From Isosphaera pallida ATCC 43644 (GTDB taxonomy: Bacteria > Planctomycetota > Planctomycetia > Isosphaerales > Isosphaeraceae): DNA of 64,000 bases. Location: NCBI RefSeq assembly GCF_000186345.1, contig NC_014962.1, positions 744,001 through 808,000 of the forward strand, given 5' to 3'. Shown here one piece after another: positions 1 to 64,000 of the stretch (position 1 is the first letter of the stretch; each line of letters begins with the position of its first letter). Made by a program: the position numbers and the translations under genes. The notes under the pieces were generated by a model. That model was given only the letters and a program-made list of their open reading frames with translations. It searched no databases and was not told the DNA's origin.

Positions 1-172
1 ATCAGGGTTGAGCGTGGACCTTGGAATGGGATCGGGTCTTGATTTCAACCGGAACCGCAACGCTTGGCAAGTCACCCGCCGCCGTTGGAAAACCGTCTCC
101 TTCCCGGGGAGAGGCGGAGGTTGATTCGGTTGTGCTGACAATTTGGTTGGAGTGTCGGCAAAGCTGATTAGA

Positions 173-1144
173 TTAGTTGTGGTCGCGTCGGAGCAGGGGC
201 GGGGTGAGCGAGCTGAGGTCGGGCAAGCGATCGAACAGACTGTGCCCGGCCTCGCTGCTTTCCACGGGACCACTGGATTGACGGGCGGTGATGAGGATAA
301 CGCGCTGGATGGTCTGGTCCCCTTGAACGGCGTCGCGTCCCTGGAAGTAAAAACCGCCCAGACTTTGGCCATGTCCGGGCAGGCCTCCCAAAATTAGAAG
401 CTGGTCGGGCCTCAGATCGACCTCCAAGGCCAGTTCGCGGAAGGCATCCTCGGTCTGGCCCTGACGAACCAGGAATTGTTGACTGCCGAAGGTGCCAGGG
501 GTGACGTCGGGCACGAAGCCTCGGGTGAGTTCGCCATGATGCACCTCGGGGATCAGATGAATCCGCACATCACGCGCTCCGTGATGGCGCGCGGTGACGC
601 GGAGGACGCCGTTGAGCTTGACGTAATCCTTGCCCTGAATGCGTCCGCCGCGATTGAGCAGCAGACTGGCGTGTTCCGCGCTGGCGAGGTTGATCATGGT
701 GCGTTCGCCATCGGGCAGGTTGAGCCGAGCCACATCAACCTTACCCATCGCGGCACCGCGTAGACGTTCCTCCACCACCGCGGGGGGGCCTCCCGAAAGC
801 CGTCCCACCCGCAAACCATTGGCCGCCAGTAGTGCGCGCTGCTCGGCGGAGACAATTTGCTCGTCGGCCAGTGTCCAGAGGTCTTCGGACAAGACCTGGT
901 CGTTGAGAGGGCCAGTGAGGGTGACCACCTCCAGGTCGAAGCGCCGGGGAGCCAGCACCTCCTGACGCTGTTCGGTCTCCGCCTTGAGGCGTCGCGCCTC
1001 GGCTTGGCGGGCCGCCTCGAGGGCCGCCTCGATCGCGGCGGGTTTCACGGTCGAGCAACCAATCAGCAGCGCCGCGGCAATTCCCGCCGCCAGGCTAAGC
1101 CCGATCGGACGACGGCGGGCAGGGGCGATCCTCCCGCTCACCAC
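173..1144 (-). CDS. putative lipoprotein of unknown function
   Basis: The frame is open from an ATG at 1240, but a lipobox (LLIGC) lies only about 30 residues after a GTG at 1144. That GTG gives a normal signal: a basic stretch (ARRR), a hydrophobic run, then the cysteine. I therefore prefer the 323-residue start; the ATG would leave an unusual 60-residue leader. After the cysteine come an Ala/Glu/Arg-rich helical stretch and then a beta-rich part. Near the C-terminus, ILGGLPG followed by VILITARQ faintly recalls the C-terminal part of secretin-type proteins, but this is too weak for a name. The protein is probably anchored to a membrane. It stands alone, with no operon partner visible, and I do not recognise the family. 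Confidence 0.6.
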   Translation of the reverse strand: MVSGRIAPARRRPIGLSLAAGIAAALLIGCSTVKPAAIEAALEAARQAEARRLKAETEQRQEVLAPRRFDLEVVTLTGPLNDQVLSEDLWTLADEQIVSAEQRALLAANGLRVGRLSGGPPAVVEERLRGAAMGKVDVARLNLPDGERTMINLASAEHASLLLNRGGRIQGKDYVKLNGVLRVTARHHGARDVRIHLIPEVHHGELTRGFVPDVTPGTFGSQQFLVRQGQTEDAFRELALEVDLRPDQLLILGGLPGHGQSLGGFYFQGRDAVQGDQTIQRVILITARQSSGPVESSEAGHSLFDRLPDLSSLTPPLLRRDHN

Positions 1145-1453
1145 CAATCCGGCATGATCGCTCGCGTTGGGGTTGCCTGCCACGCGCACGGTGTTCCATC
1201 CTTGGTCACGGGGGGTCCGATCTGTTCCGTTCCGATCCATTCAGTCCGGCCGGGGTACCAACGACACCGAGCCATCTCCCAACTCCGTTTTGACCAACTG
1301 CGTTGAATCAGGAGTTGGGGACGAGGATGTCGTTCATCCCGACATTCCCTAAAATCGGCGTGATCGACCGGAAACATCAGTCGTTTTGGAAGAACGACTC
1401 AAGCGGCGACTGGATTGGAAATGACACGACCCATCAGGCGTGGCGACGAGATG

Positions 1454-2236
1454 TTAGGCGAAATCGTCTACCGTCGGTTTGATGACGAGCTCGAAGACGT
1501 GAGCGCGGGCGGGCAGATCGAGAACGAAGCGGACGGCCTCGGCGACATCCTCGGGTTGAAGGATCAGCGCCCGGCGCTCGACCCCAACGGGGTTGGGGCG
1601 TTGATCGAGGATAGCGGTGTCTACCTCGCCGGGGTAGATGACGGTGGAGCGAATGCCATGCTGGCGTTCCTCGCGGCTTAGGGTGATCCCTAACGCCGCC
1701 TGACCGTACTTGGACGCCGAGTAGGCGACCCCACCCAGTGGAGAGGCACGCATCCCGGAAATCGAACAAATTTGGATGATCGTGCCATTCCGGCGTGCCC
1801 GCATCGTCGGCAGTACCGCGCGGGTCACGTTGTAGGCTCCGGTCAGGTTGGCGGCCAGCAGACGATCCCAATCGGCCGGGTCGAGTTCGGCCATCGCCCG
1901 ACGCTTGATGTTGGTGCCGGCGTTGCACACCAGGGCGTCGAGTCCTCCCAAGGCGTCCAAGTCCTCCTGCGCTTGGCGATCGACCCAGGCGCGGTTGGCC
2001 ACGTCGCACTCGGCGGCTCGAACCTGAGTCTCCGGGACGATGGCCGCGATTTCCCGAGCCACCGCCTCCACCTTGGCCCCAGTTCGTCCCCAGAGGATCA
2101 GGTTCCAGCCGTGACGAGCCAGCAGCAATGCGGTGGCGCGGCCGATGCCGCCCCCCGCGCCGGTGATCAGAGCGATGCGTCGGCGGGAGGGAACAACAGC
2201 GGAGGAGGTCGAGGCGTCGGGGGCCGGAGTCGTCAT
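1454..2236 (-). CDS. short-chain dehydrogenase/reductase (SDR)
   Basis: Classical SDR of 260 residues with a Rossmann fold that binds NAD(P). Visible motifs are TGAGGGIG (residues 25-32), CNAG near 104-107, the structural Asn of LLAANLTG (130), the catalytic Ser of ICSISG (158 or 160) and YSASK (Tyr172, Lys176). The reading frame is open upstream to 2422, but homology begins only after the ATG at 2236, so that start is used; no clear ribosome binding site is seen. After the glycine motif the sequence reads LWGRTG, and an Arg there often goes with NADP preference, though this is inference. The substrate is not readable from the sequence. The gene stands alone between a lipoprotein and a protease gene on the same strand. 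Confidence 0.9.
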   Translation of the reverse strand: MTTPAPDASTSSAVVPSRRRIALITGAGGGIGRATALLLARHGWNLILWGRTGAKVEAVAREIAAIVPETQVRAAECDVANRAWVDRQAQEDLDALGGLDALVCNAGTNIKRRAMAELDPADWDRLLAANLTGAYNVTRAVLPTMRARRNGTIIQICSISGMRASPLGGVAYSASKYGQAALGITLSREERQHGIRSTVIYPGEVDTAILDQRPNPVGVERRALILQPEDVAEAVRFVLDLPARAHVFELVIKPTVDDFA

Positions 2237-2539
2237 GGTTGCGGTCTCGGGTGAAAAGCGGGGTTGGCGGATCTGGGAGGAATCGAATCTCGAAATCACC
2301 CCGGATCGAGGTGACGCGAGGTCGCCGCGATCGCGGAAGAACACGAGAGCGAAGCTGGAAAGGAAGAACGACGCTAGCACGCTTGGCGGTCGTTGGCCAC
2401 GACCCAGCGTGGCTGAGATCAAACAAGAACTCCCGCCCGATCAACTCCTCAAGAAGAAGCGTGATCGGGCGGGGGCGCGAGGCGAATCACGGCGGGTTTG
2501 CCTGGATGGGTCGAGGTCGAGAACGATCGAAGAGGTGAA

Positions 2540-4108
2540 TCAGCGGATGCGACCAGGTTGGAATGTCTCGATTCGAGTGAACTCAATCCCTGGCTTGTTC
2601 AACGCCAGAGAGGACCGGTTCGAACCGCTTCCAGCGAAGGAAGAGAGGGGGGGTGGCGAATTCGGAGTGGTCGCGTCGTAGGCTGAAGAGTCGACCGAAT
2701 CCGCCTCGGAAGGGTTGTTGAGTCTGGGGTTGTTGGAGCTGGCGTCGTTACGCCAGCGTTCGTTCAAGATCGAGCGGAGCGTTTGGAACGAACGCAAGCG
2801 TTGAGGAGGAATGATGGTTCGGCTAGGGGTTGGCTTGCTGGTCACCGGAGTCGCGGACACGGGTGTCGCCGGCTCGGGGGCCGTTGCGGGGTCTGGTTCG
2901 GAAAACGCAGACGTTGGAGGGGACGAAACCGGCTCGGCAGAACGCGGGACCAGTCGTTGAGCTTGAAGTTGAGGCGAAGGAATCAACGAGGCAGAGCGAG
3001 CCAAGTTGAGCCGGTTGTAGGTGGCGTTGGTGATCGGGTCAAACAGAGGATCGGCCCCTTGCTTCAGCCAGCGTTCCAGGTCGTCCACCGACGGCAACAC
3101 GCCGAAGCGTTTGAGATAGATCGACTGGAGCAACAGCACTGCGCCGGTCACAATCCCCGCCGAGTAGCTGGTACCATCGTGGAAGCCCAGCGAACCGTCG
3201 CCGTAGGGACCAACCAGACCTTCGCCGGGGGCAACGATGTCGGTGGCGTTGGGACCGTTGGCCAGACGCTGAGCCGAAGCCAGGAAGGCGTCGCCGGAGA
3301 CATTGTGCCCACTCACGCTGATCGTGTTGGCGAGAATCGCGGTGAAGCCCATTCCCTGACGACCATCGAACGAATTGCCCGAGGCCGCCACCACCGCCAC
3401 CCTCATGTCGCGGAGCTTCTTAATAGCGCTGGCGATTCGTTGACCCCACCCACCGTCGCGGGAGAACCAATCGGATGTGTAGGTCTGACCATCCGACAAC
3501 GAGAGGTTCACCACGGTGATCGAGCGGTCGCCGGATTCAACCCGTTCGATGACCCATTCCAAGGCTCGGGCAATGTTGGCGAAACTCGCTGCGCCGGAAT
3601 CGCCCACCACCCGCAACGGCACCGCGCCGGCGGCGGGAGCGACTCCTTGATGGTCGGGCGCGTTGGCGACCGCCAACGAAGCAACGATGTTGCCATGAGG
3701 CACGGAACTGGAGGGATCAGCGTCGTTGTCGGCGAAATCCCAACCTGGAGCGACGTTGTTGGCCCAGGTGGTCAAGGTGGGGTTCAAACCCGTGTCTAGG
3801 AAAGCGGCGTTGAGTCCCGATCCGTCCACGCCATACTCGGCGCGAACCTGAGCAGCCCCCGCCGGGTCCAGGCCACGGAACTGGTTGGAGGCACTCAAGG
3901 ACGCCGGAAAGGCGACGGTTTGACCCCACCACGGGACGGAACCAACAGTCAAAAGTTGACGACTCTCAAGATGCGTGGCGACTTGGCCGGGCTGAAAACG
4001 AAAGGATGACCTGGAAGCGGTCAAGCCCGATCCGGTTCGTATCCGCCATCCGATGCGTCGGAATTGTGCAAGACGCCTCCAGAGCGAGTTGAAGACTCTC
4101 CACCCCAT
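2540..4108 (-). CDS. subtilisin-like (S8) serine protease with LExRxLL N-terminal motif
   Basis: Subtilase domain with the full triad, numbered from the ATG at 4108: Asp105 (FLDTGLN), His138 (VPHGN), oxyanion Asn245 (AASGNS) and Ser314 (DGTSYS). The N-terminus is basic and carries HLESRQLL near residues 46-53. This matches the LEPR-x-LL motif found at the start of many planctomycete surface proteins, so export to the cell surface is likely. After the catalytic domain comes a long Pro/Ser/Thr-rich tail (about 390-520) without a recognisable domain. The ATG at 4108 has GGAG nine bases upstream; an ATG at 4141 would add 11 residues. The substrate is unknown. The gene is divergent from kdsB. Confidence 0.85.
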   Translation of the reverse strand: MGWRVFNSLWRRLAQFRRIGWRIRTGSGLTASRSSFRFQPGQVATHLESRQLLTVGSVPWWGQTVAFPASLSASNQFRGLDPAGAAQVRAEYGVDGSGLNAAFLDTGLNPTLTTWANNVAPGWDFADNDADPSSSVPHGNIVASLAVANAPDHQGVAPAAGAVPLRVVGDSGAASFANIARALEWVIERVESGDRSITVVNLSLSDGQTYTSDWFSRDGGWGQRIASAIKKLRDMRVAVVAASGNSFDGRQGMGFTAILANTISVSGHNVSGDAFLASAQRLANGPNATDIVAPGEGLVGPYGDGSLGFHDGTSYSAGIVTGAVLLLQSIYLKRFGVLPSVDDLERWLKQGADPLFDPITNATYNRLNLARSASLIPSPQLQAQRLVPRSAEPVSSPPTSAFSEPDPATAPEPATPVSATPVTSKPTPSRTIIPPQRLRSFQTLRSILNERWRNDASSNNPRLNNPSEADSVDSSAYDATTPNSPPPLSSFAGSGSNRSSLALNKPGIEFTRIETFQPGRIR

Positions 4109-4717
4109 GCACCTGGTCTCCCCGGACGATTCCCCCACCATTGAGAATCATCCCGCGTTCGGTTGAGGAACGCTCCCCTTCCATGGCGCATCGACCGAAC
4201 GGTGTCAGGGTCGCCTGGCAACCCCCAGCGTCGGCCGCGCGGATGTCGGGCACAATCATGAACCCAACAAAATCAGAGCGCAGGTCGGGTCTGATCCGAG
4301 GAATCAAGCCTCGGACCCCGACCAAAGAATCCACGAGCTTCAAAATGTTCCTAGGAACCAAGATTGATGTGGTCCTGAATCAACGTCGAGTCGCGGTTCC
4401 TCTCCCGCGGGGTGGTTTGGCCGCTGTTTCCACAGCGAAATCCACCTCAGATCCAAGATCCATCAACGGACACCCAACCGAAGCACCTTGGAAAGAAAAG
4501 AGGCAGAAGGCTTGGGACGAGCATGGAACACGGAACGAACCGCGCACAAACTCGTCTGGAGCGTTGGGCCGTCTCGTCGTATGGTGCCCACTCCCCAATT
4601 CAATCCCGTGCTGGACTTCGGGCGGCATAGGATTCGAATCTGGGGATGGCCGGGAGGATGGACCCTCTCGGATCATCGACGCATTGCGAGTTTGCGCCCG
4701 AAGGGTCGGTCAAGCAA
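4109..4717. other. intergenic region between divergent protease and kdsB genes
   Basis: About 600 bases between the divergently transcribed protease and kdsB genes, so both promoters should lie here. I see no convincing sigma70 -35/-10 pair, no RNA gene and no gene-like reading frame. The frames that are open run antisense to each other and look like nothing known. Confidence 0.4.
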
Positions 4718-5485
4718 ATGAAAACCGTGGGGATCATCCCGGCCCGCTACGCTTCAACCCGTCTTCCCGGTAAACCCCTTCTAAGCGAAACAGGGCGTCC
4801 ACTCATTGTCCATGTGTTGGACGCGGCCGCCCGCGCTCGTCGTTTGGATCAAGTGATCGTCGCCACTGACGACCTTCGAATTGCCCAGGCCGTGACCGAC
4901 CACGGCGGGCGTGCGGTGTTGACCCGCTCCGACCATCCCACTGGCTCGGATCGAGTGGCCGAGGTCGCCGCCCAACTCACCGAGGTCGATCTGATTGTGA
5001 ACCTGCAAGGGGACGAGCCCGAGGTGGCCGGGGCTTCGATCGACCTGCTGGTGGATCTGCTGGCCGACCATCCTGAGGTGCCGATGGCGACCCTTGCCGC
5101 GCCGATCGTTGATCGGGCGGTTTACGACGACCCGTCCTGCGTCAAAGTGGTCCGCGCTGCCAACGGCCGGGCGTTGTATTTCTCCCGCGCGCCGATCCCC
5201 CACCACCGCGATGCACCCTCTCTGCGGGGCGTCACGCCAGAACATCCTTGGGGGTTGTTGCACATCGGGATTTACGCCTATCGCCGCGAGTTTCTGCTCG
5301 GGCTGGCACAAGTGCCGCCTTCCCCTCTTGAAGAAACCGAGAAGCTGGAGCAGCTTCGGGTGCTAGAGGCGGGTCATCCCATTTTGGTGGGCGTGGTTCC
5401 CGAGCGGAGCGTGGGCATCGACACGCCCGAGGATTATCGTCGATTCGTCGAACGCTGGCGCGCTGGTCGGGTGCAGGCCGCGTGA
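4718..5485 (+). CDS. kdsB: 3-deoxy-manno-octulosonate cytidylyltransferase (CMP-Kdo synthetase)
   Basis: Activates Kdo with CTP to give CMP-Kdo, the donor for the inner core of lipopolysaccharide; cytoplasmic. At 255 residues it is the usual KdsB length. The signature IPARYASTRLPGKPL covers residues 8-21 (Arg10, Arg15, Lys19 bind the nucleotide), followed by VATDD (48-52), TRSDHPTGSDR (69-79) and NLQGDEP (95-101, Asp99 a metal ligand). Late motifs include HIGIYAYR, the LE.LEQLR region and GIDTPED. The frame is open upstream to 4646, but the family start MKTVGIIPAR at 4718 is clear. It stands alone here, with no other Kdo or lipid A gene in the window. Its presence implies an outer membrane carrying Kdo. 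Confidence 0.95.
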   Translation: MKTVGIIPARYASTRLPGKPLLSETGRPLIVHVLDAAARARRLDQVIVATDDLRIAQAVTDHGGRAVLTRSDHPTGSDRVAEVAAQLTEVDLIVNLQGDEPEVAGASIDLLVDLLADHPEVPMATLAAPIVDRAVYDDPSCVKVVRAANGRALYFSRAPIPHHRDAPSLRGVTPEHPWGLLHIGIYAYRREFLLGLAQVPPSPLEETEKLEQLRVLEAGHPILVGVVPERSVGIDTPEDYRRFVERWRAGRVQAA

Positions 5486-6013
5486 AGTCCAGCCCGCCGA
5501 GTAGGGAGGTCGAACGACGCTTGAGTTCCTCCCGACGTTGTTGGAACCAGGTTTGGACTAGGTTCACGATCGACTCGGCCACCAGACCCCAGACGCCGCG
5601 ACTTCTACTCTCATCCGCCAGGCGGGTGGAGAACGTGCCCGTAATCGTGAGCCGGGCATTCCTGGAAAGATGTGTTTGAGAACACAGCAGCGAGACCGCT
5701 TTCTTTGGTAAACGTGATGGAATCAATAGAGACCATCGTACCAATGCCTATCTCAATTTTATCGAATTCCAAGAGGCTTCATGTGTGATTTCACTGACCC
5801 GGCCGGAGAGGATAGTGGGGGTGTCCCAGCGCGATCATCCCGTCGGCCTGATGGGACCTTGGACCATCCTCGACACTTAGGCTCTGGCGGGTTGAACCGC
5901 TTCGGGCTACAATGGCCTCGCCGACGCGCCGAGGGTGGGACAAGGTCGCTAACGCGCGTAGAACCCGAGGCAGCAAGGCCTTTGGACCAGACCAAGGGAA
6001 GGAAACTCGACAG
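5486..6013. other. intergenic region, no gene recognised
   Basis: 528 bases between kdsB and the small helical-protein gene. Reading frames exist on both strands, but they are short, Arg/Pro/Ser-rich and overlap kdsB antisense or the next gene, so I reject them. The stretch 5700-5780 is more AT-rich than its surroundings and may hold a promoter for the next gene. No hairpin with a T-run is obvious. Confidence 0.4.
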
Positions 6014-6358
6014 ATGGATCATTCTGCGTCGTTGGCCACGGTTCCCCATGATCCCCGGCGCAATCCGAGTTATCCGGCCAAGATTCACGCCTACGAGGGG
6101 CCGCATTGGCAAGCAGTGGTCGCTCAGGCTCGCTCGCGGGTGGAGGCGGTTCGGGTCGCCCTAGAGGGAATGGCCGAGGCGGCGCGACAGTCCAAGCTGC
6201 GGCTTTACCATCAAATGCTCGGCGCGCTGGATCAGATTGAAGATATGGCCAAACGTTTGCCGGGCGAGGTGGGCGACCTCTACGCCGAGGACCGCCACAA
6301 ACTCGAGGAAGCACAGGCCGCGCTGGATCGCCTGATCGCGCGGTTTCACCAACCCTAA
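6014..6358 (+). CDS. small helical protein of unknown function
   Basis: 114 residues starting MDHSASLATV. The ATG at 6014 is preceded by AGGGAAGGA at a suitable distance, which decides this start over an in-frame ATG at 5912. From about residue 30 the protein is almost all predicted helix, with heptad-like spacing (MAEAARQSKLRLYHQMLGALDQIEDMAKRL) and a second helix rich in Glu, Ala and Leu, so a two-helix coiled coil is likely. There are no cysteines, signal peptide or membrane segment. The family was not recognised and neighbours do not suggest a role. Confidence 0.6.
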   Translation: MDHSASLATVPHDPRRNPSYPAKIHAYEGPHWQAVVAQARSRVEAVRVALEGMAEAARQSKLRLYHQMLGALDQIEDMAKRLPGEVGDLYAEDRHKLEEAQAALDRLIARFHQP

Positions 6359-6412
6359 GAGCTCGCAACGCAATCGGTTCTTCAACCAATTTAACTCGCC
6401 TAACTCGATCGT

Positions 6413-7570
6413 TCAGGCGGGCCGATCCAGAATCCTCCGGTACAGATCGTGCAGTTGGTGCACCATCGTTTCCCAACGAAACTGCTCGGCGAAACGGTTG
6501 CGACCGGCCGCGCCCAGGCGGGCGCGGCGCTCGGGATCGGCCGCCAGATCCAGGATGGCTTGAGTCAGACCAGCGAGGTCGCGGGGTTTGAGGAGGATGC
6601 CGGTCTCGGGCGTGACCACCTCACGGGCTCCGTCAATGTCGTAGGAAATCGCCGGCTTGCCCGCGATCAGACCTTGGGGCAGCACCCGCGCCAAGCCCTC
6701 GCGCAAGCTGGGATGAACCACCACGTCGCAGGCCGCCAGCAACGGCGGTATCTCGTCGGGCCGAACCAGACCTACCCAACGAATCGCCTCCGCAACCCCC
6801 AATCGTCGCGCTTTGGCCTGCAAACGTTCCCGCCAGCAACCATCCCCCACGAACACAAACCGCACCCGCGGATCGCGGCGCAGAACCTCGGGAGCCACGT
6901 CGAGCAAATCATCGTGACCCTTCAGCTCGAACAGCCGGGCCACCGTGGCAAACGCGACCGTCCCCGGCTCCAACCCCAGACGTTGACGAGTCGCGGCCGG
7001 ATCGCCGGGAGGATTGAGAAAGCGATCCACATCCATTCCACTATAAATGACATGATATTGTTCGGGCCGGCCGATTCCTGCCGCCAAGGCTTGCTGGTTC
7101 ATGGCTTGGCAAACGCCGACGATCGCGTGGCAACGCCGGGCCGCCCAGCGTTCCAGCGCAATGTAACCTCGATTGACCAGCGCCGGTTGGAAAGGCCCAA
7201 ACGGCAGGCCGTGAATCGTGTGGACCACCGCCGGCACCCGCTCGGCCCAGGCTGCCGCGCGTCCCAGAATGCCCGCTTTGGAACTATGGGTGTGGGCGAC
7301 CTCGGGACGTTCGCTACGCAGCACTCGGCGCAGCGCCACATAGGCTCGCCAGTCGGTCGCCGGCCGCACCGCCCGAATCAATTCCGGCACCATCACGACC
7401 CGTACCCCCCAGTCGCGCGCCTGTTCGAACAAGTCCCCCTCGGGACCCTCCGCCGGACCACTCACTAACACCACCTCCTCCCCCAGGTCCATTTGACCCT
7501 TCACCGACAACAGCGTGTTCTCCTGCGCTCCACCAACAATCAATCGCGTGATAATATGGACGATTTTCAT
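6413..7570 (-). CDS. GT4-type glycosyltransferase
   Basis: 385-residue GT-B fold glycosyltransferase. The N-terminal half starts MKIVHIITRLIVGGAQENTLL, typical of GT4 enzymes of the polysaccharide or capsule type. The donor-binding half contains VARLFELKGHDDLL, FVFVGDG and HPSLREGLARVLPQGL. The usual second Glu of the EX7E motif is replaced by Gln299 (first Glu is Glu291). The segment TGILLKPRD follows near the end. It probably transfers a nucleotide-activated sugar to a cell-envelope glycan in the cytoplasm or at the membrane; acceptor and donor cannot be read. It is divergent from the inositol-phosphatase-family gene and no other glycan genes adjoin it. Confidence 0.88.
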   Translation of the reverse strand: MKIVHIITRLIVGGAQENTLLSVKGQMDLGEEVVLVSGPAEGPEGDLFEQARDWGVRVVMVPELIRAVRPATDWRAYVALRRVLRSERPEVAHTHSSKAGILGRAAAWAERVPAVVHTIHGLPFGPFQPALVNRGYIALERWAARRCHAIVGVCQAMNQQALAAGIGRPEQYHVIYSGMDVDRFLNPPGDPAATRQRLGLEPGTVAFATVARLFELKGHDDLLDVAPEVLRRDPRVRFVFVGDGCWRERLQAKARRLGVAEAIRWVGLVRPDEIPPLLAACDVVVHPSLREGLARVLPQGLIAGKPAISYDIDGAREVVTPETGILLKPRDLAGLTQAILDLAADPERRARLGAAGRNRFAEQFRWETMVHQLHDLYRRILDRPA

Positions 7571-7796
7571 GGAATGGACAATCTCGACGGTCGAAAATAG
7601 GGATGGCCGGGCGAGGCGTCGCGGGATGGGGGAGTTGGTTAGAATACCCCGGTTCCTCTCGCGTCGGGAAGGCGCGTTCGCTGTGAATCCAATGGTCGCG
7701 TGGGGAGGGGTTTGATGTCCGACTCGAACCTGGATCGGACCCGACCTACGGCGTGGAGAGATTCATTTCTGGTCCAAGGAGAGGTCGCAAACGCTC

Positions 7797-8675
7797 ATGG
7801 CCGAGTTTGACGCCCGCAAGCTGGCCGACGTGGCTCCCGATCATCCCGATTTCGCCCGTCTCCTTGAAAACTGCGCTGCGACTGCCGAGCGTGCCGCGCG
7901 TCACGGCGGTAACCGGTTATTGGAGTCGTACCGCAACGTGACCGCGCGGGAGAAGGGTCCCTTCGACCTGGTCACCGATGCCGATCTCGCCAGTCAGCGA
8001 GTGATTGTCGAGACAATTCTCGAGACCCATCCCGGCCATACGATCCTTGGCGAGGAGGGCCTTCAGGCCGATCCCACCAATCCGTGGAAATGGATTGTCG
8101 ATCCCCTCGACGGCACGGTCAATTTCGCGCATGGGTTGCCGCCCTGGTGCGTGTCGATCGGCCTGGAGGCGTATGGCGAACTCGTGGTCGGCGTGATTCA
8201 CGTCCCTCTGGAGCAGGCCACCTTTCGCGCCGTCAAGGGAGCCGGGGCGGTTCTCAATGGGCAACCGATCCAGGTCAGTTCAATTGACTCGATGGAAGGA
8301 GCAGTGATTGCCACGGGCTTCCCGACTTATTGGGAACCGCATGACCCCGACCGTCTAATGGCGTTGTTCCGCCGGTTTTGCACAAGAACCCATTCGGTTC
8401 GTCGTTCCGGTTCCTCAGCGTGGAATCTGGCGATGACCGCTGCGGGAGCCTTCGACATCTGTTACGCCACGGTCATGCAACCCTGGGACGCAGCCGCGGG
8501 CGTCGTGTTGGTGCGCGAGGCGGGCGGCCAGGTCACCGACCTGGAGGGCCAACCTTACAACCTGGAGCGTCAGGCGATTCTCGCTACCAACGGTCGGTTG
8601 CATGCGGAGGCGGTTGAGGCGATCCGTCAGACCGACGCGGCGCTTGGACGTCGATCCCAGCCGGCGGCCAACTGA
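7797..8675 (+). CDS. inositol monophosphatase family protein
   Basis: 292-residue Mg2+-dependent phosphatase of the IMPase fold. Metal-site motifs are LGEEG (Glu86/Glu87), VDPLDGTVNFAHG (Asp102, Asp105) and QPWDAAAG (Asp231). It would hydrolyse myo-inositol-1-phosphate or a related sugar phosphate; the family also includes CysQ- and fructose-bisphosphatase-like activities, so the substrate is uncertain. The N-terminal 20 residues precede the family core, and the upstream AGGAGAGG near 7778 supports this ATG. The C-terminal tail after LATNGRLH is ordinary. It is divergent from the glycosyltransferase gene. Confidence 0.92.
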   Translation: MAEFDARKLADVAPDHPDFARLLENCAATAERAARHGGNRLLESYRNVTAREKGPFDLVTDADLASQRVIVETILETHPGHTILGEEGLQADPTNPWKWIVDPLDGTVNFAHGLPPWCVSIGLEAYGELVVGVIHVPLEQATFRAVKGAGAVLNGQPIQVSSIDSMEGAVIATGFPTYWEPHDPDRLMALFRRFCTRTHSVRRSGSSAWNLAMTAAGAFDICYATVMQPWDAAAGVVLVREAGGQVTDLEGQPYNLERQAILATNGRLHAEAVEAIRQTDAALGRRSQPAAN

Positions 8676-8993
8676 TCTGATCGAGTCCTACGTCTCCTTG
8701 GTCGACTCAACGACCTCTCAATGAACCGATGGGGGGTCCGCGTCGTCCAACCTCCAGACCGTTTGACGCGACCGCCCACCTCCCGAGTTCAAGTTCGCTG
8801 CGACCGCGGCCTCAGCCGGACGCGGGAGCATCCCGCGCTGGAGATGCCGCCGCGGGTCGCGTCGCGTTGAAGTGAAGGGACCGGGGAGCGAGAGCGGATG
8901 AGTTGGAGGAACGGGAGCAAACCAACCATGATCCGCGGCGTCTCCACCCTTGCCCGCGAGTTCCTTCGCCGTCACCCAGGAGGGAATCTGAAC
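8676..8993. other. intergenic region with the ribosome binding site of the next gene
   Basis: 318 bases between the phosphatase gene and the giant exported protein. The frame of the next gene is open back to 8898, but a near-perfect Shine-Dalgarno AGGAGGG at 8978-8984 sits nine bases before the ATG at 8994. I therefore treat 8898-8993 as leader. No RNA gene or clear promoter was recognised. Confidence 0.5.
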
Positions 8994-11900
8994 ATGTTGG
9001 CCCTTTGGACTTGGGGGGGGAAATTAGTGACGGCGTTGGCCTTAGCGGGGACCCTGACTGTGAGCGTCGCGCTCGCCGCCTCGGAGGCCTTTGCCGCTCC
9101 TCTTCCAGAACCTCCGCCGATCGTGCGCTCCGTCGAAGTTCGAGGCGAGGCGATGGAGGACCGTGTCGCCCTGGTGATCCGCTACGAGATCGCCATCCCG
9201 GATCCCCGGCGGTCTTACTGGGCGGTGATCCGGCTCGATGGTCGGGTGCTGGAGCGAGTTTACGAAGGAGACCGCGATCTCGCTGCTCGGGTCGGAACCG
9301 GCGACGTTTGGGAAGTCGAAATCCCAGCGCGAACACGAACCGATCCCGACCACGTCGCGGACGCGACCCCCAACGACATGTCCACCCAGCCCGCCTCGAC
9401 CTGGTCCACCGTGACGGTCACCGTCGAATTGAATGCGCCGACCCGGCTGGTGGCCGAAGGTCGGGCCCTCGATTTGGCGATCCCTGAAGCCGCCATGACC
9501 CGTCTGGATCTCACGGTGCCAGGTCGCATCGCCAAGGCGGTGACCAGCGATGGCCAACCCTTGCCTTTCACGATCCAGGAACCCATCCCGACGACCCCGA
9601 CGACTCCGACTTCTCCCGACGCCCCGGCCGTGTCGCCCACCCCGGACGAGGCCCCCGCCGAGCGTGCGACCAGTCGGTTGACCGCCCGCCTAACCCCCCG
9701 CGCTCGCTTGGAGGTGCGCTGGTCCACCCGGGACGATTCCAGCCGCAGCGCCCCGGTGCGTCTGGCGGCGCGGGCTTTGGTCGAGGCGACCTTGACTGCC
9801 ACCTCGTGCCGCGCCTTGGCCACCTTTGAGATTGGATGCCTCAGCGGCGCCCCGGAAGTCCTGCGGTTCGACCTTGATCCCGACCTGGAGTTGCTTTCGG
9901 TTCGCCTTGATGGTCAGACGATCGCCCGCGCTCCCCGCGTCGAATCCACTCCCAACCCGAACGATCCGGTCGCCAAGTCGTCCAATCGGATCGAGATTCG
10001 TTTGCCCGAGCCGATGTTGCGGGGGGGACGCCGGGTGGTGGCGTTGACGGTGCGTCGCCCGTTCGTCAAAACACCGGTCGCCGACGCGGGCGGACCCTCC
10101 CCCGCGGCGGAGGGGTCCACCACCTTGCGAAGCGAGTTGATCCTCCGATTGCCGCGTCCAGTCGAAGTGCTGGACCTTTCGGGCAGCCTCGCAGTCAATC
10201 GCGGCGAGGATTTGTGGTTTGAGTTACGCCCGCTTCAGGGACTCAGGGTGATCGACCCGGCCACTGAACTGCCGCCCGAGTTGAAGTCGCCCGAGACTAA
10301 CCTGGGAGCCTTCCGGTTCGATGAACCGTTCGAGATCGCCGTGACCGCTCGACCCGTCCCGGCCCGCACGCTGGTTGAAACCGCCTCCACCCTGACGATT
10401 GGCCGCGAACGTCTCGCCTGGAGCAGCCGGGCCACTTTGGAAATGGTTCAAGGAGGGCTCTCCGGAGTGACGATCGCCTTGCCCGAAGGATTCCAACCCG
10501 AGCGGGTCGGTCCCTCGGAAATCGTCCGCCGCTGGTCGCTCGAGACCAGCGCGACCGGATCGGACGGACAACGCGGCGGCGCGCGAAGTCCGCTCGTCGA
10601 GGCTGCGGCCTCCCCCAACGGGGTCTCCCGGATCGAACTAGAGTGGGTCACAGGGTCCGGGCGGGACCGCTCGGGCGGAGTTTCTCCGGAATCGCGGCAG
10701 CGTCAGGTCGAATGGCAAGGACACATGCCCCGTCCCGACTCCAGCGCCATCCCACTGCCGTTTTGGACGGGGCCGGGCTTGATCTCGCGGGGAGGCCGTT
10801 TGCTACTGGTCGCCGAACCCGGCCTGGACCTCATCTGGAACGATCCCGACGGCACGTCCGGGTTCGTCGAGGAATTCACCTTTCCCGCCAACTGGCCGGG
10901 GCCGCGTCCTCCGGCGGATCGCCGCGTCATCCTGCTTCGACACGACGGCCCCGCGCGTGTCGTGAAAGTTGGGTTGCGGACACGTCCCCCTCGCTTGGAA
11001 CTGGATTCCGACATCCGCGCCCAGGTCGATCCCCAAACAATCCGCTGGACTCAAACCCTCAACATCCGCAGCCAGGGGGAGGGTTTGACCGAGCTGAATT
11101 TGAGCGTCCCCCACGAGTTGGTCGAAGCGATCGAGTTTCGACCCCCCTCGGGAGTCCGCTTGGAACACACGCCGGATCGCACCCGCACCGACGCGACGCG
11201 GGAGAACGCGACCGCCACCAATTCCTCGGCCTCCTGCGTGACACCGATGCGTCTGGAGTTCGCCGCGCCCGCGATTGGCGAGGTGAGCGTGCGTTTCGAC
11301 GCGGTTTTGCCTTGGGAGTCACCGTTGGAGCCGGGCCGCCCGCGTTCGTTGGTCGTGCCGTTGATCAGGGGATGCCACGCTGACGTAGTCGAAGAACGGC
11401 TCGCCGTCGAACTCGATCCTCGGTTGCGCGGACGGCTCTCCGCTCCCTTGACCACAACCCCCGCGGGTTGGCGAATTGAGACTCGGCAAGGAAACGAAGG
11501 CGACCCCGCCCGTGGCCATTTCCCTGTGTCACCGCCGTCTTCGGGCTCCGACGAGATAGGCCGCGTTTCGGTGGAACCGAGCGCGTCGTTCCTATTCCGA
11601 AGGGGACGATGGACTCTGCGGCCCTCGTCCGAATCCCCCTCCGAATCCTCTCGCGAAGACCATCTCGATCCACCCCCACCGCAGTTGATGATCGAATTGC
11701 CTCAACCAGCCGAATTACCGGCCGTTCGGATCGAGCGTTGCGATATGCGTCAGGCCGAACGCAGCGACGGTGTGTTGTGGTGGTCGATGCGTCTCACGAT
11801 TACCAGTCACCCGGGGACGATCGAGATGATCTTGCCTCTTGGTTCGCAACCGCGGCGCTGCGAGGTGGCGGGGCGGACAGTTGGTCCGGAGCGGGTCGGG

Positions 11901-12869
11901 AACGATCGGATTCGTCTGGCTTTGCCGCCAGGACGAGTGCGGGTCGAATTTGAAGCGATCGCGCCGCCGGGAACCTTGGAACCCTGGAGCGAGGCCCAAA
12001 CCCGTCGTTGGCCGCTGCCCAGGGTAGAAAACGCCTCGTTCGGTCGAGTCCGCTGGTTCGTCTCGACCCAGGACAACCACGTGGTCCTGGGCGTGCCCGC
12101 CGGATGGTCCGACGCCAACGAATGGCGCTGGTCCGGCTTGGGCTGGAGCCGCATGGCCCGTCTCGATCCGTTCAGCCCGGAGTTGAACCCAGATTCCTCA
12201 CCGGTTTCCAACAGCGCGGCCTCACCCGCGGCCTCAGCTCCGATTGGGGAATTAGGGACGGCGTCGGCGAACGATACCGGTTCGCGTCGCGAGACCGCGC
12301 CGGGACGCTGGTTGGCCTTCGAGAGGACCGGCGATCCGCTGGATCCGCGGTTGATGGAATGGTCGCGGTTGACGTTTCTGGGCGGAACCGCCGCGCTGAT
12401 TCTCGGGGTGGGGATGTGGGTTGCGACTCGTCCCCGGTTTGAGGCATTGACCACCATCTTAGGCTTGCTGTCGCTGGTCGCGTTGACGATCCGCCATCCC
12501 GAGTCTTCGCCCGCCTACTGGCAGGCCGCGGCCCTGGGTGGCGGCCTGCTGGCGGCGGTTCGCGCGATCCAAGCGCGGGTGAAATCCACGATCGCGCCAC
12601 GGCGACCCGCCGGCGGCGAATCGCCTTCGGGATCAGCCCGCGAGGCGGTTGGTTCGGGGGGGGCCAGTCCCACGCCAAGCGACTCCAAGTCCCCAAGCCC
12701 TCTACCCCGGGTCGAACCTTCCACGGCGCTGAGTCCTCCACGTTTGGCACCGCCCATCGCGGCCCCAGCCAGCCTTGCGTCCAACCCCATCCCAGCCACG
12801 GACACGGACCCGCCTCAAGCCCCAAGGGAGGCCAATGCCACCCCGACCTCAGACTCACCGCGTCATTGA
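8994..12869 (+). CDS. very large exported, membrane-anchored protein of unknown function
   Basis: 1291 residues. The start at 8994 is chosen because AGGAGGG lies nine bases upstream and because it places a signal peptide right at the N-terminus (hydrophobic run LALAGTLTVSVALAA, likely cut after EAFA). The mature part is mostly beta-rich, with many Arg/Glu/Pro residues and repeated segments such as ARLEVRW, VVALTVRRPF and RVEFEAIAPP, suggesting several immunoglobulin-like or sandwich domains. Near the C-terminus (about 12370-12580) are two or three membrane segments (FLGGTAALILGVGMWV, TILGLLSLVALTI, AAALGGGLLAAV). A Pro/Ser-rich cytoplasmic tail ends the protein. The overall topology is a large periplasmic ectodomain anchored at its C-terminus. 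No catalytic motif was seen and the family was not recognised. Confidence 0.7.
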   Translation: MLALWTWGGKLVTALALAGTLTVSVALAASEAFAAPLPEPPPIVRSVEVRGEAMEDRVALVIRYEIAIPDPRRSYWAVIRLDGRVLERVYEGDRDLAARVGTGDVWEVEIPARTRTDPDHVADATPNDMSTQPASTWSTVTVTVELNAPTRLVAEGRALDLAIPEAAMTRLDLTVPGRIAKAVTSDGQPLPFTIQEPIPTTPTTPTSPDAPAVSPTPDEAPAERATSRLTARLTPRARLEVRWSTRDDSSRSAPVRLAARALVEATLTATSCRALATFEIGCLSGAPEVLRFDLDPDLELLSVRLDGQTIARAPRVESTPNPNDPVAKSSNRIEIRLPEPMLRGGRRVVALTVRRPFVKTPVADAGGPSPAAEGSTTLRSELILRLPRPVEVLDLSGSLAVNRGEDLWFELRPLQGLRVIDPATELPPELKSPETNLGAFRFDEPFEIAVTARPVPARTLVETASTLTIGRERLAWSSRATLEMVQGGLSGVTIALPEGFQPERVGPSEIVRRWSLETSATGSDGQRGGARSPLVEAAASPNGVSRIELEWVTGSGRDRSGGVSPESRQRQVEWQGHMPRPDSSAIPLPFWTGPGLISRGGRLLLVAEPGLDLIWNDPDGTSGFVEEFTFPANWPGPRPPADRRVILLRHDGPARVVKVGLRTRPPRLELDSDIRAQVDPQTIRWTQTLNIRSQGEGLTELNLSVPHELVEAIEFRPPSGVRLEHTPDRTRTDATRENATATNSSASCVTPMRLEFAAPAIGEVSVRFDAVLPWESPLEPGRPRSLVVPLIRGCHADVVEERLAVELDPRLRGRLSAPLTTTPAGWRIETRQGNEGDPARGHFPVSPPSSGSDEIGRVSVEPSASFLFRRGRWTLRPSSESPSESSREDHLDPPPPQLMIELPQPAELPAVRIERCDMRQAERSDGVLWWSMRLTITSHPGTIEMILPLGSQPRRCEVAGRTVGPERVGNDRIRLALPPGRVRVEFEAIAPPGTLEPWSEAQTRRWPLPRVENASFGRVRWFVSTQDNHVVLGVPAGWSDANEWRWSGLGWSRMARLDPFSPELNPDSSPVSNSAASPAASAPIGELGTASANDTGSRRETAPGRWLAFERTGDPLDPRLMEWSRLTFLGGTAALILGVGMWVATRPRFEALTTILGLLSLVALTIRHPESSPAYWQAAALGGGLLAAVRAIQARVKSTIAPRRPAGGESPSGSAREAVGSGGASPTPSDSKSPSPLPRVEPSTALSPPRLAPPIAAPASLASNPIPATDTDPPQAPREANATPTSDSPRH

Positions 12870-13020
12870 ATCAGCCGTTGGATCGCGTTAGAGTGAACCC
12901 CCGCTTCCCATCTTCAGGAAATTGGTTCCACCAGCCGTTGATTACAACGTCGAGGCTGGTCGGGCGCGTCGCCTATGCTTGATCCTTGTTCCACAACGCC
13001 ACGAACGAGAGTCCGCCTCC

Positions 13021-14649
13021 ATGCCCGGGGCTTTTCCCTGCTTCGCCGAGTTTCTCGACCAGGTTCGTTCCCATCGCGCCCGCTGCGGACCGGTGGCGCG
13101 CCGGCTCTCGGGGGACGGTCTGACCCCGGTTTCCGCCTTCGCCCGACTGGCCACCTCCCCAAGTCCCGCCTTCCTGTTCGAGAGCGTGATGAGTGGAGAG
13201 AAGATGGGGCGTTACAGCTTCATCGGCATGGATCCCTTCCTCTGGTTCGAGGCCAAAGGGCCCCGGATGATCATTTCGTCGGCTCAGGGAGTCCAACACG
13301 GCTTTGAAACGGCTGACCCCTTGCGGGTGCTGGAGCGTTGGGTTGGGATTCATGCGGCCTTTCCACTGCCTGGTCTGCCCAGCTTCCTGGGCGGAGCGGT
13401 TGGCTTCGCCGGATACGACACGGTGCGATACGTCGAGCGGTTACCGCATCCACCGCCCGACGATCGCAACCTCCCCGATCTGGCGTTTGGCTTGTACGAC
13501 CAGATTTTAGTTTTCGATCACATTCGCAAACTCATGGTGGTCGCGGTGGTAGCCCGCCCCCGGGGCCTGATCGAGGCAGCCGCGGATCCCCAGGCCACCA
13601 CCGAACGGTTGGAACGCGGTGAGCCACCGGGAATGTCCTCTGACTCAGAATGGCTCGAGGCTTATGACCGCGCCCGCGATCGCCTCGATCGCCTGATCGC
13701 CCGGCTCGGTGCCTCGACCCCGATCGATCTGGGGTTGACTGACCTCGATTTGACCCCCACCCCCGACCCCCCCTACGAATCCAACTTCGACCAAGCCGGT
13801 TACGAGGCCGTCGTCGCCCGTTGTCAAGACTACATCCGCGCCGGGGACATCTTTCAGGTCGTCCCCAGCCAGCGGTTCCGCCTGATCACGGAGTGCCGAT
13901 CGTTCGACATCTATCGCGCCTTGAGGGTGGTCAATCCCAGCCCATTCCTCTTTTATCTGGACCACGGTTCGTATCAACTGATCGGCAGCTCCCCGGAGAT
14001 CATGATGCGGGTCCACCAGGGTCGCATGACGATGCGTCCCCTGGCCGGAACCCGCCGCCGTGGCGCGACCGAAGAGGAGGACCGTCGCCTCGAGCGGGAA
14101 TTGCTCGCCGACCCCAAGGAACGAGCCGAACATGTCATGCTCATCGACTTGGGACGCAACGACGTGGGCCGGGTGGCCCGACCCGCCACCGTGCGTCTGG
14201 ATAATGTGATGCATGTTGAGCGATATTCTCATGTGATGCATCTCTCGACCGACGTTTATGGTGAGCTCGCCGAAGGCTTGACTGCCTTCGACGCGCTGCG
14301 GGTTTCCTTGCCGGTGGGGACGGTTTCCGGCGCGCCCAAGATTCGGGCGATGGAGATCATCGACGAACTGGAACCGACCCGACGCGGACCCTACGCCGGG
14401 GCGGTCGGTTACATTGATTTTAATGGAGACATGGATACCTGCATTGCGTTGCGGACCATCGTGCGTCATGGACGTTACGCCGACGTGCAGGCCGGGGCGG
14501 GGGTGGTGTACGACAGCGACCCGACGGCGGAATATCAGGAGACGCTGGCCAAGGCCCGCGGTCTTTTTCAAGCGATCAAGCTGGCCGAGTCGTTTCGCGT
14601 CAGCGGTTCGCCAATGGCGACGGGAGCCTCAGGAGACCCGACCACGTGA
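13021..14649 (+). CDS. trpE: anthranilate synthase component I
   Basis: Converts chorismate and ammonia or glutamine-derived nitrogen to anthranilate, the first step of tryptophan synthesis; works with TrpG, which is not in the window. 542 residues from the ATG at 13021. The N-terminal regulatory domain has FLFESVMSGEKMGRYSFIG, matching the tryptophan-sensing LLES-type region. The chorismate-binding domain has GDIFQVVPSQRF, SSPE, PLAGTRRRG, LIDLGRNDVGRV, LPVGTVSGAPK and the C-terminal QAGAGVVYDSDPTAE. Para-aminobenzoate synthase PabB is a relative, but the N-terminal ESVMSGEKMGRYSFIG and the overall length favour TrpE. The frame is open back to 12922, but homology begins near 13021. The stop codon overlaps the next gene's GTG. 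Confidence 0.93.
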   Translation: MPGAFPCFAEFLDQVRSHRARCGPVARRLSGDGLTPVSAFARLATSPSPAFLFESVMSGEKMGRYSFIGMDPFLWFEAKGPRMIISSAQGVQHGFETADPLRVLERWVGIHAAFPLPGLPSFLGGAVGFAGYDTVRYVERLPHPPPDDRNLPDLAFGLYDQILVFDHIRKLMVVAVVARPRGLIEAAADPQATTERLERGEPPGMSSDSEWLEAYDRARDRLDRLIARLGASTPIDLGLTDLDLTPTPDPPYESNFDQAGYEAVVARCQDYIRAGDIFQVVPSQRFRLITECRSFDIYRALRVVNPSPFLFYLDHGSYQLIGSSPEIMMRVHQGRMTMRPLAGTRRRGATEEEDRRLERELLADPKERAEHVMLIDLGRNDVGRVARPATVRLDNVMHVERYSHVMHLSTDVYGELAEGLTAFDALRVSLPVGTVSGAPKIRAMEIIDELEPTRRGPYAGAVGYIDFNGDMDTCIALRTIVRHGRYADVQAGAGVVYDSDPTAEYQETLAKARGLFQAIKLAESFRVSGSPMATGASGDPTT

Positions 14650-16811
14650 GCGGATCGTTCTGTGTCCCGATAGCCGGTTCGGTCCTCGGTTGGACTGCCA
14701 CGCTTATCCTCCTGGCCACGCTGCCGCCGGCTGCCGCGAGTGAGTCGGGGATGCGGGAGTGGTTCCACGGGAAGCCAACCGCCCAGGCTTGGGCCGAAGA
14801 GTGGGCCGGGGTGTGGACCCTGTTCGTCGATTACTACGGTCCCGACCCCTTCCTAATCGCCCGGCTCGATCCCCAGGCCGACCCGCCGCGGTGGACCATC
14901 GCGCGGTCGCAACCCTTTTTGCTCGATCCAGTCGCGCAGGGATGCCGATTTCTTGCTCTTGAGGTTGACGCTCGGCATGCCCGCACGCCCGCCGACTTGA
15001 ACGCCGCCGACCGCCCCCCCCCGATCGCGGTGGAGCTCGACTTCATGGTGGCTGAGCGCCCCGCTCGCTTCCGGGGACGCCGCCCAACGCTCCCGAACGA
15101 CGGATCCCCACCTGTCGAAATAGGGGGGTCGTTGGAGATGAATGGACAATTCTACCCCGCCCGATTGGTCCGCACCGCCGAGGGTCCGCTTCGCCTGGGA
15201 CCGACCGACCACGCCGACTTCATTCGCATTCAGAATTTGGCCCGATTGAGTGAGATTGAACATTTGATTATGCGTGCGAACGATGAGGAGGAGGCGGCTC
15301 AGTCGCGGAATCGGATCGACGTCCTGACCAATGATCTTAAGAATCGCCTTGGGAATCGAATCGACGCTTTGCTCAAGGATCTCAAGAGTCGTCCCGCCCG
15401 CGCAGTGAATCTCCACACCCGTCGAATTCTGGTCCTTCTTTTGGGGTGGGACCCAAATGGCGACCCACCTTGGACCCGCCAGCGTTCCGAGGTGGTTTTG
15501 GAAGGAATGTTTGACGATCAGCGCAACGAATCCCTGGTCTACGGACCGGAGTGGACCCTCGAAGCTGGCAGAACCTTGGTCCGGGCCTTGGCCGGTCAGG
15601 GACGCTTTTCCCGGATTCAGGCCCGTTGGGCCGATCGGCTGCTTTGCGACGCGGAGGCTTGGAACCCGCCGGGGTGGGAGAGCGACACCGAACGTCGCGC
15701 TGAGTTGTTGGCCCTCAGACTCCACGCGCCCTTCGATCCCGAGGAAGCTGATCGACGCGCCCGTCTACAAACCGAACTCGACACGCTAAACCAACGGCTT
15801 GACCGACGCGCTGACGAGGAACTCGGACGGTTGGCTCAGACGTCGCCCAAGATGCCCGCCCTCGACGTGTCGCAACCCCTCCTCGTTGAAGCCCACCTCG
15901 ACGCGGACGACCCGGGCTGTCTCGCGCTCGAGGCCGCCCTGGGGGGACTCGCGCGAAGCGAGGATCGGGAGCGGATCGTGATCCTCAGCGTCTATTCCAA
16001 CACACCTTTCATGTTGAGCGGCGCACCGCGGTTGGAGACACCGACCATCGATCGTGCCGAGCCGTCGCGGTTGGACGATCTGGACCAGACGATTCCACGA
16101 GTGGCCTTCAACGGGGTGCCCATTCCTGTTGGAGGCGGCTCGATGGCAAGGGCCGCGATGTGGCTGACCGAACTGCGGAAAGCTCTGCGTGACATGAAAG
16201 CGGCTGTCACGCCCGACGATCGTCCCATTCAGCTCCAAGCCGAGGCCGTTCGGAACCAAGATCGTCTCGACATCCGGGTTCAAGCCGAGGTGGCCGATCT
16301 CCGTCCCGAAGATCGATTTTACGTGGTGGTCGCGCTCATCGAATCCAGGGTGGCTTATCCTGGAATGAGCGGTGCGCGTTGGCATCACGGCCTGCTCCGG
16401 GCCCTTCCCGCCGGTCCCTCGGGTTTGGCCTTGCAACCTCAACCAGGCTGGACTCGTCTCGACTGGGAAACCACCGTGGACCTTTCGACCCTGACGCCAT
16501 CCGTCGCCGCCGAGGTACCCAAACCGGCGTCGTTGCCTGCGCTCTGGTTACTCCCGCTGGGACCGTCACCGCCGCCAATCCCTTTGGTTCGGTCGCTGCC
16601 CGCGCTCAACCCGGATGAGTTGGAATTGGTGGTGTTTATCGAGGATCGCGGACCGGCCGCACGGTTCCTCAAGCCAGCGAAGCCCGGCGTTCCAGCGGCT
16701 TCGCCGAGATACAACGACCCCCTTCACAAAGTCGTGCGGGTTGTTCGGGTCAAACCCGTGTCCAACCCCAACGCCGCTCCCGCCGCCTCTGGCGAGTCTC
16801 GGGATGAGTGA
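14646..16811 (+). CDS. exported protein coupled to trpE, unknown function
   Basis: 721 residues starting with a GTG that overlaps the trpE stop (GTGA at 14646-14649), so translation is probably coupled. The N-terminal signal peptide has the hydrophobic run VLGWTATLILLATL and a likely cut after PPAAAS. The middle (about 200-250) is charged and helical. Later, roughly residues 415-600, a pattern of strand, VEAHLDADDPGCLALEAAL, IVILSVYSNT and TIPRVAFNGVPIPVGG resembles a thioredoxin-like DUF1223/Omp28-type layout, but the CxxC pair is missing (one Cys only). It ends with further beta-rich sequence. Location is probably periplasmic. Why it follows trpE is not apparent; the tandem may simply be compact packing. 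Confidence 0.6.
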   Translation: MSGSFCVPIAGSVLGWTATLILLATLPPAAASESGMREWFHGKPTAQAWAEEWAGVWTLFVDYYGPDPFLIARLDPQADPPRWTIARSQPFLLDPVAQGCRFLALEVDARHARTPADLNAADRPPPIAVELDFMVAERPARFRGRRPTLPNDGSPPVEIGGSLEMNGQFYPARLVRTAEGPLRLGPTDHADFIRIQNLARLSEIEHLIMRANDEEEAAQSRNRIDVLTNDLKNRLGNRIDALLKDLKSRPARAVNLHTRRILVLLLGWDPNGDPPWTRQRSEVVLEGMFDDQRNESLVYGPEWTLEAGRTLVRALAGQGRFSRIQARWADRLLCDAEAWNPPGWESDTERRAELLALRLHAPFDPEEADRRARLQTELDTLNQRLDRRADEELGRLAQTSPKMPALDVSQPLLVEAHLDADDPGCLALEAALGGLARSEDRERIVILSVYSNTPFMLSGAPRLETPTIDRAEPSRLDDLDQTIPRVAFNGVPIPVGGGSMARAAMWLTELRKALRDMKAAVTPDDRPIQLQAEAVRNQDRLDIRVQAEVADLRPEDRFYVVVALIESRVAYPGMSGARWHHGLLRALPAGPSGLALQPQPGWTRLDWETTVDLSTLTPSVAAEVPKPASLPALWLLPLGPSPPPIPLVRSLPALNPDELELVVFIEDRGPAARFLKPAKPGVPAASPRYNDPLHKVVRVVRVKPVSNPNAAPAASGESRDE

Positions 16812-16914
16812 ACATCTCGTTTCGTTTCATCTCCTCTCCGACCAAAATCGAATGGAACGGGGGAGGAGGCGACATCCGCACGGGCACCGATGGTTCCATC
16901 CCGACTCCCTCCCA

Positions 16915-17865
16915 TTAGCCGATCACCAGAGCGTGCGGCATCAGGTCGCGGATGGCCTGCAAATCGTCGGCCTTTCGACGCAGATGATAAATGATGAAGC
17001 GCTCCAGACGTTGACCCAACCCGGAACGCGCGATCGCCGCGGCCCCGGCGAAACCAATTGAAGTGGAGGAGAGATTCAACCCGCGGAGGTTATTGAGGTG
17101 AACCGACTGAGCCAGCGCCTCGGCGGCGGCGAAATGAAGCGGGTTGGAGCTGAGGTCCAGTTCGACCAAACGCACCAGGTAGGACTCCTGAGCCAAAATC
17201 CGCGCTGCGTCGTCGCCGGCTCCGACCCGGTGCAAACCCAGACGGGTCAATCCCGCCAATCGCGGAGACGACGCCAGAAGCTGGATTCCCGAACGACCAA
17301 GAGGGTTGGACCGCAACTCCAACTCCCGGAGTGCGCCCAGGTGGGGAGAGCGTGTCAGGTGGGAGACGCTGGATCCCTCCAGACCCTGCTCCGACAGATC
17401 CAGCGCACGGACCCGAGCTAGTGTGGGCGAGTCCGCCAAACGTCCCAAATCCTTGGCCTCCAGATTAAGGAAGCGAATCTTTTCGAGCGGGGCCAGGCGA
17501 AAGACGTCCTCAGCGACTTCCAGAAAGTCCGAGACATGAACAAAAGTGGCTTCACGAACCATACCACGGTCGAATCCGCCCCAGATAACTCGTCCGCCCA
17601 GATCGGGCAGGTCCTCCAGGGGGGACTGACGGTGAATCGCTTTGAGTTGGCTTTCGCGACGTTTGAGGGCAGCGCGTCGGGGGTGGGTGTCTGCCAACGC
17701 GGCGGCTTCAAGTTGCACCCGGATCAACTCAGCGCGCTCGGAGTGGCCGCGTTCTTCCAACCAGTCGGCGTAGATCAGGACCGGGCCATCATCGTCGGGC
17801 GCGTTACGGATCGCTTCGATGAAGGGTTCGCAATCAGCCAAGACCTCCCGCCATTCGTGCGACAT
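16915..17865 (-). CDS. leucine-rich-repeat protein with N-terminal repeat-companion-like domain
   Basis: 316 residues from the ATG at 17865. The first 60 residues (FIEAIRNAPDDDGPVLIYADWLEERGHSERAELIRVQLE) match my memory of the TIGR02996 repeat-companion domain, which in planctomycetes sits before leucine-rich repeats. From about residue 130 there are LRR-like units with LxxLxL patterns: VRALDLSEQGL, LRELELRSNPLG, LTRLGLHRVGAG, LVELDLSSNPLH and LRGLNLSSTSIG, each near 25-30 residues (ribonuclease-inhibitor-like length). It has no signal peptide, so it is probably a cytoplasmic protein-interaction scaffold. It is convergent with the preceding exported-protein gene and lies 283 bases downstream of the vWA-like gene on the same strand. 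Membership of the adjacent gene array is possible but unproven. Confidence 0.8.
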   Translation of the reverse strand: MSHEWREVLADCEPFIEAIRNAPDDDGPVLIYADWLEERGHSERAELIRVQLEAAALADTHPRRAALKRRESQLKAIHRQSPLEDLPDLGGRVIWGGFDRGMVREATFVHVSDFLEVAEDVFRLAPLEKIRFLNLEAKDLGRLADSPTLARVRALDLSEQGLEGSSVSHLTRSPHLGALRELELRSNPLGRSGIQLLASSPRLAGLTRLGLHRVGAGDDAARILAQESYLVRLVELDLSSNPLHFAAAEALAQSVHLNNLRGLNLSSTSIGFAGAAAIARSGLGQRLERFIIYHLRRKADDLQAIRDLMPHALVIG

Positions 17866-18148
17866 ACTCAACCCGCCTCGAAAGGAAAGAAGAAGAAGCA
17901 ACCCTTCGCGTTGCAGTCATCTTGGTCGAACGAATCCAACGACCCGCTCGGGCCGTCGGGAAGATGCTCGTCGCCGCGGCGTTGGGGGAACTTGGCTCGC
18001 GGGAGCGTAGGGGGAGGGAGGACGGCCACCATCCACTCATCGGGAACCATGATGGGCTGGAGTCCCGCCGGATTCAAGACCGACTCCAAGTCGAATTTGG
18101 CCCACCGGGGAAACGACCTGTTCGTGCTGTCTCCGTCTCTTCGCTACC

Positions 18149-19792
18149 TTACAACCAGTCGTTGAGCCATTCCCTGAGGGTGTGTTGCCACTGTTCGAGG
18201 ACTGAGGCGTCGTCGCTTTCGGACGTGGTCAGTGAACCGTCGGCCTGGGAACGCAGGGGAACTGGACCCGAGACGATCAGGCGACGGCGAATCACGCTGT
18301 CGCGGGTGACCGAGGAGGAGCCTCCCAACGGCGTGCCCAGCGCGATGGGCGCGTCGGGATCGTTGGGGGTGGGGTCGGAGCAGCCTAGGGTCCAAACCGT
18401 GACGAGGCTGCGGCGGGCCGCCTCGTCGATGTGTGCGACCAGTGCCGGGATGGGGCGGGGGGCAGCGAAGATCACGGTGCGGTTGGCGATCTGATCGCGG
18501 AGCAACCGCGCGAGCAGCAAACGTTCCTGGTCCAGAGGGTCGGAGCCGTCCTCGGTGAGGGGCGGGATGACCTCAAAGACCAACGATTCCTCTCCCAACC
18601 GCTCCAGAGCCGCGCGAATTGTGGCAACCAGGAAGGCCAGCAGGAGAATGATTCGTTGACGGGGTGATCCGGGATCCTTGATCCGCGCTCGCGTCAGGTC
18701 GGTCCGCAGCAACACGAAGGTGGCGCGATGACGACGATAGAAGGCGTTTTCGTCCCGCGCGTAGTACAAAAGCTCATCCCGGACAAATTTGATGTCGAAC
18801 AGGTCGGGGCGGGGGGTCTTGGAATCCGGGGGCTCCATGAATGCCAGTTGCGAGTGGAGCAAACTTTCCAGCGAACCGCGGTTGGAAAGTGAGGCGAAAC
18901 CGCCGACCGGGTAGGCGTCCTCTTCGAGCAAGCGGGTGGCGACCCGACGGATGGAGCGGGAGGGTCGGGGTGGATTCGTATGGAGGAAGTTGAGAAACTG
19001 CTGGATCATCGCTACGGTTTGACGCAGGGCGATCCGCTGCCCGAACTGTTCCAGAGCGGTGCGTTCTTCCAATTCGAAGAGGTCTTCAGGGGCCAGAACC
19101 TCGCCCATGTCGCGGATGGCATGGGTGAGCGTATCGAGTTGGCGGGCCTCCTCGGCCCATTCGTGGGCGTCGGCGTTGGGGTCGTCGCTGGGTTCCAGGG
19201 CGGTGTCGAGCAGATCGCGCACAATTTCGTTGGGCAGTCCGGCGAGGCTCCGAAGCGCAGCGGGCGAGAGGATTGGTCCCTGGATACCGGCCCGTTCGAC
19301 GATCCGCGCAATCAGATAGGCCACCCCTTTGACCCGGTCGGCCTCTGGGTAATGGCGAACCGCTTCGGCCCCGCGTTGGAAGGTGGGATCGGCCAAAAAT
19401 TTGCCAATCACCAAATCGTCGTAGCGGCGGATCAATCGGTCGTAGAAGGGGACGAGGGCCGTGTAGGAAGGGGAGGGGGACGCGGGCGTAAGCCCGGCGG
19501 CATAGTGACTGGGGGGGCGGTCGGACGAGGACGAGGCTTCGGGTTCGTCGGTACCGAGAATGAGATGTCCGAGGTCGGCCACGAGATTGATGGGCGGTGG
19601 GGATTCTCCCGAGGCGGTCATTTCCAACGCCCAGCTTAAGGCGTGTCGAGCCGAGGTGGGCGATGGACGGGCGATCCGCTGCTGTGCCAAGCCCCGCACG
19701 AGAACCCGGCGCGCCTGGTCGGGTGGCAGCGGTCCGGTTGAAACGCGGGCTGGCGGGGTCGGATGAGCTTGGTGGGGCGTCGCGGTCGTCAT
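18149..19792 (-). CDS. vWA-like protein of the MoxR/FtsH array, metal site degenerate
   Basis: 547 residues, cytoplasmic, no signal. The N-terminal half is Pro-rich and then helical, with FYDRLIRRYDDLVIGKFL and an acidic helical stretch (DPNADAHEWAEEARQLDTLTH). From about 330 the sequence LFDIKFVRDELLYYARDENAFYRRHRATFVLLRTDLTRAR looks like the first strand of a von Willebrand A domain, at the place where vWA domains carry DxSxS. Here it reads D365-L-T-R-A, so the metal-dependent adhesion site is altered. Helices and strands of an alpha/beta fold follow (QRIILLLAFLVATIRAALERL, SLVFEVIPPL). It lies 75 bases downstream of the MoxR-type ATPase gene, the usual pairing of MoxR with vWA partners, where the vWA protein links the ATPase to a substrate. 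Confidence 0.65.
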   Translation of the reverse strand: MTTATPHQAHPTPPARVSTGPLPPDQARRVLVRGLAQQRIARPSPTSARHALSWALEMTASGESPPPINLVADLGHLILGTDEPEASSSSDRPPSHYAAGLTPASPSPSYTALVPFYDRLIRRYDDLVIGKFLADPTFQRGAEAVRHYPEADRVKGVAYLIARIVERAGIQGPILSPAALRSLAGLPNEIVRDLLDTALEPSDDPNADAHEWAEEARQLDTLTHAIRDMGEVLAPEDLFELEERTALEQFGQRIALRQTVAMIQQFLNFLHTNPPRPSRSIRRVATRLLEEDAYPVGGFASLSNRGSLESLLHSQLAFMEPPDSKTPRPDLFDIKFVRDELLYYARDENAFYRRHRATFVLLRTDLTRARIKDPGSPRQRIILLLAFLVATIRAALERLGEESLVFEVIPPLTEDGSDPLDQERLLLARLLRDQIANRTVIFAAPRPIPALVAHIDEAARRSLVTVWTLGCSDPTPNDPDAPIALGTPLGGSSSVTRDSVIRRRLIVSGPVPLRSQADGSLTTSESDDASVLEQWQHTLREWLNDWL

Positions 19793-19867
19793 AGGGTCGA
19801 GAGTCGCAGGGGAGCGGAAGCGGAGGCCGGGTGGATCGCGCTCGTTGAGTTGCGTCGGAAGGGATTT

Positions 19868-20929
19868 TTAGAGTTGATCGCCCAAGAGAATGGGAATCTT
19901 TTCGCGGAGAAGTTCCATCTCCTGATGGGTTTCGCCTAGATAGGCCAGCAACCGCAGGTCGTCCATGCTGACGACCCCACCGGAGAGCAGCCAGGAGCGA
20001 ACCCGGAAAAGTTTGTAAAGTTTGACGAGTTTGCGGTCACTTATAAAGATGCGGTCCTCGCGGACCAAGGTGCGGACCAAGCGTTGGAATTCGCGGAATA
20101 CCTCGTCGGGGAAGAACAAGGCGCGATCAGCCGAGCCAGATTCCAGACGGTCATCACGGCGTCCGAACTGCTGGATTAGGTGGCGGTGCGCTTTGAGTAA
20201 GTCGGCCAGACTGCAGTGACCCTCGGCCCAGGGTTTCTTGTTGAGTCCTTTGTAGACTTCAGAGCGCAGCCCAAAGTCGATCAGGTCGGCGAAGTGGTCC
20301 TCCTGCACCGAGCGGCTTTCGGCCTTGAGGACAAAGCGATCCTTAAGCGCGGCGAGTTCCCCCTGCTCGGGAACCTCGTTGGTCGCCGCCAACAGTACCT
20401 TCAAACGCACTGGCCGCGGCGCGCCATCCTGGTAAAATTTCCGCTCGTTGATGATGGTCAAGAGAATGTTCAGAATCGCCGAATTGGACTTGAAAATCTC
20501 GTCCAAAAAGACCAGTCTGGCAGTGGGCAGCTTGCCCTGTTCCCGACGGATGTAGCGTCCTTCACGCAGTTCGTTGATGTCAATCGGGCCGAGGATTTCC
20601 GACGGTTCGCTAAAGCGAGTGAGCATATACTCGAAATAGTCCTCATCGGCGATGCCCAGGGCGTCCTTGAATTTGAGGACGAGGTCGCTTTTGGCGGTGC
20701 CGGGGGGGCCGACGATCAAGAGGGGTTCCTGGGCGATCGCGGCGACTGTCATGAGGTCGATGAGCTCCTGCTTGGCCACGAAGAAGCGGCCCAGCGAGAT
20801 CCTCATACGGTTGATTCGGTCGCGCACTTGGTCGATCTCGTCGGCGAGCTGCTTGGGGGTAAGTTGGTCGATGGCCTCCAGGTCGTCGGTGGCCGCGGTG
20901 TGGAGGGGGGCAGGGTGAGTCTGAGCCAT
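19868..20929 (-). CDS. MoxR-family AAA+ ATPase
   Basis: 353 residues. AAA+ core with Walker A GPPGTAKS (74-81), Walker B LVFLDEIFK (139-147, Asp143/Glu144), sensor 1 AATNEVPEQGEL (181-192) and the Arg of ALKDRF (198). The sequence between the Walker motifs (YMLTRFSEPSEILGPIDI) is the MoxR/RavA pattern, and the substitution AKS for GKT is usual for that clade. The start at 20929 gives MAQTHP; the frame is open back to 20986. MoxR ATPases act as chaperones with vWA proteins, and a vWA-like gene follows directly. Upstream, four tandem GAATG units (20961-20980) lie in the leader. The sensor-2 region and C-terminal lid helices look ordinary, so ATP hydrolysis is expected. Confidence 0.9.
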   Translation of the reverse strand: MAQTHPAPLHTAATDDLEAIDQLTPKQLADEIDQVRDRINRMRISLGRFFVAKQELIDLMTVAAIAQEPLLIVGPPGTAKSDLVLKFKDALGIADEDYFEYMLTRFSEPSEILGPIDINELREGRYIRREQGKLPTARLVFLDEIFKSNSAILNILLTIINERKFYQDGAPRPVRLKVLLAATNEVPEQGELAALKDRFVLKAESRSVQEDHFADLIDFGLRSEVYKGLNKKPWAEGHCSLADLLKAHRHLIQQFGRRDDRLESGSADRALFFPDEVFREFQRLVRTLVREDRIFISDRKLVKLYKLFRVRSWLLSGGVVSMDDLRLLAYLGETHQEMELLREKIPILLGDQL

Positions 20930-20960
20930 CGTGGTTGACGCCGTATCGTGGGCAAGCGAT

Positions 20961-20980
20961 GAATGGAATGGAATGGAATG
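20961..20980. repeat. tandem pentamer, four GAATG units
   Basis: Four exact copies of GAATG in a row, ending 32 bases upstream of the MoxR start codon, inside the 5' leader on the minus strand (where the unit reads CATTC). Copy number could vary by slippage, which would change leader length but not reading frame. Confidence 0.9.
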
Positions 20981-21034
20981 GACCAAGTGTCAAGAGAATG
21001 CGTCCACACGCGGGGTTGATGGCACGTCCGTGGT

Positions 21035-24000
21035 TTAGGAGGATGCGTCGGCGGCCAACGCCGCGCGGGTGTCGCGGTGGATCCGCAAACGCAGCAGGTA
21101 TTCCTCTTCTTCGACGAATCGTCGCGCGCGGCTCGAGAGCTGGATCGATTCGCTGGTGAGGCTCAAGACCGCCCGTTCGATCAATTGGAGTCGCGCCACC
21201 GAGAACAGGTCACGCGACGCCTTGAAGTCTTCGATGCCTTCGAGGTTGCTGAATAGCCGGGTGGCCCGTTCCAGCGCGTGGTCCTGGCTGGCGGCTCCCA
21301 GGGTTTCTACATAGCGGAGTGCAAGAAGATTTTGATGAATATGGGTTTGGCGGCTGATCGCGGTCGCTTCGCCGATGAGGACGCGGCTATGCAGCATCGC
21401 CTCGGCCTGGTCCAACACCGGCCAGGCGGGAGATTCATCCCCGCGGTGCAGGCGGGTTTGCGCCACACCCAGCAGAATCCGCAAGACTGCCGAGGTCAAG
21501 GGTGGGTTAGAGCGACGCTCCGGCGCGTCGTAACGGAACCGCGTGGGATCGCCCGACTCGGGGACCAGGACCAAGGCGTGAATCCGGTCACCCATCTCAT
21601 CGACGCGGCCCAGCGCGCCGATCCGTCTGAGACCTTGGAGGGCTCGGACGATTGCCGGTTCCAGCTGCGTGATGGTTTCGCCCGAGTGCGACTCGATGAG
21701 GGCCAGCAGATGGTCGGAAAAGAGCCTGGTGGGTTCGGCCAGGTCGAAGTGGGCCGCCAGGGCAATTCCACGCTCCAACAGTTCGCCGGTGGGACCCGGC
21801 GGGGCGTTGAGTCGGGTCTCCTCCACGAGTTTGCTCAACTCGTGGAGGCAACGAGTGGCGAAGCGTTCACCCAACCGGGTCGCCTGACTCAGCGCAAAGC
21901 CCAGAGCCAAGCGGCGGGCGGTGATCTCCCGTTTGGTTTCTGGGTCGTCGAGCAACTGGGTTAGTTCGGTTTCCAGCGCATCGAGATCGGCGAGGATTTG
22001 CAGTCGGGCCAGACGATTCTTGATGCGTTGATCCTGACTAGCTCCTAGGCTAATTGCGTCGGTGCCCTGACGCTGGTGGAGGTAGGGGTCGAGTTTGCCG
22101 TGAGGCACCAGGATCATGGTTTCGCGTTCGAGGTAGCCGATTTTGGTGCGTTCGGTGGGATTGAGCCGATTGAGGCGTTCGGTTAGTTCGGGGGGGTACT
22201 CGCGGACGATCTTGCCTTCCAGCGCTTGGAAGACGCGATGGCGGTAGGCGTCGCGGAGCCATTGGCGGGTTGGTTCAGCGGCGGGGTTGGCCAGGGGTTG
22301 AAGACGGGCGAGCAGTTCGTGAACCCGGCTGGCTTCCCCTAGGCGGGCGTGGCCGAAGGCCAAAATCAGTTCGACGAGGTCTCCTTCGCACGCTGGCGCG
22401 ACGGGATATTGGTCGCGTCCGCCGCCGGGAGTCGAACCTCCTGAACGGCTCGCTGGGGGGAATTCGCTTCGGTCGCGTCCTCGGAGTGGACGTTCCCGAC
22501 GTTGCGACGACTCGCCGCTGGTTCGGGAGGGGGGCGACGAGGCGGTGGCAACGGGCTGACCGCCACGGGACTCCGGTTGCATCCAGCGGCGGATGATGTC
22601 GGCTAGGTCACGGAACCGATCGGCGCTCAGCGGGATGTCGAAGATAGCCGCGGACGAGTCGGCCCGCGTGTGGTTTGCGCTAGAGGACTCGATTGGGCCG
22701 GCTTTGAGGAAGGACGGCAGGTCAAGATCCCAGCGGGGACCCTGTTGTTGCAACCGCAGCAACAGGCGGTCGCGGGCGCGGGCTAGGGTCAGGGCGTCGT
22801 GACCGGAAAGGCGGGCCAAGGTTCGCCAGGCCATCCACGCGCAGCGAATGGAGAGTAAATGCTCATGGCGACGGAGGAAGTCGGCCCAGACGGGCCGCAG
22901 TTCGTCCAACTGCGCTGGGGCGAGCGGCGACTCGGGATGTCCCAGGGCGATCAACCCCACGATCGCCTTGCGGACCTCGTGTTGGTTAGGCTGGGGCTGG
23001 TTCAGAAGAGTCCGGATCGTTTCCAGAACAGCCGAGGGGTCGAGTTGATCGTCCGCCGCCGAGCCTTGGAGGTTCAGGTTGGCGAATTCGACCGCGATCC
23101 AGCGGGACCACCAGGAGGCGGGAGCGGGTTCCGACCACCAGAGGGCTTGGCTCCAGCAGAGCGAGGCATCGATGGGTTCGCCTAGGGCGGTTTCCAGGTT
23201 GGCCAATTCGACCCAAAGCGGGATGCGTTCCGGGTCGTCAGGCGGGGTGTCCTGGTTGCGGAAGCGGGTCTGGATGTCGTCGAGCCGTCTGCGAAGCTGG
23301 AGGCGTTCCTGCTGGTTCGCAACGGAGGCGGTGTCGAAGCTCGCCGAGGCGGCGGGGTGGGATTCTAGGGGCGACGCGGCGGATTGACTCGGGCCAGGGG
23401 GGGGAGTTTGAGGGCGTGGTTCATTGCGCGGTCGAGTCTGAGGGGGACGTTGAGGTTCGCGGGGCGCGGAAGGCGAACCAACGCTGGTGGGCTTGCCGTC
23501 GCGGCAGATGAACCGATCGAACTCGAACAGCGTTGTTTCATTCCACGCCTGAAGGAGGTTGCGATCGCGGTCCAGCAGATAATCGACCCACTTTTCCAGC
23601 GGGGTCAAGGCGACATCGGCGATCGACTCCACCACGAACGGTTGGGAGAACGAGGATCCGTGACGCGCTGGGCGAGCCGCGTGGTCCTCGCCTTGGGCCT
23701 GCTCAATCGTGGTCAGCCAGTGGAGGCGGTCGGGATCGTCGGCCAGAAGACGGGTGAGTTGATCCCGTCTCAGAGGCGGATGGATTCGCATCCCGACCGG
23801 AACGAAGAGATGATTGAGTCGCAGATAGGGGCGATGAGCCTCAGCGCGGATGGCCAGGGTGGGTGGATTCGATTTGGAGGGCCGCGCCTTGAGCAGGACT
23901 AGGGGTTGGTCGCGGTCCTCGGTTTCGACCACGGCGAAGAGCAGGCGGCTTATGAGTTCGTCGGAGGAGCTAGCGACCAGTGATTCGACGACATCCAGGG

Positions 24001-24916
24001 CGTGGTGGCGGATGACCCAGAGTTCGGCGGGGTCGGCGGATCCTCCCCGGCACAACCGCAGCGGCACTGGGATGCGGGGCAGGATGGCCTCGGGGTTGGC
24101 GGGGATGGGGTGGTGAACCGGTGGGGCGGGCAGTTGGTAGGTGATCGCCTCTTGGATATCGCGGAAAGCTCCGGGTGGCACGACCCGCCAGTGGTCCGGT
24201 GGGTCGATCAGCAAAAGGCCGCCTTCGGGGGGAGTGAACCGGTCGATCCACGGATGGGTGTGACCCCAACGAGTCCAAACCCCTGGGCGACGCTCCAAAT
24301 AGGCGGCAATGGTGGGGGAGGCGTTGTCGTTGCGGTTCGAGTTGGTTTCCAGGGCCCGAAGCAGGGTGTAGTAAGGGGGGCCGACCACCTTGAGCAGCGC
24401 AATCGCATCTTGAGGCGCGCCGGAGTCGGGGACGCCCAGCGCAGTTGGGGGCGTGATCAGGCGATAGGTGATCCGATTGCGTCCCAAACGGAGCAGTTCA
24501 TTGACCACGACGCCGAGACGCTGGCTGGGCAGGGTCAGAAGCGCTGTGAGTCCCTCGACGCCCAGAGCGTGTTCGTCTTGGGGGGAAGGGATCGTTTCCA
24601 GAAGGGGACCCCAGTGAGGCAGGTCGCGCTGGGGCTGGGCGGGCGGTTTGTGACGGCTGAAGGCCACCCCCAGCTTCTCCAAATCGTCGCGGAGGGAGGG
24701 TGTGAAGTCGTTGGCGTGGGTGGTCCAGAGTCTCAAACCGGTGGACTCCGGTTGGCTGAGGCGGGAATGGCCTGAAGATGAAGGTGGGGGAGACGGACTG
24801 GGACTCTCGATCCGCTCGGCCAAAACACGGTCGAGCGCGACGGGGATGGGAATCAGTCCACCGGTCAGCGCCAGACGCAGGGTGGCCAGGTTGGGGAAAG
24901 TCAGGCAGAGCGACAT
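21035..24916 (-). CDS. 1293-residue third-component protein of the MoxR/FtsH array
   Basis: No signal peptide is evident. The N-terminal ~470 residues are mixed alpha/beta with motifs such as LKVVGPPYYTLLRALE, VPLRLCRGGSADPAELWVI, YLRLNHLFVPVGM and HPPLRRDQLTRLL. I recall these as features of third components in MoxR-vWA systems (bpX-like), but this is not verified. A Pro/Arg/Gln-rich linker (about 480-530) leads to a helical region with TPR-like pairs (ELANLETALGEPIDASLCWSQAL), a second Ser/Arg/Gly-rich linker (about 790-840), then a long alpha-solenoid to the C-terminus. ATG 24916 is used; a TTG at 24934 would add 6 residues. The gene lies between the 92-residue gene (66 bases away) and the MoxR gene (105 bases). 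It is probably the specific adaptor or substrate arm of the system. Confidence 0.6.
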   Translation of the reverse strand: MSLCLTFPNLATLRLALTGGLIPIPVALDRVLAERIESPSPSPPPSSSGHSRLSQPESTGLRLWTTHANDFTPSLRDDLEKLGVAFSRHKPPAQPQRDLPHWGPLLETIPSPQDEHALGVEGLTALLTLPSQRLGVVVNELLRLGRNRITYRLITPPTALGVPDSGAPQDAIALLKVVGPPYYTLLRALETNSNRNDNASPTIAAYLERRPGVWTRWGHTHPWIDRFTPPEGGLLLIDPPDHWRVVPPGAFRDIQEAITYQLPAPPVHHPIPANPEAILPRIPVPLRLCRGGSADPAELWVIRHHALDVVESLVASSSDELISRLLFAVVETEDRDQPLVLLKARPSKSNPPTLAIRAEAHRPYLRLNHLFVPVGMRIHPPLRRDQLTRLLADDPDRLHWLTTIEQAQGEDHAARPARHGSSFSQPFVVESIADVALTPLEKWVDYLLDRDRNLLQAWNETTLFEFDRFICRDGKPTSVGSPSAPREPQRPPQTRPRNEPRPQTPPPGPSQSAASPLESHPAASASFDTASVANQQERLQLRRRLDDIQTRFRNQDTPPDDPERIPLWVELANLETALGEPIDASLCWSQALWWSEPAPASWWSRWIAVEFANLNLQGSAADDQLDPSAVLETIRTLLNQPQPNQHEVRKAIVGLIALGHPESPLAPAQLDELRPVWADFLRRHEHLLSIRCAWMAWRTLARLSGHDALTLARARDRLLLRLQQQGPRWDLDLPSFLKAGPIESSSANHTRADSSAAIFDIPLSADRFRDLADIIRRWMQPESRGGQPVATASSPPSRTSGESSQRRERPLRGRDRSEFPPASRSGGSTPGGGRDQYPVAPACEGDLVELILAFGHARLGEASRVHELLARLQPLANPAAEPTRQWLRDAYRHRVFQALEGKIVREYPPELTERLNRLNPTERTKIGYLERETMILVPHGKLDPYLHQRQGTDAISLGASQDQRIKNRLARLQILADLDALETELTQLLDDPETKREITARRLALGFALSQATRLGERFATRCLHELSKLVEETRLNAPPGPTGELLERGIALAAHFDLAEPTRLFSDHLLALIESHSGETITQLEPAIVRALQGLRRIGALGRVDEMGDRIHALVLVPESGDPTRFRYDAPERRSNPPLTSAVLRILLGVAQTRLHRGDESPAWPVLDQAEAMLHSRVLIGEATAISRQTHIHQNLLALRYVETLGAASQDHALERATRLFSNLEGIEDFKASRDLFSVARLQLIERAVLSLTSESIQLSSRARRFVEEEEYLLRLRIHRDTRAALAADASS

Positions 24917-24981
24917 GGGTATGAGAATGAGCAAATCGGATAATGAAGAAAAGCTGTGTCAGCGACGGGTGGCCTTTGGGG

Positions 24982-25260
24982 TCAGGCTCCGCCGCCCGTC
25001 GAGATCGCCCGGCGTTCGCTTTGGCCGGACTCCTCGATCCGATCGACCGGGCGGGTTGGTTCGGGGTCGATCCGTTCGACGACGATTTCGCCCACCTCGG
25101 CGGCGCTCAAGACCCCGCCCTCGATCAGCCGATTCACCAACTTCTTGTGCTGTTCCTCATGTTCATGCGGCAGGGCGTCGGGGTCCGACTCCAGTTTCAC
25201 CAGGATGTCGCGTTTGCCGGTATCAGGGTTCCAGGTGAGCTGAATCCAGAGGTTGGCCAT
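24982..25260 (-). CDS. small conserved-looking component of the FtsH/MoxR array
   Basis: 92 residues starting MANLWIQLTWNP; an AGGA lies 11 bases before the ATG at 25260. Compact and highly charged, with strands WIQLTWNP and RDILVKLES, a His/Glu cluster LPHEHEEQHKKLV (29-41) and helix NRLIEGGVLSAAEVGEIVVER, ending in a disordered tail. The HEHEEQH cluster could bind metal but is not a known catalytic motif. The gene lies 105 bases after the FtsH-like gene and 65 bases before the 1293-residue gene. I recall small proteins of this type accompanying FtsH-centred ternary systems, but I cannot fix the family name. Confidence 0.65.
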   Translation of the reverse strand: MANLWIQLTWNPDTGKRDILVKLESDPDALPHEHEEQHKKLVNRLIEGGVLSAAEVGEIVVERIDPEPTRPVDRIEESGQSERRAISTGGGA

Positions 25261-25365
25261 TTGAGGGACAGTCCTGGCGAGGATAAGGGTTGGGACGGAG
25301 CAACGCTTCCACAAGTTGCCTACTGGCTTGGGATCTTGGTCAGGGCCCGGCGAAGACGGCGGGGA

Positions 25366-27618
25366 TTAGGTCGGGCTGGCAACGCGAGCCAAAACCGAAG
25401 GCTTGTCGGGGACGAGTTGGGCCAAATCGCGGGCGCTGAGGACTTTGCGTTCCAAAAGCAAGTCGCGCAGCGTGTCCACCAGAAGACGATGTTCGGTGAG
25501 AATCGCCGCGGCTCGGATCCGCTGGCTTTCGAGAATCGTCGAGACCGCCTGATCGAGCCGTTGGCGGTCGGCTTCCGAGAGGTCCGGGATGCGTCGTGGT
25601 TGGTCGTCGGCCATGAAGCGCCGCACCCCGGCCGAATCGTCCATGCCGAACTCCTCTACTAAGGCGCGAGCGATGGCGGTGGCGCGGCGGAGGTCTTCGG
25701 ATGAACCGATCGATAAGTCGTCAAGCATCAGCCGCTCCGCCTCACGCCCGCCCATGAGCACGCAGATGTCGTCCAACAGGCGACCTCGGGTGATGATATG
25801 CTTATGCGCGTGATCGAGATGCTTGACGTGACCTAGCGAGCCGGCCAGGTCGCCGCGGATTGAGATGCGTTCGATCGCCGGCGCGTGGGGGCAGAATAGC
25901 GAGACGACGGCGTGGCCGCATTCGTGGACTGCGACCACCTTTTCCTCCTCGGGGGTCAGTTCGGGGCGTTCGACCCATTCGAGGAGGACCGCTTCGAGGT
26001 CTTCGGGGGTGGTGGGGGTGTCGGGGCCGGTTCCTAGGCGGAGGCGTCGTCGCGCCAGGGCGCGGCCCAGCGCCTGGATGTGGTCACCGCTGTAGCGGCT
26101 GGGGGGATCGACGCCGGGCACGAGGTCGCCGGTGATTCTGACCGCCGCCTCCAGCGCAGCGTCGGTCATCCGTAGGTTCATAGCGCGGTCGTGAACCTTC
26201 CAGATCGCTCGCCGATCCTCCGCCGAGGGATAGGGGATGTGCAGGTGGTACTCGAAGCGCCCCGGACGCAGTAGCGCTGGGTCGAGCGATTCGGCGAAGT
26301 TGGTGGTGCCCACCACGAACACAAGTTCTTCGGCGTGGAAGCCGTCCATTTCGGTGAGCAGTTGGTTGACCATCGAGTGTTCCACGCCCGAGCCTTCGTA
26401 GCTGCCCCGGCGCACTGCGAAGCTGTCCAGTTCGTCGAAGACGATCACCGCGGGGGCCGACTCGCGGGCTTGGCGGAAGACGCGCCGCAGATTTTCCTCC
26501 GACTCGCCGACCCATTTGCTTTTGAGTTCCGGTCCCGAGACGATGGTGACCGCCGCGCCCAACGCGGTGGCGATGGCTTTGGCGAACAGGGTTTTGCCGG
26601 TGCCGGGCGGCCCGTGCAGAATGATCCCTTTGGGGATCAACCCTTCGAGGCGTTTGATCGCGTCGGGGTCGTCGAGTTGGTCGCGACGGGCCAAGGGGTC
26701 GAGAATCTCGCGCTGGATGCGTTGTTTGACCTTATCGTAACCACCAATGTCGTTATAAAGATCGACCTCGGGGATTTCCAGGGACGAGCCGACGGTGGAC
26801 TGGCGAATTTGGGCCAGCACTTTGCGGGGCGATTCGGGATAGTCCGGTCCGTCGAGGGTCGAAAGCAATCGCCGCAGCCGCACGGCGTTCATACCCGAGA
26901 CGTGCTTGTACAAGGTCCACGGGTTGAACTCACGGCCGAATTTCCGCGCTTCGCGGAGCGTGACCAGATGGCGGAGGCGGTCGCGGGGCAGCCCAAGCAG
27001 GTGGATCCGACGGGGGAAGACATTTTCAATGACTTTGGGCAGCGGGAAGGAGGGGTCTTTGAAGCCCAGGGCGACCAGGTTGGGGTTTTCGTAGAGCAGG
27101 GTGACGGCTTCGCGCGCCTCGCCGGTCAGTCCCCCGGCGGAGGTGGTCAAGAGATCGAGATGAGGAAGGACCAGCACCCGAGCTTCCATCGCGCCGCGAA
27201 CCGCGTCGCGCAGTTGCTGGAGCATCGTGCCCAGCACACCCTGGTTGAAGCCACCGGTGTGGCTAGCGGAGGGGGACGGGCCACCCGCGGCGTTGCGTCC
27301 CGGTTGGTTGTCGGGTGGCGTGGCTTGCTCGCGGCCATCCAGATAGAGGCAGCGAAGGTTGTGAGCTCGCAGGCGGTTGCGAATCGCCATGTAGAGGAAC
27401 GGCACAAGTTCCTTATCGGCTTCAATGAGTACCGGCAGACCGCGGCGCAACGAGTCGGCAGTGTGGGCCAGCGGTTCGGGGTAGGCGGCCTCAACCGCTT
27501 CGGGCAGGTCGAGTTCGGTGGGCAGTTCCGACCAGGGAACGATCACCGAGCTGCCGGTTGGGCGAAGTTCGGCGGTTTGGGAGGTCGATGATTCAGAGGC
27601 GGAACGGGGAGGAGCCAT
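25366..27618 (-). CDS. soluble FtsH-like AAA+ zinc metalloprotease
   Basis: 750 residues. Residues 1-270 form a region with a degenerate AAA-like layout (VLVLPHLDLL in place of a Walker B, no Walker A). The active AAA+ domain has Walker A GPPGTGKT (336-343), the pore motif KSKWVGESEEN (367-376), Walker B VIVFDELD (391-398), sensor 1 VGTTN and arginine fingers in LLRPGRFE (451, 454). The M41 peptidase domain follows, with zinc motif HECGH (565-569) and the distal acidic ligand in GSSEDLRRAT (Asp642). No transmembrane segment is visible, unlike housekeeping FtsH, so it is predicted to be cytosolic. It should unfold and degrade proteins. In context it is the protease core of a ternary system with MoxR and vWA components. 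A candidate promoter with 8-bp direct repeats lies about 100-150 bases upstream. Confidence 0.92.
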   Translation of the reverse strand: MAPPRSASESSTSQTAELRPTGSSVIVPWSELPTELDLPEAVEAAYPEPLAHTADSLRRGLPVLIEADKELVPFLYMAIRNRLRAHNLRCLYLDGREQATPPDNQPGRNAAGGPSPSASHTGGFNQGVLGTMLQQLRDAVRGAMEARVLVLPHLDLLTTSAGGLTGEAREAVTLLYENPNLVALGFKDPSFPLPKVIENVFPRRIHLLGLPRDRLRHLVTLREARKFGREFNPWTLYKHVSGMNAVRLRRLLSTLDGPDYPESPRKVLAQIRQSTVGSSLEIPEVDLYNDIGGYDKVKQRIQREILDPLARRDQLDDPDAIKRLEGLIPKGIILHGPPGTGKTLFAKAIATALGAAVTIVSGPELKSKWVGESEENLRRVFRQARESAPAVIVFDELDSFAVRRGSYEGSGVEHSMVNQLLTEMDGFHAEELVFVVGTTNFAESLDPALLRPGRFEYHLHIPYPSAEDRRAIWKVHDRAMNLRMTDAALEAAVRITGDLVPGVDPPSRYSGDHIQALGRALARRRLRLGTGPDTPTTPEDLEAVLLEWVERPELTPEEEKVVAVHECGHAVVSLFCPHAPAIERISIRGDLAGSLGHVKHLDHAHKHIITRGRLLDDICVLMGGREAERLMLDDLSIGSSEDLRRATAIARALVEEFGMDDSAGVRRFMADDQPRRIPDLSEADRQRLDQAVSTILESQRIRAAAILTEHRLLVDTLRDLLLERKVLSARDLAQLVPDKPSVLARVASPT

Positions 27619-27716
27619 CGCGTCATGGTTCCCAATCGGGTCAGCGGATCGGGGAAACTGGCTGGGGGAGCGAAGGATTCGTCGGTGGGATCGCTATTGC
27701 CTGGAGAAGCGAGAAG

Positions 27717-27745
27717 AGTATACTAATTACCCATAAAAAGGTGAA
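27717..27745 (-). promoter_or_regulatory. candidate sigma70-type promoter of the FtsH-like gene
   Basis: On the minus strand, -35 TTCACC (27740-27745, 4 of 6 to consensus), a 17-base spacer, then -10 TATACT (27717-27722, 5 of 6). The region is clearly more AT-rich than its surroundings. It lies about 100 bases upstream of the FtsH-like start codon. The -35 box overlaps the first copy of the GTGAATCA repeat. Confidence 0.5.
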
Positions 27746-27766
27746 TCAACGTGAATCAGTGAATCA
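27741..27766. promoter_or_regulatory. three direct copies of GTGAATCA, candidate operator
   Basis: GTGAATCA occurs exactly at 27741-27748, 27751-27758 and 27759-27766 (TGATTCAC on the minus strand). The copies span the -35 region and the 20 bases upstream of the candidate FtsH promoter, a typical place for a repressor or activator to bind side by side. No regulator can be assigned; the degenerate NtrC-like protein encoded at 30441-31949 is one neighbour worth considering. Confidence 0.6.
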
Positions 27767-27850
27767 GGTTGGACGATAGGGAGCGGGGTGGCGTGCTGGA
27801 GCGTGTCGAGAGAGTGGGGGTAGTTACGGTTCCAGCCCGCCGTTGGGAGA

Positions 27851-28441
27851 TCAGACTTCGAGGACGATGGTAACCGCGCCGGCGTCAGGATTCTCGGAAA
27901 TTTCCTTGATTCGGCCCATTGCGGCGGCTTTGCGTTTGAGGGCTTCGACGGTCACCCGATTGACCACTTGATCGAGTTCGATCCTCAGATCGCCAAGTTC
28001 GCGTTCGAGTTGATCGGTGACTTCGCGTTGCAGTTGGCTGGACTGCTTGCGAGCGGTTTCCTCCAATTCCTTGAGGAGATCCGCGCGGAGTTTCCGAGTG
28101 AGGTCGAGTTCGCCCCGCTTACCGAGATCGGTGTCGGTTATGCCGATCTTGCCGCCTTCGAGTTCGGTTTCCCGTTCCCGTTCCAGACGCACGACCACCT
28201 CGCCGGAGCGGGGATCAATCTCGACGACCAGTCCATCCTCGCGCGCTCGCGCCAAGGGTCCGTGGGGTTGCGTTGGGTTTGTCGGGACGAAGCCTCGGTG
28301 TGCGAGTTCGTCAGCTAGGAGCGAGGCCATCTGGTCACGTGGTAGGAGGTCGAGGAGCTCCAAGCGTGTCGAGACCCGGTCCTCCCCTTTGAGGGTGGTT
28401 CGCAGACATTCCTTGACTTCGATGCGATAGGCTCGACTCAT
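27851..28441 (-). CDS. FtsH-array component, MSRAYRIEV-type protein
   Basis: 196 residues from the ATG at 28441 (the frame is open to 28501). The N-terminal part reads MSRAYRIEVKECLRTTL, then LELLDLLPRDQMASLLADELAHRGF, then a strand pair LVVEIDPRSGEVVVRLERE. The second half is a long charged helix (LTRKLRADLLKELEETARKQSSQLQREVTDQLERELGDL, given in pieces: ADLLKELEETARK, LQREVTDQLEREL) likely to form a coiled coil, and the last strand is GAVTIVLEV. No enzyme motif is present. From memory it resembles a domain defined as an FtsH ternary system component (an 'X1'-type domain), which would make it a marker of the system. It lies 232 bases upstream of the FtsH-like gene. Confidence 0.65.
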   Translation of the reverse strand: MSRAYRIEVKECLRTTLKGEDRVSTRLELLDLLPRDQMASLLADELAHRGFVPTNPTQPHGPLARAREDGLVVEIDPRSGEVVVRLERERETELEGGKIGITDTDLGKRGELDLTRKLRADLLKELEETARKQSSQLQREVTDQLERELGDLRIELDQVVNRVTVEALKRKAAAMGRIKEISENPDAGAVTIVLEV

Positions 28442-28558
28442 AAACAGGTCTCGGCTCAACGCGACGGGTTGGGGGGATGAGGTTTGGGTGCGTGCGGGCA
28501 AAAGGCAAGGCGAGGCGAGGCGATGGGAGCAGGGGCGGCGAAGATCAGGAGATCGCGA

Positions 28559-29728
28559 TCATAACGTGGATCGACCGGCGGATTCCGCCGGGTTGGATCG
28601 CGGCGGCGTGGTGGAGAGGCCGACGGCGCCGAAGTCGAGTTCGCGGAGCAGATTGGCGGCGGTGGCGACTAGGGAATCGCCTTGTTCCTCCTCCCAGCGG
28701 GCTTTCCAAAATTGCGAGGCGGTGTAGTCGTCGTCGAGGTAGCCGACGCGGCGGGCCTGAGCGTTCCAGTGTCCCAGACGCTGCAGCGCGTGGGGGAGGA
28801 CCAGTAGCTGTTCGTAGAGGGCCGCGCGATCGGCCAGACGCAGCCCGCTGAAGTCGAGTTCCCGGCCCCACCAGCGGGGCGAGTCAGCCACTGGCAGCAC
28901 CTGGCGCGCGATCGGCAGCAGGTACAATCCCAGATCGCGCCGGTTGGCCTGGTCAAGGGCGTCAAGGAACCCATCGAGGGTTTCCCGTTGCCGGGTCGCG
29001 AGTGTCTCGACCTCATGGCGTCGAATTGAGCGGTGTTTGACCCATTCGGCTTGCACTCCGTTGCGGATTGCTTCGTCGCGGAGCAGTTCCAGCAATGCGC
29101 TGAAGTCGGGTTGGGCAAGGGCCGCGTGGAAGTCGGGCAAGGGGATTGGGGTATCGTCGTCGGGGGGGCGATCGAACGCCTGAGGGATGACCCAGCGGGT
29201 GAGAGGCTGGGCCAAGATCAGGGGTTGGCCGGCCCAATCACGAATTCGCGCTTGGTTGGGGAAGGTTTTGAAGGCCAGCCAGAACACCAGTTGGTCCCCC
29301 AAGGGGAGGGGACGAACGGGGAGTTCGTTGCCGAACCGCCAGGGGTGGCGGTTGGTTCCAGGCGGGCGTGGTTCATGGTAGCTCAGATGAACCAGGAACT
29401 CGAAGGTAGCTTCGCTGAACCGCAGGACTGGCAAGGACGGAAGCTCCCATCCTCGACTCATCCGACTCTTGCCGGTGTTGGGGTTCCAAACGGGGCGTTG
29501 TTGCCAGGCAGCGCGTGCCAACAGGGCCACGAGTCCTTGACTGAGGGTTTGTTTGACCAGTTCGACTGCGTCGGTTCCGAAGCAACGGGGGGGGGCAATC
29601 TCTTGATCGAGGAGGCCGAGGACACGATGAACCTGACCGACCCCTACCAAAGCGCGCGCGACCAGGACCAGTCGTTGTTCCACGACGGAGACGACACGGA
29701 CGCAAGGCGATTCGGGTGAGGCGCTCAT
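28559..29728 (-). CDS. unknown protein at the head of the FtsH/MoxR array
   Basis: 389 residues from the ATG at 29728 (the frame is open to 29767). Mostly helical and acidic/aromatic, with no signal peptide or membrane segment. Recognisable stretches are VSVVEQRLVLVARALVGVGQVH near the start, HPWRFGNELPVRPLPLGDQLVFWLAF in the middle, and WWGRELDFSGLRLADRAALYEQL and FWKARWEEEQGDSLVATAANLLRELDFG near the end. No catalytic motif was recognised. It is the first gene of the run of same-strand genes that includes the FtsH-like, MoxR and vWA-like genes (117 bases before the 196-residue gene), so it is probably a further component of that system. Confidence 0.6.
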   Translation of the reverse strand: MSASPESPCVRVVSVVEQRLVLVARALVGVGQVHRVLGLLDQEIAPPRCFGTDAVELVKQTLSQGLVALLARAAWQQRPVWNPNTGKSRMSRGWELPSLPVLRFSEATFEFLVHLSYHEPRPPGTNRHPWRFGNELPVRPLPLGDQLVFWLAFKTFPNQARIRDWAGQPLILAQPLTRWVIPQAFDRPPDDDTPIPLPDFHAALAQPDFSALLELLRDEAIRNGVQAEWVKHRSIRRHEVETLATRQRETLDGFLDALDQANRRDLGLYLLPIARQVLPVADSPRWWGRELDFSGLRLADRAALYEQLLVLPHALQRLGHWNAQARRVGYLDDDYTASQFWKARWEEEQGDSLVATAANLLRELDFGAVGLSTTPPRSNPAESAGRSTL

Positions 29729-29841
29729 GGTGGTATTGTACGCGCGGCGGCACCCCTGGGACCACACATGCGACGACCGATTGCGACGCGACCGGGTTGG
29801 GGCCGTCGGGTCGATTGGGTCGCGTGTCGTTTGGGACGCTC

Positions 29842-30444
29842 TTATGCGTCTTCCAGAGTGAGGCTAGTAGGCCTGAGGGGATAAGGCGGGCGGGCGGCCG
29901 CGGCCTCGGCCAATCGTTCCAGCGCCTCCTCGGATGTGGAGGCGACGAGTAGGCGGGAGCGTTGCGTGGCGGAAACGAAGCCCGCTTCGGAGGCGCGATC
30001 CAGGAAGCCGATCAGGGGATCGAAAAAGCCGGCGATGTTGAGCAGGGCCAGCGGTTTGTGATGAATTCCCAGCACGCCCCAGGTCCAGACCTCGAAGAGT
30101 TCCTCCAGCGTGCCCAGGCCACCTGGAAGGGCGAGGAAGGCGTCGGCCAATTCGCTCATGAGGGCTTTACGCTCGTGCATCGAGCCGACGATCCGCAGAT
30201 CATTCAAACGGTCGTGGGGAACCTCCCGACTGAATAGGCCGCGCGGCAGCACGCCGATGACCTCGCCGCCCTGCTGCAGCGCTGTATCGGCGAGGATTCC
30301 CATGAGGCCGACCCGCGTACCTCCGTAGACCAGTGTGTACCGCTTCGCCGCCAAGCGTTCGCCTAGCCGTCGCGCCTCCTGGTGAAAGACCGGGTCCCGA
30401 CCCGGCCGCGATCCACAAAAGACGCATACCCGTTGAATGCTCAT
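29842..30444 (-). CDS. LOG-family nucleoside-5'-monophosphate phosphoribohydrolase
   Basis: 200 residues with the LOG signature: VCVFCGSRPG at the N-terminus, YGGTRVGLMG, and the active-site PGGLGTLEELFEVWTW, preceded by MHERKALM. The family cleaves the N-glycosidic bond of nucleoside monophosphates (AMP or cytokinin riboside monophosphate) to release the base and ribose-5-phosphate. The closest everyday annotation is a TIGR00730 Rossmann-fold protein. Its ATG overlaps the stop of the upstream regulator gene (ATGA, 30441-30444), so the two are translationally coupled. It ends 113 bases before the FtsH/MoxR array. Whether it acts in nucleotide salvage or belongs to the array is unknown. Confidence 0.9.
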   Translation of the reverse strand: MSIQRVCVFCGSRPGRDPVFHQEARRLGERLAAKRYTLVYGGTRVGLMGILADTALQQGGEVIGVLPRGLFSREVPHDRLNDLRIVGSMHERKALMSELADAFLALPGGLGTLEELFEVWTWGVLGIHHKPLALLNIAGFFDPLIGFLDRASEAGFVSATQRSRLLVASTSEEALERLAEAAAARPPYPLRPTSLTLEDA

Positions 30445-31949
30445 TGTGATTCGTCGCTTTTCCGGTCGGAAACTTGGGATTGGGATGAGGTGGTTTCATC
30501 AGCGTGGTGGTGGTTGTCAAGACACGCGGAGCCTGCCGCGGGGTCGCAGCCGGTTTCACGCAACCGCCGCAGGAACCGCGCTCTTGACAGTCCCAGCCAG
30601 GCGGCGGCTTTGGATTTGTTGCCGCGCGCCAAGGTTAGCGCCTGGGTCAGCCAATGACGCTCGACCCATTTCAAACGCTCCTCGAGCGGGACTGGCTTGA
30701 CTTGGGGCGGAGGATGCGCCGCGCCCAGAGCTCCTTGAATCGAACGGGGCAGGTCGGCCGCGCTGATCGGATCGCCTAAACCGGAGCGTCGGGCCGCTTC
30801 GATGACGTGGAGGAGTTCCCGCACGTTGCCCGGCCAATCGTAGGAGGTTAGGATCGTCAGCGCCTCGGTGTCGAAGCCGGAGGGACAACGTCCCGGCGCG
30901 CGGTTAGCCCGCTCTAGAAGGGCTGAGGCTAGTGCCGGCAGCTCGTCGAGCCGTTCCCGCAAGGGTTCTAGAGGGATGACGAGGGTGGAGAGGCGGGCCA
31001 GTAAGTCGTCGCGCAACCGTCCCTCAGCGACCGCTTGGGCGGGGTCGGTTCGGGTCAGGCTGATGAAACGGGCGTTGATCGCCTCGAACCGCGCGAACTC
31101 GTTGACCAGTCGGGCTTGAAGATCGCGGGCGAGGGCGGCGGGTTCGATCAGCAGGATCGTCGCGCCCCGCGCGATCGGCGGCGGGGAGCAGGGCATGGCG
31201 GGCGAGTCTGGTGGCGGTCCTAACAGGCTTTGCTCCATGAGATCGGTGGGCAGGGCGGTCGCGTCGAAGGGCAGCAACGGGGTCTTGTTGCGGGGAGCGG
31301 GGGACAGCTCATGAATCGTGCGGGCGACCAGGCGTTTGCCCGTCCCGGGCTCGCCCACGATCAGCACCGAGGCCGAACACGCGGCTGCGACTTCGATGCG
31401 ACGGCGCAGCAGGTCGAACCGTGGTCCCGCGCCCACGAGACCGCGGGTGGCTTGACGTTGTTCCCGTCGCGCCCGAGCTTCGGCGGCGAATTGCTGGATG
31501 GCCTCGGCGACGGCCTGTTCCGCGGGGTCGTGATGGGCGGTCGCGTGGCTCGGATCCAACGGGGGTACGGGGCGAAGAATCGCTAGCCAATGGGACCACG
31601 CGCCGGCTGAGTCGCGGAGGGGAACCCAAGTGATCAGGCGGTCGTGAGCGTCGCCGTCGCGGTCGGGAATCCGCACCCGCCGGGTTGTCGCCGCGAGGTC
31701 GGCTTGGGAGGTGTTCAGCCGGGGCGGGCTCAGACAGCGCGCTAACAGAACCAGGGACTCGTTGTCGTGGTGGAACCGCGGGCGGCAGCGCAAGTTCCGC
31801 GCGATTTCCCAGGGCCAGCCGGTCAGATCTTCCCACACCGGGTTGACCGCCACCAGCCGACCGGTTCGGGACACCACCGCGATGGGTTCGGAGGACCGGA
31901 TCAAGAGTCGCCCAAAGCGACCACCCAGCTTGCCACGACTTGACGACAC
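30441..31949 (-). CDS. PAS-AAA+-Fis regulator, degenerate NtrC type
   Basis: 502 residues from a GTG. The N-terminal PAS domain (IRSSEPIAVVSRTGRLVAVNPVWEDLTGW, residues 17-45) is followed by a helical linker and an AAA+ domain with Walker A GEPGTGKR (199-206). The family-specific parts are lost. No GAFTGA loop is present, and the Walker B segment reads TILLIEP (264-270) where NtrC proteins have LFLDEI, so the Asp is gone. The C-terminal parts are intact: YDWPGNVREL (370-379) and a Fis-type helix-turn-helix (LARGNKSKAAAWLGLSRARFLRRL, 440-463). ATP may bind but sigma54 activation is unlikely; it may instead repress or sense. It overlaps the LOG gene by 4 nt. Confidence 0.75.
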   Translation of the reverse strand: MSSSRGKLGGRFGRLLIRSSEPIAVVSRTGRLVAVNPVWEDLTGWPWEIARNLRCRPRFHHDNESLVLLARCLSPPRLNTSQADLAATTRRVRIPDRDGDAHDRLITWVPLRDSAGAWSHWLAILRPVPPLDPSHATAHHDPAEQAVAEAIQQFAAEARARREQRQATRGLVGAGPRFDLLRRRIEVAAACSASVLIVGEPGTGKRLVARTIHELSPAPRNKTPLLPFDATALPTDLMEQSLLGPPPDSPAMPCSPPPIARGATILLIEPAALARDLQARLVNEFARFEAINARFISLTRTDPAQAVAEGRLRDDLLARLSTLVIPLEPLRERLDELPALASALLERANRAPGRCPSGFDTEALTILTSYDWPGNVRELLHVIEAARRSGLGDPISAADLPRSIQGALGAAHPPPQVKPVPLEERLKWVERHWLTQALTLARGNKSKAAAWLGLSRARFLRRLRETGCDPAAGSACLDNHHHADETTSSQSQVSDRKSDESQ

Positions 31950-32031
31950 CGCGTTGAGGCTCCTTCGCCACCAATTGTGTTTGAATGTGATTGATTCAAT
32001 CTCGAAGAGGGAGTGGACGGGTCGATATCGT

Positions 32032-33669
32032 TCACACTGGCAACACCACCTGGATGAGGGTTTGGAGGACCAAGGTAAACATTCCCCCCAGCATGATGAG
32101 ACCAGTGGCCTTGAGGCCGATTGCTAGGGCCGGGCCGATTGCCGTCAGAAGCGTCGGCAACAACGGCAGCCACAACCGGGCCACTTCGCTGAGGTTGCGT
32201 CCGGAGACGTTCAAAAGGGTCAGTGTCAGCAGGGTCGTTATCGCCACTGCCGGAAGCCAGGCGCGATTCCGACTGATTGGCTGGGAGGGGACCGTCCCAC
32301 GCTCGACTAGACCCACCGCGCCGACCGCCAGACCGGCGACGATCGCCACGGCGGCCACCGGGCCGACTGCCACCGCCGCCTCCAGTGGATTGATTAGAAC
32401 CCAAGCGGCATAGTCGCGGGGATACTCTTCATAGAACCGGGCGTGGTTGGCCAGGTTGGCCCGCCAGATCGTTAAGAGGTCGCAACCCCAGACCCACGCG
32501 GTCAATCCGGTCCAAGCCGCGAAGCCCAGGCCAATCCAACCGAGAGCTCGCACAGTTCGGCGTCGCTTCGACCGGGTTCGCCCAAGCCACGTTAGCACCA
32601 ACGCCACGTTGAACCCAACGGCCAGGAACGCCAACGTGCAGGACATCCCCACCCCCAACAGCATCCCCGCGCCCACCGCCAAGATCGCGTTGGTCCACCC
32701 CCAACCAGTCCCGCGGAACTCCCACGCCAGAACCGCCGCGGTGGTCGCGCCGACGGCCAGCAACGGGTAGAGCGTGTCGGAAACCGGCTGAAACAGGATG
32801 GGGGCCGGCGCGACCGCCCACAGACCGATCACTCCAAGCGAAGCCGCCGCGTCGAGACCACCGATGCGGGCCAGTGTGTATAGCGGGATCGCCGTTGCCG
32901 CCGAAGCCGCCAATGTGAGCCAACCCAGCAAGACCACGGCCGCGTGGTCGCTCGGTTCCAACTGGGTCGCCCGAGGCCAGACCCTCAACGCCTGACGAGT
33001 CGGCGAGGGCGCGGTCGTCAGCAACCAGGAGGTCAGGTCAGCCCGGTGGCGGCAAAGGTCGCGGACCCCGCGGCACAACACGAAGAGGCCGGGAGGATGG
33101 GTGCCGATGTGCAAGGCGTCTTGATGGGGAATCCAGGAGTCGTAGTCCTTGAGGAAGGCGGTGAAGTCCTCCACCTCCGCCGCCAGGTCGTAGTAGCCGG
33201 TCGAACCCGTGCTGAGGGTGACGAACACCCATTTTTCCAGGCCGTGACCCACCGGCGCGGCCCACTGGATCGCCAACTGGACCATCAACGCTGAGGCCGT
33301 CGCCAACACGACCATCCCCACCTCCGCGGCGCGTCGCGGTCGTTCTTGTTGCCCTGACCCGGCGGTTCGCTTGGCCCAGTGGATCAGAAGGCCGAGTAGG
33401 AGAGTGTGGATCACCACGCCCGCAATGCCGATCACGAACCGATCCGGCTCGACTCCCAGACGCGGCCGTAACCATTCCCACTCGCCGGGCACTCCCAAAG
33501 GAACCCACTTGGACCCGATCACCACCAAACACGCGAGACCAACCCCCCCCGCCACCACCAAAATAGCCCAGCCGACCGCCGCGCAGGGGGCGCGGTGATC
33601 CGCCGACGGCGTCAATGGCGTGGGTGGTGGTGGCGCTGGCGACGGCGACGGCGTGACTGACGCATCCAT
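32032..33669 (-). CDS. polytopic membrane protein, GT-C-like
   Basis: 545 residues with about ten hydrophobic segments. After a Pro-rich start the first segments are VGWAILVVAGGVGLACLVV and FVIGIAGVVIHTLLLGLL. A periplasmic loop contains STGSTGYYDLAAEVEDF and DALHIGTHPPGLFVL, with an HxGTHPPG pattern like acceptor loops of GT-C mannosyltransferase-type proteins. Late on, RNLSEVARLWLPLLPTLL is another conserved-looking patch. No catalytic DxD is obvious, so glycosyltransferase function is only an inference from topology. It lies 41 bases downstream of the next gene (33711-35360) on the same strand, so the two may be co-transcribed. Confidence 0.65.
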   Translation of the reverse strand: MDASVTPSPSPAPPPPTPLTPSADHRAPCAAVGWAILVVAGGVGLACLVVIGSKWVPLGVPGEWEWLRPRLGVEPDRFVIGIAGVVIHTLLLGLLIHWAKRTAGSGQQERPRRAAEVGMVVLATASALMVQLAIQWAAPVGHGLEKWVFVTLSTGSTGYYDLAAEVEDFTAFLKDYDSWIPHQDALHIGTHPPGLFVLCRGVRDLCRHRADLTSWLLTTAPSPTRQALRVWPRATQLEPSDHAAVVLLGWLTLAASAATAIPLYTLARIGGLDAAASLGVIGLWAVAPAPILFQPVSDTLYPLLAVGATTAAVLAWEFRGTGWGWTNAILAVGAGMLLGVGMSCTLAFLAVGFNVALVLTWLGRTRSKRRRTVRALGWIGLGFAAWTGLTAWVWGCDLLTIWRANLANHARFYEEYPRDYAAWVLINPLEAAVAVGPVAAVAIVAGLAVGAVGLVERGTVPSQPISRNRAWLPAVAITTLLTLTLLNVSGRNLSEVARLWLPLLPTLLTAIGPALAIGLKATGLIMLGGMFTLVLQTLIQVVLPV

Positions 33670-33710
33670 CCCAAAGGGTCCATCGTCAACGTCAACAGAT
33701 TGGATTCAAA

Positions 33711-35360
33711 TCAGGGTTGACCCTGGAGTTGGTCGAAATAGCTTTGGATGTGTTTCTTGACGCTGGCGGGGATTTTCTGGGTGGTGATCGCCTCGATCGC
33801 CTCGATCCGGGCCGCTTCAGTCGCTTCGACGCCCGTCAGGACGCTCTCACCCCGAATGGACTGGCCACGCGGCCCTAAACCTTCGATGACCCCTTTGCCC
33901 TTAGTGAGTTGTTGCTTGACGGTGGTGTCATAAAGGTTGGTGTCGTCCGGCGCGATAGGGCGTTTTCCTTCGCCTTGACCCCGACCAAGGCCGTCGCCCT
34001 GTCGCCCGCTGGAATTACGGCCCAGGCCGAAGCTACCCAGACCTTCGCCCAAGCGGTTCGCGCCGTCGTTGGATAGACCGTTCTTGGCCTCGGCCAGATC
34101 GGACATCGCCGCGTCCAGCGACTCGATTTCCGAAAGCGCTTGGGCCATCTCTTCAAGTTGGGCTTGACTCATCTGAAGCTGTTGCGCCGCCTTCTGCATG
34201 TCTCCCTGACGCATGGCCTCGGCCGCCTGGGCAAGTTGGTCGGCCATCGTTTTGAGTTGGTCGAGGTTGGCCTGCTGACGGTCGAGCTTGGCCATTTCCC
34301 GATCGAACTCCTGCTGGCTGATTGCTCCCGACTTGCGCGCTTCGTCAAGTTGCTTGCGCTTCTCTTCAAGGTTGGCTTGTTTTCGCAGTTCCTTGCTCAT
34401 TTCCTGGAGTTGATTGGTGAGCGCTTGCTTGTCCCGCGCGCTCATCTCGTTGGGCTTGGTCAGTTTCTCGACCAGCGTTTTGACCGTCTCCGCAGCCTTC
34501 TCGGGATCGCCGTTGGCCAGGTCCTTGGCGAGTTGCTCGGCCGGACCCTCTTGGGAGAGGGCGGCCATTCGCTCCATTTGTCGTGCCATGTTCTCGACGC
34601 TTTCCAATTGCTCGCGCCGCTGCTTAGCCACGTCGATGAGTTTGTTGAGATTGGCGAGCGCTTGCTCTTGACTTTGTGGAGCCTCAGGCTTTTTGAGACG
34701 ATCCAATCCTTGTTCGATTTCTGCTAGAACCTTGGCGGTTTCGGCTTGTTTCTCATCGAGTTGTTCGCGGCGCTGGGCGAGCCGCTTTTTGAGGTCGTCA
34801 GTAGTTTTGGCGAGGTGTTCGGGGTCGATCGGGGTGGTTTTGGGCGGATCGGAGCCGGCTTGAGCGAGTTGGTCGGCGAGGTCGGCAGGCAGGAAACCGG
34901 CCCCGACGGCCAAGAGGCCTGCGACTGCGGCCCACCAGGCGCGGCGGGAGGGCAGCACGCCGAAGCGTGACGTTAATTCGAGGTGTTCGATCCGCCGGGC
35001 GGCGTCGGCCAGGACAGCGCGCCCAGCGGGGGTGTCGCGCAGGTCGCTGGGCAGAGCCAGAGCCGAACTGAGTCGTTCGTTCAGGTCGAAGGCGTGGTCG
35101 ATCGCGACGGCGGCATCCAGGCGGCTGGGACCAGAGACCAGCGTGACCAACGCGGCGATGAACGCGGCGACACCCAACGCCACGCTGGGGACTAGCCAGG
35201 TCGGCCCCAGCCAATCGGGACGGCCTGCCAGGTGAAAACCAACCGTGACAACCGTGGCCAGCAGCAGGCAGATGGTGGCGGCCACCCAGCTGACTGCAAG
35301 GAACCGCCTCACACGAAGGCGGCGATGAACCCGGCCCACCGCGGCTTCCATCACCTCCAT
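33711..35360 (-). CDS. membrane protein with long coiled coil
   Basis: 549 residues. The ATG at 35360 has GGGAGG (35368-35373) seven bases upstream, which decides the start. Three hydrophobic segments sit in the first 160 residues (FLAVSWVAATICLLLATVVTV, LVPSVALGVAAFIAALVTLV, AVAGLLAVGAGFL). About 230 residues of charged heptad-like helix follow, with Gln/Lys/Glu-rich runs (KKRLAQRREQLDEKQAETAK, KELRKQANLEEKRKQLDEAR). A Gly/Arg-rich spacer (about 440-480) precedes a C-terminal domain starting DDTNLYDTTVKQQL. The layout is membrane anchor plus cytoplasmic coiled coil. I recall similar planctomycete proteins near MoxR-type ATPase genes, but function is not known. Its promoter must lie upstream of 35360, near atpC. 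Confidence 0.65.
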   Translation of the reverse strand: MEVMEAAVGRVHRRLRVRRFLAVSWVAATICLLLATVVTVGFHLAGRPDWLGPTWLVPSVALGVAAFIAALVTLVSGPSRLDAAVAIDHAFDLNERLSSALALPSDLRDTPAGRAVLADAARRIEHLELTSRFGVLPSRRAWWAAVAGLLAVGAGFLPADLADQLAQAGSDPPKTTPIDPEHLAKTTDDLKKRLAQRREQLDEKQAETAKVLAEIEQGLDRLKKPEAPQSQEQALANLNKLIDVAKQRREQLESVENMARQMERMAALSQEGPAEQLAKDLANGDPEKAAETVKTLVEKLTKPNEMSARDKQALTNQLQEMSKELRKQANLEEKRKQLDEARKSGAISQQEFDREMAKLDRQQANLDQLKTMADQLAQAAEAMRQGDMQKAAQQLQMSQAQLEEMAQALSEIESLDAAMSDLAEAKNGLSNDGANRLGEGLGSFGLGRNSSGRQGDGLGRGQGEGKRPIAPDDTNLYDTTVKQQLTKGKGVIEGLGPRGQSIRGESVLTGVEATEAARIEAIEAITTQKIPASVKKHIQSYFDQLQGQP

Positions 35361-35586
35361 TGGTTCGCCTCCCTCACGCCGGTTAGGACGTGGATGGCTT
35401 TACGATTGTTCCGGCCCCCGGTTGTCGGAACGCCGTCGTGTCAAGCGTCCTGAAACCACGCCATGTTCGCATGGTTACTCTAGACCCATGCACCACCCGC
35501 TTCAAGAGGCCGCGTCCCAACGTGTTCAGAGCGGCGAACGCCGCGAAAGGACGGGACTTGGGGGCGTGGCGCGGGGTTGGGAGGGG

Positions 35587-36039
35587 TCAGGTGGAGGTGG
35601 ATTTTCGTTGAGCGGCCTTGGCAGCAAGGCGTCTGAGGGCGCGGGCGCGGGCGAGGATGCGGTCTTTGTCCTGACGATCCTTGAGGGTGGCGGCGGGGCG
35701 GGAGGCGGCCAGTTCAAGGTCGCGGTGGGCCAATTCGGGGTCGATCCCGGACGCGGCCATCGAGCGGCTGGTCAACACGGTGACGAGACCGGGTTTGACC
35801 TGAACGAAGCCGCCATCCACGAAGTAAGCGCGGCTGACCGCGCCGGCGCGGAGTCGCAACTCGCCGTGGCTGAGCCGACCCACGATCGGTTGGTGGCCGG
35901 GCAACACGCCGAGTTCGCCGTCGAGTAGCGGTAGGGCGACGAAGTCAACGACCTCCTCCAGCACCACTTTTTCCGGGGTGACGACGAGAAGTTTGAGCGT
36001 CTTCTTGGGAGGGGGTGCAGACGTGGAAGCGGTGGACAT
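35587..36039 (-). CDS. atpC: ATP synthase F1 epsilon subunit
   Basis: Rotor-stalk subunit that regulates ATP hydrolysis. 150 residues from the ATG at 36039 (the frame is open to 36060). The N-terminal beta-sandwich has LVVTPEKVVLEEVVDFVALPLLDGELGVLPGHQPIVG, read in pieces, with the hallmark ELGVLPGH, followed by SHGELRL and AYFVDGGFVQV. The C-terminal helical hairpin is present but lysine- and alanine-rich (LARARALRRLAAKAAQ). It is the last gene of the atp operon; the next same-strand gene (33711-35360) is unrelated. Confidence 0.95.
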   Translation of the reverse strand: MSTASTSAPPPKKTLKLLVVTPEKVVLEEVVDFVALPLLDGELGVLPGHQPIVGRLSHGELRLRAGAVSRAYFVDGGFVQVKPGLVTVLTSRSMAASGIDPELAHRDLELAASRPAATLKDRQDKDRILARARALRRLAAKAAQRKSTST

Positions 36040-36248
36040 GGCCAGGGTCTCGACGGTCAAAACGGGGAGCCGACGACGGGCGACGAAGCAAACCGTTCAC
36101 TTCCCCCTCCTTCGCGTTCACTCCGTTGGGGTTGGGGCGGGACGGATGGAGGGGGAAACGGAACCGTGGTGGAGTGAAGGCAGTGAGACGAAACCTGGAG
36201 AGGAAGGGAGGAGCCGACGCCGCGACGGCAAGCCCAGGGTCGGGCGAG

Positions 36249-37874
<1,626 letters not shown>

Positions 37875-38795
37875 TCATTCCAGGGCGGCCGCGCCGCCGA
37901 TGATTTCGGCGAGTTCGCGGGTGATTTGACTTTGACGCGCTCGGTTGTAGAGTCGGGTGAGGCTGCGGATCATTTCGTCGGCGTTTTCGGTGGCCCCCTT
38001 CATGGCGATCATGCGGGCGATCTGTTCAGACACCGCCGCGTCCAAAAAGCATTTGAAGAGGCGGGTCTTGAACGACAGCGGTACGATCTCCTCGAGAATA
38101 CTGGCGGGGTCGGGCAGGAACTCGAAGTTGGGTCTGAGTGGCGAATCGGTCGCGGGTTGGGGTTCGGGGTGGGTTTGGACTTTGCCGACCCCCACCAGGT
38201 TAGTTTCCTCCAGCGAGGTCATCGGCAGCAGGGTGACGATCTCGGCCTGCTGGCGGGAGACGTTGATAAACCGGGTGTAGGCGACTTCGACCCGATCCAC
38301 GTCCCCTTTGAGGTATTGGTCCAGAATCACGTTGGCCAGTTCATCCACCTCATCGAACTGCGGCTTGTCCTCGAATTGGGTGTAGGTCGCGTCAGGTTGG
38401 AAGCCTCGGAACCGGCAAAACGAGATGCCCCGTTTGCCCGAGACCAGCACCTTGACCCCCAGACCTTGGGCCAGGTGGTCAAGCCGGCGCTGGATGGCCA
38501 ACCGCAACACGTTGCTGTTGTAACCGCCAGCCAGACCTCGGTTACTGGTGAGGATCAACAACAGGACGGTTTTGACGGTGTCCCGGGGTTGCAGCAACGG
38601 GTGGCTGACCTCCAGTCCGGTGCCGGCCAGTTCGGCCACCAATTCGGTGATCTTGCGGGTGAAGAGGGTCGATTCCTGCGCCCGGTCCATCGCCTTGCGG
38701 AAGCGGGCGGTGGCGATCAACTCCATGGTCCGCGTGATTTTGCGGATGTTTTGGATTGATTTACGGCGTTTGATGATCGCGCGGGCCTTGGCCAT
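37875..38795 (-). CDS. atpG: ATP synthase F1 gamma subunit
   Basis: Central rotor shaft linking F1 to the c ring. 306 residues from the ATG at 38795. The N-terminal helix begins MAKARAIIKRRKSIQNIRKITRTMELIATARFRKA, shown in pieces: IKRRKSIQNIRKITRTMELI is the conserved family signature, followed by SNRGLAGGYNSNV. The C-terminal helix carries MKGATENADEMI and LTRLYNRARQSQITRELAEIIGGAAAL, the shaft region inside the alpha/beta ring. The gene lies between atpA and atpD in the expected order. Confidence 0.96.
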   Translation of the reverse strand: MAKARAIIKRRKSIQNIRKITRTMELIATARFRKAMDRAQESTLFTRKITELVAELAGTGLEVSHPLLQPRDTVKTVLLLILTSNRGLAGGYNSNVLRLAIQRRLDHLAQGLGVKVLVSGKRGISFCRFRGFQPDATYTQFEDKPQFDEVDELANVILDQYLKGDVDRVEVAYTRFINVSRQQAEIVTLLPMTSLEETNLVGVGKVQTHPEPQPATDSPLRPNFEFLPDPASILEEIVPLSFKTRLFKCFLDAAVSEQIARMIAMKGATENADEMIRSLTRLYNRARQSQITRELAEIIGGAAALE

Positions 38796-38954
38796 TGCTC
38801 GGGCTCGTCTCGTGGAACGGGTCAACAGGCGGGAGGGACGATCGGATCGAAGCCAGGTTGGTCGAGTCGGGGACAGGGCCGAATGGGCGAGGAACCCATC
38901 CGCCCTGTCCCTAACCGATTGGGTCGGAGGCGAGTTCGCCCGGCGGGAGCGGGG

Positions 38955-40625
38955 TCACACACCGGGTTTGAATTGGGTGAGGAACTCGGCGAAGGCAGCT
39001 TTGAGACCAGAGGCGACTTCGGGGGTCATTTTTTGTTCCCGGATCAGCAGGTCGCGGACCTCCGACTTCTGTTCCCGCAGGAATGCTAGGAATTCCTTTT
39101 CGAGCCGGGACACCTGTTTAATGGGGATTTCGTCGAGCAGGCCCTCGGAGGCGACGAAGATGATGGCCACCTGGTCGGCGACGTGGAGCGGCGAGTAGGC
39201 TCCCTGCTTGAGGATTTCGACCATGCGGTAGCCGCGGTCGAGTTGCCGCTGGGTGGCCTTGTCGAGGTCGGTGCCGAGTTGGGCGAACGCCTCCAGTTCA
39301 CGGAAGGCCGACAGATCCAGCCGCAGACCGCCGGCCACCTTCTTCATGGCCGGAATCTGGGCCTTACCGCCCACGCGGGAGACCGAGATCCCCACGTCAA
39401 TGGCGGGACGCACTCCGGCGAAGAACAGGTCGGGTTGCAGGTAGATTTGGCCATCGGTGATCGAGATCACGTTGGTGGGGATGTAGGCGGAGACTTCGCC
39501 CTCGAGGGTCTCGATGATCGGCAGGGCCGTCAGCGACCCGCCCGACTTGGTCACCTTGACGATGTGGTGGCCTTCGCCCAGGGTTTGGAGGTCATGTTTG
39601 GCTTCCTCCAGACCGGGCACCCCGACATAGGTTTTGCCGTTGACTCCGGAGTGGTCTTCAATCAGCTCAGACGGGTCGGGTTGGCGGTTGAGGATCACGT
39701 AGCGGTTGGCGAGCTTGGCGGAGCGTTCCAGCAGCCGCGAGTGGCAGTAGAAGATGTCGCCGGGAAACGCTTCGCGTCCGGGAGGCCGCCGCATCAGCAG
39801 CGACAATTCGCGGTAGGCGACTGCTTGCTTGGAGAGGTCGTCGTAAATGCAGAGGGTCGCTTTGCCTTGGCCGTACATAAAATATTCGGCCATCGCCGTG
39901 CCAGCGTAAGGGGCTAGGTACTGAAGCGGAGCGGGGTCGGACGCGCCGGCGGCCACCACGATGGTGTAATCCATCGCGCCGTGGCTGCGCAGCACCTCGA
40001 CGAGCGAAGCGGTGGTCGATTCCTTCTGACCAATCGCCACGTACACGCAGATGACGCCGGTTCCTTTCTGGTTGAGGATGGTGTCGATGGCGATGGTGGT
40101 CTTGCCGGTCTTGCGGTCGCCGATGATGAGTTCCCGTTGGCCGCGGCCGATCGGGGTCATGGCGTCGATTGCTTTGATGCCGGTTTGCAGGGGTTCATCG
40201 ACTGGCTGGCGTTCGGAGATGCCGGGCGCAGGCGATTCGACCAGCCGAGATTCGGTGGTCACGATGGGGCCGGCGTCGTCAATCGGTTCGCCCAGGGGGT
40301 TGACCACCCGTCCGATCAGGGCGTCGCCCACCGGCACCCGCAGCAGTTGGCGGGTGGCCCGTACCGTCTCCCCTTCGTGGATTCCGGTGAAGTCGCCCAG
40401 GATGATGATGCCGACGGAGGATTCCTCCAGGTTGAAGGCGATCCCCTTGACGCCGTTTTCAAACTCGACCATCTCGCCGGCCATGACCTCCGAGAGGCCA
40501 TAAACCCGCGCGATGCCGTCGCCGACTTCGAGCACCCGACCGATCACCTGAGGTGTGGCCTCGGCGGTGAACTGCTCGATTTCACGCTGAATAACTGAAG
40601 TGATCTCGTCGGTTCTGAATTTCAT
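38955..40625 (-). CDS. atpA: ATP synthase F1 alpha subunit with a ~50-residue insertion
   Basis: Non-catalytic nucleotide-binding subunit, 556 residues against the usual 500-515. Walker A GDRKTGKT (169-176) is intact. The extra length is inside the nucleotide-binding domain. After [12 protein letters not shown] (296-307) there are about 50 additional residues (roughly 307-361, coordinates near 39543-39707) before [32 protein letters not shown] resumes. The insertion contains [16 protein letters not shown] and [24 protein letters not shown]. Frame is kept and both flanks are conserved, so it is a real insertion. The start codon lies 44 bases inside atpH. Function should be normal; the insert probably forms a surface extension. 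Confidence 0.96.
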
Positions 40626-41229
40626 GGTTACGCTGGTCCAACAGGCGGGTCTGGATGCGGGCAAGCTTGGAACGGATCGACAGATCAAAACGATGGTCGC
40701 CGAAGCTGACGACCAGACCGCCGATCAGGGACGGGTCGGTGTGGTATTGGAATAGGGGCGAGCCGACGGCTACCTTCGAGCGGATCACCTCCTCAATCCA
40801 CTGGCGTTGATCGTCGTCCAGCGGGTGGGCCGTGACGATCTGGACGACGTAACGGCGTTGTTTAGCATTCCAGAGCCGTCGCGCTTCGTGAGCAATTTCC
40901 CGAAGCAGGTTAAGTCGTCCCCGACGGTTGAGCAGTTTGATGAACCGGCACAACAGGTCCGATCCTCGGCCTTCGATAATGTGACAGATGAGCCGTTCCT
41001 TGGTGGCCGGTTTGATAATCGGCGAGAACAGCACCCGCGCTAGGCCGGGGTAGGCTTCGCGCACGTCGTTGATCAACTCGTCGAGTTCGTCGAGGGCGGC
41101 GTCGGCCTGACCGGAGGCTTCAGCCAGGTTGAGATAGGCTTGGGCGTAGGCCCGCGCGCCAGCCAGGGCGGTTTGGTCCAGTACGGTGGGAATCCGAGCG
41201 CGTTCGGCGAGGTCGGCGGCGTGGGTCAT
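40582..41229 (-). CDS. atpH: ATP synthase delta subunit
   Basis: Peripheral-stalk subunit joining F1 to the b dimer. 215 residues, longer than the usual ~180, with extra sequence at both ends. Diagnostic features are the N-terminal [17 protein letters not shown] helix, [15 protein letters not shown] and the late [28 protein letters not shown], the typical GG.xV...D.S.xxxL signature of delta. Its 3' end overlaps atpA by 44 bases, while its ATG overlaps the atpF stop by 4 bases. The last ~15 residues ([10 protein letters not shown]) come entirely from the overlap. Confidence 0.93.
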
Positions 41230-41852
41230 GCAGCGGTCTCCGAACTGACCCCGGATGAGGTCTTCAGCATCTCCAACTCATGGATCGCTTGCTCGGTGAG
41301 CCGTCGTTGGTCGTCGTGCGACAATTCGCGGGGCAGCAACCGACCCGCAACCACCACCGAAAGCTCGGTCGCCCGATCCCAGAGTTCCTTGAGCGCCTCG
41401 TCCTTGGCCAGCTTGATGGCCTGCTCGGCCCGTGCTTTGATCGCGGCAGCCTCCTCGTTGGCGGCACGGAGAATCTCGGCCTTGGTCGCCTGGGCGTCGC
41501 GGCGGGCCTCTTCAATGAGCGCTTTGACCTCCTCGGCGGCCGCCGCCAGCTTGGTCTCGTACTCGGTCTGAAGTCGGAGGGTTTCGGAGCGGGCGGCTTC
41601 GGCCTCCTGGCGGATTTGGTTGAGCGAGGCCTCGCGGGCGTCCAGCGCCTGGACGATTGGCGTCCAGGCGTATTTCCAGAGGATCGCTAACAGGATCAGG
41701 AAGACGATCAGCGAGTAGGCGACCAGGTTGAGTTCGAGGCCAAGCGCCGTGGGGGGCGGCTCGGCCGACTCGGTTGCCAGGACCGTCGCCGGAGCCGCCA
41801 GGCTCGCAATCAGCGCGGCCAGCGCGCCGGTCCATCGTCGAATCGAACGCAT
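41226..41852 (-). CDS. atpF: ATP synthase Fo b subunit
   Basis: Peripheral stalk. 208 residues from the ATG at 41852 (the frame is open to 41918). It has an N-terminal signal-like hydrophobic segment (about 8-27, ALAALIASLAAPATVLA), then the true membrane helix (about 43-60, LVAYSLIVFLILLAILW) followed by KYAWTPIVQALDAREASLNQIRQEAEAAR, seen in pieces, which is the conserved b-subunit dimer region. The rest is charged helix. Two hydrophobic segments instead of one is unusual; the first is probably cleaved. Its stop overlaps the atpH start by 4 bases (ATGA). Confidence 0.93.
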   Translation of the reverse strand: MRSIRRWTGALAALIASLAAPATVLATESAEPPPTALGLELNLVAYSLIVFLILLAILWKYAWTPIVQALDAREASLNQIRQEAEAARSETLRLQTEYETKLAAAAEEVKALIEEARRDAQATKAEILRAANEEAAAIKARAEQAIKLAKDEALKELWDRATELSVVVAGRLLPRELSHDDQRRLTEQAIHELEMLKTSSGVSSETAA

Positions 41853-42157
41853 GGCAGGGGCGTCTCCAGGAGACGGGAAGGCGGGTGGGGGAGCCCGACG
41901 TAGGCAATCCCAACGCACGAATTCCGGGGCGAGGCGGCGCGATCAATGGAAAAGCCAGTTCCGTCAGGATAGACCATCGGGCATGTCGCGTCACCATCCC
42001 GGTTGAGGCAAGAGAAGCGGCCTCAAGTCCTAGGGGTGCTGCCCGTCGCGCCAAACCGCCTTGAAGAAAGGCGGAGTGGAGAGGACGGGCCAGAGATGGG
42101 CCGCTTGAGATTCTTCGGGGGCACCTGGGGCGGTCCCGTCGCGTCGAGAAGGAGGGA
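41853..42157. other. atpE-atpF spacer
   Basis: 305 bases between atpE and atpF, unusually long inside an atp operon. No gene, promoter or clear hairpin was recognised on either strand. Longer spacers on both sides of atpE could hold stabilising or processing sites that raise c-subunit output, but that is inference. Confidence 0.35.
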
Positions 42158-42529
42158 TTACATCACGACTGCCACGAACACCAGCGCGGCGAAACCGATG
42201 CCTTCGATCAGCGCTGCGGCCAGCAGGAAGGCGATGAAGATCGGCCCTTGCATCTCGGGCTGACGGGCATAGCTTTCGACGGTCGCCTTGGCCAGGATGC
42301 CGATGCCCAGACCTGCACCGAGCACCGCCAGGCCAATCCCGATGGCCCGCAGACCAATCCCGAAGGCCCGTTGGTTGCTGTTGAACGCTTCCTTGGCCTC
42401 GTTGGGTAAGTCCGAGCTTTGGACCTGAAGGAATTCCGAGGGAGGAGCCTGCGCCTGGGCGGGAGCCACCAGCGAGAGCGAGGCAATCGAACCCAAAACC
42501 ATCAGCATCAACACGCGAAACAGATTCAT
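42158..42529 (-). CDS. atpE: ATP synthase Fo c subunit with signal peptide
   Basis: Rotor-ring proteolipid, 123 residues from the ATG at 42529 against about 75-85 for ordinary c subunits. The extra part is an N-terminal signal peptide (VLMLMVLGSIASLSL, likely cut after APAQA, residue 26) plus about 25 residues before helix 1. Helix 1 has the glycine-rich GIGLAVLGAGLGIGILA, the loop has ARQPEM, and helix 2 has IEGIGFAALVFVAVV with proton-binding Glu109. The residue after Glu is Gly and helix 1 lacks the Gln of sodium-type rings, so H+ specificity is expected. The frame is open back to 42700 but homology and signal logic fix the start. Confidence 0.95.
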   Translation of the reverse strand: MNLFRVLMLMVLGSIASLSLVAPAQAQAPPSEFLQVQSSDLPNEAKEAFNSNQRAFGIGLRAIGIGLAVLGAGLGIGILAKATVESYARQPEMQGPIFIAFLLAAALIEGIGFAALVFVAVVM

Positions 42530-42853
42530 GGACGCGAACACTCCAAATAAGCGAAGCGAAAGGTGGGGAACTCGGTTCGAGGCACGCCGACGCCGCGGCC
42601 AAAACCGCGTGACGGCGATCGAACGGACGGGACACGAAGGGTGGCGAACAACACCAACGAGATGCGATGAGATTGGCGGGGGGACGCCAAACCAACTCAC
42701 TCAAACCCAACGAACCGACTTGGCGATGGCGAACGGATCGAGTCGAGAAGCTGGTGGGTACGGGACGATCCGGAAAACCAACTCACCCACGCGACGGGCG
42801 GCAACGGGAACGTGACGAACCCAAACCGAACAAGCCGCCATCGCGGACACGGC
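42530..42853. other. atpB-atpE spacer with a small hairpin
   Basis: 324 bases between atpB and atpE. The only feature seen is an inverted repeat, TTGGCG (42673-42678) with CGCCAA (42685-42690) around a 6-base loop, about 145 bases upstream of the atpE start in the minus-strand transcript. Without a T-run it is not a terminator; it may be an RNA processing or stability element. No gene is present. Confidence 0.4.
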
Positions 42854-43663
42854 TCAATGGTGGGGTTCGACGGCGGATCCGATGAACATCGCCGCCAGCA
42901 GGCAGAAGATGTAAGCTTGCAGGACCGCGACCAGCAACTCGAGCATCATCAAGGCCAGCGAGGCTGCGATCACCGTTGGGGTCACAACGTACCAAAGCCA
43001 CCCAGCGGTACCAGCGCTGATCGCAAAGCCCATCACCACCGCCTGCACGGTGTGACCGGCGAACATGTTGGCGAACAACCGCAGCGCAAGCACCACGTGC
43101 TTGACCAGCAGCGAAAGCAGTTCAATCAGAAAGAGGACGATCCACAGAAATGGCTTGAGGAAGATCGGCAGGTCCAGCTTGGGCACCAGATTGATCCAAA
43201 ACCCAAGAACCCCCGATTGCCTCATCCCCAAAAACAGGGTCATGCCGAAAACCAAAGCAGCTAAGACCCCCGTGACGTTGACATTGCCCGTTGGGGTCGC
43301 GCCGCCGGGAACTTGGCCAAGCAGATTATTGAATAAAATGAAGAAGAACAACGTCAGAAAGAACGGTAAAAGCATCCGAGCATGATGACCATGCAGACCC
43401 AGCTTGACAATGTTGTCCCGGACGAACACCACCAACATTTCCAGAAGGTTCCACCACCGTCCTCGGGTGACCGGGTTGGCTGCCATGTGACGGGCCAACG
43501 GAATGAAAATCGCGCAGATCAAGGCTCCCGCGATGATCTCCATCAACACGAAGCGGGTAATCCCCAGCGCCTGGAGGAAACTCGGAAGCGGCACCTCGAA
43601 GAATGGCAGTTCAAGGTACGTATGATCCACCGAGTGGTCGATCGGGCTGTGCGAATGAGACAT
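42854..43663 (-). CDS. atpB: ATP synthase Fo a subunit
   Basis: Membrane stator half-channel subunit, 269 residues with 5-6 hydrophobic segments. The essential arginine is Arg195 in LALRLFANMFAGH (193-205), facing the c-ring glutamate, and the preceding sequence LIELLSLLVKHVV is typical. ILFNNLLGQVPG (109-120) matches the conserved NLLG.iP region. The N-terminus is His-rich (MSHSHSPIDHSVDHTY). This is the first structural gene after the AtpZ/I-like gene in the usual bacterial order. Confidence 0.96.
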   Translation of the reverse strand: MSHSHSPIDHSVDHTYLELPFFEVPLPSFLQALGITRFVLMEIIAGALICAIFIPLARHMAANPVTRGRWWNLLEMLVVFVRDNIVKLGLHGHHARMLLPFFLTLFFFILFNNLLGQVPGGATPTGNVNVTGVLAALVFGMTLFLGMRQSGVLGFWINLVPKLDLPIFLKPFLWIVLFLIELLSLLVKHVVLALRLFANMFAGHTVQAVVMGFAISAGTAGWLWYVVTPTVIAASLALMMLELLVAVLQAYIFCLLAAMFIGSAVEPHH

Positions 43664-43692
43664 GGCGGATCCGGGAATGACAAATGGAGAAA

Positions 43693-44109
43693 TCAGGACT
43701 CGATCCGTTGGGAATCGGATCGGGCTTTGTCGTCATGGCGACGATCGCGATCTTGAGACGAAGCGGAGTCGGCAGGAACCGGGTGAGGTGGGCGGGCGGC
43801 TCGGACCGCCAAAACCGCCAAGTGGCTGAACATGGCGATCAACCCGGTGAACGTGCCGGCCAGCGTGAGCCACGGTTTGAGGTTCCAGACCCGATCCAGC
43901 CACCAACCCAGGCACACGCACACCATAAAGTCCATTGACGCAATCGAAATCTGTGTCGCCCAGAATAAGGCGACCGACACGCCGGTCATGGACGAATGCG
44001 GTCGTGGTTCAGCCAAAGCAGAGGACGTGGTTCGCGGAGAGGAACGACGCGCCGTTGGCGTCAACGCCACACGTTGTAGCGAGGCAGCGCGGCCTCTGTC
44101 AACAACCAT
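43693..44109 (-). CDS. AtpZ/AtpI-like small membrane protein
   Basis: Two-helix membrane protein directly upstream of atpB, in the position of AtpZ or AtpI, which help ion supply or c-ring assembly. The hydrophobic core is MDFMVCVCLGWWLDRVWNLKPWLTLAGTFTGLIAMFSHLAVLAV in pieces: CVCLGWWLDRVW then LTLAGTFTGLIAMFSHL, with the family-like GWWLDR turn. The start is uncertain: GTG 44136, ATG 44109 (used, 138 residues, behind a G-rich stretch) or ATG 43989 (98 residues). The N-terminal arm is Arg/Ser/Thr-rich and may not be translated. The C-terminus is a charged tail. Confidence 0.75.
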   Translation of the reverse strand: MVVDRGRAASLQRVALTPTARRSSPRTTSSALAEPRPHSSMTGVSVALFWATQISIASMDFMVCVCLGWWLDRVWNLKPWLTLAGTFTGLIAMFSHLAVLAVRAARPPHPVPADSASSQDRDRRHDDKARSDSQRIES

Positions 44110-44639
44110 GACCCCCAACATTGAGAAATTTTTCACGAAGTCCCCCGCCAGGTCAATCCTCCGCCCTTGGTTCCGCCGATTTCAAACTGTTCAATCTTTC
44201 CAACTCGGTCAAAATCCTTGGCTGGTTGCCGTCGCCCCGCGGGAACCGCGACGAAACTTCCTGTCCACTTACGACTTAGGTGCGGAACCCTGTCAAAGAA
44301 ACCAGGGTTTCAAAGTGAGACACAACCCGGTTGAGAACTGGACGAGGATGGCACACAATAGATTGAAGACAACCCTTCCGCCGCGATGCGTTCTCGCTCA
44401 CCCATTCACTTCCCTCTTGCCGGCCGCGTGGTCAATACTGCCTGAAGAGATGAGTTTAGCCCGTCGCTTCAAACTCAAATTGGAGGATGCCGGGTCGGCA
44501 AGACCTCCGATCGAGGTTCGTCTTTGAGAACGGGCTAGGCCAAGCGAGTTTGACCAAACCACGTCTAAAGGAACCGCGCTGCAGGGCGGGATAGGGTGAG
44601 CCGGATTTCGTGCATTTCGATTCGAGACGGGAGAACAAG
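44110..44639. other. divergent promoter region of atp and cbb3 clusters
   Basis: 530 bases between the minus-strand atp operon and the plus-strand cytochrome cluster, so both promoters should be here. The stretch is less GC-rich than the genes. A TTGACC box with a poor -10 exists on the minus strand near 44200, too weak to list as a promoter. No FNR-type TTGAT-N4-ATCAA box was found. No gene is present. Confidence 0.4.
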
Positions 44640-45800
44640 GTGAGTTCACGACGTTTGCGAGCCGTTTGGGTGGTGGTGGGATGGGGGGTGGCGATCGGTT
44701 TGGTCGGTTGCACCGACGACCTCAAACCCCGCGAGTCCTATCCATACACCGCCGCCATTCGGGATCTACCGCGTTTGCAGAAGGACGAGATTCGCCGGGT
44801 GGTGGCCAAGTACTACGGCACCGCCAACGAACCCAAAATGTACGGCGGCGAAGCCAACCGCGACCCGGTGACGACCGACCAATTGCGAGAAGGGGCCAGG
44901 CTTTATGGGCGCTACTGCCAGAGCTGTCACGGCTACAGCGGTGGTGGTGACGGTCCGGCTGCCGAAGGTCTGGTGCCACGACCCCGTAACTTCCACGCCG
45001 GTCAGTTCAAGTTCAAATCGACCCCCCAAACCGATAAGCCATTGCGTTCCGACATCGCCGCGATCATCAAGCGGGGCGCGATCGGCACCTCAATGCCCTC
45101 TTTTGATATCCTGACCGACAAGGAAATTGGTCTGCTGACCGACTACGTCATCTACTTGACCCACCGGGGCGAGTTGGAGACCCGGTTGGCCAAGCGGCTC
45201 AAGGAAGCCGAGGAACTCGGTGAAAAGGTCGTGTTCGAAGGCGAGGCCAACCCCGACGACTACGAGGTGGCCTTCGAGGACGTCGTCAAGGAGACGGTGG
45301 ACCGCATCCTGACCGAATGGGCGGAAGCTCCTTCGCGGGTGATCATTCCCGAAAAGCCGATGCCCACCTTCACCACCGAATTGCTGGCCCAGGGCAAAGA
45401 GTTGTTCGTCAAGAACTGCGCAAGTTGCCACGGCCCGGATGGCCGCGGTCAGGTCGAAGGTAACGAGACCATGACCGACGACGGCTGGGGCCGCAAGCCT
45501 CGGGTCGCCGACCTGACGGCCGGCATGTTCCACGGCGGTCCCGAGCCAATCGACATCTATCGGCGCATCGCCGGCGGGATTTACGCCCCGATGCCCCAGT
45601 ATTCCGCCCAACTGACCTCCGAGGAGATTTGGAGCGTGGTGGGCCATGTGCTGAACATCTCGAACCAACGTCGGCGGGGCGAGCAGTTGCCGGCGGGTCG
45701 GATCATTCCGATCGAAAATCCCCGCTCTCGGGATCGCATGAGCGACCCGTCCTCCCCGCCCCCGGCCGAGACTGGCTCCGTCGCGCTCAACGGCGAGTGA
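44640..45800 (+). CDS. diheme cytochrome c lipoprotein
   Basis: 386 residues from a GTG at 44640 with GGGAG upstream (the frame is open to a GTG at 44610). The N-terminal basic region and hydrophobic run end in the lipobox IGLVGC (Cys24), so it is a membrane-anchored periplasmic lipoprotein. It has two c-type heme sites: CQSCH (Cys93, Cys96, His97) and CASCH (Cys260, Cys263, His264), each followed by a Met-containing stretch. Two cytochrome c domains are joined by a charged helical linker. It precedes the oxidase genes, and CcoP of ordinary cbb3 oxidases is also a diheme protein, so this may be the electron entry subunit. Confidence 0.9.
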   Translation: MSSRRLRAVWVVVGWGVAIGLVGCTDDLKPRESYPYTAAIRDLPRLQKDEIRRVVAKYYGTANEPKMYGGEANRDPVTTDQLREGARLYGRYCQSCHGYSGGGDGPAAEGLVPRPRNFHAGQFKFKSTPQTDKPLRSDIAAIIKRGAIGTSMPSFDILTDKEIGLLTDYVIYLTHRGELETRLAKRLKEAEELGEKVVFEGEANPDDYEVAFEDVVKETVDRILTEWAEAPSRVIIPEKPMPTFTTELLAQGKELFVKNCASCHGPDGRGQVEGNETMTDDGWGRKPRVADLTAGMFHGGPEPIDIYRRIAGGIYAPMPQYSAQLTSEEIWSVVGHVLNISNQRRRGEQLPAGRIIPIENPRSRDRMSDPSSPPPAETGSVALNGE

Positions 45801-45948
45801 GTCGCATTCCGTCGAAAACGGCCGTGATCAACCCCGTCCCCGCTTCGCCGTCGTCGCGGGGCGGGCGATCCCGACCCCGCCCCCCTAGGGACCGTCTTGA
45901 ACCAATCAACGCGCGTTGTCATTCTTCCTCTAGGTTGGGGAAGGATTG

Positions 45949-46692
45949 ATGACCGATCGGCTCGTCACCCCTTCCGCCGTTCCTCGTTTTTCCCCGTTTC
46001 CCGCTCTGATCGATCGAGGCAATGCCGTGGATCAAGCCATCTCCGACAAGAGACGCGAGCTGGAGGAACTCCGCAACCGCGCCGCCGCGCTAGAGCGCGA
46101 ACTGGCCGAGAACCCGCCCGCCTGGCAGGCCACCGGCTACTACTTTTACTACCACGCCTCCACGGGCTTCCTGCTGGGCATCTTCGGTTCGATCACCAGT
46201 CTACTGACCAGCATGCTCAGTTCGATCGCGGTGGGCAAAAACGCGCTTGAACTGATTCGGATTTATATGACCTTCCCACTGGGCGAGCGTGCCCTGGAAC
46301 TCACCAACCCCGAGACCCAGCTTTACACGGTGCCAGATAGTCTGATCCTGATTTTCGGCTGTTGCCTCTATGTGGCGATGGGGATGTTGATGGGGATTCC
46401 TGTTTATCTCTTCATCACTTGGGTCGCACCGAAGGGGAACTTGGTTCTCCGCTCGGTTCTGGGGGTGCTGGCGGCCTTGGCGATCTGGGGGATCAACTTC
46501 TACGGCGTTTTGAGTTGGCTGCAACCCACTCTGTTCGGCGGCAACTGGATCTTGGACCAATCGCTGTTGCCCTGGTGGGTAGCCGCGGCCAACCATGCGG
46601 TTTACGGCTTGACCATCGGTCTAATGTCGCGGCTGGGCGAGTATCGTCCCTACGTGCCGCCGGGAATGGCCTCTCCTTCCACCGTCTCGTGA
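45949..46692 (+). CDS. membrane protein of the cbb3 cluster, unknown function
   Basis: 247 residues; AAGGA just upstream favours the ATG at 45949. The N-terminal half is soluble, with a Lys/Glu/Arg-rich coiled-coil segment (ISDKRRELEELRNRAAALEREL). Four hydrophobic segments follow: FLLGIFGSITSLLTSML, SLILIFGCCLYVAMGMLMGIPVYLFI, LRSVLGVLAALAIWGINFYGVL and WWVAAANHAVYGLTIGLMSRL. No heme- or copper-binding motif is seen. Its place between the diheme cytochrome and ccoN suggests a role in the oxidase, perhaps assembly. I know no family for it. Confidence 0.65.
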   Translation: MTDRLVTPSAVPRFSPFPALIDRGNAVDQAISDKRRELEELRNRAAALERELAENPPAWQATGYYFYYHASTGFLLGIFGSITSLLTSMLSSIAVGKNALELIRIYMTFPLGERALELTNPETQLYTVPDSLILIFGCCLYVAMGMLMGIPVYLFITWVAPKGNLVLRSVLGVLAALAIWGINFYGVLSWLQPTLFGGNWILDQSLLPWWVAAANHAVYGLTIGLMSRLGEYRPYVPPGMASPSTVS

Positions 46693-47024
46693 CGTGAGGG
46701 TGGTCGCAAACCGAGTCCCCAGTCCATCGATTGGTGACATCATGCGGCGTTGGTTCGTAGCGTTCCAACGCCTCCCGCTGATCTCTCCCGCCCGCTTGGT
46801 TTGTCTCAGATTCTTCGCCGGTTTTTCCTGATCTTCAATCTTCGGACCAACGACCGGAGTGTGCCGCACGGTTCCGCCATTCTCGATTCACTCCGGCCCT
46901 GGTGTCGAGTTGGTCTGGCGGGGCGATCGCGGAGCGGGAACGATTTCCGCCGGCGGCATCGAGCCGTCCACGCCTGCGCGCTAGGCTGGTCGTTGAGTTC
47001 CTTGGTCACGGGAACACGTGAACT
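46693..47024. other. intergenic region before ccoN
   Basis: 332 bases. No gene, no RNA and no clear promoter box. Open frames here are short and Arg-rich and are rejected. A separate ccoN promoter could lie in it, since the gap is long for an operon. Confidence 0.35.
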
Positions 47025-48443
47025 ATGTTCGACCCCAACTCGGTTCAAGCGACCCCGTCCGTTCCCATCAACCGTCTGGTGGAGGAACAACTGGTTCGCT
47101 GGTACTTCCTAGCCGGTCTGGGTTACCTCACGCTGGGGATGCTCGGTGGCATCTTTTACGGCCTGCAGCTGATCCAGCTCAACCCGTTCGACGGCACCTC
47201 GGAATATCTCTCGCCGGGCCGTTGGCGGATGATCCACACCAATTTGATGGCCTACGGCTTCATCGCCAACTGCTTCCTAGGCGCACTACATTACGCTGTG
47301 CCCCGTTTGACCTTGCATCCGGTGCTTTCGACCAAGTTTTCCTACTTCATCTTCGCCGCCTGGCAAGCGGTCGTGTTGGCCACGATCGGCGGCCTTATGG
47401 TTGGCGAAGCGCAAAGCCTGGAGTGGGGCGAAACCCCGGTCTGGATCGATCCGCTCGCGCTGGTGGGTCTGGGTCTGGTGGCGGTCAACTTCATGGCTCC
47501 CATTGGCAAAGTCAAAGGGCCGATGTATGTGACACTGTGGTACTTCACCGCCGCCTATATCTGGACGGTGCTGACCTACGCGATGGGCAACTTCGTGCCC
47601 CAGTACTTCGTCAACGGCACCGCCGCAGGAGCAGTAGGGGGCCTGTTCATCCACGACCTGGTGGGGTTGTTCGTGACGCCGATCGGCTGGGGCCTGATGT
47701 ACTACATGGTGCCGATCATTTTGAAGAAGCCGATGTGGAGCCACGGGCTGTCGCTGGTGGGCTTCTGGGGTCTGGCCTTCTTCTACCCGCTGACCGGCAT
47801 CCACCACTTCCTCTACACCCCGATCCCGATGTTTCTCCAGTACGGCGCGATCGTCTCAACCGTGGCAGTGGAACTGGTGGTCACTACGGTGCTGATCAAC
47901 TTCTTCGCCACCATCTGGGGCTCAACCCGCTCACTGGTGGTCAACGTGCCGATCCGGTTCTTCTACACCGGGATGATCCTCTACTTCCTGACCTGCCTGC
48001 AATGCGCCTTCCAAACCACTCTGACCTTTCAGGCGCTGATCCACTTCACCGACTGGGTGGTGGGCCACGCGCACATGGTCATGTTCGGCGTCTTCGGCTT
48101 GTGGCTCTACGGCACGGTGATGTACATGTACCCGCGGGTGGTCCACCGCCCCTGGTTCAGCAAAACCCTCAACGAAGCCAATTATTGGCTCTCAACGGTG
48201 GGAATTGTCACCATGTCAATGGATCTGATTGTGGGCGGCTTGTTTCAAGGCCAATACCTCAACGCCTTGAAGCCTTGGGAGGATTACATCAGCATCTCGG
48301 TGCCATTCTGGGTCATCCGTATGTTCTCGGGGCTGTTGATGTTTGCCGGGTTGATCTGCTTGTGGATCAACATCCTCCTGACCAGCTTCGGTCCCAAGGT
48401 CGATCCAGTGGTGGTCGCTGCGTCCGATTCGACCTCAGCGTGA
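47025..48443 (+). CDS. ccoN: cbb3-type cytochrome c oxidase subunit I
   Basis: Catalytic subunit with heme b, heme b3 and CuB, 472 residues, about 12 membrane helices. Metal ligands are visible: His71 (MIHTNLMAYG, heme b), His210 (FIHDLVGLFVTP, CuB), His260/His261 (TGIHHFLYTPIP, CuB), and His348 and His350 (VVGHAHMVMFG, heme b3 and heme b). The segment around His210 lacks the WWYGHNAVGFF wording of proteobacterial CcoN, so this is a divergent branch. A frame of similar length on the same strand (47018-48514) is only its shadow. CcoN reduces oxygen and pumps protons. Confidence 0.95.
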   Translation: MFDPNSVQATPSVPINRLVEEQLVRWYFLAGLGYLTLGMLGGIFYGLQLIQLNPFDGTSEYLSPGRWRMIHTNLMAYGFIANCFLGALHYAVPRLTLHPVLSTKFSYFIFAAWQAVVLATIGGLMVGEAQSLEWGETPVWIDPLALVGLGLVAVNFMAPIGKVKGPMYVTLWYFTAAYIWTVLTYAMGNFVPQYFVNGTAAGAVGGLFIHDLVGLFVTPIGWGLMYYMVPIILKKPMWSHGLSLVGFWGLAFFYPLTGIHHFLYTPIPMFLQYGAIVSTVAVELVVTTVLINFFATIWGSTRSLVVNVPIRFFYTGMILYFLTCLQCAFQTTLTFQALIHFTDWVVGHAHMVMFGVFGLWLYGTVMYMYPRVVHRPWFSKTLNEANYWLSTVGIVTMSMDLIVGGLFQGQYLNALKPWEDYISISVPFWVIRMFSGLLMFAGLICLWINILLTSFGPKVDPVVVAASDSTSA

Positions 48444-48636
48444 GCGGGTGTCCCGGTCAATCGATCGACCACCGTTTTCTGGTCGGGTCGGCCGCGGGAT
48501 CGTACCGTGGCTGATCGCCCCGCCCAAAGCTAAGCCGATCTACCGCCGTCGCGTCGCTTCACGCTAAGTGGGGTAGGTCAATGGCTTGTGTTGCGAATCA
48601 TCTCCATTGACCTTTTTGATTTGAGGATTCTTGCCG

Positions 48637-49476
48637 ATGTTTGAGCATAAAAGCGGCGTTTTGCTGATCGCCGGGGTCATGTTCTTCGCGTTGGCCTTCG
48701 TCTCCAACGCCGTGGTCCCTGCCGTGATGTACGCCGACCTGCCCGAGAAGACCGCCGAGGAGTTGGTGAACCCCAACATCCGCTTCCAGTTCGAGGAACT
48801 CGCCCGCCGCTTCCCCGAACCCTTCAAAAAAGCATTCGGCGAACCGCCCCAAAGCGGCACCGACGAAGAGAAGGACGCCTGGTGGAACCAGAAAGTCGCC
48901 GACGCCCTACGCACCGGGTTGAAGGTGTACAAAGGAGAAGCCTGCTGGCATTGCCATAGCCAGTTTATCCGTCCGGTGGCCAACGAGGAGGTCCGCTGGG
49001 GCCCGGTCGCCAAGAGCGAGGAATATGCCAACGAGTTGCAGCGTCCGGTGCTGTTTGGCACCCGTCGGGTCGGTCCCGACCTGTCACGCGCTGGCGGTCG
49101 GCACTCCAACGACTGGCACACGGTCCACTTCCGCCGACCTACCGACATTGTGCCCAACTCGCCGATGCCCCAGTACCCCTGGTTCTTCGAGGACGGCGAC
49201 TCCGAGAAGCCCAACAAAAAAGGTCTCTCGATCATCACCTACATCCAGTGGCAAGGCTCCTGGCTGGAGGAATATCCCTACTACGAGGATTACAAACCCT
49301 CACCGCTGCCTGATCGCCAAGCCCTCGTCTCCGCCCCGATCGAAGGGAAAGCGGCTCCCGCCGCCGCCTCCCTTGAAACCAAGCCGGCCACGACTGAGGA
49401 TTCAGTCCCTGTTGCGCGTGGGGGTTCGTCGCTCCCGCCGCTTGGCGAGCCGGCGGTCACCGCCGAGGAGGAGTGA
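48637..49476 (+). CDS. ccoO: cbb3-type cytochrome c oxidase subunit II
   Basis: Monoheme membrane-anchored subunit, 279 residues. GAGGA nine bases before the ATG at 48637 decides the start over a TTG at 48631. One N-terminal helix (VLLIAGVMFFALAFVSNAVVPAV) anchors it. The heme site is CWHCH (Cys103, Cys106, His107) followed by SQFIRPVANEE, and the axial Met is likely in NSPMPQYPWF, both conserved in CcoO. RPVLFGTRRVGPDLSRAG, a hallmark CcoO stretch, and HFRRPTDIVPNSPMP are present. A disordered Ala/Pro tail ends the protein. It is followed by a gene 3 bases away. Confidence 0.94.
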   Translation: MFEHKSGVLLIAGVMFFALAFVSNAVVPAVMYADLPEKTAEELVNPNIRFQFEELARRFPEPFKKAFGEPPQSGTDEEKDAWWNQKVADALRTGLKVYKGEACWHCHSQFIRPVANEEVRWGPVAKSEEYANELQRPVLFGTRRVGPDLSRAGGRHSNDWHTVHFRRPTDIVPNSPMPQYPWFFEDGDSEKPNKKGLSIITYIQWQGSWLEEYPYYEDYKPSPLPDRQALVSAPIEGKAAPAAASLETKPATTEDSVPVARGGSSLPPLGEPAVTAEEE

Positions 49477-49479
49477 CCG

Positions 49480-49956
49480 ATGTCCTCGCCTCAACCCCAA
49501 CCCCGCGCCGACATGCCGCTTTCCCCGCCGCCGGCTTCTCAAGCCAAGCCGGCCAGCCGTCGCCGTCGCAAGGTCCGCCGCCAGGCGCCGCGTGCCGTGG
49601 TCGGAGTGCTGGCCGCGGGCATTTTGATTCCCTCGATGCTCGGCTTCGGCCAGAAGCTTTTTGAGTTCTACATCCTCGCCGGTGAGCCGGAAGGCACCTT
49701 CGCCCTTACGCCGCTTTCCAACTACCTGCTGACCAGCATGGGCTTCTTCTTCCTGTTCTGCTGGGCGACCCTGCGGGGGATGTTCCGCGACGTGGAACAG
49801 CCCAAACACACCATGCTAGAACAGGAGATGATGCTCGATCGGCTTGAAGGAACCATCCCGCCCATTCATCACGGCGAACCGCCCGCCTCGATCCTTGCTC
49901 CCATGGAGTCGCCTCGCTCCCAACCCCTCCCGACCGAAAAGGCGTTCACCTCATGA
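49480..49956 (+). CDS. small two-helix membrane protein of the cbb3 operon
   Basis: 158 residues. AGGAGG eight bases before the ATG gives a strong ribosome binding site inside the end of ccoO. The N-terminal Arg/Pro-rich segment (about 1-40, RRRRKVRRQAP) is followed by two hydrophobic segments (AVVGVLAAGILIPSML and YLLTSMGFFFLFCWATLRGM), then a soluble tail. CcoQ-like genes in other bacteria are much smaller, so identity is uncertain. No cofactor motif is present. The end overlaps the next start (ATGA). It may be an oxidase stability or assembly protein. Confidence 0.65.
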   Translation: MSSPQPQPRADMPLSPPPASQAKPASRRRRKVRRQAPRAVVGVLAAGILIPSMLGFGQKLFEFYILAGEPEGTFALTPLSNYLLTSMGFFFLFCWATLRGMFRDVEQPKHTMLEQEMMLDRLEGTIPPIHHGEPPASILAPMESPRSQPLPTEKAFTS

Positions 49957-50162
49957 ATCCCCAGAAAACGACCATCGCTGACTCCGAGACCGAACTCGTG
50001 GTCCAACCGCCCGAGAAGGAAAGTCGGTTTCTCAACTACACCAGCAACGCCATCCCTTGGTACATCCATCTGATCTGGGTGGCCTACTGGGTCTTCGTGC
50101 TGGCCTACGTCATCACCTGGATGGTGCCAGCGATGCAGAAGGAGATGGTGAGCCCGCCATGA
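49953..50162 (+). CDS. single-helix membrane stub, CcoP N-terminus-like
   Basis: 69 residues with one membrane helix (AIPWYIHLIWVAYWVFVLAYVITW) after a polar N-terminus. The pattern of a Pro and aromatic residues before the helix resembles the membrane anchor of CcoP (DN.LPRWW..LF), but the heme c domains that follow in CcoP are absent; the protein ends KEMVSPP. It could be a CcoP remnant or the membrane half of a split CcoP, with heme groups supplied by the diheme lipoprotein (44640-45800). CcoQ is another possibility. It overlaps both neighbours by 4 bases. Confidence 0.6.
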   Translation: MNPQKTTIADSETELVVQPPEKESRFLNYTSNAIPWYIHLIWVAYWVFVLAYVITWMVPAMQKEMVSPP

Positions 50163-52669
50163 TTTCCGACCCCGCGCCGCTCCGTTCTGCGGTGGCCCTC
50201 CTTCAGCCGGGCGCGCCTTTGGCGTGTCGATCGGACCGCGCGGGTGAGTCACCTCCGCAAGCCGTCGAGATCGCCGAAACGACCACCGCCGGGAGCGGAT
50301 TCGACGACCAAGGCCGAGAGGACGGGGTCGCGTGTTGCGACCATTGCGGCCTGCCCCTGGTTCCCCGCCGTTCGTGGTGGAGGATCGGGGAGGCCGCTCC
50401 CGCCCAACCCTCCGCGACTCCCTCAGTTGAGGATCTAGGGACACCCACGTTGGTCGGCCTCAACCGCGATCTCGGCCACGGCGACGCCGAGGAGGAGGAA
50501 TTCGACGCGCGTTCGGCCCGCTATTGCTGTCAAGGGTGCCGATTCGCCGCCGCCGTGACCCAAGCGCGGGGGGAACAAGGGGTCAATCGCTTCCTCTTAA
50601 TCCGTCTGGGACTCTCCGGCTTCTTTGCGATGAACGTCATGGCCTTCACCATGGCGCTCTGGTCGTTCGACCTGTACAGCGACGATCTGCGAAACCTGAC
50701 CGAATCCACTCACCTTTTGGTGAGTTTGTTTCGCTACCTGACGTTGCTCTTTGCCCTCCCCGTGTTTGTTCTATTGGCTCCGCCGCTGGTCGAACACGCT
50801 TGGGAAGAACTGATCGAAGGGCGTCCCTCCACCGATTTGCTGTTGGCCTCCGGAGTGTTGGCCTCGTTCGGGGTCTCAGTCTGGGCGGTGTACCGCGACC
50901 AAGGACCGATTTATTTCGAGGTCGGTTGCGTCGTGTTGGTCTTCACCGCGCTGGGACGTTGGTTCGAAACCAATGGACGTCTCAAAGCCTCCAACGCGCT
51001 GGATTCGCTTCGCAAGCTGCTTCCGCCCGTGGCGCGCAAACTTACCGAGGACGGTGGGTTTCTCGAGGTACCCACCGCGAGTCTCCGACCCGGCGATCAG
51101 ATCAACGTTCGCGCGGGCGAGCGTTTTCCCGCCGATGGGATCGTGCTGCGAGGGATCGCTCAGGTCGATCAACAGATTCTCACTGGCGAAAGCCGCCCAA
51201 TCACCCTGGAGCCTCGCGCGACCGCACTGGGCGGCACGCTCAACCTGGACGGCGACCTCGTCGTGGAATTGACCAGTCCACCGGGCGGCGGAGCCTTCGG
51301 CAAACTGGTCGAGGCGGTGCGGGCCGCCGGTTTGGAACGGGGCCGCTACCAACGTCTGGCCGATCGCGCCTCGGCGATCTTCGTTCCCCTGGTGGCGTTG
51401 CTGTCGATCGCCGCCGGCGTGGTTCACGGTGTTCGTTCCGACCCCGAGACCGGCCTGATGGTTGGGCTTTCTGTCGTGCTGATCTCCTGCCCATGCGCCC
51501 TAGGCGTGGCGGTGCCGATGGCGGTCTGGTCGGCCCTGGGAGTCGCCGCCCGCAACGGTGTGGTCTTTCGCAACGGCGAGGCGATCGAACGTCTAGCCGA
51601 GATTCGCGCGGTGCGGTTCGACAAAACCGGCACCCTCACCACCGGCACGCCCGAGGTGGAAACCGTGGTGGTGGAAAACGAGAAGGCCGATCCCGCGGCC
51701 TCGCTCGCTGTGGTCGCCGCAGTGACTCGTCGTCTGGCCGACTCCTCCACCCACGCGATGGCCCGGGCTCTGATGGATCACGCCGAACTCGCCCAAGCCG
51801 CCGCGTTGCTGGCTCCCCCACGCTTTGCGCCTGGAGGCGAGCCGCGCAACGAGGCGGGTCGAGGGGTTCAGGCGTCGTTGATGTGGAATCCATCGCCGAC
51901 CAATTCGTTGGCGTCTCCCACCACGGTCATGCTGGGCAGTGGGCGTTGGTTTGACGAACGCGATTGGTCCTTCCCGCCCGCCCTGGATCGCGCCCGCCGC
52001 GAGGCCGAAGCGCGGGGACGTTCGGTCTCGGTGGTGGGTTGGGATGGACGGGCGCGTGGGGTCTTCGTGTTCCGCGAACGCTTGCGGCCCGAGACGGTCG
52101 GAGCGCTCGCCGAATGCCAAGTGCTCGGACTGGATGTTGCGGTGCTGACCGGCGACCACCCCGCACGGGGTCGCGCCTTGGCCGAGGAACTCGGAGTCAA
52201 GGTCAAGGCCGGTCTGTCGCCCGACCAAAAACGCGAAGCGCTCCGCGACGCGGAGGCGACCATCGGCCCGGCCGCGATGGTGGGCGACGGAGTCAACGAC
52301 GCGCCAGCGCTGGCGGCCTCCTCGTGCGGGGTGGCAATGGGTTGCGGCGCCGATGTGGCCCGCGACTCGGCCCAGGTTTGTCTGGTGGGGGACGACCTGG
52401 GCCGGGTTCCCTGGAGCCTCCGCTTGGCCCGCGCCACGGTGGCCACCGCCCGACTCAACCTCGCCTGGGCGTTCGCATACAACTTCATTGGTGTGGGCGT
52501 GGCGATGGGAGGGCTGCTCAACCCAGCCTTCGCCGCCGTGCTGATGGTCGGCAGCAGTTTGTTCGTGATCTCCAACTCGCTGAGGCTCGCCTCATGGCGC
52601 GCTCCAGGGGAATCGTCGGGTTCGACCCCGACCGAATCGTTCGTCGCGCCCAACTTCGCGCTCGGCTAA
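50159..52669 (+). CDS. ccoI: copper-translocating P-type ATPase CcoI/FixI type
   Basis: 836 residues from the ATG at 50159 (overlapping the stub stop). It supplies copper for the oxidase. The N-terminus has two cysteine clusters, CCDHCG (59-64) and YCCQGC (122-127), as in CcoI, separated by about 60 residues. The usual HMA copper-binding domain with GMxCxxC is not seen before the membrane helices. Transport motifs are SCPCALG (443-449), TGES (342-345) and phosphorylated Asp488 in DKTGTLT. The conserved SEHPLA-type motif reads STHAMARAL (530-538), with Ala533 in place of Pro. GVNDAPAL is intact. Assignment as CcoI rests on the cysteine pattern plus position after the oxidase genes. Confidence 0.93.
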   Translation: MISDPAPLRSAVALLQPGAPLACRSDRAGESPPQAVEIAETTTAGSGFDDQGREDGVACCDHCGLPLVPRRSWWRIGEAAPAQPSATPSVEDLGTPTLVGLNRDLGHGDAEEEEFDARSARYCCQGCRFAAAVTQARGEQGVNRFLLIRLGLSGFFAMNVMAFTMALWSFDLYSDDLRNLTESTHLLVSLFRYLTLLFALPVFVLLAPPLVEHAWEELIEGRPSTDLLLASGVLASFGVSVWAVYRDQGPIYFEVGCVVLVFTALGRWFETNGRLKASNALDSLRKLLPPVARKLTEDGGFLEVPTASLRPGDQINVRAGERFPADGIVLRGIAQVDQQILTGESRPITLEPRATALGGTLNLDGDLVVELTSPPGGGAFGKLVEAVRAAGLERGRYQRLADRASAIFVPLVALLSIAAGVVHGVRSDPETGLMVGLSVVLISCPCALGVAVPMAVWSALGVAARNGVVFRNGEAIERLAEIRAVRFDKTGTLTTGTPEVETVVVENEKADPAASLAVVAAVTRRLADSSTHAMARALMDHAELAQAAALLAPPRFAPGGEPRNEAGRGVQASLMWNPSPTNSLASPTTVMLGSGRWFDERDWSFPPALDRARREAEARGRSVSVVGWDGRARGVFVFRERLRPETVGALAECQVLGLDVAVLTGDHPARGRALAEELGVKVKAGLSPDQKREALRDAEATIGPAAMVGDGVNDAPALAASSCGVAMGCGADVARDSAQVCLVGDDLGRVPWSLRLARATVATARLNLAWAFAYNFIGVGVAMGGLLNPAFAAVLMVGSSLFVISNSLRLASWRAPGESSGSTPTESFVAPNFALG

Positions 52670-52691
52670 CCGGCCTAAGTCAACGACACCA

Positions 52692-52720
52692 TTGCAGATC
52701 ATAAAATATAAGATTACACT
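52692..52720 (+). promoter_or_regulatory. candidate promoter before the TauE/SafE-like gene
   Basis: AT-rich patch after the ccoI stop: -35-like TTGCAG (52692-52697, 3 of 6), 17-base spacer, -10-like TACACT (52715-52720, 4 of 6). Both boxes are imperfect, so this is a suggestion only. It stands out because surrounding DNA is GC-rich. Confidence 0.3.
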
Positions 52721-52760
52721 TTGACACGCAAACCTGTTGATTTAGAGAGGTTGGTTTGCC

Positions 52761-53504
52761 ATGACAGCCGAGGCCGCCGCGCTGGACTACGGCCTGATCG
52801 TCTTAGGAGGGTTGCTGGGTTCGGCCCACTGTTTGGGCATGTGCGGCGGGTTCGCTTTGGCGGTTGGCGTCCCGGCGCGGTCGCCGTGGTCCAACCTGGG
52901 ACGGCAATTGGCGTTTGCTCTAGGGCGAGTGTTCACTTATGGGGTTTTAGGAGGTTTGGCGGCCTTCGGCGGGCTGAGGTTGTCGGCGGCGTTGGGAGGC
53001 TGGGTGAATGTCTCAGCGATCATTTCGATCGCGGCAGGCTTGACGCTAATTGGGTTGGGGTTGCGTTCGGCGGGGGTCTGGCCGAGCGTCGGCGGCTTTG
53101 GGCGGAGGGGTTCCACCGGGGCCGCGGGGGCGTTGACCACTGAGGCGGCCTGTCTAACCGCGCCGATTTTGGCCAACTTCCTCAAGGGAGGGGGGTTGGG
53201 GACAGTGCTGGTCGCGGGAACGCTGCATGGGTTGTTGCCTTGTGGGCTGGTTTATGGATTCCTCGGGCTGGCGGCCGGGACCGCCGACCCGCTTCGGGGT
53301 CCGCTGGTGATGCTCTGCTTTGGGTTCGGCACGATGCCGATGATGGCGGCAATCGGTCTGGGAGGGGGGCTGCTCAGCCCCAGCACGCGAGTGGCGGTTT
53401 GGCGGACCGCGGCCTGGGCAGTCTTTGCCTGTGGCGTCCTAGCGCTGACGCGGGGGGTCGTGTTTCTCACCAGCGATGAAGCCTGTCCGGTGTGTGTGAT
53501 GTGA
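52761..53504 (+). CDS. TauE/SafE-like (UreH/DsbD-type) membrane protein
   Basis: 247 residues with about six hydrophobic segments. The motif GSAHCLGMCGGF (20-31), and a later LHGLLPCGLVYG, are the two Cys-containing signatures of the cytochrome-c-biogenesis transmembrane region (UreH_2/SafE class). Family members near ccoGHIS genes have been linked to copper handling or cytochrome c maturation, so a role in oxidase maturation is likely. The C-terminus ends in the paired cysteines CPVCVM. It is transcribed from its own or the operon's promoter; 91 bases separate it from ccoI. Transport of sulfite itself is not implied. Confidence 0.85.
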   Translation: MTAEAAALDYGLIVLGGLLGSAHCLGMCGGFALAVGVPARSPWSNLGRQLAFALGRVFTYGVLGGLAAFGGLRLSAALGGWVNVSAIISIAAGLTLIGLGLRSAGVWPSVGGFGRRGSTGAAGALTTEAACLTAPILANFLKGGGLGTVLVAGTLHGLLPCGLVYGFLGLAAGTADPLRGPLVMLCFGFGTMPMMAAIGLGGGLLSPSTRVAVWRTAAWAVFACGVLALTRGVVFLTSDEACPVCVM

Positions 53505-53685
53505 GGGACGGCCTGCTCGTCATGCGGGACCGGCCGAATCCCGTCAGGGTCGTACCTCTCGTCGTTGTCGGCGGATCGGCTAAACTGGGGTCGTGGCGGT
53601 ATGGCGCGCGGCCCGAGGTGATCGTGTTCGACCCGCCACGGCTTGCCGGTTCCCCGTCTCGCTTCCTCTACAACCGGGGTTCGTC

Positions 53686-56259
53686 GTGTCCGCATGGTTG
53701 ATTCGCCTCCGGTTCGTCACCTTCCCGTTGGTCCTGCTCGTCACCGCATTGTTGGGTTGGTTGGGTGGAACTGCGACGTATGAACAGTCGATCTCCTCGC
53801 TCTTTGCGCCCAATGACCCTGACATTGTGGCCTACGAGGCGGCGGGGCGTTCGTTCGGGTCGGACAACTTCGCGTTCGTCGCCTACGACGATCCCATGCT
53901 CCTGACGCCTGAAGGAATGGCACGGGTGGCCGAACTCGCCCAGGCAGTCGGTCCCGATTCGATCGCGGGGATTCAGTCGGTCCAGTCGCTCGACGCGATG
54001 CCCCAGCTTTGGCGGATCGACGATTTGCTGATCCAGCTGGCAAGCGCCAATCCATTGGCTCGTCCGCTACTGACTCAGGCGTTGCGGCTAGGGGTCTCCG
54101 CCGGTGGCCAGGCCGGCGCGCGTTCGCTGTCGATCCAAGCGGCGGTGGCGGCGGCCCGAACCCAGGAAGCCCGCGACGAGCTGCGCACCCGCCTGGTGAC
54201 CAATCCGCTCTTCCGGGGCACGGTCATTTCCGACGACGGACGCTCGACGGCGGTGGTGGTGCGGTTGCGTCCCACCACCGAGTTCGACATGAAGGCCACC
54301 GTGAGGCAACTCCGCGAGGCCGCCGACAGCTTTGCGGCCCGTCACAACCTGGGGCGGATCGCCGTGGTGGGACCCCCCGTCCTGCTGGCCGACGCCTACA
54401 CGGCAATCGAAACCGACGGCCGCAAACTGGCCAAGCTCGGCATGGTGTTGTTGGCCGGGGTCATGCTGGTTTCGGTGCGGAGCCTGTGGTGGATCGTGGT
54501 GCCTCTGACGGTGGGGTGGGGCGTCTGGTGGGGCGTCGAAGCATTCCTCGCCTGGAGGGGAATGAAGCTGTCGCTCTCGGGCGGTCCCCTCATGGCGCAA
54601 GTGATCGTCTTGACGATGCCGGCCGCCTCCCACCTGGCGATTTTGCATCGCCTGGCGATGCAAAGAGGCGACCAGGCCCGCCCTTGCGCGCAACGCGTGT
54701 TGGACGTGGTCGGTTGGCCTATTTTCTGGTGCGCAATCTCCACCGCGTTGGGTTATGGCGTTTTGTTGACCAGCGCGCTGGTGCCGGTGCGTCAGTTCGG
54801 CGGCGTGTTGATGGTCTGCGCCTTGACGACGGCCTTCTTGGTGACGGTCTGCGCTCCATTTGCCATGCTAGCGCCGCGCGGTTTGAGGTTGCAGCTGCCC
54901 GAGTCTCCTACACGTCGATTGAGCCGACCTGCCTGGGCAAGCATCCTGTTGACCGAATCGCTCAACGGTCTAGTCAAGACCGCCGCCCGCCGTCCCGCTG
55001 TGGTACTGAGCGTGCTGATTGTGGGATGTGGACCAGTTTTGGTCGGAATCTCTCGAATGCAATATGAGTATAACTATATCAATTCGTTTCAACCACATGC
55101 GCGGGTGGTGACCGACTACGGCTTCGTGGAGGGACGGTTAGGTGGGATCGGACTTTATCAGCTTGTCGTGCCGTTAGAGGAAGGGATCACCTCGGAGAAC
55201 ATTGCGCGGTTGAGCCGCCTGGACGAGCAGCTCGCCAATCTGGAGTTAGATGGTCTGGCGATGACCACCCAGGTTGTTTCGTTGGCCACCGCGCTCGATC
55301 CCGATGGACGCCTCGGCGCGCTCAAACCCGACCAGACTGCCGCGGCGCTGGATTTCAAGACCGAATTGATTCTGGCTTCCCCCCAAGCCGAACTCTTAGC
55401 CAGCTTCTGGAACCCCGAAACCCGCGCTGCGCGGATCATGGTCCGCCTGATCGAATCCCAGCAGGCCGAACGTAAGGAATGGGCCTTCAACCGCGCCCGT
55501 CAGCTGGCGTACGAGGAGTTTGGTCCCTCCTGCCAACTTACCGGCATGTCCTATTTGTTGACCCGCACGGTGCGATCGGTCACATCAACCCAGTGGACCA
55601 CGCTGGCCTGTTCGGGTTTGGGGGTGCTGTTGATGCTGGCCGTCGCGCTTCGGAGCGGGTCGCTAGCGTTGCTGGGGGCGTTGCCCACGGTGCTGTCGGT
55701 CGGGTTGACGATTGGGGCGATGGGCTGGTTGGGGATCAAGGTTGACATCGCCACGGCGCTAGTGGCCAGCGTGGCTCTTGGCATGGCGGTGGATCAAACC
55801 TTTCATAGTTTGATTCAATATCGCCGCCAGCGTCAACGACATGGGTTCACCCGTGCCTTGGTGGCCGGATTCCGTTTGAGTGGGCCTGGGATTACGCTGT
55901 CCAGCGTGGCGGTGTCCGCGGGATTCCTGGCGTTGTGGTTCAGCGAGTTCGTGCCTTTCTCCAACTTCGGTTTTCTCATCTCCGTGGCGATCGTGGGTGG
56001 TCTGGTGGGCAACCTCGTGGTTTTGCCGGCCTTCCTGGCAGCCACCTTAGGTCGGCGCGTCCGGCTGGCGCGGCAACGCCTAGGCCGACTTGACGACCGC
56101 GATCTCGATGTGGCTCCTCACGCGGCCGAAGCGGTGTTGACTCTTTCCAACGCCGATGGGTTCGCCCGTTTGGAGGGAATCCGCCGCGCTTCGCACCATC
56201 ACTCTCATCACGCCCGCCCTGCCGAGTCTCCCCCGGTCGAATCCCGCGAGACGTCGTGA
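53686..56259 (+). CDS. RND/MMPL-family exporter
   Basis: 857 residues from a GTG at 53686; the frame is open to a GTG at 53593, but RND proteins start close to the first helix (RLRFVTFPLVLLVTALLGW), so the shorter form is preferred. Two repeated halves each have a membrane helix, a large periplasmic loop and a cluster of five helices: first LGMVLLAGVMLVSVRSLWWIVVPLTVGW and onward, then ACSGLGVLLMLAVALRSGSLALLGALPTVL and onward. Loops contain SSLFAPNDPDIVAYEA and YNYINSFQPHARVVTDYGF, the MMPL-like substrate loops. The C-terminus is a His-rich tail. Related proteins export lipids or hydrophobic compounds, such as hopanoid exporters; the substrate here is unknown. Confidence 0.85.
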   Translation: MSAWLIRLRFVTFPLVLLVTALLGWLGGTATYEQSISSLFAPNDPDIVAYEAAGRSFGSDNFAFVAYDDPMLLTPEGMARVAELAQAVGPDSIAGIQSVQSLDAMPQLWRIDDLLIQLASANPLARPLLTQALRLGVSAGGQAGARSLSIQAAVAAARTQEARDELRTRLVTNPLFRGTVISDDGRSTAVVVRLRPTTEFDMKATVRQLREAADSFAARHNLGRIAVVGPPVLLADAYTAIETDGRKLAKLGMVLLAGVMLVSVRSLWWIVVPLTVGWGVWWGVEAFLAWRGMKLSLSGGPLMAQVIVLTMPAASHLAILHRLAMQRGDQARPCAQRVLDVVGWPIFWCAISTALGYGVLLTSALVPVRQFGGVLMVCALTTAFLVTVCAPFAMLAPRGLRLQLPESPTRRLSRPAWASILLTESLNGLVKTAARRPAVVLSVLIVGCGPVLVGISRMQYEYNYINSFQPHARVVTDYGFVEGRLGGIGLYQLVVPLEEGITSENIARLSRLDEQLANLELDGLAMTTQVVSLATALDPDGRLGALKPDQTAAALDFKTELILASPQAELLASFWNPETRAARIMVRLIESQQAERKEWAFNRARQLAYEEFGPSCQLTGMSYLLTRTVRSVTSTQWTTLACSGLGVLLMLAVALRSGSLALLGALPTVLSVGLTIGAMGWLGIKVDIATALVASVALGMAVDQTFHSLIQYRRQRQRHGFTRALVAGFRLSGPGITLSSVAVSAGFLALWFSEFVPFSNFGFLISVAIVGGLVGNLVVLPAFLAATLGRRVRLARQRLGRLDDRDLDVAPHAAEAVLTLSNADGFARLEGIRRASHHHSHHARPAESPPVESRETS

Positions 56260-56278
56260 GCGACTCCATCGGGACAGT

Positions 56279-56331
56279 GGGGTGTGGGGTGTGGGGAGTG
56301 GGGTGTGGGGAGTGGGGTGTGGGGAGTGGGG
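56279..56331 (+). repeat. G-rich heptad array, eight GGGG tracts
   Basis: GGGG tracts begin at 56279, 56286, 56293, 56300, 56307, 56314, 56321 and 56328, exactly every 7 bases with TGT or AGT between, starting 20 bases after the exporter stop. Eight four-G tracts with three-base loops form a textbook G-quadruplex motif on the plus (sense) strand. A degenerate continuation (GGAAGGT/GGAAAGT units) runs to about 56395. Confidence 0.95.
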
Positions 56332-56366
56332 TGTTCGGTGTGGAAGGTGGAAAGTGAACTCTTCAT

Positions 56367-56392
56367 GTGGAAGGTGGAAAGTAGGGTGTGGG
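56367..56392. repeat. left arm of a 26-bp inverted repeat
   Basis: GTGGAAGGTGGAAAGTAGGG... at 56367-56392 is the reverse complement of 56792-56817 with 2 mismatches in 26. A shared GAACTCTTCAT also occurs in direct orientation at 56356-56366 and 56870-56880. The arms sit 400 bases apart in the convergent region. Confidence 0.9.
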
Positions 56393-56791
56393 GTGATCGG
56401 AGGAGAGAGTTAGGAGCGGGAAAGGATGAGACGTGGGTTGAATTCGGTCTTCTTTGCCTCGACGTGGTCCTTCATCAAGCCTAGGAGAGTGGACCAAATC
56501 GCCTAGCCAATCCAATGATCCTGATCTCTCGCTCTGCGCTCCCCAAACTCAACGCGCTCTTTTCGCAAAACCTAGAGAGAGAACCACAAAAACGCCTCAA
56601 AACTCATCACACCACCCGGTTGATTGAACCAACACCCCGACACCAACAAGGCCGTTCCCCAAGTTCAAAACGCAAGCGCTAGGAAAGGAAAACCATACCA
56701 ACATCTTTCCCATTTCACTAGGATTCGCCAACCCGATTGGGGTTGGGAAAAATCGGATACACCTCTGCGCTCCATCTCCTGCACCGAACTT

Positions 56792-56935
56792 CCCACATCC
56801 TACTTTCCGCCTTCCACACTGAACATTCCAATTCCCACATCCCACTCCTCACTTCCCACTGTCCACACTGAACTCTTCATACCTCCATACTGAACTCCCC
56901 ATACCCCACACCCCACACTCCACTCTCCACACCCC
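56792..56935 (-). repeat. inverted heptad array downstream of the TIM-barrel gene
   Basis: C-rich on the plus strand, so G-rich on the minus (sense) strand of the gene at 56944. Tracts lie at 56897, 56904, 56911, 56918, 56925 and 56932 in the same 7-base register; four are exact CCCC and two have decayed to CTCC. The outer part (56792-56817) pairs with 56367-56392. The nearest tract ends 8 bases beyond the gene's stop, mirroring the array behind the exporter. Confidence 0.9.
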
Positions 56936-56943
56936 ACTCTTCC

Positions 56944-57786
56944 TCAACTGGCGTGAGCTTTGATGAAGGCCAGACCCTGGCGGCAAAGTTCCATTGAGTC
57001 TGGGAACAGGTCCCGCCAGACGCGGGTGGCCGCGGCCAGGGCGGGTAGGGCGCGGCCGAATGCCTCGATGGTATAGAAGCCGGCATAGCCCGCGCTGCGA
57101 AGCGCGCCGAAATAGCCCTCCCAATCGACCTGGCCGGTGCCGGGGATGCCTCGGTCGTTTTCGGAAACGTGGACATGAACCACCATCGAAACGCACGACG
57201 CGATTGCTTTGGCCTGGTTTTTTTCTTCGATGTGGGCGTGGAAACTGTCGTACATCATTCGGCAGGAGGGATGATTGACCGCCTTGACGAACCGGAATGT
57301 GTCGGCGGCGGTGGTTAGAAAATAGTTCTCGAAGCGGTTGAGGTATTCAACCGCCAGCAGAATGTTGCGCTGGGCGGCGGTGTCGGCCACCTGGCGGATG
57401 ACCTCAACCGCCGCTTGGAATTCGGCGTCGGTGGGGGCCGCGCCCGAGAAGTGCCCCAGCGCCGAGTGGATCGGACCGCAAAGCACTTCGCAACCGAACG
57501 CCTGGCAGCATTCCAAAACCCGGTTGAGCCGGACAACAGCCGCGGCGCGGGTGGCGGGGTCGGGCGAAATCGGGTTGGCCTCGGGGGTCGAGACCGTCAC
57601 GGCGGTCGCTTTGAGTCCCACGGCGGCCAAACGCTTGCCCAGACGCTCGTAACCGGCGAGGTCGTCGGTGTTGAAGACCGGCACCTCCACCGAGTCGAAG
57701 CCGATCGCTTTGAGTTCATCGATCACGCCGTCTTGAGCTTCGGTCACATGATCGGTCCAAAGCAGCAGATTCATGCCGGTCTTCAT
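56944..57786 (-). CDS. TIM-barrel sugar isomerase/epimerase, D-tagatose-3-epimerase-like
   Basis: 280 residues. AAGGA (minus strand, 57796-57800) nine bases before the ATG at 57786 chooses this start over 57795 and 57843. The barrel has the four metal ligands of the D-tagatose/D-psicose 3-epimerase group: Glu147 (LAVEYLNRFENY), Asp180 (MMYDSFHAH), His206 (VVHVHVSEN) and Glu241 (FYTIEAFG). IPGTGQVDWEGYF is also typical of the family. It likely interconverts ketoses in the cytoplasm; hydroxypyruvate isomerase-like activity is an alternative. It is the last gene of the sugar cluster on this strand. Confidence 0.88.
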   Translation of the reverse strand: MKTGMNLLLWTDHVTEAQDGVIDELKAIGFDSVEVPVFNTDDLAGYERLGKRLAAVGLKATAVTVSTPEANPISPDPATRAAAVVRLNRVLECCQAFGCEVLCGPIHSALGHFSGAAPTDAEFQAAVEVIRQVADTAAQRNILLAVEYLNRFENYFLTTAADTFRFVKAVNHPSCRMMYDSFHAHIEEKNQAKAIASCVSMVVHVHVSENDRGIPGTGQVDWEGYFGALRSAGYAGFYTIEAFGRALPALAAATRVWRDLFPDSMELCRQGLAFIKAHAS

Positions 57787-58041
57787 TGAAGACATTCCTT
57801 GCCGCCGTCGCGCGGTCAACGTGAAGGAATCGAACTGGAGCAAGAGGGAGGCGAGTCAAACCGTCGCGGTCGGTTCGTATGAACGGAATCGAACCCGGCT
57901 CGAATCGACTCAGCTCGAATCAGAAGCAAGTGAGAAGGGGTGTTGGTGAGATTGGGCCCGACTTGGGTTCCGGCATGGTTGCAGGCAAACCAGGTTGGAC
58001 CCAGGCCGATCCGACCGAATCGTGATGGTTCAGGGAAGGTC

Positions 58042-59202
58042 TTACACGATCGGCACCACGTTTTCCCATTGGTTGGTTTCGGCCGAATCCAGTACGGCAT
58101 CGCAGATCGCCTGGGTTTCCAGAGCGTCGCGGAAGGTAGGCGCGGTTGGTTGGCCTTGGGCGAGATTGGTCAGGAAGTCGGCGATCTGGTGGACAAAGGT
58201 GTGTTCATAACCAATTTGCAGGCCAGGCACCCACCAGTGTTTCATGTAGGGCATGTCGCCGTCGGTGACATGGATCGAGCGCCAGCCCCGCACGATCGAG
58301 TCGTCACGATGGTCGAAGTATTGCAGACGATGCAAATCGTGGAGATCCCATTTGATGGAGGCGTGTTCGCCGTTAATCTCGAAGGTGTAAAGCGCTTTGT
58401 GACCGCGGGCGTAACGGGTCGATTCGAACAGGCCGAGCGAGCCGTTCTCGAACCGACAGAGGAAGGAGCAGGCGTCGTCGATGCCAACTTTCTCGATTTT
58501 GCCGGTGAGGTTATGTTTGCGTTCTTTGACGAACGTTTCGGTCATGGCGCAGACTTTGGTGATCGAGCCGTTGAGCCAAACGGCGGTGTCGATGCAGTGG
58601 GCCAGCAGGTCGCCGGTGACGCCGGAGCCAGCGGCAGCGACATCCAAACGCCACAGCCCGGCCCCGCCCTGAGGCAGGTCGGCGGAGATGGTCCAGTCTT
58701 GGAGGAAGTTGGCGCGATAGTGGAAGATGCGTCCCAAGCGGCCTTCGTCAATGAGTTGCTTGGCCAGGGTCACGGCCGGCACGCGGCGATAGTTGTACCA
58801 CACGGTGTTAGGCACGCCGGCGCGTTCGATCGCCTCGACCATGGTTTTGCCTTGGGCCAGATCCATCGCCAACGGCTTTTCGCACAGCACCATTTTGCCG
58901 GCCTCGGCCGCGGCGATGGCGATTTCGGCGTGGGTGTTGTTAGGCGTGCAGATGTCCACTGCGTCGATGTCGTCGCGGGCGATGAGGGCCCGCCAGTCGG
59001 TCTCGACTGACTCGTAGCCCCAGTTCTTGGCGAAGGCGCGGGTTTTGTCCGCGTCGCGCCCGCAGGCGGCCTTGAGGACCGGGCGGTATTCCAGGTCGAA
59101 GAAGTCGTTGACCCGTTTGTATCCATTGGTGTGGGCACGGCCCATGAAACCGTAGCCAATCATGCCCAGGCGGAACGGTTTTTGGTTGACAAGAGCGGCC
59201 AT
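58042..59202 (-). CDS. Gfo/Idh/MocA-family oxidoreductase
   Basis: 386 residues from the ATG at 59202 (the frame is open to 59343, but the fold starts just after). NAD(P)-binding Rossmann fold with GYGFMG (16-21) and the catalytic region [11 protein letters not shown] (104-114, EKP at 108-110). The C-terminal beta-sheet domain carries [24 protein letters not shown] and [18 protein letters not shown], typical of inositol dehydrogenase-like and levoglucosan or sugar-acid dehydrogenases. It oxidises a sugar or polyol at a hydroxyl adjacent to the ring; the exact substrate is not readable. It sits between two isomerase-type genes, implying a shared pathway. Confidence 0.92.
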
Positions 59203-59381
59203 GAGGGAGAGTCCCGATGGAATCGAAAGACATGGGAATGAAAAGAGCCTAACGGGAGAGAGTGGGGGGTGCGTTTTCGTGTTCTTGAGGGGCGGGGCAC
59301 CGGGTCGGTTTGGACTGCTGTACCGCGAAGGACGGCGGGCCAACCGGTTGCGACATGCTGGGGCGCGACAGGTATGGGAAC

Positions 59382-60458
59382 TTAGGCGTCCCAGCCGTGG
59401 GCGTTGCGGACCGAGAGCATCGCCGAGAGGATCGAGTTCCAGGTTTCCGGCTTCATCATAACGGCGTTGGGGAACATGCAGCCATCCCAGCAGATGTGTT
59501 GGAACGCCTTGGTGGGTTGACCCTCGCCGTGGTGGTCGCGCAGCCAGAACCGGGCGTGGCGGGGGATGTCGAGCTTGCCGTTGGGGTCGTTGGGCAGGCA
59601 GTGGCGTCCGGTTTTGTCGTGCGAGCCGGAGCCGAACACCGTCGCGTCGTTTTGGGCCACGTGAAAGTCGATGGTCCAGGGGCGAAGCGCGTCGGTGAGG
59701 GTGACCAGGGCTTGGTCGAGGGTGGCGTGGTCGGACCAGTCGTAGTCTTCGGGCAGGATGCGGTCCTCAGGGGCGTTATGGCCCAGTGTGTAGAGCAGGG
59801 TGTGGGCCATGTCGGCCTGGAAGCCCAGGGTTTCGGGTTGCCCGACCCGTTCCAGAAGGTCCACCATGACCCGCCAGGAGTGCATTCCTCCCCAGCAAAT
59901 TTCCCCCTCGGCGGCCAGACGTTCGCCGTGGTCGCGGGCGATCGCGGCGGCCTGCTTGAACGTCTCGGCGATCTTGGCTTGGTTGCCTTGCGGGTCTTCG
60001 GCCCACTGCGCCGGCGAGCAGGCTGAGTCGATCCGCACCACGCCGTAGGGACGAATGCCTAGTTCCTTGAGGGTCTTGGCGATGCCGCAGGCTTTGCGGA
60101 CCTGCTGGAGGAACCGAGCGCGGCCTTCGCCCTCGTCGAGCGCCGGGCCGCCGCCGGTGGGCGGCCAGACCGGCGCGACGACCGAGCCGATCACTAAGTT
60201 GCGGCTTCGGACCCGATCAGCCAGCGCTTTGAGGTCCTCGGTGGTCGAGTCGATCGACACATGGGGGTCGTACAAAAAGAGATCGACCCCGTCGAAGCCC
60301 ACCCCGTCCACCCGTGCCGCGGCGGTCAGATCAAGCATGGTGTCCAGGTCGATGGGTGGTTCTGAGTCGGGCCCTTTGCCGACGACGCCGGGCCAGGCGG
60401 CGTTGTGCAGTTTGGGGAACGCATGAGCCGTCGTCGCGCCATTGCCGTTGCCAAGCAT
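59382..60458 (-). CDS. TIM-barrel sugar-phosphate isomerase/epimerase family protein
   Basis: 358 residues from the ATG at 60458. Xylose-isomerase-like barrel, larger than the epimerase downstream. Recognisable stretches: [63 protein letters not shown] (Glu ligand), [16 protein letters not shown] (Asp and His) and [10 protein letters not shown] (His). The metal-site pattern looks complete. It is transcribed with the cupin gene upstream (162 bases) and the dehydrogenase downstream (179 bases). Function is probably isomerisation of a carbohydrate in the same pathway. Confidence 0.85.
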
Positions 60459-60620
60459 CGTCGCACGTCTCCGAGAACGGGGGTTGGAGAGGAAGAACGT
60501 GGGGGGAACGATCTCCCACCGGACTCGGACGCTTTGGGCGGAGTCCAGGGGGAGACGGGGAGGGAGGATTTGAGGGCGATTATCGGTCGCTTCGATATGC
60601 TTCGATACGACGTGATCGGC

Positions 60621-61871
60621 TCAGCCTTGAGCGGCGAGCTTGCGGTGGTCGCCGATCTTGGGGGCGCTGGAACCCTGACGGCCGGGGCCGAAGTAGCGGA
60701 GGGTGACGAACGGCTCGGTGCCAGTGTTGACGAAGGTGACACCGGCCTGAGCTGCCTTGTCGGTGATGAACACCTCGTCCTTGGTCAGTTCGCCAAATCG
60801 GATGTACACCGGACTATCCACGTCGAGCGGGCCGATGGTGCCCCGACCTTGGACCACGATGACCCCCGAGGCCCCTGGGTCGCGGATCGTGGCTTGGCCG
60901 CCAGGCAGCACGGTCAACTCTTTGGCGCTGAAGAGGTCCTCGCCGTTGATCGTGCCGTAAACGATCCAGCGATCAACCGCCTGGGACGGATCGAGGTCGA
61001 GGGTGGAGTCCGGGATGGGTTCAAGGTAATGGTGGTCCTTGAAGTAGGGATCGACGTTGTGATCCCAGTCGAGTTGATCGACCAGGTAATCGAGGTCGTG
61101 GTGTTTGTCCTCGGGGACGTCCTTGACCAAGAGCTCCCAGGGAACGCGGCGTCCTTCGACCATCGACTGATACATGCCGAAGACATCCGAGCCCCACTGG
61201 GGTTCGTAGGTGACCAGCGAGCCGGGGGCGTGCAACACACAGGGGGGGATGAGCCAGCCGGTACCGGGCTTGAGCCGGTAGGCTCTGGAGAGGTCGAGGA
61301 TGCCGTTGTCGCCGTCGTTCCACCGTTCGAGACAGGCGCGGACCTCGGCTTTGGTGGTGCCGGGTTCGAGACCCATGAAGGTGTGTGGGAAGTTGTTGCC
61401 GGTCCAGTTGAGTTGGGGCGGGAAATAGTAGCTTTCCGGTTTGCCCTCGCGGCCCAATTTTTGGGCCTGCTCCTGGGACTGGTGCATATGGTGGGGGATG
61501 GGTCCCAGATTGTCGAAGAACTTGCTGTAAACCGGCCACTTGCCGTATTTCGACCAGATCGCCTCGCCGATCATCTCGGCACCGAACTCGGCGATCGCGT
61601 CGCGGAGGGTTGGCCCTTTGACGCCGTTGACGATTAGGTAGCTGAGACCTTCATCGGGTGGCGCATTTTCGTTGGCCGCGGGGGTGGTCGAGGCGAACCA
61701 ACGTTCGTCGATGCCGCCTCGGTGGGTTCCCAAGGCGTAGAGGTCCTGGGCGGCCAGTTTGAGGCGGCGGCCCGGCATGAGGAACGAGCGGGGCACCCAC
61801 GTTGGGGCCAAACGGACGATCCCCTCGCCGGCGTCGAGCGCCGAGCGGACCTGGGCGGAGAGGGTGGCCAT
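60621..61871 (-). CDS. cupin-fold, phosphomannose-isomerase-like protein
   Basis: 416 residues from the ATG at 61871 (the frame is open to 61997). The His-rich metal site NLGPIPHHMHQSQEQ (about 121-134, His127, His128, His130, Glu134) and later NNFPHTFMGLEPGT and PPCVLHAPGSLV resemble the double-cupin metal sites of type I phosphomannose isomerases. The C-terminal third is another beta-barrel (VVQGRGTIGPLDV, EPFVTLRYFGPG). It probably isomerises a hexose phosphate or is a metal-dependent sugar isomerase of unknown specificity. It is the first gene of the cluster, so it is probably nearest to the promoter. Confidence 0.75.
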   Translation of the reverse strand: MATLSAQVRSALDAGEGIVRLAPTWVPRSFLMPGRRLKLAAQDLYALGTHRGGIDERWFASTTPAANENAPPDEGLSYLIVNGVKGPTLRDAIAEFGAEMIGEAIWSKYGKWPVYSKFFDNLGPIPHHMHQSQEQAQKLGREGKPESYYFPPQLNWTGNNFPHTFMGLEPGTTKAEVRACLERWNDGDNGILDLSRAYRLKPGTGWLIPPCVLHAPGSLVTYEPQWGSDVFGMYQSMVEGRRVPWELLVKDVPEDKHHDLDYLVDQLDWDHNVDPYFKDHHYLEPIPDSTLDLDPSQAVDRWIVYGTINGEDLFSAKELTVLPGGQATIRDPGASGVIVVQGRGTIGPLDVDSPVYIRFGELTKDEVFITDKAAQAGVTFVNTGTEPFVTLRYFGPGRQGSSAPKIGDHRKLAAQG

Positions 61872-62172
61872 GATGGGTTTCCAAAGACAAAGAACGGAAC
61901 GGGGTTGGACTGTCGTGTAGGTGGGTCCGAGGCGTTGGCACCCGGTTTGGCCGGCGTGACCCAAGGCGAGCCGAGGTGGGCCGATCGGCGGGAGCATCGT
62001 CGGGCGACCGTTCGTGATACCGTCGCATCGGGCCGGATTGAGATGATCGACCCATCCCGGACGCGGAAGGTGGGCGGGCTTGTTCCACGCGCCGCCGGGC
62101 CGCGTTCATTCGCGGGAGTGGTGTTCGAGGTGACCCTCTTGGCGGCGTCGCGCGGGCCGAGCCGATCGCTCC

Positions 62173-62184
62173 ACCTTATAAGGT
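62173..62184. promoter_or_regulatory. 12-bp perfect palindrome, possible operator
   Basis: ACCTTATAAGGT is an exact palindrome in the divergent intergenic region, about 300 bases upstream of the cupin gene start (61871) and 585 bases upstream of aguB. A homodimeric regulator could bind it. No second copy was noticed. Confidence 0.35.
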
Positions 62185-62464
62185 TCCCCCGCTTGGGATG
62201 CAACCGGGGCGCGGCGGCGATCCGCGCGGCTTGTCTAAACGCAGCCGGGGGGGCTGAAGGGTGTCGAAGGATGAACACTCTGAGCGGATCAACCACGAGG
62301 GCACCCTGAGCCACACGCGGTCGGGAGAGGAGGACCATCGTGGTTGGGAAGCGGGTCGCTTCTCAACAATGAGTCATTCATTCTCGATTGGAACGACCTG
62401 GGGGAGGAGGATTGGCAACGGCCAGCGTGAATGAACCCTTGAGCTTCCTGGAGATTCATAGTGA

Positions 62465-62493
62465 TTGTTAACATCAGAACTGGTTAATATAAG
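62465..62493 (+). promoter_or_regulatory. candidate sigma70-type promoter for aguB-aguA
   Basis: TTGTTA (62465-62470, 4 of 6 to TTGACA), 17-base spacer, TATAAG (62488-62493, 5 of 6 to TATAAT), in an unusually AT-rich patch. The leader to the aguB ATG at 62759 would be about 260 bases. Confidence 0.6.
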
Positions 62494-62758
62494 TTATGGC
62501 GGAATCGGCCTCGGACCGGTCGGAACATGGCGTTGGGATCCAAATGAGTTTACATGCGTGGATAATTCTAACCACAATGCGCCGCAAAGCCGAATTGCGG
62601 GTGTTGGTTGGGTCGTTGGGGGTTGTGATGGGGAGACCGGATCCCGGAGTTGTCTTGACCGATTCGATATCATCAGAACATCGTAGGAACGCGGAGATTC
62701 AGGACGCTAAAAGGTCGGGTGGGTGGTTGAACATTGGTGGTGAGTGGAGTGAGCGCAC

Positions 62759-63646
62759 ATGGGTGGACGAGTGTTTCGGGTGGGCTTGATTCAGATGCGG
62801 ATCGACCCGGTCGCGGCGGTCAACCTGGAGCGGGCAGACGGCTTCATTCGTCAAGCGGCCGCGCGTGGGGCCGAGGTGATCGTATTGCCGGAGTTGTTCC
62901 TGGGCCCCTATTTCTGTCAGACCGAGGATCACGCTCAGTTCGACCGTGCTGAGCCGATTCCCGGCCCGACCACGGCAGCGTTGGGACGTCTGGCAGCTGA
63001 ACTTGAGGTCGTGCTGGTCGGCTCGCTCTTTGAGAAACGCGCCCCCGGGGTATACCACAATACGGCGGTCGTTCTCGACGCCGACGGCACCCTAAGCGGG
63101 GTTTATCGGAAGATGCACATTCCCGATGACCCGTTGTATTACGAGAAGTTCTACTTCACGCCGGGCGACCTGGGATTTCAGGCGGTGGCGACTCGTCGGG
63201 CCAGCGTGGGGCCGTTGGTTTGTTGGGATCAATGGTATCCCGAGGCAGCGCGGTTGACAGCGCTTCAGGGGGCTGAGGTGTTGGTCTATCCCACTGCGAT
63301 CGGCTGGCATCCCTCGGAGAAGGAGGAGTTCGGTGCGTCCCAGGTCGATGCCTGGCGGACGATCCAGCGGTCGCACGCCATCGCCAACGGGTTGTATGTA
63401 GCAGTGGTCAACCGGGTCGGCCATGAGGGACCGGCCGAGGGAGGGATCGAGTTTTGGGGCCGCTCATTCCTCGCTGATCCGATGGGTCGGGTGATGGTCG
63501 AGGCTGGCGGCGAGGAGGAGATTCTGGTGGCCGAGTGCGACCCGGCTCTGATTGAGACGACTCGTCGGCACTGGCCGTTCCTGCGCGATCGTCGCATCGA
63601 CGCCTACGCGCCGATTACCCAACGTTGGGGGGACCACCACCGATGA
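62759..63646 (+). CDS. aguB: N-carbamoylputrescine amidase
   Basis: 295-residue carbon-nitrogen hydrolase with the complete triad: Glu in VLPELFLGPYF, Lys in YRKMHIPDDP and Cys in VCWDQWYPEAAR. EKFYFTPGDLG and IGWHPSEKEE match the N-carbamoylputrescine amidase subgroup, which converts N-carbamoylputrescine to putrescine, CO2 and ammonia. The next gene encodes agmatine deiminase, the preceding enzyme of the same route, and the two overlap by 4 bases (ATGA, 63643-63646), supporting the assignment over a general nitrilase. Cytoplasmic. The pathway runs arginine, agmatine, N-carbamoylputrescine, putrescine. Confidence 0.93.
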   Translation: MGGRVFRVGLIQMRIDPVAAVNLERADGFIRQAAARGAEVIVLPELFLGPYFCQTEDHAQFDRAEPIPGPTTAALGRLAAELEVVLVGSLFEKRAPGVYHNTAVVLDADGTLSGVYRKMHIPDDPLYYEKFYFTPGDLGFQAVATRRASVGPLVCWDQWYPEAARLTALQGAEVLVYPTAIGWHPSEKEEFGASQVDAWRTIQRSHAIANGLYVAVVNRVGHEGPAEGGIEFWGRSFLADPMGRVMVEAGGEEEILVAECDPALIETTRRHWPFLRDRRIDAYAPITQRWGDHHR

Positions 63647-64000
63647 CCACGCCGCCCATGCCGCCCGAGGCCGATCGTCCGACCTCGCCGTCGACCCCCG
63701 AACCCTCCACCAACGGCGAGCCGTTGGTCGCTCCTGAGGAGGCTGCCCCGCTTGGCGATCCGTTGGCTTTGTCCGAAGCGGAACCGGTTTACCGCCTGCC
63801 AGCCGAGTGGGAACCCCGGGCTGGAACCGTGATCGCCTGGCCTCACCAGCGCGAGGACTGGCCCGGCAAGTTCGGGCCAATCCCTTGGGTCTTCGCTGAG
63901 ATCGTTCAGGTCCTTTCCCAACGCGAACGGGTCTGGGTGCTCATCCCGGACGACGCTCACGAAACCACTGATCCGATCCTCGACCGCTTGGATCGCTGCG
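63643..64000 (+). CDS. aguA: agmatine deiminase, 3' end beyond window
   Basis: Only the first ~119 codons are inside the window; there is no stop. Starting with the ATG at 63643, the first 45 residues are Pro/Ser/Glu-rich and not conserved. Then RLPAEWEPRAGTVIAWPHQREDWPGKFGPIPWVFAEIVQ (read in pieces) matches the start of agmatine deiminase/peptidylarginine deiminase proteins (AEWEP.A, WPH..DWPGKF). The family hydrolyses agmatine to N-carbamoylputrescine and ammonia. The catalytic His, Asp and Cys would lie further on, so they cannot be checked here. It overlaps aguB by 4 bases. Confidence 0.85.
   Translation, partial: MTTPPMPPEADRPTSPSTPEPSTNGEPLVAPEEAAPLGDPLALSEAEPVYRLPAEWEPRAGTVIAWPHQREDWPGKFGPIPWVFAEIVQVLSQRERVWVLIPDDAHETTDPILDRLDRC

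Follow-up and report, generated by a model that had tools for sequence, protein, structure and literature searches.

A simple-type FtsH ternary array in Isosphaera pallida, syntenic across two phyla, is probably a regulated soluble protease

Isosphaera pallida IS1B, a filamentous gliding planctomycete of hot springs (PMC3072084), carries on the minus strand a seven-gene array in which an FtsH-like protease gene stands with MoxR and vWA-like genes, raising the question of what system these genes form and whether its role is defence or regulated proteolysis. The array runs from 29728 to 18149 in the window (the whole 64,000-nucleotide stretch of DNA analysed here), which lies on a contig of 5,472,964 bases within an assembly of 5,529,304 bases in total. 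An original prediction had interpreted these genes as an FtsH-MoxR-vWA ternary system whose components without family names might be new.

Using the ORF list and Pfam profiles, we found the FtsH-like, MoxR and vWA-like genes, the gene for a 1293-residue protein and three genes for small or medium proteins all on the one strand, just as they had been described (Table 1), in the order fvmX6, fvmX5, FtsH-like AAA-M41, fvmX3-analog, fvmX7, MoxR and ivWA. The ORFs of the three small or medium proteins span 402, 216 and 110 aa, and that of fvmX6, with which the core array begins in relatives, reaches 29767 if a GTG start is taken. Neighbouring genes are spaced 65-232 nt apart, and no minus-strand terminator-like site falls inside these gaps, in a scan that gave results at chance level, as did the promoter scan of the array.

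Table 1. Features of the array and its downstream neighbour, in window coordinates
Feature	Coordinates	Strand	Profile match	Length or location
fvmX6 (FtsH ternary system domain X6)	28559..29728	-	PF20004, E 5.6e-42	389 aa from ATG
fvmX5	27851..28441	-	PF20003, E 6.2e-48	196 aa
FtsH-like soluble protease	25366..27618	-	PF00004, E 6.6e-41; PF01434, E 1.7e-37	750 aa
fvmX3-analog	24982..25260	-	PF20002, E 1.1e-38	~92 aa
fvmX7	21035..24916	-	PF20005, E 1e-139	1293 aa from ATG at 24916
MoxR AAA+ ATPase	19868..20929	-	PF20030 (bpMoxR), E 9.8e-58; PF07728, E 8.9e-22	~353 aa
ivWA	18149..19792	-	PF19996, E 5.6e-142; PF19997, E 1.8e-143	547 aa
TIGR02996 + leucine-rich-repeat protein	16915..17865	-	TIGR02996, E 1.8e-17	283 nt downstream of ivWA

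Searching all seven proteins against Pfam returned a named FtsH ternary family for each (E = 1e-143 to 1e-38), and the reading as an FtsH-type MoxR-vWA ternary system thus stood, while its suggestion of new components did not: because every array protein matches a named family, the nameless components are already catalogued, the four in question being fvmX3-analog, fvmX5, fvmX6 and fvmX7. The families PF19996-PF20005 bear the names of FtsH ternary systems, a class described by Kaur, Burroughs, Iyer and Aravind in 2020 (PMC7159879). Since their scores lie far above those of planctomycete relatives outside the family, the I. pallida proteins are probably members of the Pfam seed alignments; the main text of that paper does not name Isosphaera.

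In the published description, the class MoxR often has a GxxxTAKS P-loop, the vWA protein is divergent with a helical N-terminal fusion and in some cases lost metal-site residues, the third component has two AAA domains of which the first is inactive and the second active, and the simple type has a standalone effector, either NEFF1 or a radical SAM protein with a peptide (PMC7159879). The I. pallida array shares the TAKS MoxR, the helical-N vWA, the tandem AAA with a dead first domain and the X-domain partners, and radical SAM genes are present in its relatives as in the class. It differs in that no NEFF1 or peptide-effector gene was found, either in the array or among the Pfam-scanned neighbours, and in having its radical SAM gene unlinked. 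The array falls outside the complex type and the beta-propeller class, with no complex-type genes (beta-propeller-vWA fusion, Ubl/E1/E2/JAB/caspase) in or beside it and no Pfam match to a beta-propeller family in the ivWA protein. Judged by its sequence, then, the array is a simple (helical-vWA) type FtsH ternary system.

The FtsH-like protein comprises a P-loop-less AAA domain (~33-280; the AAA fold is assigned following PMC7159879), a Cdc48/VCP-D2-like AAA domain (~280-500) and an M41 zinc peptidase domain (554-735). The features originally picked out in it were all confirmed, with a single P-loop, GPPGTGKT, at residue 336, the zinc site HECGH at residue 565 and no membrane segment (maximum KD 1.67 over 19-residue stretches). 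Among 75 homologues, each of at least 640 aa, HExGH is kept in all 75 and the first domain, itself conserved, is without a P-loop in all 75; a second zinc-ligand motif, SIGSSEDL, was found with its variants. The zinc site is thus intact throughout, a point that the published text on the class does not discuss. In pairwise comparison the AAA core is 50% identical to a VCP-like D2 domain and 41% identical to I. pallida's own FtsH, and its pore loop reads SKWVG where the housekeeping FtsH has MFVG. Core identity and pore loop together suggest a more apt description of the protein: a Cdc48-like tandem AAA with an FtsH-type peptidase fused to it.

The I. pallida genome holds two M41 genes, this one and the housekeeping FtsH (C2:118127), which share the M41 peptidase fold and HExGH; the housekeeping protein is membrane-anchored with one AAA domain, whereas the array protein is soluble with tandem AAA domains. 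Counting against a protease machine, the M41 domain of the array protein scores 129.6 bits versus 247 bits for the housekeeping FtsH. With the zinc site invariant, regulated proteolysis appears to be the best reading of the array's role.

The MoxR protein has the GPPGTAKS P-loop reported for it, at residue 93, and its match to the RavA-like NCBIfam model is weak and far below the model's curated cut-off. The ivWA protein consists of a helical N-terminal region and a vWA domain (the ivWA match spans residues 295-546 of 547), and alignment revealed that this vWA domain is missing the MIDAS DxSxS motif. As in RavA-ViaA, a MoxR ATPase therefore adjoins a protein with a helical N-terminal region and a vWA domain; unlike RavA-ViaA, the array's ivWA has lost MIDAS and the pair is coupled to a protease and a putative scaffold.

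Regarding the X proteins, which as Pfam members are ruled out as new families, fvmX5 is predicted with high confidence (AF2, pLDDT 95.6) to fold into a curved sheet plus a helix of 72 residues, in the order beta-alpha-beta-beta-beta, helix, beta-beta. Foldseek gave no clear PDB fold for fvmX5 (E 0.2 or worse), and the best VIA-align hit, KICSTOR (Z 8.4, rmsd 3.9, 115 aligned), stood among many unrelated helix-on-sheet folds and gave no assignment. The fvmX3-analog conserves an LPxEHExxH motif ahead of a variable tail (alignment of 67 homologues). For fvmX7 the model (AF2, mean pLDDT 76) predicts an alpha/beta N-terminal domain of ~450 aa, a disordered linker and an all-helical C-terminal solenoid, with TPR/HEAT-type structural matches restricted to the helical part; this modelled solenoid shape would be fitting for a scaffold role.

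We then asked how far the array is conserved. An alignment of the FtsH-like first domain against 84,980 species genomes revealed 148 relatives, and the 80 retained come almost entirely from Planctomycetota and Myxococcota; a genome scan with fvmX7 as a single protein returned none. Across evenly drawn samples of the phylum, fvmX7 was above cut-off in 8 and ivWA in 10 of 292 genomes. The order X6-X5-FtsH-X3an-X7-MoxR-ivWA recurs among relatives, including other families and another phylum: it is found headed by the radical SAM gene (rSAM) at 14 loci (12 Myxococcota-clade, 2 planctomycete), and the stretch X6-X5-FtsH is in order at 56 of the 74 loci with enough upstream DNA. The array could conceivably be two unrelated neighbouring operons, one an FtsH-like module and the other a MoxR-vWA module, each with its own function, as the modules do stand apart in planctomycete family f21, where the system genes are spread over several contigs, and at Archangium-type loci, which have rSAM-X6-X5-FtsH-X3an with no X7, MoxR or ivWA nearby. 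We consider this very improbable: the full order is conserved across two phyla and genomes tend to have both modules even where these are not linked, the FtsH-like gene being present in all nine tested genomes that hold ivWA, scattered family included. Thus the separate operons against which the original prediction was to be checked were not found, and the seven genes form one operon that is syntenic in relatives. Replacement of the f21 FtsH-like module by Ycf46-DUF1257-DUF2997 was likewise ruled out, with the FtsH-like gene in 6/6 f21 genomes tested.

Several loci depart from this layout. A conserved unnamed 85-aa protein follows the fvmX3-analog in nine reduced Archangium-type arrays (e.g., L138 6128-6382, L147 12361-12618, L150 11233-11490), fvmX7 is often tandem-duplicated in Gemmata-type loci (L081, L082, L089, L093, L131), and L053 (G046) is rearranged to FtsH, an X7-like protein of 917 aa, MoxR, ivWA, radical SAM and then fvmX5. 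One Comamonas-labelled record (L130) falls inside Myxococcus, is syntenic with M. xanthus and is probably mislabelled.

At 49 of the 74 loci whose upstream DNA is long enough, the first gene is an NrdG-like radical SAM gene. It is absent from the I. pallida array, where a LOG-type gene takes its place; the I. pallida homologue, of the same subfamily (C2:2508454-2509092; G000, L171; L173 about 9455-10114), lies 1.7 Mb away. It is 55% identical to the operon-borne protein and adjoins enolase and miaA, genes unrelated to the system, and we infer that it serves the array. In one Archangium MAG a calpain-family cysteine protease gene adjoins the radical SAM gene (L148 6258-7286).

Directly upstream of the radical SAM gene, 21 planctomycete loci carry RtcA (RNA 3'-terminal phosphate cyclase; PF01137, E down to 6e-73), on the same strand and 0-150 bp away or overlapping (L081 5451-6674, L113 6445-7512, L091 5781-7358 and 18 more loci), while the genes further upstream differ among them. 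The main text of PMC7159879 does not mention RtcA, and our literature search found no paper joining RtcA with MoxR. Such close linkage amid varying neighbours is a point in favour of a machine for RNA repair or translation stress, in which the protease or chaperone and RtcA would act on damaged RNA or stalled ribonucleoproteins. RtcA is, however, missing from all 19 Myxococcota-clade loci that have rSAM and a long enough upstream stretch, from 9 planctomycete rSAM loci and from the I. pallida locus, and because many, indeed most, of the 21 are close relatives, the independent linkage events are fewer than that count; we therefore hold this reading to be unlikely.

The class was proposed by Kaur et al. 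(PMC7159879) to act in conflict, and the array might accordingly be an anti-phage or abortive-infection system in which MoxR-vWA would provide a threshold and the protease would bring infected cells to death or arrest. In keeping with this, filamentous I. pallida suits the reported bias towards multicellularity, the system is patchy in its family (FtsH-like first domain in 3 and ivWA above cut-off in 5 of 45 genomes), and PADLOC pointed to a remote similarity, in AAA sequence, to anti-phage IetA. That match is limited to the common AAA domain, however; PADLOC holds no model for the FtsH ternary system, and across 114 neighbour proteins none of its families matched more than one. As with NEFF1, the array yielded no caspase, EAD or Ubl module. 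Its flanks are ordinary chromosomal genes, including trpE-like and F/V-type ATP synthase genes, with no tRNA or mobile gene found nearby, and no relative was found in virus contigs or plasmids. The FtsH-like tree mostly splits the two phyla (I. pallida is a long branch of unsure placement), pointing to largely vertical inheritance within Gemmataceae and Myxococcaceae. Taken together, a defence role seems somewhat unlikely, and the array resembles a regulated protease that is stably inherited more than it does a mobile island directed against viruses.

The DNA directly upstream of the array (window 29842-31949) carries, on the same strand, a LOG-type (PF03641) gene and a gene for a PAS/sigma-54-activator-like regulator. 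Downstream, the TIGR02996/LRR gene is a possible accessory of uncertain membership, separated from ivWA by a terminator-like site (in a scan at chance level). At Myxococcus loci a WGR-TIGR02996-LRR gene follows ivWA (e.g., L122 18171-19604), an adjacency that may be chance because genes of this kind may be frequent in the lineages concerned.

The best explanation in our view, with a probability of roughly 0.6, is that this simple-type FtsH ternary system is a two-motor, ATP-powered soluble proteolytic machine. The FtsH-like protein would assemble into a hexameric ring. There, the P-loop-less first AAA domain would play a structural role, the second, Cdc48-D2-like one would thread the client through, and cleavage would fall to the M41 domain. 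As dedicated ring partners we would propose fvmX5 and the fvmX3-analog, which are encoded beside the FtsH-like gene even in reduced versions, while fvmX7, with its long helical solenoid, may be a scaffold or client-recognition subunit. A MoxR ring and the MIDAS-less ivWA, in a RavA-ViaA-like arrangement, would load or remodel the fvmX7 scaffold, so that proteolysis would be confined to the assembled state, and the NrdG-like radical SAM protein, unlinked in I. pallida, might add a modification needed for maturation or switching. As no separate effector gene was found in the I. pallida array, the M41 site is most likely its executing activity. The parts may be coupled more loosely than in a single complex, given the Archangium-type arrays with no X7, MoxR or ivWA nearby.

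This proposed machine has a partial parallel in the Ycf46-DUF1257 (Ycf35)-DUF2997 module, where a tandem-AAA-like ATPase also sits beside two small proteins and DUF1257 has a strand/helix order similar to that of fvmX5; the module is without M41, MoxR or vWA. Profile comparisons of fvmX5 with DUF1257 (up to 57 fvmX5 sequences) and of the fvmX3-analog with DUF2997 were not significant (hhalign probability ~2% or lower), and the resemblance is suggestive in layout only. Clusters of Ycf46-like ATPase, DUF1257 and DUF2997 genes occur in Planctomycetota (L071 3552-5832, L070 3155-6700), the one at L070 with an NrdG-like radical SAM gene whose product shares 41% identity with its counterpart from the FtsH ternary operon, and some DUF1257 relatives match at the C-terminal end only (L064, L160, L161). 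More speculatively, and with doubt that it would hold in full, the whole class could be a bacterial Cdc48-like unfoldase-protease equipped with adaptors of its own, matured by radical SAM, gated in RavA-ViaA fashion, built to the chloroplast and cyanobacterial Ycf46-Ycf35 design and devoted in planctomycetes to RNA repair via RtcA and not to phage defence.

The class and its component families were already known, and the I. pallida array is another member. The class was put forward in 2020 from comparative genomics only (PMC7159879), and our literature search found no experimental study of it. What is added here is the gene order across phyla, the invariant HExGH, the Cdc48-like core, the unlinked radical SAM gene, the RtcA neighbour and the stable inheritance. 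As the operon is conserved in culturable Myxococcus and Gemmata-type bacteria, the class is testable, and these additions make for a sharper test of defence against regulated proteolysis: the M41 site, the Cdc48-like core, the radical SAM protein and RtcA lead to predictions of proteolysis, maturation and RNA repair that are unlike those of the phage-defence hypothesis.
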